Position numbers and translations under genes: made by a program. A DNA stretch of 37,909 bases from Megalodesulfovibrio gigas DSM 1382 = ATCC 19364 (GTDB lineage Bacteria > Desulfobacterota > Desulfovibrionia > Desulfovibrionales > Desulfovibrionaceae): positions 2,370,565 to 2,408,473 of the forward strand of contig NC_022444.1 of the NCBI RefSeq assembly GCF_000468495.1. Direction: 5' to 3'. The notes below the pieces were generated by a model. It ran no database searches, was not told where the DNA came from, and saw nothing but the letters and a program-made list of their open reading frames with translations. Of this stretch, positions 1 through 37,909 are shown piece by piece. How positions within the stretch are numbered: position 1 is the stretch's first letter; every line of letters begins with the position of its first letter.

Positions 1-57
1 TTTTGCAAAAAGGTTTCCCCTCTCGCAATGTCCTTTTTCAAAATTAAAATGCTCTAG
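1..57 (-). terminator. Truncated terminator-like hairpin; copy 1 of a terminal repeat
   Basis: Read on the minus strand, the stop codon of the PFK-2/FBPase-2 gene is followed by an A/T-rich leader and then the arm GAGAGGGGAAACC, a run of T, and GC followed by A. The core at 1-10 (TTTTGCAAAA) is self-complementary, so the window starts about five bases before the symmetry centre and the other arm lies outside. The shape fits an intrinsic terminator. Positions 9-57 match the reverse complement of 37861-37909 at 45 of 49 bases. Confidence 0.65.
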
Positions 58-1268
58 TATCCCAGCAGCTCCACCACCTTTTTTTCCTGTACACTGACAA
101 TATGATAATACTTTTCCTGCGGAATGTTAATGTAGGGCACGTCCTGCTGCCGGCGGAACAAGAACTGGGCCAGGATGGCCCGGTTCACCGCCTGATGCCC
201 CACGATGCAGATGTTTTGCGAGACGCCTGCAATCCAGAGCGCCTTTTTGAGGCCACGATCCACGCGCGACTGCAACGTGGCGTAGCTCTCGCCGCCAGGA
301 TAGGTGTATTGATACTTGTCGGCGCTGCGGGCGGCGAATTCCTGGGGCAGGGTGCGGCGCATCTCCTCATAGGTCATCCCTTCGCAGATTCCGGCGTGAA
401 TCTCGTCGAATTCCTTGATGACCATGTGCCGGGCCTCGGGGCGTGCGCATAGCAGCGGTTCGGCCATTTGCCGGCTGCGCTGTTTGGAACTGGTGAAGAT
501 GAAGCCCAGCGGCAGCGATTTGAGGTGTTCGGCCATGGCCCGGGCTTGGCAGTTGCCGTGATCGTTGAGCAGAGGATCGCCGCCGATGCGCTGCTCGGCG
601 TTCCAGGTGGTCTCGCCGTGGCGCACCAAGTATAGCCCCTTCACCCAGTCCGCCACCAGCAGGTCACGAATCTGGAAGTAATGCGGAAAACGGTCCTGGA
701 TGTGTTCCTTGAGGACACGGTTGTTCAGCGTATCCAGCACCAGATGGTTTCGTTCGTCGTTGAGGGGCGTGTATAATTTGCGGTAAAAGTTGATGCGGTC
801 CTCGAAGCTTTGCCGGGCCTCTTCATAGGAAAGATGCGAGAACTCCGGCAGCCGGGTTTTGCGGTCGATGGAATAGGCATACAGCTCAGGATCGTTGTTG
901 ACGGTCTCGATGTAGAGAATAGGATGTTCGTGGAGGTGGGATTCGATCTTGGCACGGCGCGCCCGGCTGACGTTGGTGGCGTCCAGGATGGCGATCTCCC
1001 CGCCATCCTGCAGCCAGTTCTTGGCCTCATACAGGTTGATGAGGGCGATTTCATCCCGCAGGGCCGAATACTGCGCGTTGTCCGGATTGTAGAATTCCGC
1101 AAAGGACGTGTTGCGAGGGAACAGGCGGCGGCGCACGTCACCATTATTGAAGGTGCGTACGGCGCGGCCGTCTCCGGCCAGGGTCTCTTGCAGCTTGCGC
1201 GCCAGCACGGATTTGCCGGTGGCCGGCAAGCCCATGAGCACGATGTACAGTTTTCCTGCGGTGGCCAT
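54..1268 (-). CDS. Bifunctional 6-phosphofructo-2-kinase / fructose-2,6-bisphosphatase-like protein
   Basis: This 404-residue protein has the architecture of eukaryotic PFKFB enzymes, which make and break down the glycolytic effector fructose 2,6-bisphosphate. The N-terminal kinase half has a Walker A motif GLPATGKS (13-20), the family block FNNGDVRRR (40-48) and LDATN (95-99). The C-terminal histidine-phosphatase half has LVRHGET (214-220), a DEIHAG acid motif and the second histidine in VGHQAV. These match the catalytic His, Glu and His of FBPase-2, so both halves look intact. An AGGGAG ribosome site precedes ATG 1268. The gene lies 15 bases after the DsbD-type gene and is probably cotranscribed with it. 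A repeat-type terminator follows directly. Family assignment is strong; which activity dominates in vivo cannot be read from sequence. Confidence 0.88.
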   Translation of the reverse strand: MATAGKLYIVLMGLPATGKSVLARKLQETLAGDGRAVRTFNNGDVRRRLFPRNTSFAEFYNPDNAQYSALRDEIALINLYEAKNWLQDGGEIAILDATNVSRARRAKIESHLHEHPILYIETVNNDPELYAYSIDRKTRLPEFSHLSYEEARQSFEDRINFYRKLYTPLNDERNHLVLDTLNNRVLKEHIQDRFPHYFQIRDLLVADWVKGLYLVRHGETTWNAEQRIGGDPLLNDHGNCQARAMAEHLKSLPLGFIFTSSKQRSRQMAEPLLCARPEARHMVIKEFDEIHAGICEGMTYEEMRRTLPQEFAARSADKYQYTYPGGESYATLQSRVDRGLKKALWIAGVSQNICIVGHQAVNRAILAQFLFRRQQDVPYINIPQEKYYHIVSVQEKKVVELLGY

Positions 1269-1283
1269 CCATGCTCCCTGCGC

Positions 1284-3140
1284 TCAGGGCGAGTTCGTAA
1301 AGGTTTCTTCAAGAATGTCAGCCAACTGTCCGGAGGTGAAGAGGTCTCGCAGGATCATGGGGCTCCTGGCGGCATCACCGGTGGGGAATATGGCCACCAC
1401 CGGGATGGACTGGCTGCCCAGCGCCTTGAGCAGGGCCATCTTGCGGGCGTCTTCCTGGGTCATATCCACCTTGATGAGCGTCAGGCCGTAGCGCTCCTGC
1501 AGGGGCTTGATGACGCTGTCGCGCAGGGTGGTGCTTTCCAGCACCTTGCAGTTGGGGCACCAGTCCGCGGTAAAGTCCATCAACACAGGCTGATTGCCAA
1601 GATGTTGCCCGAAGCGGACGGGGTCGAAGGGTTCCCAGACCACGCCCTGGGTGCCGGGGGTCAAGGCCCAGGCCACGGCGACGGCAATCAGGCAGGCGGC
1701 GGCGGCGCGAATGCCCCAGCGCAATATCCGGGGTTGGGAAAGGGTGGTCCACTGACCCCACATCCAGGCGGAGAAGCCCGCTGCCCACAGGCAGACCAGG
1801 GCAGGCGTGAAGAGGGATTGGGGAAGAATCTGGACAAGATAAATCGTCGTTCCCACCAGCAGGAAACCCAGGCCGCGTTCCAGGTGAATGTTCCAGACCC
1901 CTGGCCGCGGCAGCACGCGTACCAGACTCGGCCAGATGGCCATGCCCAGGTACGGCACGGTCATGCCTGCGCCAATGGTCATGAACACCGGCAGGATGGT
2001 GGAGGGGGAGCGGCTCAGGGTCCAGCCCAGCACGCCGCCCAGCAGCGGGCCGCTGCAGGGGGTGGCCAGCAGGGTGGCCAGCACGCCGGTGCTGAAGGCC
2101 TGCAGCCGCGGCCGGTCCGAAGGGCCGCTGTTGCCCTTGAGGTCGATCATGGGCAGGTCGAAGACCCCGAAGAGGGAGAGCCCCAGCATGAACAGCACCA
2201 CCGCCAGACCCAGCAGCAGGGCCGGCTGCTGGAACAGTTGCCCCCAGGCCAGGCCGGCCAGACCCAGCACCCCGCCCAGGATGAAGAAATAACACAGAAT
2301 GCCCACGGCGAACCAGATGGAATGCTCCCGGAACTGCCGCTCCTGCTCGCGCCGGCTCTCCTGCCCGCTCACGGCGAGGATGGCGGAACACTTGAGGCTG
2401 AGCACCGGCAGCACGCAGGGCATGGCGTTGAGCAGCATGCCGGCCAGAAACGCCAGCAGCAGGGCCTTGCCCAGGCCGCCCACCTCCAGGCCGGGCCGGA
2501 AGAATTGTGGCGCAAAGGCGTAGTCGTCCGTGACAATGGCATCCGCTGCCGTCGCAGTTTCGGGCACGGGCGGGGAGGGCGCCTTGCCCGGGGCCGAGGC
2601 GGTATAGAGCGCCTGCAACGGCGGGGACGCCATGGAGGCCAGCGTCTGGGGGCGGCTCTCCCAGCGGTGGGACACAGCCTCGCGCACTGGCCAGCAGCTT
2701 GTGTCCGAGCAGAAAAGCATCTGCAATTCGCCGCGGATCTCCAACGGGAAGGCGCTTCCGGTCAGGTCAAGAAACAGGGGGGTGCGATCCAGATAGGCCC
2801 GGATGATGGTGCCGGGATCGAAGGTGTCGGGCTTTTCCACGCCGGGCATGTACCGCACGGCCTGCACTGCGCCGTCCGCCGGGGTAAAGGTGGTGGGCTG
2901 CCCCAGCAGCCCCGGAGAATGGCTGTAGGTGTACAGGCCCGCCCCGGGGGTGATCCACAGCACGGCCGTCAGGCGGCCGTCGGGATGGGCGGCGAGTTCC
3001 CATTCCAGCACATGGGTGGAATCCTGGGCGAATGCCGCCGCCCCCGGGCCGGTACCGGGGCTGCCGGCAAGGAAAAGGACGAGCCATGCCACAAGCATGG
3101 CAACCCTGGCCAACGGGGGGGTACAGCGTGGTGCGATCAT
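1284..3140 (-). CDS. dsbD: Thiol:disulfide interchange protein, DsbD/ScsB type
   Basis: DsbD proteins carry electrons from cytoplasmic thioredoxin across the inner membrane to periplasmic thiols. From ATG 3140 the protein has 618 residues. A signal peptide with core VAMLVAWLVLFLAG (13-26) is followed by a periplasmic domain with the redox pair C144/C149 (FCSDTSCWP). A multi-spanning membrane domain carries the cysteines in AMPCVLP (C242) and ATPCSGP (C362). The C-terminal thioredoxin domain has ADWCPNC (C528/C531). All three redox relays of the family are present. The start is uncertain: a GTG at 3173 would add eleven residues and has a distant GGAG, while ATG 3140 gives the cleaner signal peptide but no clear ribosome site. 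The PFK-2-like gene follows after 15 bases. Confidence 0.88.
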   Translation of the reverse strand: MIAPRCTPPLARVAMLVAWLVLFLAGSPGTGPGAAAFAQDSTHVLEWELAAHPDGRLTAVLWITPGAGLYTYSHSPGLLGQPTTFTPADGAVQAVRYMPGVEKPDTFDPGTIIRAYLDRTPLFLDLTGSAFPLEIRGELQMLFCSDTSCWPVREAVSHRWESRPQTLASMASPPLQALYTASAPGKAPSPPVPETATAADAIVTDDYAFAPQFFRPGLEVGGLGKALLLAFLAGMLLNAMPCVLPVLSLKCSAILAVSGQESRREQERQFREHSIWFAVGILCYFFILGGVLGLAGLAWGQLFQQPALLLGLAVVLFMLGLSLFGVFDLPMIDLKGNSGPSDRPRLQAFSTGVLATLLATPCSGPLLGGVLGWTLSRSPSTILPVFMTIGAGMTVPYLGMAIWPSLVRVLPRPGVWNIHLERGLGFLLVGTTIYLVQILPQSLFTPALVCLWAAGFSAWMWGQWTTLSQPRILRWGIRAAAACLIAVAVAWALTPGTQGVVWEPFDPVRFGQHLGNQPVLMDFTADWCPNCKVLESTTLRDSVIKPLQERYGLTLIKVDMTQEDARKMALLKALGSQSIPVVAIFPTGDAARSPMILRDLFTSGQLADILEETFTNSP

Positions 3141-3178
3141 TTTTTTTGTGTGCCCGAAAAAAAATGTGGGCACAAGGA

Positions 3179-3207
3179 TTGACTTCTCCGGCCGCCTTGG
3201 CTAGAAG
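3179..3207 (+). promoter_or_regulatory. Sigma-70 type promoter of tRNA-Lys
   Basis: A TTGACT -35 box at 3179-3184 and a TAGAAG -10 box at 3202-3207 are separated by 17 bases. This would start transcription about 14 bases before the mature tRNA. The -35 box is strong and the -10 box weak. It lies back to back with the start region of the divergent DsbD-type gene. Confidence 0.6.
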
Positions 3208-3227
3208 CTCTTTCTCACGGACGGCGC

Positions 3228-3303
3228 GGGCCATTAGCTCAATTGGCAGAGCAGTGGACTCTTAATCCATTGGTTCAAGGTTCGACTCCTTGATGGCCCA
3301 CCA
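3228..3303 (+). tRNA. tRNA-Lys (anticodon CTT)
   Basis: The 76-base gene folds as a standard cloverleaf. The acceptor stem GGGCCAT (3228-3234) pairs with ATGGCCC (3293-3299), followed by discriminator A and an encoded CCA (3301-3303). The anticodon loop CTCTTAA (3259-3265) gives anticodon CTT at 3261-3263, read as lysine AAG. The T-arm has GGTTCGACTCC. The gene is single, with its own promoter and terminator. No integrase or attachment-site duplication is seen beside it. Confidence 0.96.
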
Positions 3304-3314
3304 CTGAAAGTAAC

Positions 3315-3348
3315 GGGGACTGGCGAAAGCTGGTCCCCTTCTTTCGTT
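3315..3348 (+). terminator. Intrinsic terminator after tRNA-Lys
   Basis: A 10-bp stem closes on a GAAA tetraloop: GGGGACTGGC (3315-3324) pairs with GCTGGTCCCC (3329-3338), with two G-T pairs. It is followed by TTCTTTCGTT, an imperfect T-tract. It ends the tRNA transcript before the convergent kinase gene. Confidence 0.8.
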
Positions 3349-3433
3349 GCAGTGTCCGATGTGTTTTTGCACGCCTTGTGCAGTTCACTGTGCCTGCTGT
3401 TGCAGCGCGGATGCCGCGCGCTGCGCAGGGGCG

Positions 3434-5641
3434 TCATGCCGGCAGAGCCTGCGAATGCTCCCGCGGCAATTCCACCACAAACGTGCTCCCCCGCCCTGGT
3501 TCCGACTGGACGCGAATGCGGCCGTGGTAGTGCTCCACAATCTGCTTGCAGATGGCCAGCCCCAGCCCCGCACCCAGGGGCTTGTTCGTCTCCATGCTGC
3601 CCCCGGCCTGTCCGACCTGATAAAATCGGTCGAAGATGCGGCCGATCTCCCCGGCGGCAATGCCCGCGCCAGTGTCCGTTACCCCCAGCTGCACCACGGT
3701 CTGGCCGGTGTCGTGGATTTCGCGCACGAAAAGCAGCACCTCTCCCTGTGCCGTGAACTTCAAGGCGTTGGAGAGCAGGTTGATGAGCACCTGCATAATG
3801 CGGTCCGGGTCCAGCTGCATGGGGGGCAGCTGTTCGGGAATATCCAGTCGCAGGCGCACGCCCTTGTTTTCGCCAAAGGCAGCAGCCAGGGCGCGGGCGG
3901 CGTCCCTGGCCAGGGCAGCCAGATCCACAGGACCATCCTTCCAATGATAATATCCTGAATCCAGGCGGGAGAAGTCCAACAGATCGGTAATCAGCCGGGT
4001 GAGCCGTTCGCCTTCCTGCACGATGATGTCCAGATTGGCCAGGATGGTGGTTGCGCTCTTGGCCAGCCTGGGGTCCGTGGCCTGTGGCGCAAAGCGTTTG
4101 GCGAACTCCCGATGAATGAGCTTGGCGAATCCCAGCACCGAGGTGAGGGGGGTGCGCAGGTCGTGGGACACGGTGCTGAGGAAGGCGCTTTTGAGTTCGT
4201 CCAGCTCCAGCAGGCGGCGGTTGGCTTCGGTGAGTTCCAGGGTTCGTTGTTCCACCAGGGTTTCCAGCTCTTTCTTGGAATGCTGCAACACCTGACGGGC
4301 GTTGTACAGGTCCGTCACATCCTCCATCACGGCCACCACATCCGAGCCTTGCCCCGACACCATTAGCGGCGCGGCATTGAGGGAAAGGACACGACGCTGC
4401 CCGTCCGGCCGGCGATGCCAGGCTGTCCAGCCGTGCATGGGGGCAGCCTCGGCCAGGGCGCGGGCCATGGGCAGGGTTTCGGGAGGGAGCAGGGTGCCGG
4501 ACTCGTCTTCCAGCTCCAGACGCCAGTCCTCGGGCAGGGACGCGGCCGTCTCCAGTCCCAGTATGCGCTTGGCCCGTTCGTTGAGATAGGTGGCCCGGCC
4601 GTGCCCGTCGAAGGTGGCGATGCCCAGGGGGCTGGTTTCGATGAGGGAGCGATACCGCGCCTCCGAGGCCCGCAGGCCGCCCAGGGCCTGGTTGAGCGCC
4701 GCCAGGGAGAACGCCGCCAGCACCAGAATGCACAGGGAGATGAGCCCGTTGATGGTGGCCAGCCAGGCGGCCGGGGCCAGAATCTCGTGGGCGTCCGCCT
4801 CCACCACCAGCAGCCAGCCGGTATGCGCATTGCGGCCCGCCACGGCCATGCGTTCGGTTTCCATGCCTGCAGCGCCGGTGCGGTATCGCAGCACCTCCCC
4901 GGTGTTGGCAATGGCGTCCAGGGCGGCCAGGTGCGGGCCTGGATTAAACTGGCCCGGCGTGGCCCAGGACGGTGTGATAATGATGCCAGTTTGCGGATCC
5001 AGCACCACGGCGCCGCCGCTTTGGCCCACGCGCAACTCGTCCAGCAGGCGCTGGGCAAAGCGTGACGTGTCCAGCACCAGATAGAGCACCCCGGGCTTGT
5101 CCATCTCCTTGGGCGCCACCATGGTGGAAATGATGGTGATGGGATATTCCACATACCGGCCTTTCGAGAGGCTCTCCACCACGGTCTCGCCAGTCAGGGA
5201 GCGCTGGAAGAAGCCGCGGTCTGCAATGGAAATGACGCCGATGATGCCGGGATCGGACGCGGCAATGATGTCCCCGGTGGCATTTGCCAGCATGATGCGG
5301 GCGATGTCCCTGTCCCGGATGCGGTCCGCCAGCCGGGTGTTGGCCGCGGCCCGGGCAGAGCGCCCCAGATAGGTATCGGCCAGGGCCAGGGAAAAGATGT
5401 CCTCCTTGCTCCATTGGACCAGATTTCGGCGCAGTTCCTGAAACTGGTTGTCCAGTTCGAGATTGAGGAAGCGCAGGGCCTGCACGGCGTGGCCCATGGC
5501 CAGCTCCTCGGCGGCGCGTTTGGTGTGGATGTAGGAAACAATGGTGATGAGGACAAAACCGGTCAGCAAAAGGGAGAGCACCGGCGCGAGCTTGCCCCGT
5601 CCCCCGGGCGGGAGGGCATGTGGCAGCCGGCCTGCTCTCAT
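3434..5641 (-). CDS. Membrane sensor histidine kinase with extracytoplasmic sensor and PAS domain
   Basis: The 735-residue kinase has a first membrane segment at about 17-37, then a roughly 250-residue periplasmic region resembling a dCache sensor. A second membrane segment lies near 293-318. A PAS region and a coiled coil lead to a HisKA domain with SHDLRTPL (phospho-acceptor H493). The ATPase domain has an N-box (INLLSNALKF), DTGAGI and GAGLGLAI. The start ATG 5639-5641 overlaps the stop of the upstream binding-protein gene as ATGA, so the two are translationally coupled. The periplasmic binding protein probably modulates this sensor; that is inference. No response regulator is encoded beside it. 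A longer reading frame runs upstream but would lie entirely inside the preceding gene. Confidence 0.88.
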   Translation of the reverse strand: MRAGRLPHALPPGGRGKLAPVLSLLLTGFVLITIVSYIHTKRAAEELAMGHAVQALRFLNLELDNQFQELRRNLVQWSKEDIFSLALADTYLGRSARAAANTRLADRIRDRDIARIMLANATGDIIAASDPGIIGVISIADRGFFQRSLTGETVVESLSKGRYVEYPITIISTMVAPKEMDKPGVLYLVLDTSRFAQRLLDELRVGQSGGAVVLDPQTGIIITPSWATPGQFNPGPHLAALDAIANTGEVLRYRTGAAGMETERMAVAGRNAHTGWLLVVEADAHEILAPAAWLATINGLISLCILVLAAFSLAALNQALGGLRASEARYRSLIETSPLGIATFDGHGRATYLNERAKRILGLETAASLPEDWRLELEDESGTLLPPETLPMARALAEAAPMHGWTAWHRRPDGQRRVLSLNAAPLMVSGQGSDVVAVMEDVTDLYNARQVLQHSKKELETLVEQRTLELTEANRRLLELDELKSAFLSTVSHDLRTPLTSVLGFAKLIHREFAKRFAPQATDPRLAKSATTILANLDIIVQEGERLTRLITDLLDFSRLDSGYYHWKDGPVDLAALARDAARALAAAFGENKGVRLRLDIPEQLPPMQLDPDRIMQVLINLLSNALKFTAQGEVLLFVREIHDTGQTVVQLGVTDTGAGIAAGEIGRIFDRFYQVGQAGGSMETNKPLGAGLGLAICKQIVEHYHGRIRVQSEPGRGSTFVVELPREHSQALPA

Positions 5642-6657
5642 CGCAGCACCACCCCGGCAGCCTCGATGATTTCGTACGGGATGGACAACTGCAGTATTTC
5701 CGCTGTCTTGAGATTGACCATCACCACTCCCCGTTCGTTGATGCGCGGGGGCAGTCGCCCGGCGATGACGCCGGTGAGCACCTCCCGGACCATGAGCCCG
5801 GCCAGATAGCCCTGCTCGTGTCCGGACTCCAGAATCCCGCACAGCAGGTCGTGCTCCATGGCCACGTCGGAAAAGCCAAGGGTGGGCAGGGTGTTGACGC
5901 TGTTTGTCCAGGCCATCACTGCATCGGGGTGCACCACAGTGCCGTCGTCGTCCAGCAGGGCGTTGTACAGACCCAGGGCCAGGGCGTCGGCATGGGTCTG
6001 GTAGTGCAGAATGCGTTCCTTCCAGTCCTGGAAGGTGCGCAGCTGTTCCACGCCGGCAAGCTCCAGATCGTAGGGGCCGTGCTCAGCCAGGTCCCGCAGC
6101 AGCTCATCGACGACATAGCCGCCGGCATCGGAGGCTTCCAGCAGAAACGCCACGCGGCTGGCCTGGGGAGCGATGCGCTTGAGCAGGGCGAAGCCTTCGC
6201 GATAATGCCAACGCTCGCGTACGCCGGAGATGTTGGCCATGGGAAAGCCGTATTTGGAGAGCGGCGCGTTGACGCCGCAGAAGATCACCTGCGGCCTGTC
6301 CCGTCCCTTGAGTCGGGGCGCCACCAGCAGGGCCTGGGCGGCGTCGTCCACGCTCACCACCACATGGGGTTCAAAGGCTTCCATACGGGCAAAGGCCTCG
6401 TCCGCGGCCTGCTGCAGGAGAACAGGATCCGGGATGCGCTTGGCGTCCAGATAGACGGTCTCAATCTCCAGCGCAATGCCGTGCAGGGCTTCTTCCAGGC
6501 CCAGATTGACGGCCCGGCACCAGACGTATTCCGGGTTGTAGCTCTGCAGCACAAATACCCGGCGCGCGGTCTCGGGCATGGCGTGCCCGGTGGCCACGTC
6601 CAATCCCAATCCCACGCCCAGATGCAGCAGCCAACCCATGAACGCGCGTCTTTGCAT
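5638..6657 (-). CDS. Periplasmic ABC-type substrate-binding protein coupled to the kinase
   Basis: This 339-residue protein resembles the ABC_sub_bind family (PF04392). The mature part begins with VFVLQSYNPEYVWCR, typical of the stand-alone binding proteins found next to sensor kinases. The N-terminus MQRRAFMGWLLHLGVG looks like an export signal, possibly Tat-like with its RR pair. ATG 6657 is preferred because GGGGGGATC precedes it; an ATG seven codons upstream lacks that support. No permease or ATPase gene is nearby, so transport is unlikely. The ATGA overlap with the kinase gene suggests it delivers a ligand signal. The ligand cannot be told from sequence. Confidence 0.78.
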   Translation of the reverse strand: MQRRAFMGWLLHLGVGLGLDVATGHAMPETARRVFVLQSYNPEYVWCRAVNLGLEEALHGIALEIETVYLDAKRIPDPVLLQQAADEAFARMEAFEPHVVVSVDDAAQALLVAPRLKGRDRPQVIFCGVNAPLSKYGFPMANISGVRERWHYREGFALLKRIAPQASRVAFLLEASDAGGYVVDELLRDLAEHGPYDLELAGVEQLRTFQDWKERILHYQTHADALALGLYNALLDDDGTVVHPDAVMAWTNSVNTLPTLGFSDVAMEHDLLCGILESGHEQGYLAGLMVREVLTGVIAGRLPPRINERGVVMVNLKTAEILQLSIPYEIIEAAGVVLR

Positions 6658-6799
6658 GATCCCCCCGTTCCCATGCATCCGTGTCGCCCTTGTCGTCCAT
6701 GACGGACGAAGTTGACGGAATAGACGCGCAGTATACCCGAAGGGGGCGCAAAGTCCAACGGGTTGGCGGGGGGACGTGGTCCATCAGGGCGATGGAGCG

Positions 6800-6839
6800 C
6801 CGAGGTGAGGGCTGCGGCTGGGGGCAGTCCTCACCTCGG
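6800..6839 (-). terminator. Strong hairpin after the Fe-S membrane protein gene
   Basis: CCGAGGTGAGG (6800-6810) pairs perfectly with CCTCACCTCGG (6829-6839), and GCTGC pairs with GCAGT inside it. This gives a 16-bp stem with an 8-base loop, 17 bases past the stop codon at 6857. No T-tract follows on either strand, so it may be a 3'-end stabiliser or a factor-assisted terminator. It separates this gene pair from the binding-protein/kinase pair. Confidence 0.55.
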
Positions 6840-6856
6840 AAGCCGGGGGAGTGATG

Positions 6857-7651
6857 TCAGGCCTGCGGTTTGCGCCCGATGCCGATAGCGCCGACAGCGC
6901 AGGCATCCAGACAATCGCCGCAGTTGGTGCAGTTGGGCTCTTCGGGCCGTGTCCCCATGGGGCACAGGCGCAGGCATTTGTTGCAATCGTTGCACGCTGA
7001 CGTTTTATAGACTCGAAATATCGAAAGCTTACGAAAAATATCCAGCAGGCTGCCCGTGGGGCAGGCAAAGCGACACCATGCGTTGCCCAGTACCAACCCC
7101 AGGGCCAGGAGACCCAGCACCACACCGGTACGCCACAACCACAAAGGGAACGCATGCTCGAAGGTGAGGGCCACGGCTCCAAAAAAATCGCCCACGCGGA
7201 TGGGGACGTTGGTGCGCGGCTGGCCCAGGAGAAAATACACGTACAGCGCCGTGGCCAGGCCGAGATATTTGCCGTACGGCGCCAGACGCGACACCAGGGA
7301 CCGGCGCTGCAGCCTGAAGGGCGCTGCCAGGCTCATCAGCTGGCTGACCAGCCCTCCCGGGCAGGCCCAGCCGCAAAATGCCCGCCCGAACAGGACGGCG
7401 GAAAGCGGCAGCAGCAGCCAGAATCCCCAGAACATGCTCAGGATGCGCCCGTGGCAGGTGACCACCGGGCAGCTTTGGCAGGACAGATACGGCACCACAA
7501 AGGGACAGCGGAAAATGCCGTAAAACGACCATTGCCCGATGATCCCCAGCATGACCACCTGCGAGAGTCTGCGCCACAGGGTCAGGCGATGTCCCCGGGA
7601 ACCCGCCCGGCAAGCTGAAGGGCATGAAGGTGCAGCCAGCGTCTCAGACAT
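6857..7651 (-). CDS. Polytopic membrane 4Fe-4S protein, NapH/NosR/CcoG-like
   Basis: The 264-residue protein has about five hydrophobic segments. The family's cysteine motifs are FCGWACPGG (C93, C97) and WCRFACPTG. Two C-terminal ferredoxin-type clusters follow: C220-x2-C-x2-C-x3-C230 and C241-x2-C-x2-C-x3-C251. An extra cysteine-rich stretch, CPFVVPYLSCQSCPVVTC, lies near residues 49-66. Relatives pass electrons between the quinone pool and periplasmic partners. ATG 7651 is chosen because it overlaps the last eight bases of the upstream ModA-like gene, with AAGG just before it. A longer frame would intrude further into that gene. Membrane electron transfer is expected from the family; the partner is unknown. 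Confidence 0.82.
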   Translation of the reverse strand: MSETLAAPSCPSACRAGSRGHRLTLWRRLSQVVMLGIIGQWSFYGIFRCPFVVPYLSCQSCPVVTCHGRILSMFWGFWLLLPLSAVLFGRAFCGWACPGGLVSQLMSLAAPFRLQRRSLVSRLAPYGKYLGLATALYVYFLLGQPRTNVPIRVGDFFGAVALTFEHAFPLWLWRTGVVLGLLALGLVLGNAWCRFACPTGSLLDIFRKLSIFRVYKTSACNDCNKCLRLCPMGTRPEEPNCTNCGDCLDACAVGAIGIGRKPQA

Positions 7652-8507
7652 CCTTGACCCCCAGTTTTTCCACCAGTTCCCGGCCCTTGTCTGACTTGGC
7701 CGGTATGAAGCCACTGCGGGCAAAGTGAGCCTGACCGGCATCGGAGGTCATGAAGGCCATGTAGGTCTCGGCCAGGGCGCGATCCTTCGCTTCCTGCATC
7801 AGGCCCAGGGTGAACGTGAGCGGTCCGGGAGGAAACAGGGAATCAGGGATGGAAAACACGTCCAGCTTGCCGGCGGTTTCGGGCAGCCGTGCAACGCGCA
7901 GTTCCACAATCATCACATCTGCTTTGCCATCCACCACATCGGTCACAGCCGTCTGCACGCACGTGCCCGGATGCGCCACATTGCCCATGACTGCTTCCAG
8001 CAATGCCGCCTTCTTCAGCAATCCAGTGACGGCCTGTCCACCAGGGGGAGATGCCTCCGGGGCCATGGCCACGCGCACGCCGGGGCGGGCCATGTCCTGC
8101 ACGGTGGTGATGCCCGCCGGGTTGCCCTTGGGCGTCACCATCACGTAACTGGTGAAGCAGAGGGGGACGAAATATTGCATCCTGCCGGCGGCACGGAGTT
8201 TTTTGGCCAGATCCAGCACCCGCCCGGCAAACACCTCGGTGGAGCCGCTGGCCAGCAGGGACTTGCCCAAGGCCGCCGCAAAGGCGCCGGTATAGGCGAT
8301 GTCCACCCCGGTGGATGCGGTGAATTCCTGATGGGCCGGCAGCATGGCTTCGGCCAGGCCCCCGCAGGACCAGACCTGCAAATGCTTGCCTTGTCCCGTG
8401 GCAGATCCGCTCGCGGATGCAGGCAGGGCAAAGGCTGCGCTGGCCACAGCGCCGCTCATGCCGGTGGCGGCCAGTTTCAGAAAGCCCCTGCGCGTGGTCT
8501 CGGACAT
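7644..8507 (-). CDS. Tat-exported ModA-like substrate-binding protein
   Basis: This 287-residue protein starts MSETTRRGFLKLAATG, a textbook Tat signal (R6, R7), followed by an Ala-rich h-region. The mature part has the pattern of molybdate/tungstate-type binding proteins: VWSCGGLAEAMLPA at the start, then a TGVDIAYTGAFAAALGKSL block. AGGAG lies eight bases before ATG 8507. No permease or ATPase genes adjoin it; instead the gene overlaps that of a NapH-like Fe-S membrane protein. Cytoplasmic folding before export, implied by Tat, might mean a bound cofactor. A role in oxyanion binding is family-based; a redox role is inferred only from its neighbour. Confidence 0.75.
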   Translation of the reverse strand: MSETTRRGFLKLAATGMSGAVASAAFALPASASGSATGQGKHLQVWSCGGLAEAMLPAHQEFTASTGVDIAYTGAFAAALGKSLLASGSTEVFAGRVLDLAKKLRAAGRMQYFVPLCFTSYVMVTPKGNPAGITTVQDMARPGVRVAMAPEASPPGGQAVTGLLKKAALLEAVMGNVAHPGTCVQTAVTDVVDGKADVMIVELRVARLPETAGKLDVFSIPDSLFPPGPLTFTLGLMQEAKDRALAETYMAFMTSDAGQAHFARSGFIPAKSDKGRELVEKLGVKDV

Positions 8508-8637
8508 ATGGGCAGCTCCTCCCGGGTTGCAACCAAGCCATGCAGCCGGATTCGTGCGAGCCCGGAGGATCCTGCATGGTGGCATCGACAGGGACCATAC
8601 GGATCCTGCCCCGGGGAGTACAATCGATAATCTTGAT

Positions 8638-8653
8638 TTTTCATGTATGAAAA
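8638..8653. promoter_or_regulatory. Palindrome in a divergent promoter region
   Basis: TTTTCAT (8638-8644) and ATGAAAA (8647-8653) form perfect arms around a two-base centre in the gap between the ModA-like gene (-) and gmhB (+). Placement and size fit a repressor or activator site for either gene. The cognate regulator is unknown. The rest of the 260-base gap contains GGTTGCAACC at 8525-8534 next to the ribosome site, and no recognisable gene. Confidence 0.4.
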
Positions 8654-8767
8654 GACAGCAGTAATCAATGGGTTCAACAGGCAAGCGCCTTGCCTGCCGG
8701 GGGAAAATGTGCGAGCGCCAAGCTGCGCCGATGCTGCAGCAGCCACCTCAAACTGACGGGAGGGTCC

Positions 8768-9337
8768 ATGCCGCGAGCCGTCTTTCTGGACCGCGATGGC
8801 GTGCTTATCGAAGACAAACACTACCTGCGCCATCCGGATCAGGTGGCGCTGTTGCCCGGCGTGCCGGCAGGGCTGGAGCGGCTGCTGCAGGCGGGATTTT
8901 TGCCTGTGGTGGTCAGCAATCAGTCCGGGGTAGGGCGCGGCTATTTCACAGAGGCGGAGGTGGACGCGGTGCATGCCCGGCTGCAGGCCCTGCTGGCCGC
9001 CCGGGGCATCCCCCTGGCGCATTTCTATTATTGCCCCCATGCCCCTGCAAAAACGCCGGACGAGCCCGGCTGCGCCTGCCGCAAGCCGGCGCCAGGGCTG
9101 ATCCTCGCCGCGGTGTCCGAGTTGGGCATTTGCCTGTCAGACTCGTATATGATTGGAGACAAGCGCTCGGATGTGGGCCTGGGCCGGGCCGTGGGCATCC
9201 CGGCCATTCTGGTGACCACCGGCCATGGCGCGACGGAGCTGCAGCGTCCGGGCCCGACGCCGGATCATGTGGCAGCGGATCTGGACGCTGCAGCGCGCTG
9301 GATCGTCGCCAGGGAGAAGGCCCGCATCAGGTCCTGA
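8768..9337 (+). CDS. gmhB: D-glycero-D-manno-heptose 1,7-bisphosphate 7-phosphatase
   Basis: GmhB removes the 7-phosphate during synthesis of ADP-heptose for the LPS inner core. The 189-residue HAD-type protein begins MPRAVFLDRDG with the nucleophile and acid D8/D10. It carries the family zinc-binding set C89, H91, C102, C104 (CPH...CAC) and ends its catalytic core with MIGDKRSDV (D131). The length fits the family. ATG 8768 is chosen over an upstream in-frame ATG because GGGAGG lies just before it and the fold starts there. The 3' end overlaps the convergent yedF gene by 11 bases. Confidence 0.93.
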   Translation: MPRAVFLDRDGVLIEDKHYLRHPDQVALLPGVPAGLERLLQAGFLPVVVSNQSGVGRGYFTEAEVDAVHARLQALLAARGIPLAHFYYCPHAPAKTPDEPGCACRKPAPGLILAAVSELGICLSDSYMIGDKRSDVGLGRAVGIPAILVTTGHGATELQRPGPTPDHVAADLDAAARWIVAREKARIRS

Positions 9338-9974
9338 TGATCTTGGTGGCAAGCTGCATGCTGGTGACCACATCCAGCATGTTCGTGGTCTGGCCCACGG
9401 CCTTGGCCGCCATGAGTCCGAAATGCTCCAGACAGGTGCCGCACACCAGGATGCTCACGCCGGCGCGTTCCAGGGCCTGCAGAGGCTCCAGGGCCGGATG
9501 TTCGGCCGTGGCCAGTTGCACACCGGCATTCACCAGGATGATGCGCCACAGGTCGCCGCCGAGCTCGGGCAGGGTCTTGAGGAAATTCAGGAGCAGCCGG
9601 CCGCCGAGTTCGTCATCCCCGTGCCCCATGGTGGCCGCCGGGATGAACACCAGGATGCGCTGGGAGAGGGCGGCCAGTTCCTGATCGGACATGATCCTGC
9701 ATTCGGGGCAGTCGGCCGTTGTGGCGTCGCCTGCAGCGGCCTGGGCGTCCGCTCGCGCGCCGTGCAAGGTCCAGATGCCATCCGCAAGGGTCTGTTTCAC
9801 GGCATACCCCTGGTGCTGCAGAAACCGGATGACATTTTCCCGGGCGGCGTCGTTGTCCACGAGCACCTCCAGCCTGGCCGGCTGCTGGGACTTCAGCAGC
9901 GTCTTGCACTGCAGCACGGGTTGCGGGCAGGCCAGGCCGCGACAGTCCACGGAGACGAAATCGGGTTGGTTCAT
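9327..9974 (-). CDS. yedF: Sulfurtransferase-like selenium metabolism protein YedF
   Basis: The 215-residue protein fuses a TusA-like domain to a DsrE/DsrF-like domain. The TusA part shows CRGLACPQPV, with C11 and the CPxP cysteine C16. The second part ends with the pair in LVCGTCLEHF. This arrangement defines the selenium-metabolism YedF family, whose genes usually occur in genomes that use selenophosphate; the exact reaction is not settled. GGAGG lies seven bases before ATG 9974. It overlaps gmhB tail to tail by 11 bases, so the two mRNAs are complementary at their ends. The upstream gap holds an A/T-rich palindrome that may control it. Confidence 0.9.
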   Translation of the reverse strand: MNQPDFVSVDCRGLACPQPVLQCKTLLKSQQPARLEVLVDNDAARENVIRFLQHQGYAVKQTLADGIWTLHGARADAQAAAGDATTADCPECRIMSDQELAALSQRILVFIPAATMGHGDDELGGRLLLNFLKTLPELGGDLWRIILVNAGVQLATAEHPALEPLQALERAGVSILVCGTCLEHFGLMAAKAVGQTTNMLDVVTSMQLATKIIRT

Positions 9975-10112
9975 GGGACATCCTCCAGAGGACGGAATGC
10001 CGCGGGGGATGCCTGGGTGTCAAATCGACAAATTCATGATCTCAAGGGAAGATGGATCAGGATTGCGGATCGGCGCTCAGGAAGGGCCCTTATGGTGATA
10101 ATATGAAAGTTA

Positions 10113-10130
10113 ACATAATTTACATTATGT
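10113..10130. promoter_or_regulatory. A/T-rich operator-like palindrome upstream of yedF
   Basis: ACATAAT (10113-10119) and ATTATGT (10124-10130) form perfect 7-bp arms with a TTAC centre. The surrounding 50 bases are strikingly A/T-rich for this genome and include possible -10 hexamers (TATTAT on the minus strand at about 10100). This is the only regulatory-looking element in the 210-base gap between the GNAT gene and yedF. The regulator is unknown. Confidence 0.45.
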
Positions 10131-10184
10131 GATGATAACCAGTGTGGTCAAAGGTGTCGTGTGAGAAGGACAACCGGTCGATCG

Positions 10185-10670
10185 CTACAGCGATTTAGCC
10201 AGCCACGTGCACAACACGTTGCCGGCGCAGTCGCAACTCGTCGGAGCCTGTGCTGTGGTGTCTTGTAAGAATCCCCGTCGCTCGTAGAACGCCCGGGCGT
10301 TGGCCGAAGCCCGCAGGTGCAATCTGTTCACGCCGCGCCGTCGGGCCTCGAGCTCCAGCATCCCCAACAAACGAGCACCCAGGCCTGTGCCTTGGACCGT
10401 GGGATGCACGTACAGCATCTTCACTTCGGCCCCGGCCAGGCAGGCAAATCCCACCAGATGCGCACCAGCATGCGCCACCACGGCATGCGCTTCCGGGCGC
10501 AGGCATTCGGCCAGCAGCTCCGGCGTGAACAAGGCCTTCCAGGCCTCGCGCTGACAGGCCGTGTACCAAACGTCCGGGATGGCCGTCACGGCTTCTTGCA
10601 GCAAAGGAAGGATGTCGGCGTCATTCGCCGGGCCAGCCCGGCGAATGACGAAGGCGGCGTCAGCGTGCAT
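10185..10670 (-). CDS. GNAT family N-acetyltransferase
   Basis: The 161-residue protein has the acetyl-CoA binding core of the GNAT fold. MLYVHPTVQGTGLGARLL contains the pyrophosphate loop QGTGLG, and SANARAFYERRGF is the usual C-terminal motif. The substrate cannot be predicted. ATG 10670 lies inside the end of the upstream RNA methyltransferase gene, overlapping by 11 bases, with AAGGCGG ahead of it. It is the last gene of the run that starts with dapL. Confidence 0.88.
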   Translation of the reverse strand: MHADAAFVIRRAGPANDADILPLLQEAVTAIPDVWYTACQREAWKALFTPELLAECLRPEAHAVVAHAGAHLVGFACLAGAEVKMLYVHPTVQGTGLGARLLGMLELEARRRGVNRLHLRASANARAFYERRGFLQDTTAQAPTSCDCAGNVLCTWLAKSL

Positions 10671-11232
10671 CGGCACCGCCTTGCCGCCGCGCCTGACGGC
10701 AAATCTCGAAAATGCTGATGGCCGCGGCCGAACCCACATTCATGGAGTTGCCCATGCCCTGGCTGGGCAGTTCGAGCACCACATGGGCCAGGGCAAGGAT
10801 GCGTGGATCCACGCCGCGGCGCTCGTTGCCCAGCACCAGGCATGCCGGCATGGGCAGCCGTGCGTCATACGGCGACACGCTGGTTTCGGCCAGCTCCAGA
10901 CAGATGATCGTATAGCCGCGCTCACGGTATTGCTGCACCACGGGCAAAGGATCTTCGGCCAGCTCCCAGGGCACCCAGCGTTCCACGCCCTTGGTGCTGC
11001 GGCGCATCTTGGGCGATCCCGGCAAGGCCGCATCCCCGCAGAGCCAGACTTTTTCCAGCATGAAGGCATCGGCCAGTCGCAACACGTTGCCCGCGCTGGA
11101 GGCATGGCGCAGGCTGTCGCACACCAGGGCCAGCGGCGTGCGCGGCAGGTTCGGGAACTCCAGCCGGGACGGCTTGCCCGTGCGCAGTTGGCGTGTGGGC
11201 GTGGGAGCAAGCAACTCCGTCTGGAACGTCAT
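10660..11232 (-). CDS. SpoU/TrmH-type RNA 2'-O-methyltransferase
   Basis: This 190-residue SPOUT-fold enzyme has the three family motifs. Motif 1 is NVLRLADAF (49-57), motif 2 is LGNERRGVDP (134-143), and motif 3 is LPSQGMGNSMNVGSAA (155-170). They form the knotted S-adenosylmethionine site. The compact size resembles TrmH (tRNA Gm18), but rRNA-modifying relatives cannot be excluded, so no gene symbol is given. Its ATG shares one base with the transaldolase stop (TAATG), which indicates translational coupling. The GNAT gene overlaps its end. Confidence 0.87.
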   Translation of the reverse strand: MTFQTELLAPTPTRQLRTGKPSRLEFPNLPRTPLALVCDSLRHASSAGNVLRLADAFMLEKVWLCGDAALPGSPKMRRSTKGVERWVPWELAEDPLPVVQQYRERGYTIICLELAETSVSPYDARLPMPACLVLGNERRGVDPRILALAHVVLELPSQGMGNSMNVGSAAAISIFEICRQARRQGGADAR

Positions 11233-11894
11233 TATCCCTGCCCTGCCCCATCGCCGGCCAGCGCCTTCCAGTCGTCCAGGAAGGTTTGCAATCCTTTGTC
11301 CGTGAGTGGATGCCTGGCCAGTTGCTCGATGACGGCGAACGGCAGCGTGGCCACATCCGCCCCGGTGAGGGCCGATTCCACCACATGCATGGGATGGCGG
11401 ATGGAAGCCACCAGCACCTTGGTGGCGATGTCGTAATTGTCGTAAATGGTGACGATCTGCCGGATGCACTCCATGCCCTCCTGGCCCAGGGCATCCAGCC
11501 GGCCGATGAAGGGCGAAACATACGTCGCCCCGGCCTTGGCCGCCAACAGGGCTTGCATGGGCGAGAACACCAGCGTGACGTTGGTGGGAATGTCCATGGC
11601 GTGCAGCTCCCGCACGGCGATGAGCCCTTCCAGGAGCATGGGAATCTTGATGACCACGTTGGGACCGAACTTGATAAGCTCGCGGGCTTCGGCCAGCATC
11701 TCTTTGGCCGTGGTGCCCACCACTTCCAGGCTCACGGGGCCGTCCACTTCCTTGCAGATGGCCTGCATCTGCCTGCGCCAGTCCTGACCTTCCTTGCGCA
11801 GCAGGGTCGGATTGGTGGTGACGCCGTCGATGAGCCCGTAGGCCTTACACTTTCTGATTTCGTCCAGGCTGGCCGTATCCAGAAAAAATTCCAT
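11232..11894 (-). CDS. tal: Transaldolase, small TalC/FSA-size subfamily
   Basis: The 220-residue TIM-barrel enzyme transfers dihydroxyacetone units in the pentose phosphate pathway. Schiff-base lysine K83 lies in NVVIKIPM. The family splits into fructose-6-phosphate aldolases, with Gln and Tyr at two active-site positions, and true transaldolases, with Glu and Phe. Here SLEV gives Glu (E57) and YVSPFIGR gives Phe (F129), so transaldolase activity is favoured. ATG 11894 follows AGGGAGCGTGCC. It is coupled to the RNA methyltransferase downstream. Confidence 0.92.
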   Translation of the reverse strand: MEFFLDTASLDEIRKCKAYGLIDGVTTNPTLLRKEGQDWRRQMQAICKEVDGPVSLEVVGTTAKEMLAEARELIKFGPNVVIKIPMLLEGLIAVRELHAMDIPTNVTLVFSPMQALLAAKAGATYVSPFIGRLDALGQEGMECIRQIVTIYDNYDIATKVLVASIRHPMHVVESALTGADVATLPFAVIEQLARHPLTDKGLQTFLDDWKALAGDGAGQG

Positions 11895-11980
11895 GGCACG
11901 CTCCCTTGGGATGACCGGAGGTGATGAAAACCAGCGGAGGCCCGAGCGGCTCGGTTCCCCCCGAAAACAATCCTGCTCCC

Positions 11981-12292
11981 TTAGGCCTCTTCTTCTTCCT
12001 TGTCCTTGTCCTGCACCACCGATTCGGGTGTCACTTCCCTGGCTTCCAGGCGACGGACAAAGGTATCGCGGCATTCATAGCTGCAGAACCGGTGCACGGT
12101 GTCGCCCTGGCGGACACGGATATCGGTATCCACATCCACGTAGGTGCCACAGACGGGATCCTTGACCAGCTCACCTGCGGCCACGCGTTCCTTGAGTTCC
12201 TGCTTTTTGCGTTTTGCGCTCTGGCGCTTGTCCCCGGTGAACATTTTGAAAAGAAGATAGCCCGCAAGGGCGAGGATGAGAAGTTTCCACAT
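11981..12292 (-). CDS. Small membrane-anchored protein with a TRASH-type cysteine motif
   Basis: This 103-residue protein has one N-terminal membrane segment (about 3-18), a basic linker and a metal-binding-like module. C48 in DPVCGTYV, C70 and C74 in HRFCSYEC give C-x21-C-x3-C. That spacing matches TRASH domains, which bind or sense metals. The C-terminus is highly acidic. GGAG precedes ATG 12292. Lying between folK and tal, it shares their strand and probably their transcript. Its partner and metal are unknown. Confidence 0.75.
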   Translation of the reverse strand: MWKLLILALAGYLLFKMFTGDKRQSAKRKKQELKERVAAGELVKDPVCGTYVDVDTDIRVRQGDTVHRFCSYECRDTFVRRLEAREVTPESVVQDKDKEEEEA

Positions 12293-12312
12293 GATGCAAC
12301 ACTCCTGACGGT

Positions 12313-12879
12313 TCAGGATTCTGGGGACACCTGCCGGATGCGGTCGCCCTGCAACTCGAAGGCGAGCCGGGCAAGCGCATCGCGCAGAGGGAGCCCGCCC
12401 GGCTCGCCTGTCCGGCCACGGATGGGCAGGATCAGGTCCGGGGCCAGCTCCGCCAGGGGCACAAGCACAAAGGCGCGATCCTGCATGCGGGGGTGCGGCA
12501 CGGTGCAGGCAGGATCGTCCAGGAAGGTTTTTCCAAACAGCAGCAGATCCAGGTCCAGGGGTCTGGCGCTCAGGGCCGGCCGCCCTGCCCCGCGCTCGCG
12601 GCCCAGGGTCAGTTCGATCTGCAGCAAAACTTCAAGCAGCACTTGAGGTGTGGTGTCTGCCGCCACTTCCAGCCGGGCCACCTGATTGGCATACCAGGGC
12701 TGGGTTTCCGGATCCGGCACGCCGAAGGGTTCTGTCCAGTACACGGCGGAAAAAGTGCCGCCCTGCACCATGGGCAGGGCCAGCACATGCGCACGGGCGG
12801 CGGCCAGCTGGGCCAACGGCGCCCCGGCCGGGCCGGCCAGATTGGCCCCCAGGCCCACATATGCCGTGATCGCATCCAT
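12313..12879 (-). CDS. folK: 2-amino-4-hydroxy-6-hydroxymethyldihydropteridine pyrophosphokinase
   Basis: FolK transfers pyrophosphate from ATP to the pterin in folate synthesis. The 188-residue protein starts AITAYVGLGANL, a typical beginning. It carries the signature RPLDLDLLLFG (106-116) with its metal-binding aspartates, and PHPRMQDRAFVLVPLAELAP. ATG 12879 is chosen because the fold starts there, although its ribosome site is poor and in-frame GTG/TTG codons lie a little upstream. It follows dapL after about 80 bases that contain a hairpin. Confidence 0.92.
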   Translation of the reverse strand: MDAITAYVGLGANLAGPAGAPLAQLAAARAHVLALPMVQGGTFSAVYWTEPFGVPDPETQPWYANQVARLEVAADTTPQVLLEVLLQIELTLGRERGAGRPALSARPLDLDLLLFGKTFLDDPACTVPHPRMQDRAFVLVPLAELAPDLILPIRGRTGEPGGLPLRDALARLAFELQGDRIRQVSPES

Positions 12880-12917
12880 GCACTGCGCCAAGGTTGACGA
12901 TGAACACACACGCCCAA

Positions 12918-12946
12918 CGCGGGAGCCCGTACTCCAGGCTCCCGCG
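12918..12946 (-). terminator. Hairpin between dapL and folK
   Basis: CGCGGGAGCC (12918-12927) pairs perfectly with GGCTCCCGCG (12937-12946) around a nine-base loop, 14 bases past the dapL stop. There is no strong T-tract on the minus strand. It may only partly reduce read-through into folK. Confidence 0.5.
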
Positions 12947-12959
12947 CCGGAACGCAAGA

Positions 12960-14132
12960 TTACAGCTTGCTGCTGATGCGGGCCACGGCTTCCTTCAGGC
13001 GTTCGCTGTCCACGGTGAGGGAGATGCGGAAATACCCCTCGCCGGGCGCGCCGAACCCGTTGCCAGGGGTGAGCACCACCCCGGTTTCCTGAATGATTTT
13101 GGTGACGAATTCCGCCGAGGAGGCAAAGCCGGCCGGCGTCTTGGACCAGATGTAGAAGGATGCCTCAGGGTTGCGGCACTGCACGCCAGCTTCCCGCAGG
13201 GCCTTCACCACCACATCGCGCCGTTCCTTGTAGATGGCCCGGAACTGCTCGGCATACGGCTCGCCCTGCTGCAGGGCGGCGATGCTGGCTTCCTGCACGG
13301 CCTGGAAGGCCCCGGAGTCCATGTTTTCCTTCACCTTGCCCAGGCCAGCCACCAGGGTGGGATTGCCCACGGCCATGCCGATGCGCCAGCCGGTCATGTT
13401 GTAGGTCTTGGACAGGGAATGGAACTCGATGGCCACATCCTTGCCGCCGGGGAACTCCAGGATGGAGCGCGGCTTGTTGGCCGGATCGAAGTAGATTTCG
13501 GTATAGGCCGCATCGTGGACAACGATGACGTCAAATTCCTTGGCGATGGCGATGAGCTTTTCATAGAACGCATCAGGCGCCGTGGCCGCGGTGGGGTTGT
13601 TGGGGTAGTTGACGTAGATCATCTTGGCGCGACGCCATTCGTCGGACGTCACGCTGTCCAGATCGGGCAGGTAGTCGTTGTCATCGGTCAAAGGCAGGTA
13701 CTTGACCACGCCGCCCAGGAACTCCGTGGTGACGGTGTACACGGGATAATTGGGCGTGCAGACGATGGCCAGATCCCCGGGGTTGGTGAAGGCCAGGGGG
13801 AAATGGGCAATGCCTTCCTTGGAGCCGATAAGGGTGATGACCTCGGACTTGGGATCCAGCTCCACGCCGAACCGGGTCTTGTACCAGTCCGCCACGGCCT
13901 GCCGGAACGCCAGCATGCCGATGTAAGAAGGATACTGGTGGTTGGCCGGGTTGCGGGCGCTTTGGGCCAGGGCGTCGATGATGAAGTCCGGGGTGGGCAT
14001 GTCGGGGTCGCCGATACCCAGGCTGATGATGTCCACTCCACGGGATCTCACCTCTTCCTTGACCTTGTCGATCTGGGCGAAGAGGTACGGCGGCAGGGCT
14101 TTGATGCGGTCGGCAAGCTGGAAGGAAGGCAT
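12960..14132 (-). CDS. dapL: LL-diaminopimelate aminotransferase (class I/II PLP enzyme)
   Basis: DapL converts tetrahydrodipicolinate directly to LL-diaminopimelate for lysine and peptidoglycan. The 390-residue protein has the fold-type I set: ISLGIGDPDMPTP near 36-48, VNYPNNPT (174-181), HDAAY (206-210), and the PLP lysine K242 in HSLSKTYNMTGWRIG with R250. The opening and these blocks match DapL proteins better than general aspartate aminotransferases, though related class I enzymes are close. GGAG lies 10 bases before ATG 14132. It heads the minus-strand run down to 10185. Confidence 0.85.
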   Translation of the reverse strand: MPSFQLADRIKALPPYLFAQIDKVKEEVRSRGVDIISLGIGDPDMPTPDFIIDALAQSARNPANHQYPSYIGMLAFRQAVADWYKTRFGVELDPKSEVITLIGSKEGIAHFPLAFTNPGDLAIVCTPNYPVYTVTTEFLGGVVKYLPLTDDNDYLPDLDSVTSDEWRRAKMIYVNYPNNPTAATAPDAFYEKLIAIAKEFDVIVVHDAAYTEIYFDPANKPRSILEFPGGKDVAIEFHSLSKTYNMTGWRIGMAVGNPTLVAGLGKVKENMDSGAFQAVQEASIAALQQGEPYAEQFRAIYKERRDVVVKALREAGVQCRNPEASFYIWSKTPAGFASSAEFVTKIIQETGVVLTPGNGFGAPGEGYFRISLTVDSERLKEAVARISSKL

Positions 14133-14183
14133 GCGCGCAAGACTCCTGAGAGGTGTTGTTGCAGAATGATGACGGAAAATTGC

Positions 14184-14212
14184 GATGTACTGGCGCGGGC
14201 AGGGGTTGTCAA
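14184..14212 (-). promoter_or_regulatory. Candidate promoter of dapL
   Basis: On the minus strand a perfect TTGACA (plus positions 14207-14212) is followed after 17 bases by TACATC (14184-14189), a weak -10 box. It lies about 50 bases before the dapL start and is the best sigma-70 match in this gap. Confidence 0.45.
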
Positions 14213-14246
14213 TGCATGGCCGCCCTGCCCGCCCTGGGCATCTGGC

Positions 14247-14272
14247 CCGGACGACCCGGACGAGTCGTCCGG
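14247..14272 (-). terminator. Hairpin after the small secreted protein gene
   Basis: CCGGACGAC (14247-14255) pairs with GTCGTCCGG (14264-14272) around an eight-base loop, starting six bases past the stop at 14278-14280. No T-tract follows on the minus strand, so termination strength is uncertain. Confidence 0.5.
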
Positions 14273-14277
14273 CCGCC

Positions 14278-14694
14278 CTATTGTTTTGCCCGGGTGAAGG
14301 TGGCCATGCCGGCCCGGGGATTGGTGCCGCCCGGCTGCAGCACGTACAGGACAAAGGTATCCGATCCGTTTATCTTGCCAATGCGTATGCCCTCGGTGTG
14401 ACCCACCAGATAGAAGGTGCGGCCGTCCTGCTCGATGACGCCGGAAAAGGCGTCCTTGCCGCTCGACTGATGGTTCCAGGCCACATGCCCGTGAAACACG
14501 GGGCCTTCCTGCCGTTCCACCACCAGGCTGGACGATTTGTGCCCGGCCGTGATGTACCCGTGGTTCCGGAAGTGCATGGCAGCGTCTCCTTCCCAGGTAC
14601 CAACAAGATTCGGAAGTGCCGGCGCATCCTGGGCCATGGCGGCAGTGGCAAGCAGGCAGGACAACACCACGGCCGTGAACAATGCTCTGATCAT
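14278..14694 (-). CDS. Small secreted protein of unknown function
   Basis: The 138-residue product has a clean signal peptide: MIRALFTAVVLSCLLATAAMA with probable cleavage after AMA. The mature part begins VGTWEGDAAMHFRNHGY and reads as alternating short strands, such as SSLVVERQEGPVFHGHVAW and RTFYLVGHTEGIRIG. This suggests an all-beta fold of lipocalin-like size. I do not recognise a specific family. GGAGGGG precedes ATG 14694. It stands alone, divergent from xerD and followed by a hairpin. Confidence 0.72.
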   Translation of the reverse strand: MIRALFTAVVLSCLLATAAMAQDAPALPNLVGTWEGDAAMHFRNHGYITAGHKSSSLVVERQEGPVFHGHVAWNHQSSGKDAFSGVIEQDGRTFYLVGHTEGIRIGKINGSDTFVLYVLQPGGTNPRAGMATFTRAKQ

Positions 14695-14856
14695 GAATCC
14701 CCCTCCAGATGATGGTTGATTGCGCGAACATGCCGCGTCGGGAATTGCTGCCGAGCATACGCCTGTCCTGCGACCGGGACAAGCAATCCATGACCAATCG
14801 TCGAAAGTTCCCACACGGTCCTTGCTTCGCAGCAGGCCTCCCGATAGGTTGCAGGC

Positions 14857-15780
14857 ATGTCTGCCCCACCCCTTGCCGCCGTCTCCCTGCATCCGCTCAT
14901 GGATCGCCATCTGGAATACCTGCTGGTGGTCCGGGGCCTGGCCGAGAACACCATTGCCAGTTACGCCCACGACGCCCGGGACTTCCAGGCCTTTCTCCTG
15001 GCCCTGGGCAAGCGTGTGGAGACCGTGGAGGAGGTGGACCTGCTGCTGTACCTGGCCCACTGCCGCGGCCGGGAACTGGACGACAAGACCGTGGCCCGTC
15101 GCTGCGCCTACCTGCGCAGCCTGTACGGGCATCTGGCAGAGGAGCGCCTGCTGCCGGACAATCCGGCCGCCCTGCTGGAGCAGCCCGCCGTGCCCCGGCG
15201 GCTGCCCGATGTGCTGGAGCCCGAGGAAGTGGCCTTGCTGCTGGAGCAGCCCGCCGCCGACACCAGACTGGGCGCACGGGACCGAGCCATGCTGGAGCTG
15301 CTGTATGCCGCAGGATTGCGCGTCTCCGAGCTGGTGGGCCTGACCCTGCTGGATTACGATGCCCAGGCCGGCCTGCTCACGGTGTTCGGCAAGGGCTCCA
15401 AAGAGCGGCTGATCCCCGTGCACGACCTGGCCCAGCAGGTGCTGGATGCCTACCTGCAGGCCTGGCGGCCCCTGTTTGCCCCCAAAACCAGGCACCTGTT
15501 CCTGAATCGCTCGGGCACGGGCCTCACGCGGGTGGCAGTGTGGAAGCTGGTGCAACGTCACGCCCTGGCGGCCGGCATCGTCAAGACCGTCTCGCCCCAC
15601 ACCTTCCGACACAGCTTCGCCACGCATCTGCTGGAAGGCGGAGCCGACCTGCGCAGCGTGCAGTTGCTCCTGGGCCATGCGGACATCACGGCCACGGAAA
15701 TTTACACCCATGTGCAGACGCGCCGTCTGGCCGAGCTGCACCGCACCCATCACCCCCGCTCCAGGCTGTTTCACGCATGA
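14857..15780 (+). CDS. xerD: Site-specific tyrosine recombinase XerD-like
   Basis: XerC/XerD recombinases resolve chromosome dimers at dif. The 307-residue protein has the SAM-like N-terminal DNA-binding domain (about 15-100) and the full catalytic set: R155 (AGLRVSEL), K182 (GKGSKERLIPV), H248 and R251 (HTFRHSFATHLL), H274 (LLGHADI) and Y283 (EIYTHV). Length and motifs fit the housekeeping enzyme rather than a phage integrase. The XerD over XerC choice is tentative. Its stop overlaps the start of the next gene (ATGA). No tRNA, attachment repeat or mobile cargo adjoins it. Confidence 0.9.
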   Translation: MSAPPLAAVSLHPLMDRHLEYLLVVRGLAENTIASYAHDARDFQAFLLALGKRVETVEEVDLLLYLAHCRGRELDDKTVARRCAYLRSLYGHLAEERLLPDNPAALLEQPAVPRRLPDVLEPEEVALLLEQPAADTRLGARDRAMLELLYAAGLRVSELVGLTLLDYDAQAGLLTVFGKGSKERLIPVHDLAQQVLDAYLQAWRPLFAPKTRHLFLNRSGTGLTRVAVWKLVQRHALAAGIVKTVSPHTFRHSFATHLLEGGADLRSVQLLLGHADITATEIYTHVQTRRLAELHRTHHPRSRLFHA

Positions 15781-18506
15781 CCCAGACCAAACTTCACGCC
15801 CCGCTGGTGATCACCGGCCACACCAACGCCGACTTCGACGCCCTGGCCGCCATGGTGGCCGCCAGCAAACTGTACCCCGGCGCTGTGCTCGTCTTTCCCG
15901 GCAGCCAGGAACGCACCCTGCGCAACTTTTTCATCCAAAGCGCGGTGTATCTCTTCAACTTCAAGAATCCAAAGGATATCGACCCGGTTTCGGTGCAGAC
16001 GCTGGTCCTGGTGGATTCGCGCCAGCGCAGCCGCTTTCCCCATGTGAAGGCGGTGCTGGATCGCCGCGACGCCGGCGAGGCCGTGGATATCCACATCTAC
16101 GACCATCATCCCGACGCCATGGACCCGGACGACGATCTCTCCTTCTCCACCGGCCACGTGGAAGCCATGGGGGCCACCACCACCATCATCTGCCGCATCC
16201 TGCAGGACCGCGGCATCAGCCTGAACCAGGACGAAGCCACGCTGCTGGGGCTGGGCATCTATGAAGACACGGGCTCCTTCACCTTCCCGTCCACCACGCC
16301 CGAGGATCTGGAGATTGCGGCCTGGCTCAAGCGTCAGGGCATGGACCTTTCCGTGGTGGGCGAACTGCTGCAGCGCGAACTGACCGTGGAGCAGGTGAAG
16401 GTGCTGGGCACCCTGCTGGAAAGCGCGGTGACGCACGAAATCAACGGCGTGCCTGTGGTCATGGCCGAGGTGAGCCTGGAAAGCTACCTGGGCGACTTCG
16501 CCATCCTGGCCCACAAGCTCCTGGACATGGAAAACATCCGCGTCCTCTTCGCCCTGGGCCGCATGCAGGATCGCGTGCACGTGGTGGCCCGCAGCCGCAC
16601 GCCGGATGTGGATGTGGGGCTCATCTGCAGTTCCCTGGGCGGCGGCGGGCACGCCTACGCCGCCTCCGCCACGGTGAAGGACAAGACCATAGTTCAAGTG
16701 AAGGATGAACTTTTCGCCCTGCTCTTCTCGCACATCAATCCGCACATCCTGGCCATGCGCATCATGTCCAAGCCGCCCGTGACCGTGGAAGCCACGCAGC
16801 CCATCAACGACGCCGTGGAAATCATGACCCGCTACGGCTTCAAGGCCCTGCCCGTGGCCGCGCCGGGAACCCTGATGTGCGAAGGCGTGCTGGACCACTC
16901 CACGGCAGACAAGGCCCAGTCCCACGGGCTGGGGCACATCCCGGTTTCGGAGTACATGCAGCGGGATTGCGCCGTGGTCACGCCTCATGCGGATTTGTAC
17001 CCGGTGATGGAGATCATCGTCGGCCAGCGGCAGCGGCTGGCCCCGGTGGTGGAAGACGGCGAAATGGTGGGCGTGATCACCCGCACGGACCTGATCAACA
17101 CCCTCATCGAGGAGCCGGCCCGCATCCCGGAAATGCTGCTGCCGGAAAAGTCCCGGGAGCGCAACGTCTCCGCCCTGTTCCACGACCAGTTGCCCAGGCC
17201 CGTGCTGGCGCTTTTGGAAGACGCCGGCCGCCTGGGCGATGAACTGGGCGTGCCCGTGTATGCCGTGGGCGGCTTTGTGCGGGATCTGCTCCTGAAAAGC
17301 CCCACGCTGGATCTGGATCTGGTGGTGGAAGGCGACGGCCAGGCCTTTGCCCGCGCCTTTGCTGCCCGGCACCAGGGCCGCGTGCGCGAGCATTCCAAAT
17401 TCAAGACCGCCGTGGTGGTGCTGCCGCATTTCACCATCAACGCCAACCAGCCCCCCCGCGAGCAGAAGGTGGATGTGGCCACCGCCCGCCTTGAATACTA
17501 CGAATACCCTGCCGCCCTGCCCACGGTCGAGCTTTCCTCCATCAAGATGGACCTCTACCGCCGCGATTTCACCATCAATGCCCTGGCCGTGGAGCTGAAC
17601 CCGGCCAGCTTCGGCCGGCTGGTGGACTTCTTCGGCAGCCAGCGCGACATCAAGGATCGCGTCATCCGCGTGCTGCACTCCCTGAGCTTCGTGGAAGACC
17701 CCACACGCATGCTGCGGGCTGTGCGCTTCTCCCAGCGCTACGACTTCCGCATCGGCAAGCAGACCCTGCGGCTCATCAAGAACGCCCTGCAGCTCAACCT
17801 GCTGGACCGTCTGAGCGGGCACCGCATTTTCAATGAATTGAAATTAATTCTTAATGAGGAAGAATTCCTGCAGGATCTCGAAATGATGCAGGACCTCGGC
17901 ATTCTCAAGGCCATCCATCCCAAACTGGAGATGACGCCCCACCGCAAGGCGCTGCTGGAAGAGCTGGACAAAATTCTCACCTGGTACGGCCTGTTGTATC
18001 AGAGCCCCACCCCGCGGCGCTGGCTGCTCTGCCTGCTGGCCATGGCCGCCACCTGGAAGGAAGAAGAACTGCTGGCGCTCACCGTCCGCCTGGGTCTTTC
18101 CAAAAAGGAGGAACGGGAACTGGTGACCCTGCGCCGCAGCGTGCACAAGGCCATGGATCTGCTCAAACGCTGGTGCGCCGGGGACAAGAGCCTCTCCGAG
18201 CTTTACGGCATCATGCACCAGACGCCCCTGGAAGGCGCCCTGCTGCTCATGGCCAAATTTGATGACGACTGCATCAAGAAGCACCTTTCCCTGTACCTGA
18301 CCACCCTGCGCGGCATCCAGCTGCAGATGAGCGGCGAGCACCTGATGGACATGGGCCTGCCCCCCGGCCCCATCTACACCCGCATCCTGGATTCCATCCG
18401 CGCCGCCAAGCTGGACGGCCGCGCCTCCACCCTGGCCGCAGAACTGGCCCTGGCCGAAATCCTGGTGCGCCAGTATTGGGATGCGCAGCAGCAGCCCGGC
18501 TCCTGA
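15777..18506 (+). CDS. DHH - CBS - tRNA nucleotidyltransferase / poly(A) polymerase fusion protein
   Basis: This 909-residue protein joins three modules. Residues about 10-310 form a DHH/DHHA1 phosphoesterase-like part, with HTNADFDALA, YDHHPD and LGGGGHAYAAS. Residues about 320-445 hold two CBS domains. From about 490 there is a class II nucleotidyltransferase: YAVGGFVRDLL, DLDLVVEGDG with the metal aspartates, RDFTINALA, and DPTRMLRAVRF. Such fusions act in tRNA 3'-end synthesis or repair as A-adding or CCA-adding enzymes; sequence alone does not separate these. The start is the ATG overlapping the xerD stop. The tRNA-Lys in this window already encodes CCA, so repair is a likely role. Confidence 0.9.
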   Translation: MTQTKLHAPLVITGHTNADFDALAAMVAASKLYPGAVLVFPGSQERTLRNFFIQSAVYLFNFKNPKDIDPVSVQTLVLVDSRQRSRFPHVKAVLDRRDAGEAVDIHIYDHHPDAMDPDDDLSFSTGHVEAMGATTTIICRILQDRGISLNQDEATLLGLGIYEDTGSFTFPSTTPEDLEIAAWLKRQGMDLSVVGELLQRELTVEQVKVLGTLLESAVTHEINGVPVVMAEVSLESYLGDFAILAHKLLDMENIRVLFALGRMQDRVHVVARSRTPDVDVGLICSSLGGGGHAYAASATVKDKTIVQVKDELFALLFSHINPHILAMRIMSKPPVTVEATQPINDAVEIMTRYGFKALPVAAPGTLMCEGVLDHSTADKAQSHGLGHIPVSEYMQRDCAVVTPHADLYPVMEIIVGQRQRLAPVVEDGEMVGVITRTDLINTLIEEPARIPEMLLPEKSRERNVSALFHDQLPRPVLALLEDAGRLGDELGVPVYAVGGFVRDLLLKSPTLDLDLVVEGDGQAFARAFAARHQGRVREHSKFKTAVVVLPHFTINANQPPREQKVDVATARLEYYEYPAALPTVELSSIKMDLYRRDFTINALAVELNPASFGRLVDFFGSQRDIKDRVIRVLHSLSFVEDPTRMLRAVRFSQRYDFRIGKQTLRLIKNALQLNLLDRLSGHRIFNELKLILNEEEFLQDLEMMQDLGILKAIHPKLEMTPHRKALLEELDKILTWYGLLYQSPTPRRWLLCLLAMAATWKEEELLALTVRLGLSKKEERELVTLRRSVHKAMDLLKRWCAGDKSLSELYGIMHQTPLEGALLLMAKFDDDCIKKHLSLYLTTLRGIQLQMSGEHLMDMGLPPGPIYTRILDSIRAAKLDGRASTLAAELALAEILVRQYWDAQQQPGS

Positions 18507-18521
18507 CCGGTTTTCAATCGC

Positions 18522-18554
18522 AAAAAAAACGGGACGCCGTCCTGGCGTCCCGTT
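18522..18554 (-). terminator. Intrinsic terminator of the Tim44-domain gene
   Basis: AACGGGACGCC (18528-18538) pairs with GGCGTCCCGTT (18544-18554) around GTCCT, giving an 11-bp perfect stem. On the minus strand the stem runs straight into a T-tract (18522-18529). It ends the minus-strand gene and may also protect the convergent plus-strand transcript. Confidence 0.87.
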
Positions 18555-18579
18555 GCAATGTGGCATGCGGTGGCAGGAA

Positions 18580-19560
18580 TCAGCCCTGCATCTGCTGGAT
18601 GCCCTCCAGCGTCCATTCCGGGTTGGTCTGGGATTCGTCCCGGCTGAAGTGCCAGACTTCGCGCACCTGGGAAGGACGGTCGGCCTCGCGCTCCTCGCGC
18701 AGCATGGCGTCGTACAGCACGGCGATGACGGTTTCCGCGCCATTGCGACGCACTTCCAGCACCTTGGCGTCCAGGTACAGGATCTCGGTGGTGCCGGGGG
18801 TGGGATCGTCCTGGGCCTGACGGGCAATCTCGGCATAGACTTCATCGCTGGTGAAGCTGCGAATGTCGGCCAGATCGCGCTTGTCCCAGGAGGCCTGCAG
18901 CCGACCATAGAGCAGGCGGGCGCCTTCCAGGAAGGAGGCTTCGTCCAGGCCAGGAGGCATGGTCGGGCCGGCCGGAGTCTGGGGCTGCTCCTCCTGCTCG
19001 CGCAGGTTGCCCCAGCCGCTGTTCTGATGATGGGACTGCTGGCCGGCAGGCTCGTGCGCCGTACTGCGGGCCGAGGTCCCGGCCGTGGCCATGGCCGGTT
19101 CCATGTTGTTGGCCTGGGCGGCCCGACGGTTGCGGAAGAAGCGGAAGGCCATGAACGCGACCAGCCCCAGCAGCAGCAGTTCCAGTATGCCGCCGAACCC
19201 GCCCCCAAGGCCGCCGCCAAAGAGCATGCTGCCCAGCAGCCCGCCCATGAGCAGCCCGCCCAGCATGCCGCCAAGGCCACCGGAAAGCAGACCGGGCTTG
19301 GCCGCCGGCTGCGCCGCCTGACCGGGCTGGTTCTGCTGCTGCCCCTGGGTGCCGGCTGCCTGGCGCTGGGCAGACGGCGATTGCGGAGCCGCCGGCTGGC
19401 TGTTGCTGTACGAGGGCTTGCTGCCAAAGGATTTGCCGCCGCCCATGCGCTTGGCGTCGGAGAACTCCGCTGTGGTCAGCATCAGACAGAGGGCCATCAA
19501 GGGAATACGCGCCAGAGTGGCGGCGCTGCGGGAGAGGGGAACGAAAACAGAGCGAAGCAT
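18580..19560 (-). CDS. Tim44-like domain membrane protein
   Basis: The 326-residue protein has a signal or anchor segment at about 13-31, then a Gln/Ala/Pro-rich low-complexity stretch. A very Gly-rich membrane region follows (GGLGGMLGGLLMGGLLGSML, then LELLLLGLVAFMAFRFF). The C-terminal domain of about 130 residues resembles bacterial Tim44-like domains, with ASFLEGARLLYGRLQASWD and a conserved WHFSRD block. Bacterial members are poorly characterised. ATG 19560 has GGAGG close ahead; a longer frame reaches 19677 but covers the palindrome at 19636-19668. A strong terminator follows the gene. Confidence 0.83.
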   Translation of the reverse strand: MLRSVFVPLSRSAATLARIPLMALCLMLTTAEFSDAKRMGGGKSFGSKPSYSNSQPAAPQSPSAQRQAAGTQGQQQNQPGQAAQPAAKPGLLSGGLGGMLGGLLMGGLLGSMLFGGGLGGGFGGILELLLLGLVAFMAFRFFRNRRAAQANNMEPAMATAGTSARSTAHEPAGQQSHHQNSGWGNLREQEEQPQTPAGPTMPPGLDEASFLEGARLLYGRLQASWDKRDLADIRSFTSDEVYAEIARQAQDDPTPGTTEILYLDAKVLEVRRNGAETVIAVLYDAMLREEREADRPSQVREVWHFSRDESQTNPEWTLEGIQQMQG

Positions 19561-19635
19561 TGGACCTCCAGTGCAATCGGGGGTTCCGGATCGGCAAGGC
19601 CGGAGTCCCGGGTGGGCTGGAGGCTTGCGGGGCGC

Positions 19636-19668
19636 ACCTCCAGCATGATGAATCATCATGCTGAAGGT
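19636..19668. repeat. 33-nt palindrome upstream of the Tim44-domain gene
   Basis: CAGCATGATGA (19641-19651) and TCATCATGCTG (19653-19663) are perfect 11-bp arms around one central A. The symmetry continues outward with ACCT/AGGT after one mismatch, giving 16-base arms in total. It lies about 76 bases before the Tim44-domain start, as a DNA operator or an mRNA leader hairpin. Confidence 0.7.
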
Positions 19669-20013
19669 CTGGCTCATCGGGATCTCCCGACGCCAGGACC
19701 AAGCGCCACAATGCAGCGCCAGTATTGTTGACCCTGGCTGAACGAGCTACTCCCCTTCAGTTTCGGATTAATTATGTCTACATTCCATGCTTGTCAAGCG
19801 TCTTGCATTCCTTCAGCCCGCCTGTCCTGACCGTTGTAACACCGTCAGCATTGAGATTTTGCGCCTTTTCAATGTCCCATTACAGTTATGTAATCATCTC
19901 CGGCTGGACACCTCGCCATCGTCCACCAAAGGCAACCCTGCTCCACTGCACCACACCCAGCACAACCAGACTCAATCTTGCTGACATTTTTTTCTATAAT
20001 AATTCTAGCGTCT

Positions 20014-20029
20014 TATTTCACGTGAAACA
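20014..20029. promoter_or_regulatory. parS-like ParB-binding site
   Basis: TATTTCACGTGAAACA differs from the broadly conserved chromosomal parS consensus TGTTTCACGTGAAACA only at its second base. The 12-bp core TTTCACGTGAAA (20016-20027) is a perfect palindrome. It lies in non-coding A/T-rich DNA, and I found no second site in the window. ParB loads on parS to organise and segregate the origin region. Confidence 0.8.
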
Positions 20030-20111
20030 AATCATGACCGCAACGGACTTGACATTGCGTTCCAGGCAAGGGAGGTGGACATTCTCACTTCATCTGCAAC
20101 ACACACTGCAT

Positions 20112-20561
20112 ATGCCAGGATACAAACTGCATCTGGTCGGTGGCGGCGCCCTGGTGGGCAGCGCACTGGCTGTCACACACCATTGCGAGGTGGCGGTATT
20201 CGATCCGTTCACCGCATCCGCGCTCATGGTCGTCGGGTTGTTGGCCTCGCTTTTTCCCGATGTGGATATCAACTCCAAAGGGAAACATCTGTTTTACGCC
20301 TTGCTGGTAGTGGTGGATCTGGTGCTCATGGTGCAGGAGCGCTACCAATGGGCCGCCATCCTGGGCTTTGTGGCCATGCTGCCGGCTGTCTCCAAACATC
20401 GGGGGTTCACGCATCGATGGTGGGCGGCGGTGCTCATCCCGGCGCTTGTGTGCACCCTGCCCGTCTGGTTCTATCAACTTCCCTGGCAGGTGATGCTGCC
20501 ATGGTACATCGCCGCCGTGTTGGGCTACGCCAGCCATCTGATACTGGACAACGTCTTATAG
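20112..20561 (+). CDS. YdjM-like inner-membrane metal-dependent hydrolase family protein
   Basis: The 149-residue protein resembles the PF04307 family. It begins MPGYKLHLVGGGALVG, has SLFPDVDINSKGK with the metal-type aspartates, then KHRGFTHRWWAAVLIPAL, and ends GYASHLILDNVL. The conserved H and D residues lie between about four hydrophobic segments. ATG 20112 is chosen because the family starts there. Its ribosome site is not visible, and an in-frame ATG at 20034, just past the parS-like site, is the alternative. The biochemical function of the family is unproven. Confidence 0.78.
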   Translation: MPGYKLHLVGGGALVGSALAVTHHCEVAVFDPFTASALMVVGLLASLFPDVDINSKGKHLFYALLVVVDLVLMVQERYQWAAILGFVAMLPAVSKHRGFTHRWWAAVLIPALVCTLPVWFYQLPWQVMLPWYIAAVLGYASHLILDNVL

Positions 20562-20631
20562 TTTCAAGGCCACTGTTCCAGCCGAGACTATATCTGTCAT
20601 TACAGGGCTTGTGACAAATTTGTGACTCCTT

Positions 20632-20654
20632 GCCCCTGGACCTCCTCCGGGGGC
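20632..20654 (+). terminator. Hairpin after the YdjM-like gene
   Basis: GCCCCTGG (20632-20639) pairs with CCGGGGGC (20647-20654), including one G-T pair, around a seven-base loop. No T-tract follows. Just before it (20609-20626) TTTGTGAC-like sequence occurs twice around AAA. Confidence 0.4.
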
Positions 20655-20715
20655 CATGATAGGAACGGTTCAGTTTATCTGATTCACTTCGTGCCTTTTT
20701 TCACCATCAACGGCG

Positions 20716-22845
20716 ATGCGCTCCATGCCTGGCGACAGCCCTACTCCTTCCGGACTTCGTTTTCATTTTTCCAGACACTCCCTGCAAATCGTCCTGTTTG
20801 CCGGCGTATTTGTGCTGTTGCTGAACGGCTTTTTCATCATGCATTATCGCCAGAGCCGCGCCCAGGCCACGGCGGACGCCCTGGCTCGCCTGGAGCAGGC
20901 TGCGCATGCGCTGGCGGACCGGTTCCGGCTGCTGCAGGCAGACGGTACGGCTCCCGATCAGGCCCAGGCGGCCCTGCAGCGGCTTCTGCCGCCCCAGGGA
21001 GTGCTGATCCTGGAATCCGACGGGGGGCCGCAAGAAATCCGTGCGGTTGACGCCTCTTCCACTCCCCTGAATGCGTCTCTCATGGTGGCGACCGTTGCCG
21101 ACACCGCCGGCAGCACCGTCCGTCTGGAGCAGCCCCGTGCGGCCGCCATGCATGGCTGGCAACTCGGCGCACGCAAGGCCCTCACCGGCATGGTGCTGGC
21201 CAATGCCCTGATTGCCGGGCTGGTATTCTTCCTGGGCCTGTTCGCCGCCAGGGCCAGACGCTGGCAGGCCGGGCACAAGCACAGCGAAGAAATGCTGGTG
21301 GCGCTGTTCGAGAATGCCAACCAGTTTGTGGCCTTGCTGGATCCGGCCGGCACGCTGCTCAAGGTGAACCAGGCGGCCCTGCAATGCATCGACGCCCCAC
21401 GCGACAGCGTGCTGGGGCTGGAATTCTGGCGGCCCGGCTGGTGGCGTGTACCGCAGGAGGCCGCCAGAACCCGTCAGGCGGTCATGGAGGCCCTGGCGGG
21501 CCGACCCTCGCATTTTCAGAGCCAGAATGTGGATGCCCGGGGGCGGGCGTTTCCCGTGGACGTGAGCGTGAAGCCGCTCATTTTCGAGCACGATCATGTG
21601 GAATACATTCTGGTGGAATGGCGGGATATTTCCGACCTCGTCGCCGCTGCCAAAGCCCTGGAGGAGAGCCGCGGCCAGCTCATGGACATGGCCGCCAGCG
21701 TGCCCGGCGTGCTCTTCCGCCTGGAGGAGGTCGACCCCGCCGCCACGGTCCTGTCACAGCGGTTCCGCTTCGCCTTCATCAGCCAGCGCCTGCACCGGCT
21801 GTTCCACTTGAATCCGGAGCTGGCCACCCTGGATTGTATCGCCAATTTGATGCACCCCACCACGGCCTTTCTTGAGTCCCTGCAGCGGGCCATAGATTCG
21901 CCGCCCCGATGGGAGCACCTGAGCCAATTCACGGATCGGGCCGGCCGCACAGGCTGGGTGCGCATCCGCGCCAGGGTCAAGCCCCTGAAGCAGGAAGACG
22001 GCAGCCGGCTGGTGATCAACGGCGTGTTTCTGGACGAAACTGAACACATTGAGGCCGAGGAAGAGCTCAAGAAGGCCCACTCCGCCCTGCAGGAGCAGGA
22101 AAAGATGGTCTCCCTTGGTTCCATGGTGGCCGGGGTGGCCCATGAAATCAACACCCCCCTGGGCGTGGCCCTCACTGCCGCCAGCCAGCTGGACAAAGAC
22201 GTGACCCAGGTGGCCCAGGCCTTTGACGATCAGACCCTCACCGCCGAGCAGATGACCGAATTCATCGCCGACGCCAGCGAGGCCACCCGGCTCATGGTGG
22301 CCAACTGCACCCGCGCGGCGGATCTTGTCCGCTCCTTCAAGCAGGTGGCTGCGGACCAGAGCGTGCAGGAGCTGCGCGCCATCGATCTCAAGGAATATCT
22401 TGATGATCTGGTCCTCAGCCTCCGGCCCCAGCTCAAGCGCACCCCGCACACCCTGGAAGTGGACTGCCCCGAGCTGCTCAACGTGGTTTGCGATCCCGGG
22501 GCCCTGGCCCAGATTGTCAGCAATCTGGTCATGAATTCGCTCAATCACGCGTTCAACGGCACCTCCGGCGCCATGCGCCTGGGCATTGTGTCCGCCCCGG
22601 CTTCGGATATGGTCACCTTGCGGTTTGAGGACAACGGCCTCGGCATGCCGGAGGCCGTGCGTCGTCGGGCCTTCGATCCCTTCTTCACCACCCGCCGCGG
22701 CCAGGGCGGCACCGGACTTGGCCTGCACATCGTCTACAATCTGGTGGTAAACTCCCTTGGCGGGACCATCACGTTGGACAGCACCGAAGGCAAAGGCACG
22801 GCGTTCACCATCACTTTCCCCAGAACCCCTGCCCCCACCGCCTGA
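20716..22845 (+). CDS. PAS-domain membrane sensor histidine kinase
   Basis: The 709-residue kinase has a membrane segment near 25-43 and a periplasmic region to about 155. A second segment near 160-175 is followed by a PAS domain (ALFENANQFVALLDPAG) and a second PAS-like region. The HisKA block is GSMVAGVAHEINTPLG with phospho-acceptor H476. The ATPase domain has NLVMNSLNHAF, DNGLGMPE and GTGLGLHIVY. The HEINTPLG form is common in kinases partnered with REC-type regulators. The REC-GGDEF gene starts 50 bases downstream on the same strand, and the two very likely form a cognate pair. No clear ribosome site precedes ATG 20716; ATG 20725 is possible. Confidence 0.88.
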   Translation: MRSMPGDSPTPSGLRFHFSRHSLQIVLFAGVFVLLLNGFFIMHYRQSRAQATADALARLEQAAHALADRFRLLQADGTAPDQAQAALQRLLPPQGVLILESDGGPQEIRAVDASSTPLNASLMVATVADTAGSTVRLEQPRAAAMHGWQLGARKALTGMVLANALIAGLVFFLGLFAARARRWQAGHKHSEEMLVALFENANQFVALLDPAGTLLKVNQAALQCIDAPRDSVLGLEFWRPGWWRVPQEAARTRQAVMEALAGRPSHFQSQNVDARGRAFPVDVSVKPLIFEHDHVEYILVEWRDISDLVAAAKALEESRGQLMDMAASVPGVLFRLEEVDPAATVLSQRFRFAFISQRLHRLFHLNPELATLDCIANLMHPTTAFLESLQRAIDSPPRWEHLSQFTDRAGRTGWVRIRARVKPLKQEDGSRLVINGVFLDETEHIEAEEELKKAHSALQEQEKMVSLGSMVAGVAHEINTPLGVALTAASQLDKDVTQVAQAFDDQTLTAEQMTEFIADASEATRLMVANCTRAADLVRSFKQVAADQSVQELRAIDLKEYLDDLVLSLRPQLKRTPHTLEVDCPELLNVVCDPGALAQIVSNLVMNSLNHAFNGTSGAMRLGIVSAPASDMVTLRFEDNGLGMPEAVRRRAFDPFFTTRRGQGGTGLGLHIVYNLVVNSLGGTITLDSTEGKGTAFTITFPRTPAPTA

Positions 22846-22895
22846 CCTGCGCGCCGGATGTTGCGGAACAGATCGAGCCTTGACGGAGCCTTGTC

Positions 22896-24461
22896 ATGAC
22901 GCAATTTCTCTTTGCCCCCAAAAAAGCTGCGCCTGAAGCAGACGCCAAATCCGCCGCGGAACCCGCCGTCCATACCGCCTCCCAGGACGAAGGCTGGCCC
23001 GTGCTCATTGTGGATGATGACGCCGAGGTGCATGCCGTCACCCGGCTGGCCCTGCGCAAGGTCTCGTACAAAAACCGGCGCCTGCAGCTCCTGAGTGCCT
23101 ATTCCGCGGCCGAGGCCGAAGCCATCCTGCGCCAGCGCCACGACATCGCGGTGATCCTGCTGGACGTGGTCATGGAAACCGAGGATGCCGGCCTGCGGCT
23201 GACGCAGAAAATCCGCGAGGAAATGGGCATCAAGGCCACGCGCATCATCCTGCGCACCGGCCAGCCCGGTCAGGCCCCGGAAGAACGCGTCATCGTGGAT
23301 TACGACATCAACGACTACAAGGCCAAGACGGAACTCACCACCCAGAAGCTCTTTACCACCCTCATTGCGGCCCTGCGCTCCTACCGGGACATCATCACCA
23401 TCGAGGCCAACCGCGCCGGCCTGGAGAAGATCATCCGCGCCTCGGACCAGCTCATGGAAATGGTCTCCATGACCGAATTCGCCGACGGCGCGCTGTTACA
23501 GGTCTGTTCGCTGCTGGAGCAGAAGCCCGAGGGCGTCATCTGCCTGCAGAAGGCCGATGGCGGCCCGCCCACCATCATCGCCGGCGCGGGGCGCTTCTCC
23601 GCCCTGGCCCGCTCCACCCTGGACGCCCTGGAGGACCCCCACGTCCAGGACGCCATCCGCACGGCCTTTGAGCGGCGCGAAAACGTGTACCTGGACAATG
23701 CCACCACCCTGTACCTGCGCGCCGAGGATGGCAACGAAGTGGCCGCCCTGGCCCTGCAGCGCAGCCCCCTGCGCCAGGATGACCGCCGCCTGCTGGAACT
23801 CTTTGCTTCCAAGATTTCCGCCAGCTTCACCAACGTGCTGCTGTACGAAAAGCTCCTGGCCGCCAACGAGCAACTGACCCTGGCCAACGAAGACCTGGAA
23901 CGCCGCGTGGTCGAGCGCACTGCCGAGCTGCAGAAGGCCAACGAACAGCTGATGGAAATGGCCTCCACCGACTGTCTGACCAAAATCTGCAACCGCCGCC
24001 GACTCTTTGAGCTGGGGTTGCAGGAACTCGGCCGCAGCCAGCGCTCGGGGGTGCCGTTCAGCCTCATCCTGTTCGATCTGGACCGCTTCAAGAGCATCAA
24101 CGACACCTACGGCCACGACGCCGGCGACGAAATCCTCCGTCAGGCCGCCCTGCGCGCCGCCTCCTGCCTGCGGCTCTACGATACCCTGGCCCGCCACGGC
24201 GGCGAGGAATTCGCCGTGCTGCTGCCGGAAACCCAGTGCCAGGACGCCAGCTCCGTGGCCGAGCGCATCCGCAGCCACTTCGCCTGCCTGCCCGTGCTCT
24301 ACGGCAAGACGGAAATTCCCTTCACTGCCAGCTTCGGCATTGCCACGCATCAACCCGGCGAATCCTTCGACGATGTGCTCAAGCGGGCGGACGCCGCCCT
24401 GTACGGGGCCAAGGAGCAGGGCCGCAACCGGGTGCAAACCGTCTGCTCCGGCACGCGCTGA
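22896..24461 (+). CDS. Response regulator diguanylate cyclase (REC-DUF3369-GGDEF)
   Basis: The 521-residue protein has a receiver domain with D40-D42, phospho-acceptor D90 (ILLDVVME), T121 and K142. A DUF3369 region (about 155-320) and a helical linker follow. The C-terminal GGDEF domain has an intact active site GGEEF (435-439) and an allosteric inhibition site RxxD (R426-D429) at the canonical spacing. It should make cyclic di-GMP when phosphorylated and be product-inhibited. The upstream kinase is the likely phosphodonor. Confidence 0.92.
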   Translation: MTQFLFAPKKAAPEADAKSAAEPAVHTASQDEGWPVLIVDDDAEVHAVTRLALRKVSYKNRRLQLLSAYSAAEAEAILRQRHDIAVILLDVVMETEDAGLRLTQKIREEMGIKATRIILRTGQPGQAPEERVIVDYDINDYKAKTELTTQKLFTTLIAALRSYRDIITIEANRAGLEKIIRASDQLMEMVSMTEFADGALLQVCSLLEQKPEGVICLQKADGGPPTIIAGAGRFSALARSTLDALEDPHVQDAIRTAFERRENVYLDNATTLYLRAEDGNEVAALALQRSPLRQDDRRLLELFASKISASFTNVLLYEKLLAANEQLTLANEDLERRVVERTAELQKANEQLMEMASTDCLTKICNRRRLFELGLQELGRSQRSGVPFSLILFDLDRFKSINDTYGHDAGDEILRQAALRAASCLRLYDTLARHGGEEFAVLLPETQCQDASSVAERIRSHFACLPVLYGKTEIPFTASFGIATHQPGESFDDVLKRADAALYGAKEQGRNRVQTVCSGTR

Positions 24462-24485
24462 GCCGCCGCTGCGTAAAGGAACGCC

Positions 24486-24950
24486 ATGACCGCGCACTGG
24501 CTGGTCAAGTCCGAACCGGGCTGTTTTTCCATCGACGATCTGGCTGCGTCCGAACACGGCGCCACCTGCTGGAGCGGCGTGCGCAATTACCAGGCCCGCA
24601 ACTTCATGCGCCAGATGCAGCAGGGGGACACGGTGCTGTTCTACCACAGCGTCACCAACCCCGCCGTCGTGGGGCTGGCCAGGGTGGTGCGGGAGGCCTA
24701 CCCGGACCACACGGCCTTTGATCCGGCGGATCAGCACTACGACCCCAAATCCAGCCCCGAAAAACCCCTGTGGGACATGGTGGACATCCAGTGGCTGGAG
24801 ACCTTCCCCCGCCCCCTGCCGCTCCCCCTGCTCCGCCAGGTGCGGGGACTGGAGGAAATGGAACTGCTGAAAAAAGGCTCGCGGCTCTCGGTCATGCCCG
24901 TGTCGGCTGCAGCGTTCCAACGCATCATGGAACTGGCGCATCAGGCATAA
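24486..24950 (+). CDS. EVE domain protein
   Basis: The 154-residue protein is a complete stand-alone EVE domain. It has WLVKSEPGCFSIDDL at the start, WSGVRNYQARNFMR, and GDTVLFYHS, the hallmarks of the family related to PUA/YTH folds that bind modified bases. The C-terminal MELLKKGSRLSVMPVS is also typical. The bacterial role is not settled. AAAGGAA precedes ATG 24486. It follows the diguanylate cyclase gene by 24 bases and may be read from the same message. Confidence 0.9.
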   Translation: MTAHWLVKSEPGCFSIDDLAASEHGATCWSGVRNYQARNFMRQMQQGDTVLFYHSVTNPAVVGLARVVREAYPDHTAFDPADQHYDPKSSPEKPLWDMVDIQWLETFPRPLPLPLLRQVRGLEEMELLKKGSRLSVMPVSAAAFQRIMELAHQA

Positions 24951-24956
24951 GCGTGA

Positions 24957-24989
24957 GGCGGGGAGATTTTTTCAAGAAATCCCCCCGCC
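24957..24989. terminator. Hairpin between convergent EVE and tyrS genes
   Basis: GGCGGGG (24957-24963) and GATTT (24965-24969) pair with AAATC (24977-24981) and CCCCGCC (24983-24989), with one mismatch. It lies between the convergent ends at 24950 and 25015. T-tracts are weak on both sides. Confidence 0.65.
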
Positions 24990-25014
24990 TTCCTCAAGAG
25001 TGTGACAGCAGGCG

Positions 25015-26202
25015 CTACACCACCGTGAGCTTGAGAAACCGCTTCTTCCCCAGCTTGATCACATACTCGCCCGGGGCCAGGGCGGTTTCCGGGTCGTCCA
25101 GCTTCTCGCCGTTCACGCTCAGGGCGCCGGCCTTCACCTGACGGCGGGCCTCGCTGCGGGAAGCCACCAGCTCGGCATCGGCCAGAAACTGCACGGGGCG
25201 GCTGGCATCGCCCGCGGCGGCCGTGAATTCGGGCATGTCCTCGGGCAACGCGCCCTTGCTGAACACGGTCTCAAACTCCTGGCGGGCGTGGTCCGCGGCC
25301 GGGGCATCGTGGTATTTGGCGGCCATCTCCCAGGCCAGGCGCTTCTTGCATTCCATGGGATGCAGCGCCCCGCCCTCCACCTGGGCCTTGAGATCGGCGA
25401 TTTCTTCCAGGCCCTTGTCCGAGAGCAGCTCGTAATACCGCCACATCATCACGTCGGACACGCTCATGAGCTTGCCGAAGATGTCCTTGGCCGGCTCGTC
25501 GATGCCCACGTAATTCCCCAGGGATTTGCTCATCTTCTGCACGCCGTCCAGGCCTTCGAGCAGCGGCATGGTCATGATGCACTGGGGTTCCTGCCCGTAG
25601 TGGGACTGCAGATGCCGGCCCACCAGCAGGTTAAAGGTCTGGTCCGTGCCGCCCAGCTCGATATCCGCCTTGAGGGCCACGGAATCGTAGCCCTGGACCA
25701 GGGGATAGAGGAACTCATGGATGGCGATGGGCCGGCCGTCGGCAAAGCGCTTGGAGAAGTCGTCGCGCTCCATCATCCGGGCCACGGTGTGGCGGGAGCA
25801 CAGGCGGATGAAGTCCGAGGCGGAAAACTGATCCATCCAGGTGGAGTTGAAGGCGATTTCCGTCTTGTCCTTGTCCAGCAGCTTGTAAATTTGCTGCTTG
25901 TAGGTCTCGGCGTTGGCCAGCACCTGTTCGCGGGTCAGGGGGGGGCGGGTCTCGGACTTGCCGGAGGGGTCGCCGATCATGCCCGTGAAATCGCCGATCA
26001 GAAAGATGGCCTGGTGGCCGGCGTCCTGAAAATGCTTGAGCTTCTGCAGGCAGACGGTGTGGCCCAGGTGCAGATCCGGCGCCGTGGGATCGAAACCGAT
26101 CTTCACCCGCAGGGGCTTGCCCCGGGCGAGCTTTTTTTTGAGTTCTTCGATGTCGATGCAGTCCACGCAGCCGCGCAGCAGTTGCTTGAGTTCGGCGTCC
26201 AC
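25015..26202 (-). CDS. tyrS: Tyrosyl-tRNA synthetase
   Basis: TyrRS charges tRNA-Tyr in the cytoplasm. The 395-residue protein has the class I signatures: HLGH (45-48) in [13 protein letters not shown] and KMSKS (223-227). It has the tyrosine-site blocks [14 protein letters not shown] and [21 protein letters not shown] (about 171-191), and ends in an S4 RNA-binding domain ([18 protein letters not shown]). Length and motifs match the shorter TyrZ-like subclass. It starts at GTG 26202, with AAGGA about 11 bases upstream. It is the last gene of the seven-gene run from recD2. Confidence 0.97.
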
Positions 26203-26229
26203 GATGCGATGATCCTTTTGTGGTTGGGG

Positions 26230-27000
26230 TCACGAGATGGGGAAAACGGCCGTGGCGCGGCCGGTGGCGTCGTCCGTATGCACCAGCAGGCCTTGCACTG
26301 TGCCTTCACCCTTGGCCAGCTCGAAACGGGCAGGCAGGCTGGTGACGAATTTTTTGACGATGATGGCCGGATCCATGCCCAGGACGGATGCCGCCACGCC
26401 GCACATGCCGGCATCGGTGACGGCTGCCGTGCCATGGGGCAGGATGCGGGCGTCCGCAGTCTGCACATGGGTGTGCGTGCCAGCCACCAGAGTGGCGCGG
26501 CCATCCAGATGCCAGGCCATGGCCTGCTTTTCCGAGGTGGCCTCGGCATGAAAATCCACAACAACATGGCTGATTTCTGGATCCAGGGACGCCAGCAATG
26601 CATCCACGGCCAGAAACGGGCACTCTGCAGGCTCCATGAACACCCGGCCCAACAGGCTGCACACCGCCACGGGCACGCCGGCGGCGGTGCGCACCACGGT
26701 CATGCCCTGGCCGGGGGTGCCGGGGGGGCGATTGGCCGGGCGCAGCACCCGGTGGTCGGCATTCATGAGCGCCTGCAATTCCTTGAACCGAAAGGTGTGG
26801 TTGCCGCCGGTGAGCACGTCCGCGCCCAGGGCCAGCAGCTCCCGGGCCTCGGGCGGAGCCAGCCCCACGCCGCCGGAGGCGTTCTCCGCATTGACGATCA
26901 CCAGATCCGGGGCATGCCGCTCCCGCAATCCGGGCAGTTCCCGGCGCAGGGCCTCGCGACCGGGCCGGCCCATCACATCCCCCAGAAACAGAATGTGCAT
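26230..27000 (-). CDS. YmdB-family metallophosphoesterase
   Basis: The 256-residue protein belongs to the TIGR00282 family of calcineurin-like phosphoesterases. Visible metal ligands are D8 in LGDVMGRPG, VNAENASGG, GGNHTF, FHAEATSEK and GTHTHVQTAD. B. subtilis YmdB hydrolyses 2',3'-cyclic nucleotides, but whether this protein does is not known. It starts at ATG 27000, six bases after moeA, and tyrS follows after 27 bases, so all three are probably cotranscribed. Confidence 0.9.
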   Translation of the reverse strand: MHILFLGDVMGRPGREALRRELPGLRERHAPDLVIVNAENASGGVGLAPPEARELLALGADVLTGGNHTFRFKELQALMNADHRVLRPANRPPGTPGQGMTVVRTAAGVPVAVCSLLGRVFMEPAECPFLAVDALLASLDPEISHVVVDFHAEATSEKQAMAWHLDGRATLVAGTHTHVQTADARILPHGTAAVTDAGMCGVAASVLGMDPAIIVKKFVTSLPARFELAKGEGTVQGLLVHTDDATGRATAVFPIS

Positions 27001-27006
27001 GCCTGC

Positions 27007-28293
27007 CTACATCCAGAAAGGCTTGACGTCCACCATGGCCCCGACCTCCAGGCCCTCCAGGCCGGCCGGGATGCGCACCAGCCCGTGGGATCCAACGAGG
27101 GTCCGCAGCAACCCGGACGGCCCCAGCTCCGGCGTGGCCTGCAGACCGTCCTCCCCCGGCGCGACCCGCACCCGGACGTAATCTTCCCGTCCCTGGCGCG
27201 AGGCCACATTGCGCGCAAGCCGGGCCGTCAGCCCGGGCCGGCGCTCCCACTGCAGGGAAGTAGGATCGCCCATGAGCCGGCGCAAAAGCGGCTGCACCAG
27301 CACCAGCATGACCACCATGGCCGAGGCTACCTGCCCCGGCAGCCCCCAGACGGTGCGGTGCCCCACCCGGGCCAGGATGACCGGCTTGCCCGGCGACATG
27401 GCCACGCCATGGGCCAGCACCTCGGCTCCGGGCCGGGCCTGAATGGCCGCCAGGGTGCAATCCCGCGTGCCCACGGAGCTGCCGCCGGAGAGCAGCACCA
27501 CGTCGTGTCCGCCTTCCTCGGCGTCATCCAAGGCGGCGTCAAGGGCGGCTTTCAGGGCGGCGGGATCGTCCCCGGCATGGGTGCGAAGACCGGGCTCGGC
27601 GCTGCACTGGCGGCAGAGCTGGGCCAGGGTGAGGCTGTTCACATCGCGCACCTGACCAAGGCGGGGACGTTCGGTGATCGGGACGACTTCATCCCCCGTG
27701 GAAATGACCGCCACCCTGGGCCGACGATGGACAGGAATTTCCAGTACCCCGAGGGCCGCCAGCAGGCCCAGTTCCTGCGGCCGCAGGAGCGTGCCCGCGG
27801 GCAGCAGCACCGCGCCGGCGCGGGCGTCCTCCCCCTGGCGCATCACGGCCTCGCCCGGAGCCACGGCCCGGCGGATCTCGATGACGTCGCCCGCCTGGCC
27901 CAGGACGTTGTTTTCCGGCGCGCCGACGATCTGCGTCTGCTCCACCAGCAGCACCGCATCCGCGCCACGGGGGAGAATGCCGCCGGTGACGATGGCCGCG
28001 CACTGGCCGGGAGCCAGGGAAAATGTCGGCGGGGTCTGGATGTCCACCACGCCCACGCAGTCCAGCAGGCCGGGATTGGTCTCGCCGCTGCCGAAGGTGT
28101 CCGCCGCGGCCACGGCATAGCCGTCCATGGAGGAACGGTCCGCCAGGGGCAGATCCTCGTCGGCCGTCACATCCCGGGCCAAGGTCAGGCCCAGGCCGTC
28201 TTCGATGGATAGGGAAACGGCCGGCAGGGGCGCAACGCCCTCCAGCAGCGCCTGAAAGGCCGTCACAGAGACGACGTTGAAAAATCCTTCCAC
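27007..28293 (-). CDS. moeA: Molybdopterin molybdotransferase MoeA
   Basis: MoeA inserts molybdate or tungstate into adenylated molybdopterin. The 428-residue protein shows RSSMDGYAV near 53-61, the VTGGILPRGADAV block, VISTGDE, LLSGGSSVGTRD and HGVAMSPGKPV, all conserved in the family and lining the active site. It follows mobB by nine bases, giving a late molybdenum-cofactor pair inside the larger operon. Sulfate reducers rely on Mo/W formate dehydrogenases, which fits the context. Confidence 0.95.
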   Translation of the reverse strand: MEGFFNVVSVTAFQALLEGVAPLPAVSLSIEDGLGLTLARDVTADEDLPLADRSSMDGYAVAAADTFGSGETNPGLLDCVGVVDIQTPPTFSLAPGQCAAIVTGGILPRGADAVLLVEQTQIVGAPENNVLGQAGDVIEIRRAVAPGEAVMRQGEDARAGAVLLPAGTLLRPQELGLLAALGVLEIPVHRRPRVAVISTGDEVVPITERPRLGQVRDVNSLTLAQLCRQCSAEPGLRTHAGDDPAALKAALDAALDDAEEGGHDVVLLSGGSSVGTRDCTLAAIQARPGAEVLAHGVAMSPGKPVILARVGHRTVWGLPGQVASAMVVMLVLVQPLLRRLMGDPTSLQWERRPGLTARLARNVASRQGREDYVRVRVAPGEDGLQATPELGPSGLLRTLVGSHGLVRIPAGLEGLEVGAMVDVKPFWM

Positions 28294-28302
28294 AAATCCC
28301 CC

Positions 28303-29016
28303 CTATCCGTCCAAGGTGATGTGCACCGGCGAGCCGGGCGTGTAGCCCTTCAGCTCGGCCAGCATGCCGCGCAAGGTGCCGGCAATGAGCCGGCCCACGA
28401 AGGGCCCCGTGGCCAGGGGCTGACCGTTGACCATGATCGTGACCTCCATGCGGCGGGCGGTGCAGGCGTCCGGGGTCAGGCGTCCGGCGACGATTTCCTC
28501 GGCCATCTCGGCGCAGTCAGTCTTGCCGCAGCCGCCGCAGTCCAGGCCGGGCAGCAGGAAGCTGCGGGTCATGGCCAGATCGGCCAGGGCGTCCAGGGTT
28601 TCCAGATGCGGCAGCTCGGGATGGGCAACGTCGCCGTAGGTGGCCAGGGTCAGACCCGGCTCCAGGGCGGCGGCTTCGGCCGGTTCGTGCAGCAGCAGCA
28701 CCCGCGGCAGCCAGCCCAGGGACTTGCCGCCCTCCACCAGCAGGATATCCGCATCCAGCAAGGGGATGAGATCGGGCAGGTGCGTGAATTTGGGCCACAG
28801 CAGGGCTGTTTCCTCCGGACTGATGAACACCACGTTTTCAGCCACGGCCAGGAGCTTGTCCGTATCCGTCTCAGCTTTGTCCAGACCATGATGGCTGGAC
28901 TTGGCCACGGCCACGCGCAGGCCGCGTTCGCCCAGGCGACGGGCCAGGGCCAGGGTGGCAGTGGTTTTACCGGATTTCTTGAAGCCCACCAGGGCCAGGG
29001 CGCGCGTCACGGGCAT
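28303..29016 (-). CDS. mobB: MobB-like GTP-binding protein with a C-terminal 4Fe-4S type motif
   Basis: MobB assists MobA in making guanine-dinucleotide molybdenum cofactor. The 237-residue protein has Walker A GFKKSGKT (11-18), AKSSHHG and ILLVEGGKS. Unlike the classical short MobB, it continues with a cysteine module C160-x2-C163-x4-C168-x16-C185 (CGGCGKTDC...C), the spacing of PF04060-type 4Fe-4S domains. A further segment of about 45 residues ends in VHITLDG. ATG 29016 follows the NlpC/P60 stop by 14 bases. The MobB part is firm; cluster binding is inferred from cysteine spacing. Confidence 0.87.
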   Translation of the reverse strand: MPVTRALALVGFKKSGKTTATLALARRLGERGLRVAVAKSSHHGLDKAETDTDKLLAVAENVVFISPEETALLWPKFTHLPDLIPLLDADILLVEGGKSLGWLPRVLLLHEPAEAAALEPGLTLATYGDVAHPELPHLETLDALADLAMTRSFLLPGLDCGGCGKTDCAEMAEEIVAGRLTPDACTARRMEVTIMVNGQPLATGPFVGRLIAGTLRGMLAELKGYTPGSPVHITLDG

Positions 29017-29030
29017 GGCGGCATCTCCCC

Positions 29031-30419
29031 TTACGGCTGTATTTGCAGGATGGTGAAGGAGGACAGGGTATCCACCAGGGTGGATCCCAGGCGCTTGACG
29101 CTCTCGTGCTCCGCACCCGGCGCCAGGCCGGTGATGCAGGTGCGGCCCATCACCACGCGGCCGCTGCTGCCGTCGGGCTCCCGGCTGTGCACGCCCCAGA
29201 TGGCATGATACACCGCCGCCCTGCCCTTGTGCTGGCCCACGTACAGCATCACATGGCCCTTCTTGTTCACCAGGGTGCGGAAGGGCAGCCCGTCCCGCAG
29301 CAGGGTCGCCTCTTTTTGCGCGGGCGAGAGGCCCTCCAGGGGGCGCTGGTCCCCTGCCCTGGCCTGCTGTGAGGAATTGCGGGGCAGGAAGACGCCAAAG
29401 GGGGTGAAGAGATCGCGCATGAGGGAGGAGCAGTCCCGCAGGCCGTCCAGCCCGCCCCAGCCATAGGCCTGGCCCTGCATGGCCGCAGCAAGGACGGCCA
29501 CCCGCTCCCGGGAAAACGCCAGCGGCATGGCGGCGGCCTGCGCATTGGTAAGCAGGGCCTGATCCAGGGCCGTCAGATCTCCGGTACGGCGCGGAATGCC
29601 CACCCGGATGCCGAAGGGGCCCTGCTCCAGCACGGGCAGCACCGCGCCGATGCCCAGGCGCACGCTGGCGCGCTTGTCTGCCGCGGTGAGGAGCACGTGT
29701 TCGGCCGTCACTGCGGCCCAGGGCGCCCTGCGGAACAGATCCATCAATCCCTGGTCCACAAACCCTACCTGCTGGCGAGGCAGCCAGCCCGCGGCATAGG
29801 CGCTTTCCACGTGCAGCCACAGGCCGTCTGCACTCTGATGCGTCACCAGCACCGGAGTGGCGGCCCAGATGGCGGAGTTTTGGAAATAGTCGAACGGGTA
29901 CCCTTCTCCCGGCCGGGCAGGATCCAGGAAAAAGGGCTCGGCCGTGGGCAGCACCCTGAGATCCCCCGTGGACAGCACAATGCCCGGCTGCCGCATGGAG
30001 GGGAAGGTGGAGGCGGCGCAATTGGCGGCAATGGCGGTGCTCCAGCCAGCAGGCCGGGGCGCGCCGTTGCGCTGCCAGGCCTGCTTGCCGCCATAGGTGG
30101 CTATGCCCCACAACGCGTCCTTGGCGGATTGCGGCTTGGCCCCGGGATTCCACGGCGCGAGCCAGCGTTCGCGGAATTTGGCGTACAGCCCGGCCTGCAG
30201 GGCCGGGGAGACAGGTTCGCCCTCGGGCCAGGGCCGGCCCGTGCCGGTCAGACGGCGGGGATCCTGCGGAAAGGCCGTGAGATCCGCCACCACCTCCGCC
30301 GTGGGCGGCGGCAATGGGCTTGGCGTTTTGGCGCTGCACGCGCCCAGGAGCAGCGCGCAGGCCAGCAGCAGAAGCGCCGGACGCAGCCGGTATGCAATGC
30401 GATGAAGAATGCCGTCCAT
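29031..30419 (-). CDS. NlpC/P60 cell-wall peptidase lipoprotein
   Basis: The 462-residue precursor has a lipoprotein signal (ALLLGAC, lipid-modified C28). An N-terminal stabilising region and two SH3b-like segments follow. The C-terminal NlpC/P60 domain has catalytic C330 in LRDCSSLMRDLF, H389 in KKGHVMLYVG and a third polar site near YHAIWG. The layout resembles a structurally studied Desulfovibrio vulgaris NlpC/P60 protein, as I recall. Such enzymes cut gamma-D-glutamyl-diamino acid bonds in peptidoglycan. GGGGTC precedes ATG 30419. It sits between the hybrid kinase and mobB in the same run, without an obvious functional link. Confidence 0.87.
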   Translation of the reverse strand: MDGILHRIAYRLRPALLLLACALLLGACSAKTPSPLPPPTAEVVADLTAFPQDPRRLTGTGRPWPEGEPVSPALQAGLYAKFRERWLAPWNPGAKPQSAKDALWGIATYGGKQAWQRNGAPRPAGWSTAIAANCAASTFPSMRQPGIVLSTGDLRVLPTAEPFFLDPARPGEGYPFDYFQNSAIWAATPVLVTHQSADGLWLHVESAYAAGWLPRQQVGFVDQGLMDLFRRAPWAAVTAEHVLLTAADKRASVRLGIGAVLPVLEQGPFGIRVGIPRRTGDLTALDQALLTNAQAAAMPLAFSRERVAVLAAAMQGQAYGWGGLDGLRDCSSLMRDLFTPFGVFLPRNSSQQARAGDQRPLEGLSPAQKEATLLRDGLPFRTLVNKKGHVMLYVGQHKGRAAVYHAIWGVHSREPDGSSGRVVMGRTCITGLAPGAEHESVKRLGSTLVDTLSSFTILQIQP

Positions 30420-30444
30420 GATGACCCCGTTGAAGGGTCCCTGT

Positions 30445-32007
30445 TTAGACGGCGCGGCGAGTTCTGGCAAGGGCGCGGCGCAGGGCGCGGTCCAGCCGTT
30501 CCGCATCCACCGGTTTGGAGATGTATTCATCCATGCCGGCATCCTTGATCCGCTGGCGGTCTTCGGTGGAGGAGAAGACGGTCAGGGCGATGATGGGCAC
30601 TTCGGGATCGCCACCGCTTTTGCCATCGCGAATTTCCCGGGCGGCGGTCAGGCCGTCCATTTCCGGCATCTGCACGTCCATCAGCACCACGTCAAAACGG
30701 GCGGCGGCCAGCTTCTCCAGGGCCTGCAGGCCGTTGACGGCGGTTTCCACGCTGTGGCCCTGCTTTTCCAGAAACACCTTGGCAAAGATGCGGCTCACGT
30801 CCTCATCCTCCACCAGCAGCACCCGCAAGGATCCCGTGGCCGCCTCCCAGGCCTTTGGGGCCAGCCGTTCAGCCGCGGCCGGCTCCTGGGCCCTGCCCAG
30901 GCACACGGTGCACGTGAAGGTGGAACCGGTGCCCTCGCCGGCGCTGGAGAGCACCAGGGAACCGCCCATCATCTCGGCCAGAGTCTTGGAAACCGGCAGG
31001 CCAAGGCCCGCACCGGCGTGCTTCTTGGTGAGGATTTCCTCGCCCAGGGAAAAGGCGTCGAAGATGTGGTCCCGTTTATGGGCGGGCACGCCGGGGCCGG
31101 TATCGTGCACCTGGAAGACCAGCAACGCGTGGGCGCCGTTTGCGGGAGTATTGGCCGCCGGCCTGTCTGCCTCGGTCCCGGGGCGGACGTGGATGGCCAC
31201 ATGACCCTGCCGGGTGTATTTCACGGCATTGTCACCCAGGTTGTAGACGATCTGCTTGAGCCGTTCGGTATCGCCCACCAGATAGTTCGGCGTGTCCGCC
31301 TGGATTGCGACCTCGAAGCCCAGGCCCTTTTCCGTGGCCAAACGCCCCAGGGTCTCGAACACCGGCGCCAGGGTTTCGCGCAGGGTGAATTCCGCCGGCC
31401 GCAGGGTGAGCATGCCACGTTCCGAGGCGGACAGATCCAGCAGATGGTTGACGATGTGCAGCAGATCCCGGCCCGAGCGGCGCACGGCTTCGATATAGAG
31501 CCGTTGTTCCTCGGTGGTCTCGGTGATGGAGAGCAGATCCGTCATGCCCAGGATGCCGTTCAGGGGCGTGCGCAGCTCATGGCTCATGTTGGCCAGAAAA
31601 TCGCGCTTGGCGGCCAGGGCCTTTTCCAGGGCGTGCTCACGCTCGGAAATGGTGCAGCGCAGCACCTCCCGGGATTCCACCAGATCCGTCACATCCGCCA
31701 GTCCCAGGACGGCGCCGCCGTCCACCAGGGCACAGATATGGACCGACAGATCGCAGGAACCGCCGCCCTTCAGGGGCAGCCGGCAAATGGCGTTCCGGGT
31801 GCGCCCGGGCTGGCAGCCGCTGGCCTGCATCATCTCCATAAGGCGTTTGACCACGTCCTGCACCGGCTCTGCACAGGTGCCCAGCAGGGTGGTGGCCGCC
31901 TTGTTGCATTCACGCAGTTCGCCACCGGGGCAGATGGCCAGTACGGCAAAGGGACTTTCCAGCGGATCGCCGGCAGGGGGCGGCAGCTCGTCATCGTGGG
32001 AAGACAT
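30445..32007 (-). CDS. Cytoplasmic hybrid histidine kinase with receiver domain
   Basis: This 520-residue protein has no membrane segment. A PAS-like region (about 15-110) leads through a helix to HisKA with ANMSHELRTPLNG (H143). The ATPase domain shows YNLGDNAVKY, DTGPGVP and GAGLGLPV. The C-terminal receiver has phospho-acceptor D444 (LMDVQMPEMDG) and K498 (ISKPV). ATG 32007 is preferred because GAGG lies five bases upstream; another ATG six codons earlier lacks this. No separate output protein is adjacent, so phosphotransfer probably goes to an unlinked partner. Confidence 0.88.
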   Translation of the reverse strand: MSSHDDELPPPAGDPLESPFAVLAICPGGELRECNKAATTLLGTCAEPVQDVVKRLMEMMQASGCQPGRTRNAICRLPLKGGGSCDLSVHICALVDGGAVLGLADVTDLVESREVLRCTISEREHALEKALAAKRDFLANMSHELRTPLNGILGMTDLLSITETTEEQRLYIEAVRRSGRDLLHIVNHLLDLSASERGMLTLRPAEFTLRETLAPVFETLGRLATEKGLGFEVAIQADTPNYLVGDTERLKQIVYNLGDNAVKYTRQGHVAIHVRPGTEADRPAANTPANGAHALLVFQVHDTGPGVPAHKRDHIFDAFSLGEEILTKKHAGAGLGLPVSKTLAEMMGGSLVLSSAGEGTGSTFTCTVCLGRAQEPAAAERLAPKAWEAATGSLRVLLVEDEDVSRIFAKVFLEKQGHSVETAVNGLQALEKLAAARFDVVLMDVQMPEMDGLTAAREIRDGKSGGDPEVPIIALTVFSSTEDRQRIKDAGMDEYISKPVDAERLDRALRRALARTRRAV

Positions 32008-32041
32008 TTCCACCTCTTCAAACATCAGGGTTCGCGCCCGC

Positions 32042-34294
32042 CTACCCTTGAAGGCGCCGGGCAAGCCAGGTGTGCCGGGCAAGCGTTGCGTTATTCCGTA
32101 CAGCCATGGCCAGGGCCTTGCGCGAACCTGTCAGCACCACCAGCTTGCGACCGCGCGTGACGGCCGTGTACAGAAGATTACGTTGTAGCATGACGAAATG
32201 CTGCGTCAAGACGGGAACAACAACGGCGGGATATTCTGAACCCTGCGATTTGTGGATAGAAATGGCGTACGCCGGGGCGACGTCGTCCAGATCCGCCCCT
32301 TCGAGCAAAATTTCCCTGCCATCGAATTTCACCAGTAATCCAGGACCTTGGGGATCCACGGCCACCACGCGGCCGAGGTCGCCGTTATAGATGTCGAGAT
32401 CATAGTTATTGCGCAATTGCATGACGCGGTCGTGCAGCTGAAAACGCCTGCCGCCGCGCACCAGGGCAACTTCCTGTGGATTGAGAGAGAGTTGCAGCAA
32501 TTCGTTGAGCCGCTCCACTCCGGCGGAGCCCTTGTGCATGGGCGCAAGGACCTGGATGTCCTCCATGGGGTCCAGCTTGAAGCGTCTGGGGATGTGGTTC
32601 TTGACCAGATCCACAATGCGCTGGGCGCAGCGCTCGGGGTCTTCTTCCTCAATGAAATAGAAGTCCGAAAGCCGTTCCCGGCTGGTTTCCAGGTACGGCA
32701 TCTGCCCCTGGTTGATGGCGTGCGCCCCCAGGACGATATCACTCTGCCGGGCCTGGCGAAATACTTCATCCAGTTCCACCACGGGCACGACCCCCGAGCC
32801 GATGATGTCCTTGAGCACGTTGCCCGGCCCCACCGAGGGCAGCTGGTGCACGTCTCCCACCAGCACCATGGTGGCCCCCAGGGGCACGGCCTTGAGCAGG
32901 TGATGCATGAGCATCAGATCGATCATGGAACTTTCGTCGATGATCAGCAGGTCGCAATCCAGGGGATCTTCCTCCCCGCGAAAGAATCCGCCCGTCTGCT
33001 GGCTGAACTCCAGCAGGCGATGGATGGTCATGGCTTCCTGCCCGCAGGCCTCGGCCATGCGCTTGGCCGCCCGGCCCGTGGGCGCAGCCAGCAGGGCCGT
33101 GGCCTCCATGGACTGGTACAGGGCCAGGATGGCCTTGATGATGGTCGTCTTGCCCGTGCCCGGCCCCCCGGTCACCACCAGCACCTTGGAGCGGCCGGCC
33201 TGTTCCACGGCCTCCACCTGACGCGGGGCCAGGGCGATGCCCAGGGATTTTTCCACTTCCCGGATGGCGTCCTCCGGGTCCATGGGGCGCAACCGGCGCG
33301 GGGCCGCGGCCAGGGTCCGCAACCGGGAGGCCACCCGGCGCTCTGCCGTGTGGAAGTTCGTCAGATACACGGCCTCGCCGACCTCAGGCAGTTCCTCCAG
33401 GATCAACCGACCCTCGAAGACGAGATTTTCCAGCGCCTTGCGGCAGAGGTCCTCGGGCACCTCCAGCATGCGCTCGGCGCGCTCCATCAGGGCGTCCTTG
33501 GGGGAGAACACATGCCCCTGTCCGGTTTCCTCACCCAGCACATAGACGATGCCGGCTTCCACGCGCAGGTCGCTGTCCGTGGCGAAGTTGAGCTTGCGGG
33601 CGATGGCGTCGGCCGTCAGAAATCCGAATCCCCGCACCTCCATGCACAGTCGGTAGGGATTGTGCTGCACCACGGCCACCGCCGCCGGTCCATAATGCTT
33701 GAAGATGCGCAGGGCATGCGCCGCGCTGACGCCATGGGACTGGAAAAACAGCATGGCCTCGCGCACTTCGCGTTGCGCTGCCCAGCCTTCCACCACCATC
33801 TTGAGTTTCTTTTCGCCCACGCCGCCCACCTCGCGCAGGCGTTCGGGGGAGCGGTCCAACACCTCAAGGGTTTCAGCCTTGAAATGATTGACAATACGGT
33901 TGGCCAGTTCCGGCCCCACGCCCTTGATGATGCCAGAGCCCAGGAACAGACGGATGCCGTCCTCCTCCACGGGCAAGGCCTGCACGGCGGATTCCGCCAA
34001 AAACTGCGGCCCGTAGCGCGGATCCTCCTTCCAGCGACCGGTGAATTTGAACTCCTGGCCGGGCAGGGCATCCAGCATGGCGCCCACCACCGTTACCGGA
34101 TGACGAGAACCGGGCAGTCGCACCCGGGCCACGGTGAAGCCGTTTTCAGGATTGGAAAAGGTGACGCGTTCGATGCGGCCGGCCAGTTCCTGCATGCCAT
34201 CGGTCTCGGCCAGGGGCAGGGAGGCCTGCGCCGGCGTCTCCTGGGGCGCGGCAGGTTCATTTTTGCGGGGGCGTTTGGTGCGGGAAGATTTCAT
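32042..34294 (-). CDS. recD2: RecD2-type ATP-dependent DNA helicase
   Basis: RecD2 enzymes are 5'-3' helicases that work without RecBC. The 750-residue protein has an N-terminal OB-like part (IERVTFSNPENGFTVARV) and helix-hairpin-helix repeats (GSGIIKGVGPELANRI and following). The helicase core has Walker A TGGPGTGKTT (about 375-385), Walker B LLIIDESSMID, VGDVHQLPSVGPGN, and SIHKSQGSEYP with TAVTRGRK near the end. The long N-terminus separates it from RecBCD RecD. ATG 34294 heads the seven-gene run; its ribosome site is weak and an internal start at residue 34 (MQELAGRIERV) is possible. Confidence 0.93.
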   Translation of the reverse strand: MKSSRTKRPRKNEPAAPQETPAQASLPLAETDGMQELAGRIERVTFSNPENGFTVARVRLPGSRHPVTVVGAMLDALPGQEFKFTGRWKEDPRYGPQFLAESAVQALPVEEDGIRLFLGSGIIKGVGPELANRIVNHFKAETLEVLDRSPERLREVGGVGEKKLKMVVEGWAAQREVREAMLFFQSHGVSAAHALRIFKHYGPAAVAVVQHNPYRLCMEVRGFGFLTADAIARKLNFATDSDLRVEAGIVYVLGEETGQGHVFSPKDALMERAERMLEVPEDLCRKALENLVFEGRLILEELPEVGEAVYLTNFHTAERRVASRLRTLAAAPRRLRPMDPEDAIREVEKSLGIALAPRQVEAVEQAGRSKVLVVTGGPGTGKTTIIKAILALYQSMEATALLAAPTGRAAKRMAEACGQEAMTIHRLLEFSQQTGGFFRGEEDPLDCDLLIIDESSMIDLMLMHHLLKAVPLGATMVLVGDVHQLPSVGPGNVLKDIIGSGVVPVVELDEVFRQARQSDIVLGAHAINQGQMPYLETSRERLSDFYFIEEEDPERCAQRIVDLVKNHIPRRFKLDPMEDIQVLAPMHKGSAGVERLNELLQLSLNPQEVALVRGGRRFQLHDRVMQLRNNYDLDIYNGDLGRVVAVDPQGPGLLVKFDGREILLEGADLDDVAPAYAISIHKSQGSEYPAVVVPVLTQHFVMLQRNLLYTAVTRGRKLVVLTGSRKALAMAVRNNATLARHTWLARRLQG

Positions 34295-34393
34295 AGTGCG
34301 AGGGAATAACTGTTCAGGATGGCACTCTGCTACCGCACCCCATGCCCGGGCGCAAGAAAAGACTGTCGGCCCATGCGACCGCCTGTTTGGGAG

Positions 34394-34421
34394 TTGACGC
34401 CGGCCAAGGAATGCATAGAAT
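34394..34421 (+). promoter_or_regulatory. Promoter of the IscA-like gene
   Basis: TTGACG (34394-34399) and TAGAAT (34416-34421) are separated by 16 bases. They lie about 30 bases before ATG 34450, in the gap divergent from recD2. Both boxes are good sigma-70 matches. Confidence 0.65.
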
Positions 34422-34449
34422 CATCAAATTCATTCCATTGGAGGAACCT

Positions 34450-34794
34450 ATGATTCATTTGACCGACAATGCCGTGTCCGAACTGGACGCCTACTTTGCT
34501 GACAAACCCAAAAGTTCCATCCGGATCTACCTGGCACCCGGCGGCTGCTCCGGCCCCCGGCTGGCCCTGGCGCTGGACGAAGCCAGCGACGCCGATGAAG
34601 TGGTGACCCAGGGCGACTACACCCTGGTGATGGAAAAACAACTCTACGCCCAGGCCAAGCCCCTGACAATCGACGTCTCCCACATGGGCTTTTCCGTGGA
34701 CTCCAATCTCCAACTCGGCGGCGGCGGCTGCGGCAGCGGCTGCGGCAGCAGTTGTGGCAGCGGCTCCTCCAGCAGCGGCTGCGGTTGCCAGTAG
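34450..34794 (+). CDS. HesB/IscA-like Fe-S protein with Cys/Gly/Ser-rich tail
   Basis: The 114-residue protein is an A-type carrier-like domain. MIHLTDNAV starts it and YLAPGGCSGPRLALALDEA carries the first conserved cysteine (C33). Classical IscA ends with a CGC motif. Here residues 90-114 are almost only Gly, Ser and Cys, with cysteines at 94, 98, 102, 111 and 113. The tail may bind metal or simply be a diverged CGC region. GGAGG precedes ATG 34450, which excludes the longer upstream reading frame. It has its own promoter, and a hairpin follows. Confidence 0.82.
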   Translation: MIHLTDNAVSELDAYFADKPKSSIRIYLAPGGCSGPRLALALDEASDADEVVTQGDYTLVMEKQLYAQAKPLTIDVSHMGFSVDSNLQLGGGGCGSGCGSSCGSGSSSSGCGCQ

Positions 34795-34814
34795 CCCGGC
34801 GTTGGATCGCCTTT

Positions 34815-34846
34815 CCGGAGAACCTGCACATGTCCGGGTTCTCCGG
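34815..34846 (+). terminator. Hairpin after the IscA-like gene
   Basis: CCGGAGAACC (34815-34824) pairs perfectly with GGTTCTCCGG (34837-34846) around a 12-base loop, 20 bases past the stop. No T-tract follows, so it may be a partial terminator or 3' stabiliser. The rest of the gap to 35014 shows nothing else I can name. Confidence 0.55.
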
Positions 34847-35013
34847 GGGCGACCCTCGGGCCTGATGACAACGATCGCGCCTCCCTCTCCCGTTCCCGGC
34901 GTACGACGGCTTGCACAACCTTGCCTGCTTGTGGCAGAGCTTCCGTTGTTCTATGGTGTGTCTTGCCGCGGCCACGGTGGTGGCGGCAACGCCCTGCTGG
35001 CGCTCAAGGTGCA

Positions 35014-36765
35014 ATGGCCATGCTCGCTTCCTGGGAAGACGCTTTCAGCGAAGCGCCGGATTTTTCCTGGCGCTACAGCCTGGACGGACAAAATCCGGTC
35101 CAGATCCAAACCATTGCCCATCTCAAGCTCTTTCTGGACTTTGTCCACGCCAAGCACTGCCTGATCAAGCCCTATTTCGAGCATGCGGACTACCCGCTGG
35201 TGGAATCCAGGGAGCTGTTGCCTTCCTTCGATGCAGACCCCTTTGAATACGCGCACCTGCCCGGCTTCTCCCTGGTGGCCCTGCAACGCCCCCTGGACTA
35301 TTTTCAGGAAATTTTCCAGTTCGACGTGCTGCACTCCATCCTGGAGCAGACCACTGCGGCCCAGGGCAGCGCCTGCCCCCTGGAAAGCAACGTGCTGCAG
35401 CGCAACGTGCAGATGCTGCTGAACCGGCTGCCCAAGAAGCTGCAGGAGCCCTTCAAGCAGGCCTACCAGCACACCGACATCACAGATCTGGAGAACTACC
35501 CGAACCTTCTGGACTATCTCCTTGATCTCGACCGCGCCCAGGTGATGGCCACGGACGCGTACGGCAACTTTTCCCTGCACGGGGTGTACGCCTCCTTCCC
35601 CTCGGATCTGGACTCGGAAATCAAGCGCTTTGGCCTGCGCATCGGCAAGTTCCGGCCCGGGGACAACCTGCGCTATGAGCTGTACCGCCCGTTTGTGTAC
35701 CAGTTCCTCATGGAGTTGTACGGCTTCCCCATTGTTTCGGAGCGGCGCACGTCCTCGGCACTGTTTGCCCGCCGGCTGCACAAGCTGGGGGAAACCTTCC
35801 TGGTGCGCGTGCTCGGCCAGTCCGACCGCACCCTCACCACCCTGTATTCCCACCCCACGGCCAAGTTCTACCCCCGGGTGGAAAAGCTGGCCCTGGTGCG
35901 CGTGGACAAGGACCAGGAAGAAGCCATCGAGCTGCTTTCCCGCGGCGGCTATTTCGTGGACGAAGCCCGGCGCGTGGTGCTGCTGCGGGTGCGCTACCGC
36001 CAGCACAAATACAACCCGGACAACGTCCGCCAGGACCGCGCCCTTTCCGTGGAGCTGCAGGAAGTGCTCCACCCCCTCACCGGACAGTCCTTCAGCCAGT
36101 GCAACATCATCAAAGACACCACCACCATGTTCCTGCGCCTGAACGACATCGTGCGCGGGGAATATGAGGGCCGCATCATCTACAAGCGTCATGAGGTGGT
36201 GGAGAACACAGACACGGACGAAAAACGCCTCAAGTTCCTCTACGCCTGGCTCTCCAAGCATCAGCGGCGCATCATCGCCTATTCCGATGAATTTTTCGCC
36301 AAAGTGGTGCAGGTGCTGGACAACTACCTGCTGAACCCGGACAATTACGACGTCTTCCAGTCCATGTTCGAGCTGTATCACGAGGTCTGGTCACGCTACA
36401 GCTACATCCAGCAGGCCAGAAAAGTCCGCAATCTTGAGGATCTGGATGAAGGACAGGACAGGAAGGGCAAGCCACTGCCGTACCTGGACCGCTTCCGCGA
36501 GGCCGTGAGCCTGCTGCATGATCTGAAATTCGAAATCGTCAATTATTTCGATGAACTAGTACTGACGGCCATTCGCATCGGCGAACGGATGGTTACGGAT
36601 CGCTACGTCATCAAGCAGTACATCGAACCCAGGGACGACGAGCTGACGGAATACGGGCGCCAAGTGAAGCACCAATACGGCCGCCTCGTCTCCCTCATCG
36701 ACGAATTCAAGGCCATCCGCAAATCCCGCAAGGAAATTCAACCAGCCCTGGAAGAAGTGGGCTGA
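35014..36765 (+). CDS. Conserved-looking cytoplasmic protein of unknown function (583 aa)
   Basis: I do not recognise this protein. It has no signal peptide, membrane segment or nucleotide-binding motif. It is rich in Tyr, Leu and charged residues and reads as mostly helical, with stretches such as FEYAHLPGFSLVALQRPLD and FDVLHSILEQTT. Later blocks include RVRYRQHKYNPDNVRQDR, DKDQEEAIELL and a C-terminal segment ending KSRKEIQPALEEVG. ATG 35014 is chosen for AAGGTG five bases upstream; the longer frame begins with non-protein-like residues. gcvT follows after 13 bases, so the two are very likely cotranscribed. Codon use matches its neighbours, so recent transfer is not indicated. Confidence 0.85.
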   Translation: MAMLASWEDAFSEAPDFSWRYSLDGQNPVQIQTIAHLKLFLDFVHAKHCLIKPYFEHADYPLVESRELLPSFDADPFEYAHLPGFSLVALQRPLDYFQEIFQFDVLHSILEQTTAAQGSACPLESNVLQRNVQMLLNRLPKKLQEPFKQAYQHTDITDLENYPNLLDYLLDLDRAQVMATDAYGNFSLHGVYASFPSDLDSEIKRFGLRIGKFRPGDNLRYELYRPFVYQFLMELYGFPIVSERRTSSALFARRLHKLGETFLVRVLGQSDRTLTTLYSHPTAKFYPRVEKLALVRVDKDQEEAIELLSRGGYFVDEARRVVLLRVRYRQHKYNPDNVRQDRALSVELQEVLHPLTGQSFSQCNIIKDTTTMFLRLNDIVRGEYEGRIIYKRHEVVENTDTDEKRLKFLYAWLSKHQRRIIAYSDEFFAKVVQVLDNYLLNPDNYDVFQSMFELYHEVWSRYSYIQQARKVRNLEDLDEGQDRKGKPLPYLDRFREAVSLLHDLKFEIVNYFDELVLTAIRIGERMVTDRYVIKQYIEPRDDELTEYGRQVKHQYGRLVSLIDEFKAIRKSRKEIQPALEEVG

Positions 36766-36778
36766 CGAGGATCTCGCC

Positions 36779-37864
36779 ATGACCGACGCCGCCCTCAACA
36801 CCACGCCCCTCACCGCCCGCCATCAGGCCCTGGGCGCCAAGATGGCGGACTTTGCCGGCTTTCTCATGCCCATCCAGTATGCCGGCATCATCGCCGAGCA
36901 CACCCAGACCCGCACTCAGGCGTCGCTGTTCGACATCTGCCACATGGGCGAATTCCTCATCGCCGGCGAGGCCGCCAAGGCCGAGCTTTCCCACCTGCTG
37001 ACCCACAACCTCGAAACCCTGGCCCCGGGCCGCTGTCGGTACGGCTTTTTGCTCAACGAGACCGGCGGCGTCATCGACGACTGCATCCTGTACTGTCTGG
37101 CCCAGGATCACTACATGCTGGTGGTCAACGGCGCCCGCATCGAGGCGGACCGGGACTGGATCAGCACCCGGCTGGCACAGGCCCATTTCGAAGACGTGAG
37201 CGACGACACCGCCAAGCTCGACCTGCAGGGACCGGCCTCCCTGGACGTGCTGGAAGCCCTGCTGGACCGCTCCCTGCGGCACATCCCCTACTTCGGCTTT
37301 GCCCAGCTGGAATGGCAGGGCCAGCCCCTGCTGGTGAGCCGCACCGGCTACACTGGCGAGCTGGGCTACGAGCTGTACTGCCCCGCCAGCCAGGCCGGCC
37401 CCCTGTGGGATGCCCTGCTGGGATACGCCGCCGTCAAACCTGCCGGCCTGGGCGCGCGGGACACCCTGCGCCTGGAAATGGGCCTGCCGCTGTACGGGCA
37501 CGACCTGGACGAGACGCACACCCCGGCCGAGGCCGGCTACGGCGGCCTGCTCACCTCCACGGCAGACTACATCGGCAAGGTCCAGGCCACGGCCGTACGC
37601 GAGAAGCTCGTGGGCCTGCTCCTGGACGGCCGCCGCAGCGCCCGCCATGGCGATGCCGTGGTTCTGGACGGCGAACAGGTGGGCGTGATCACGTCCGGCT
37701 CCTTCTGCCCCAGCCTCAACTGCGCCGCGGCCCTGGCCTTCATTCGGGCAGACAAGGCCGGCGCGCCGGGCTACGTCATCCGCACCGCCCGGGCCGAGCT
37801 GCCGGCCGTTCCCGCTGACCTGCCCTTCCACAAAGCCGGCACTGCCCGGAAAAAACTGGCCTAG
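36779..37864 (+). CDS. gcvT: Aminomethyltransferase (glycine cleavage T protein)
   Basis: GcvT moves the methylene group from the aminomethyl-lipoyl H protein to tetrahydrofolate, releasing ammonia. The 361-residue protein has the folate-binding fold motifs MADFAGFLMPIQY, LFDICHMGEF, the catalytic-type aspartate in GGVIDDCILY, SRTGYTGELGYELY and GLGARDTLRLEMGLPLYG. Length is normal. GAGG precedes ATG 36779. It follows the unknown 583-residue gene by 13 bases. Its stop codon lies inside the terminal repeat and a terminator-like hairpin follows, so gcvH and gcvP are not in the same transcript downstream. No glycine riboswitch is visible before it. Confidence 0.95.
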   Translation: MTDAALNTTPLTARHQALGAKMADFAGFLMPIQYAGIIAEHTQTRTQASLFDICHMGEFLIAGEAAKAELSHLLTHNLETLAPGRCRYGFLLNETGGVIDDCILYCLAQDHYMLVVNGARIEADRDWISTRLAQAHFEDVSDDTAKLDLQGPASLDVLEALLDRSLRHIPYFGFAQLEWQGQPLLVSRTGYTGELGYELYCPASQAGPLWDALLGYAAVKPAGLGARDTLRLEMGLPLYGHDLDETHTPAEAGYGGLLTSTADYIGKVQATAVREKLVGLLLDGRRSARHGDAVVLDGEQVGVITSGSFCPSLNCAAALAFIRADKAGAPGYVIRTARAELPAVPADLPFHKAGTARKKLA

Positions 37865-37909
37865 GGCATTTTAATTTTGGAAAAGGACGTTGCGAGAGAG
37901 GAAACCTTT
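37861..37909 (+). terminator. Truncated terminator-like hairpin; copy 2 of the terminal repeat
   Basis: From the gcvT stop codon the sequence CTAGGGCATTTTAATTTTGG leads into GAGAGAGGAAACCTTT, where the window ends. By analogy with 1-57 this is the first arm and part of the loop of a terminator hairpin whose second arm lies outside. It matches 9-57 reversed at 45 of 49 bases, and all four differences are transitions. Confidence 0.6.

Follow-up and report, generated by a model that had tools for sequence, protein, structure and literature searches.

What does a molybdate-type binding protein do when its gene overlaps that of an iron-sulfur membrane protein, where ABC permease and ATPase genes would be expected? 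The question is raised by a locus in Megalodesulfovibrio gigas DSM 1382 (ATCC 19364), contained in a window of 37,909 nucleotides (the whole stretch of DNA that was analysed; NC_022444.1, positions 2,370,565 to 2,408,473). The initial annotation described a Tat-exported ModA-like binding protein that overlaps a NapH-like Fe-S protein by 8 bases, and both reading frames are present with the overlap between them:

7644..8507, minus strand: Tat-type ModA-fold protein of 287 aa, start MSETTRRGFLK, identified by fold and domain match; proposed cluster carrier
6857..7651, minus strand: NapH-like polytopic Fe-S membrane protein of 264 aa; proposed electron donor
7644..7651, minus strand: 8-base overlap ATGTCTGA, the end of the binding-protein gene and the start of the membrane-protein gene

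Translation of the two genes is probably coupled through this overlap. The binding protein matches SBP_bac_11 at 1.4e-46 (Pfam/NCBIfam) and scores 41.8 bits against the modA family TIGR01256, under the cut-off of 62.5, and the membrane protein scores 55.3 bits against napH TIGR02163, under the cut-off of 213 and also under that of 234 for NF007013. With scores below the family cut-offs, "ModA-like" and "NapH-like" are fair names, but "ModA" and "NapH" are not. In PHROGs the membrane protein falls into one family of unknown function, and the binding protein into none. No ABC permease or ATPase was found among the six neighbouring proteins of the window that were scanned with the pair, and positions 5638-6678 encode a binding protein of the ABC_sub_bind type. 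The organism's own genome holds two matches to the binding protein, namely itself and a distant ModA-like gene (1e-5). The latter lies 0.98 Mb from the pair and, read by eye, has a Sec-like signal with ModB and ModC alongside.

The pair recurs well beyond this organism. A three-row profile of the binding protein, run against 395 genomes of the phylum with the own genome included, returned 16 matches at 393-547 bits, the next best being at 97, and the membrane gene lies directly 3' of the binding gene in all 15 relatives found in this way as well as in two further ones. Scanning named genomes for the peptides VWSCGGLA and YTGAFA[AR]AL gave 70 loci, which come from Desulfovibrio-like and other sulfate-reducer groups, from Sporomusa, Anaerospora and Megasphaera, and from MAGs labelled Phycisphaerae, Bacteroidales, Chitinivibrionales and Acidobacteriota. 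The membrane partner is directly downstream in 64 of 64 testable named loci, a count that leaves out L096, L107, L112, L139, L148 and L150, where the DNA ends no more than 198 bases past the binding gene. A start codon at the exact 8-base overlap is present in 58 of 63 relatives (the script chose this start wherever it occurred, and L132, with no WSCGG motif in frame, is left out); in the other five the overlap is 11 bases (two), 14 (one) or 1 (one), or the genes stand 4 bases apart (one). Judged by gene order, then, the pair evidently forms a conserved unit and not a chance association, which answers the check on conservation across genomes that had been proposed with the initial annotation.

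Such constancy bears directly on the plainest account of the locus, an ordinary orphan ABC binding protein that lies next to an unrelated Fe-S protein. The SBP_bac_11 domain is compatible with that account, as is the finding that nine of the 64 loci (L088, L089, L092, L100, L109, L131, L133, L138 and L113) have an ABC ATPase at a distance of no more than about 3 kb, on the opposite strand in L088, L089, L092, L100 and L109. The two sets examined for it, however, those of L092 and L131, have binding proteins of their own, of ModA type and NMT1 type, respectively. ABC genes are thus not usual neighbours, in line with the earlier remark that they are missing here. In our view the conservation of the pair, with the exact overlap possible in nearly all relatives, refutes the orphan account, to which we attach next to no probability. 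The SAO organometal system was also considered; the two SaoA-like ABC ATPases that brought it in are both under the cut-off, and it was rejected.

The binding protein itself departs from ModA in its signal region and in its ligand cleft, where the following features matter:

8409..8507, minus strand: Tat-type signal region, about residues 1-33, with RRGFLK; predicted from the twin arginine
8364..8366, minus strand: Cys48 codon, two residues ahead of the position of ModA ligand Ser12; invariant in 18 + 65 sequences
8157..8159, minus strand: Cys117 codon, in a strand at the hinge (strand E110-118 in the model); invariant in 65
7959..7961, minus strand: Cys183 codon, directly ahead of the position of ModA ligand Val152; invariant in 65
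7902..7904, minus strand: Glu202 codon, aligned with ModA ligand Tyr170; invariant in 65

The AlphaFold2 model (mean pLDDT 89.5, core mostly 94-98) predicts a periplasmic binding protein type II fold, and its best ten Foldseek matches, at E 4e-18 to 2e-16, all belong to ModA or to proteins of the ModA type. The twin arginine is found in 18 of 18 aligned binding proteins and, by pattern, in 68 of 69 loci, the 69th, L113, reading SRRSV. C48, C117, C183, E202 and R204 are unchanged both in the 18 binding proteins that the profile search returned and in 65 from the named scan, an alignment that omits L088 and L105 (near-duplicates by eye), L096, L132, L148 and L150. Because the scan peptides contained C48, part of its constancy across the 65 rows comes from selection, a bias from which the 18-row set is free. 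The WSCGG motif is absent from six outgroup proteins, which reached at most 97 bits in the profile search and have 0 to 7 cysteines in their frames.

E. coli ModA makes its contacts through Ser12, Ser39, Pro124, Ala125, Val152 and Tyr170, according to the available text of PMC8895017, and alignment with the genome's own ModA maps these to G50, A77, P155, G156, V184 and E202. The side-chain hydroxyl ligands S12, S39 and Y170 are therefore replaced by G50, A77 and E202, so that the molybdate-type ligand first supposed for this protein finds no support in the cleft. Two of the former ligand positions are instead adjoined by C48 and C183; C117 is placed by the model near the hinge. In short, the protein has the fold of ModA (TIGR01256) but differs from it in scoring below the family cut-off, in its replaced ligands, its three invariant cysteines and its Tat-type signal, and in having no ModBC alongside in the window. 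In view of the replaced ligands and of the neighbours, a component of a molybdate ABC transporter was rejected.

In the membrane protein, the extra cysteines that the initial annotation had remarked on number four and belong to a set of 16 that is invariant in 63 aligned sequences (the alignment omits L102, which is cut, and L132), the others being two CxxxCP pairs and the eight of a ferredoxin domain:

7436..7510, minus strand: first loop after helix 1, with the extra C49, C58, C61 and C66, invariant in 63; predicted extracytoplasmic
7358..7375, minus strand: first CxxxCP motif, C93/C97; cysteines invariant in 63
7058..7075, minus strand: second CxxxCP motif, C193/C197; cysteines invariant in 63
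6878..7009, minus strand: C-terminal two-[4Fe-4S] ferredoxin domain with 8 cysteines, identified by domain match; predicted cytoplasmic

The structure model has four long helices (pLDDT 80) and found no match in the PDB, the best E being 1.9. The net charge of each loop (K+R minus D+E) runs from +1.4 at the N-terminus through +2.1, +4.8 and +0.2 to +3.2 at the C-terminus; by this measure a cytoplasmic side is likely for the second loop and for the C-terminus. The charge of loop 1 gives no clear side, so its outer placement rests on the order of the helices. Four long helices, two CxxxCP motifs and a C-terminal 2x[4Fe-4S] domain make up a plan like that of the NapH/MauN ferredoxin-type membrane proteins, and also of NosR and CcoG. 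The protein differs from NapH/MauN in its 55 bits against cut-offs of 213 and 234, in the four extra first-loop cysteines and in having a ModA-fold partner. Read by eye, the recurrent neighbour clusters showed no recognisable nap or mau genes.

CcoG is a metal reductase, and the weak similarity of the membrane protein to CcoG and NapH, together with the cysteines at the former ligand cleft, would suit a system in which the binding protein holds a soft metal by its cysteines and the membrane protein reduces or releases that metal. Against such handling, which we consider improbable, no metal transporter or oxidase was recognised among the recurrent neighbour clusters, and the connection described next would be left unexplained.

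That connection is with NifB, which assembles the core of the metal cluster of nitrogenase. By tblastn, a NifB-like gene adjoins the pair in 43 of the 64 loci, 34 times after the membrane gene and nine times before the binding gene. Four Solidesulfovibrio loci have NifB 6.7-7.9 kb from the pair, and in the remaining 17 loci, several of which end near the pair, none was found in the fetched DNA. In one locus, the Chitinivibrionales MAG L147, NifB and the binding protein form a single fusion, and the stretch that joins the two domains holds no ATG, GTG or TTG; two Phycisphaerae loci, L115 and L137, likewise have an unbroken frame, yet one with an internal start. The window's genome has NifB as a nif copy, away from the pair. 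Indeed, NifB is present somewhere in the genome for 63 of the 64 pair loci, since L104, L125, L129 and L140 and 16 of the 17 others among the 21 loci without an adjacent copy carry it elsewhere (two of the finds, in G458 and G462, being fragments), and the sole exception is G464, a 2.2 Mb MAG in which it was not found. Across the phylum, 109 of the 395 genomes carry NifB (E<=1e-50), and these comprise all 16 pair genomes (the own genome included) and 93 of the 379 others, with a Fisher p of 5e-10 that is only a guide because the genomes are related, several being of the same genus or family. Dependence of the pair on NifB is thus well supported by its distribution. The converse does not hold: 93 of the 109 NifB genomes lack the pair, which means that NifB has other clients.

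Of the NifB copies beside the pair, those scored (6 in one set and 10 in another) reach 249-337 bits against TIGR01290, under the cut-off of 343.65, and match about the first 290 of its 441 positions. Ligand positions known from Methanosarcina NifB, as far as they are given in the available text of PMC6053413 and PMC7145814, were mapped onto them by motif and spacing. The radical-SAM cysteines (CxxxCxxC) and the K1 His are each found in 43 of 43 copies, the three K1 cysteine positions in 42, 34 and 42 of 43, and the C-terminal CxxC in 40 of 40 untruncated copies; the third K2 cysteine of MaNifB has no counterpart in most of them, and PDB 6y1x, a NifB that the adjacent copy of L145 matches at 2e-73, likewise lacks it. 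With the radical-SAM motif, the K-cluster His and most of the Cys ligands in common with NifB, the adjacent enzyme should be functional. In addition to falling under the family cut-off, the adjacent copies are set apart in a small tree, where a branch with support 90 splits 12 nif copies from 50 pair-adjacent rows; the tree was made by a quick method from 62 rows after trimming (55 different), only 12 of them nif rows.

Does the NifB beside the pair serve nitrogenase? Of 18 pair genomes, 12 have nifD and six lack it (one of the six, G190, has a 43-bit partial match). Adjacent NifB is found in 6/6 of those without nifD versus 4/12 of those with it (p 0.013), and the other eight rely on another NifB. 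In 40 further genomes, with nifD called at E<=1e-100, the gene is present in 12 of 13 without NifB nearby (the thirteenth is that of L127, whose locus starts partway through the binding gene), while 14 of 27 with adjacent NifB lack it; because these 27 loci were hand-chosen, their nifD share is not a rate, and the unselected test is the 6/6 only. Altogether 20 pair genomes have adjacent NifB and lack nifD. At E<=1e-4 the nifD model matches nothing in 15 of the 20, and the remaining five have partial matches of 26-43 bits; several of these genomes are MAGs, so that an absent nifD may be a gap. In the 15 genomes (some MAGs) without a match, the NifB by the pair has no detectable nitrogenase-family client. 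At the level of gene content, the system therefore appears to be independent of nitrogenase, and the idea of a nitrogenase accessory was rejected because of the nitrogenase-free genomes.

The same results weigh on a related proposal, that the binding protein donates molybdenum to FeMo-cofactor or otherwise assists nitrogen fixation. The ModA fold, the presence of nifD in 12 of 18 pair genomes, and the four Solidesulfovibrio loci with NifB at a distance and an ABC ATPase nearby (one locus, L092, has a second ModA-type protein) are what such a donor would lead one to expect. It is nevertheless very unlikely, given the pair genomes that do without nifD, the replacement of the side-chain molybdate ligands and, in the window's genome, the separate ModA-like gene with its transporter-like neighbours (by eye).

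Sulfur and selenium genes also occur near the pair. YedE-like genes are found in the fetched DNA of 10 of the 64 loci, in varied orders and lineages (three of the ten were scored, all above the TIGR04112 cut-off), a secreted rhodanese at six, and YedF 820 bases upstream in the window. Genome-wide, YedE is present in 12 of 16 pair genomes versus 167 of 379 others (p 0.02, uncorrected), and it was not found in the window's genome and three others of the 16. SelD is above cut-off in 347 of 395 genomes, so its presence in 16 of 16 pair genomes says little (p 0.24). With no signal from SelD and only this uncorrected p for YedE, selenium was rejected as the main link and retained as a rival and a possible hint of substrate. 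A 2026 review (PMC13188914, available text) states that a specific, high-affinity transport system for selenium has yet to be identified in any prokaryote. The pair is not a member of the YedE/YedF selenium gene set of PMC5322559, whose genes are its neighbours in a minority of loci, and the terms NapH, 4Fe-4S and ferredoxin do not occur in the main text of that paper.

These neighbours speak for a thiol-based system in which the three cysteines bind sulfur or selenium species or form a disulfide across the cleft, the NapH-like protein reduces them, and YedE or rhodanese takes the product on, NifB serving something else nearby. A further point in its favour is PDB 3axf, a ModA mutant (A11C/R153C) with an engineered disulfide whose residues adjoin the positions of C48 and C183. 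Yet YedE is missing from a quarter of the pair genomes, that of the window among them, SelD is uninformative, and the far stronger link with NifB would go unexplained; we regard this system as unlikely, if less so than metal handling or molybdenum donation.

We lean, by a little, toward a different reading: a redox system that depends on NifB, with the pair as its extracytoplasmic half and the exported protein as the carrier of a cluster made by NifB or of a derivative. NifB acts in the cytoplasm, and Tat export is typical for proteins that load a cofactor before export. From a cytoplasmic NifB, a Tat-type signal, an Fe-S partner in the membrane and three fixed cysteines, two of them at what was the ligand cleft, we infer receipt of a cluster, export and exchange of electrons. 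NifB, from a dedicated gene beside the pair or, in nitrogen fixers such as the window's organism, from the nif copy, would make an [Fe8S9C]-type cluster, and the cluster or its derivative would pass into the cleft of the ModA-fold protein, to be held there by C48, C183 and E202, and probably C117, in place of the oxyanion ligands. The loaded protein would fold in the cytoplasm and then exit by Tat. The NapH-like protein would carry electrons from its two cytoplasmic [4Fe-4S] clusters across the membrane to the outer site of four cysteines, and from there to the exported protein for use on some substrate.

The elements of this scheme differ in firmness. The conserved pair and its overlap, the changed ligand positions, the invariant cysteines, the intact NifB ligands, the NifB dependence and the independence of nitrogenase can be read from the alignments and gene counts, and the pair and its dependence on NifB, taken jointly, we hold to be highly probable. 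Residence of the cluster in the exported protein, the function of Tat, the direction of the electrons and a catalytic role are presumptive. A selenium or sulfur substrate would be speculative, YedE, YedF and rhodanese being weak hints. The third component, NifB, which the initial annotation did not include, points to a NifB-made cluster as the cargo in preference to free metal or oxyanion. Of the redox or metal-handling module first envisaged, the redox part, with Tat export of a folded protein, is thus the best reading, whereas the part that made the binding protein a donor of free metal or oxyanion is not favored. Counting against a cluster are the ordinary ModA fold, a C117 placed only near the hinge, the K1 cysteine that aligns in no more than 34 of 43 adjacent NifBs, the genome G464 in which NifB was not found, the two NifB finds that are fragments, and the lack of an adjacent NifB in 21 of 64 loci and in the window's genome; we know of no cluster carrier with the ModA fold. 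In its fullest version, on which our judgement is evenly balanced, the reading describes an enzyme or electron carrier of the periplasm, widespread among anaerobes, whose binding-protein-fold cleft holds an Fe-S-carbide cluster made by NifB. It would leave the cytoplasm through Tat already folded, be connected electrically to the cytoplasm by the NapH-like protein, and possibly reduce selenium or sulfur compounds that YedE then takes up.

Nitrogenases are the main setting in which clusters made by NifB are known, and since the pair is almost always accompanied by NifB, it may represent a new use of the NifB cluster outside nitrogenase. One such use has been described in methanogens, where the MCR activation complex (McrC, Mmp7) contains [8Fe-9S-C] clusters that serve electron transfer and whose protein ligands are a Cys with a His, two Cys, or two His (PMC12176620, 2025). 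That complex is archaeal and built of other proteins, and the available text of PMC12176620 mentions neither a ModA fold nor Tat export, whereas the cluster proposed here would sit in a ModA-fold protein. The nitrogenase-like methylthio-alkane reductase MarHDK uses a nitrogenase metallocluster for other chemistry (PMC12552129, as far as its available text goes); in contrast, 15 of the 20 nifD-less genomes here lack any nifD-model match. In the open-access literature, mostly judged by title and abstract and with most subscription journals outside the scope, no prior description of the system was recognised.

If the reading is correct, we know of no earlier case of a nitrogenase-type cluster located beyond the cytoplasm, nor of one carried by a binding-protein fold. 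For NifB to have a client in bacteria without a detectable nitrogenase-family protein would widen the use of this Fe-S cluster, among the most complex in biology, and would place it outside the cytoplasm. The unit itself, of two or three genes, is a simple one. Annotation of nifB or of a "molybdate-binding protein" would then be an unsafe sign of nitrogen fixation or molybdate uptake, and the system would explain the retention of nifB in some non-fixing anaerobes.

Several kinds of gene lie near the pair, the Tat-type ModA-fold protein and NapH-like Fe-S membrane protein, in some relatives. In Solidesulfovibrio (loci L088, L092, L100 and L109), an ABC ATPase, the radical-SAM maturase NifB (the proposed third partner) and the pair all lie within about 8 kb, and at L092 the same neighbourhood holds a second ModA-type protein. 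A rhodanese with a signal-like start occurs near the pair at six loci (L091, L094, L102, L105, L123 and L149); the two scored, those of L102 and L149, resemble the N-terminal part of selenoprotein TsoB at scores far below its cut-off. Genes labelled molybdopterin-oxidoreductase-like, by eye and from one similarity cluster, lie no more than 10 kb away at L096, L108, L120, L122, L123, L129, L130, L140 and L145.

Within the window, 820 bases separate the pair from a YedF gene on its upstream side, and a phosphatase gene sits in between:
9327-9974, - strand, YedF selenium-metabolism protein (TIGR03527, 202 bits, above cut-off)
8690-9337, + strand, GmhB-like phosphatase

Elsewhere in the window, two adjoining genes encode what looks like a ligand sensor pair (3434-6678, - strand):
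5638-6678, - strand, ABC_sub_bind-type binding protein
3434-5842, - strand, dCache/PAS histidine kinase

The genome's own NifB and a second NifB-like match are found outside the window, the latter flanked by a NifD-family match and nifD:
G000:C2:1375866-1384382, nif region containing NifB (360 bits)
1380424-1381197, in this region, second, more distant NifB-like match (226 bits)

NifB is also present without the pair in 93 of the 395 genomes of the phylum sample; in many of these, G130, G131, G183, G423 and G440 among them, its score does not reach the NifB cut-off. Further NifB clients, beyond those recognised, may exist among these pair-less genomes.
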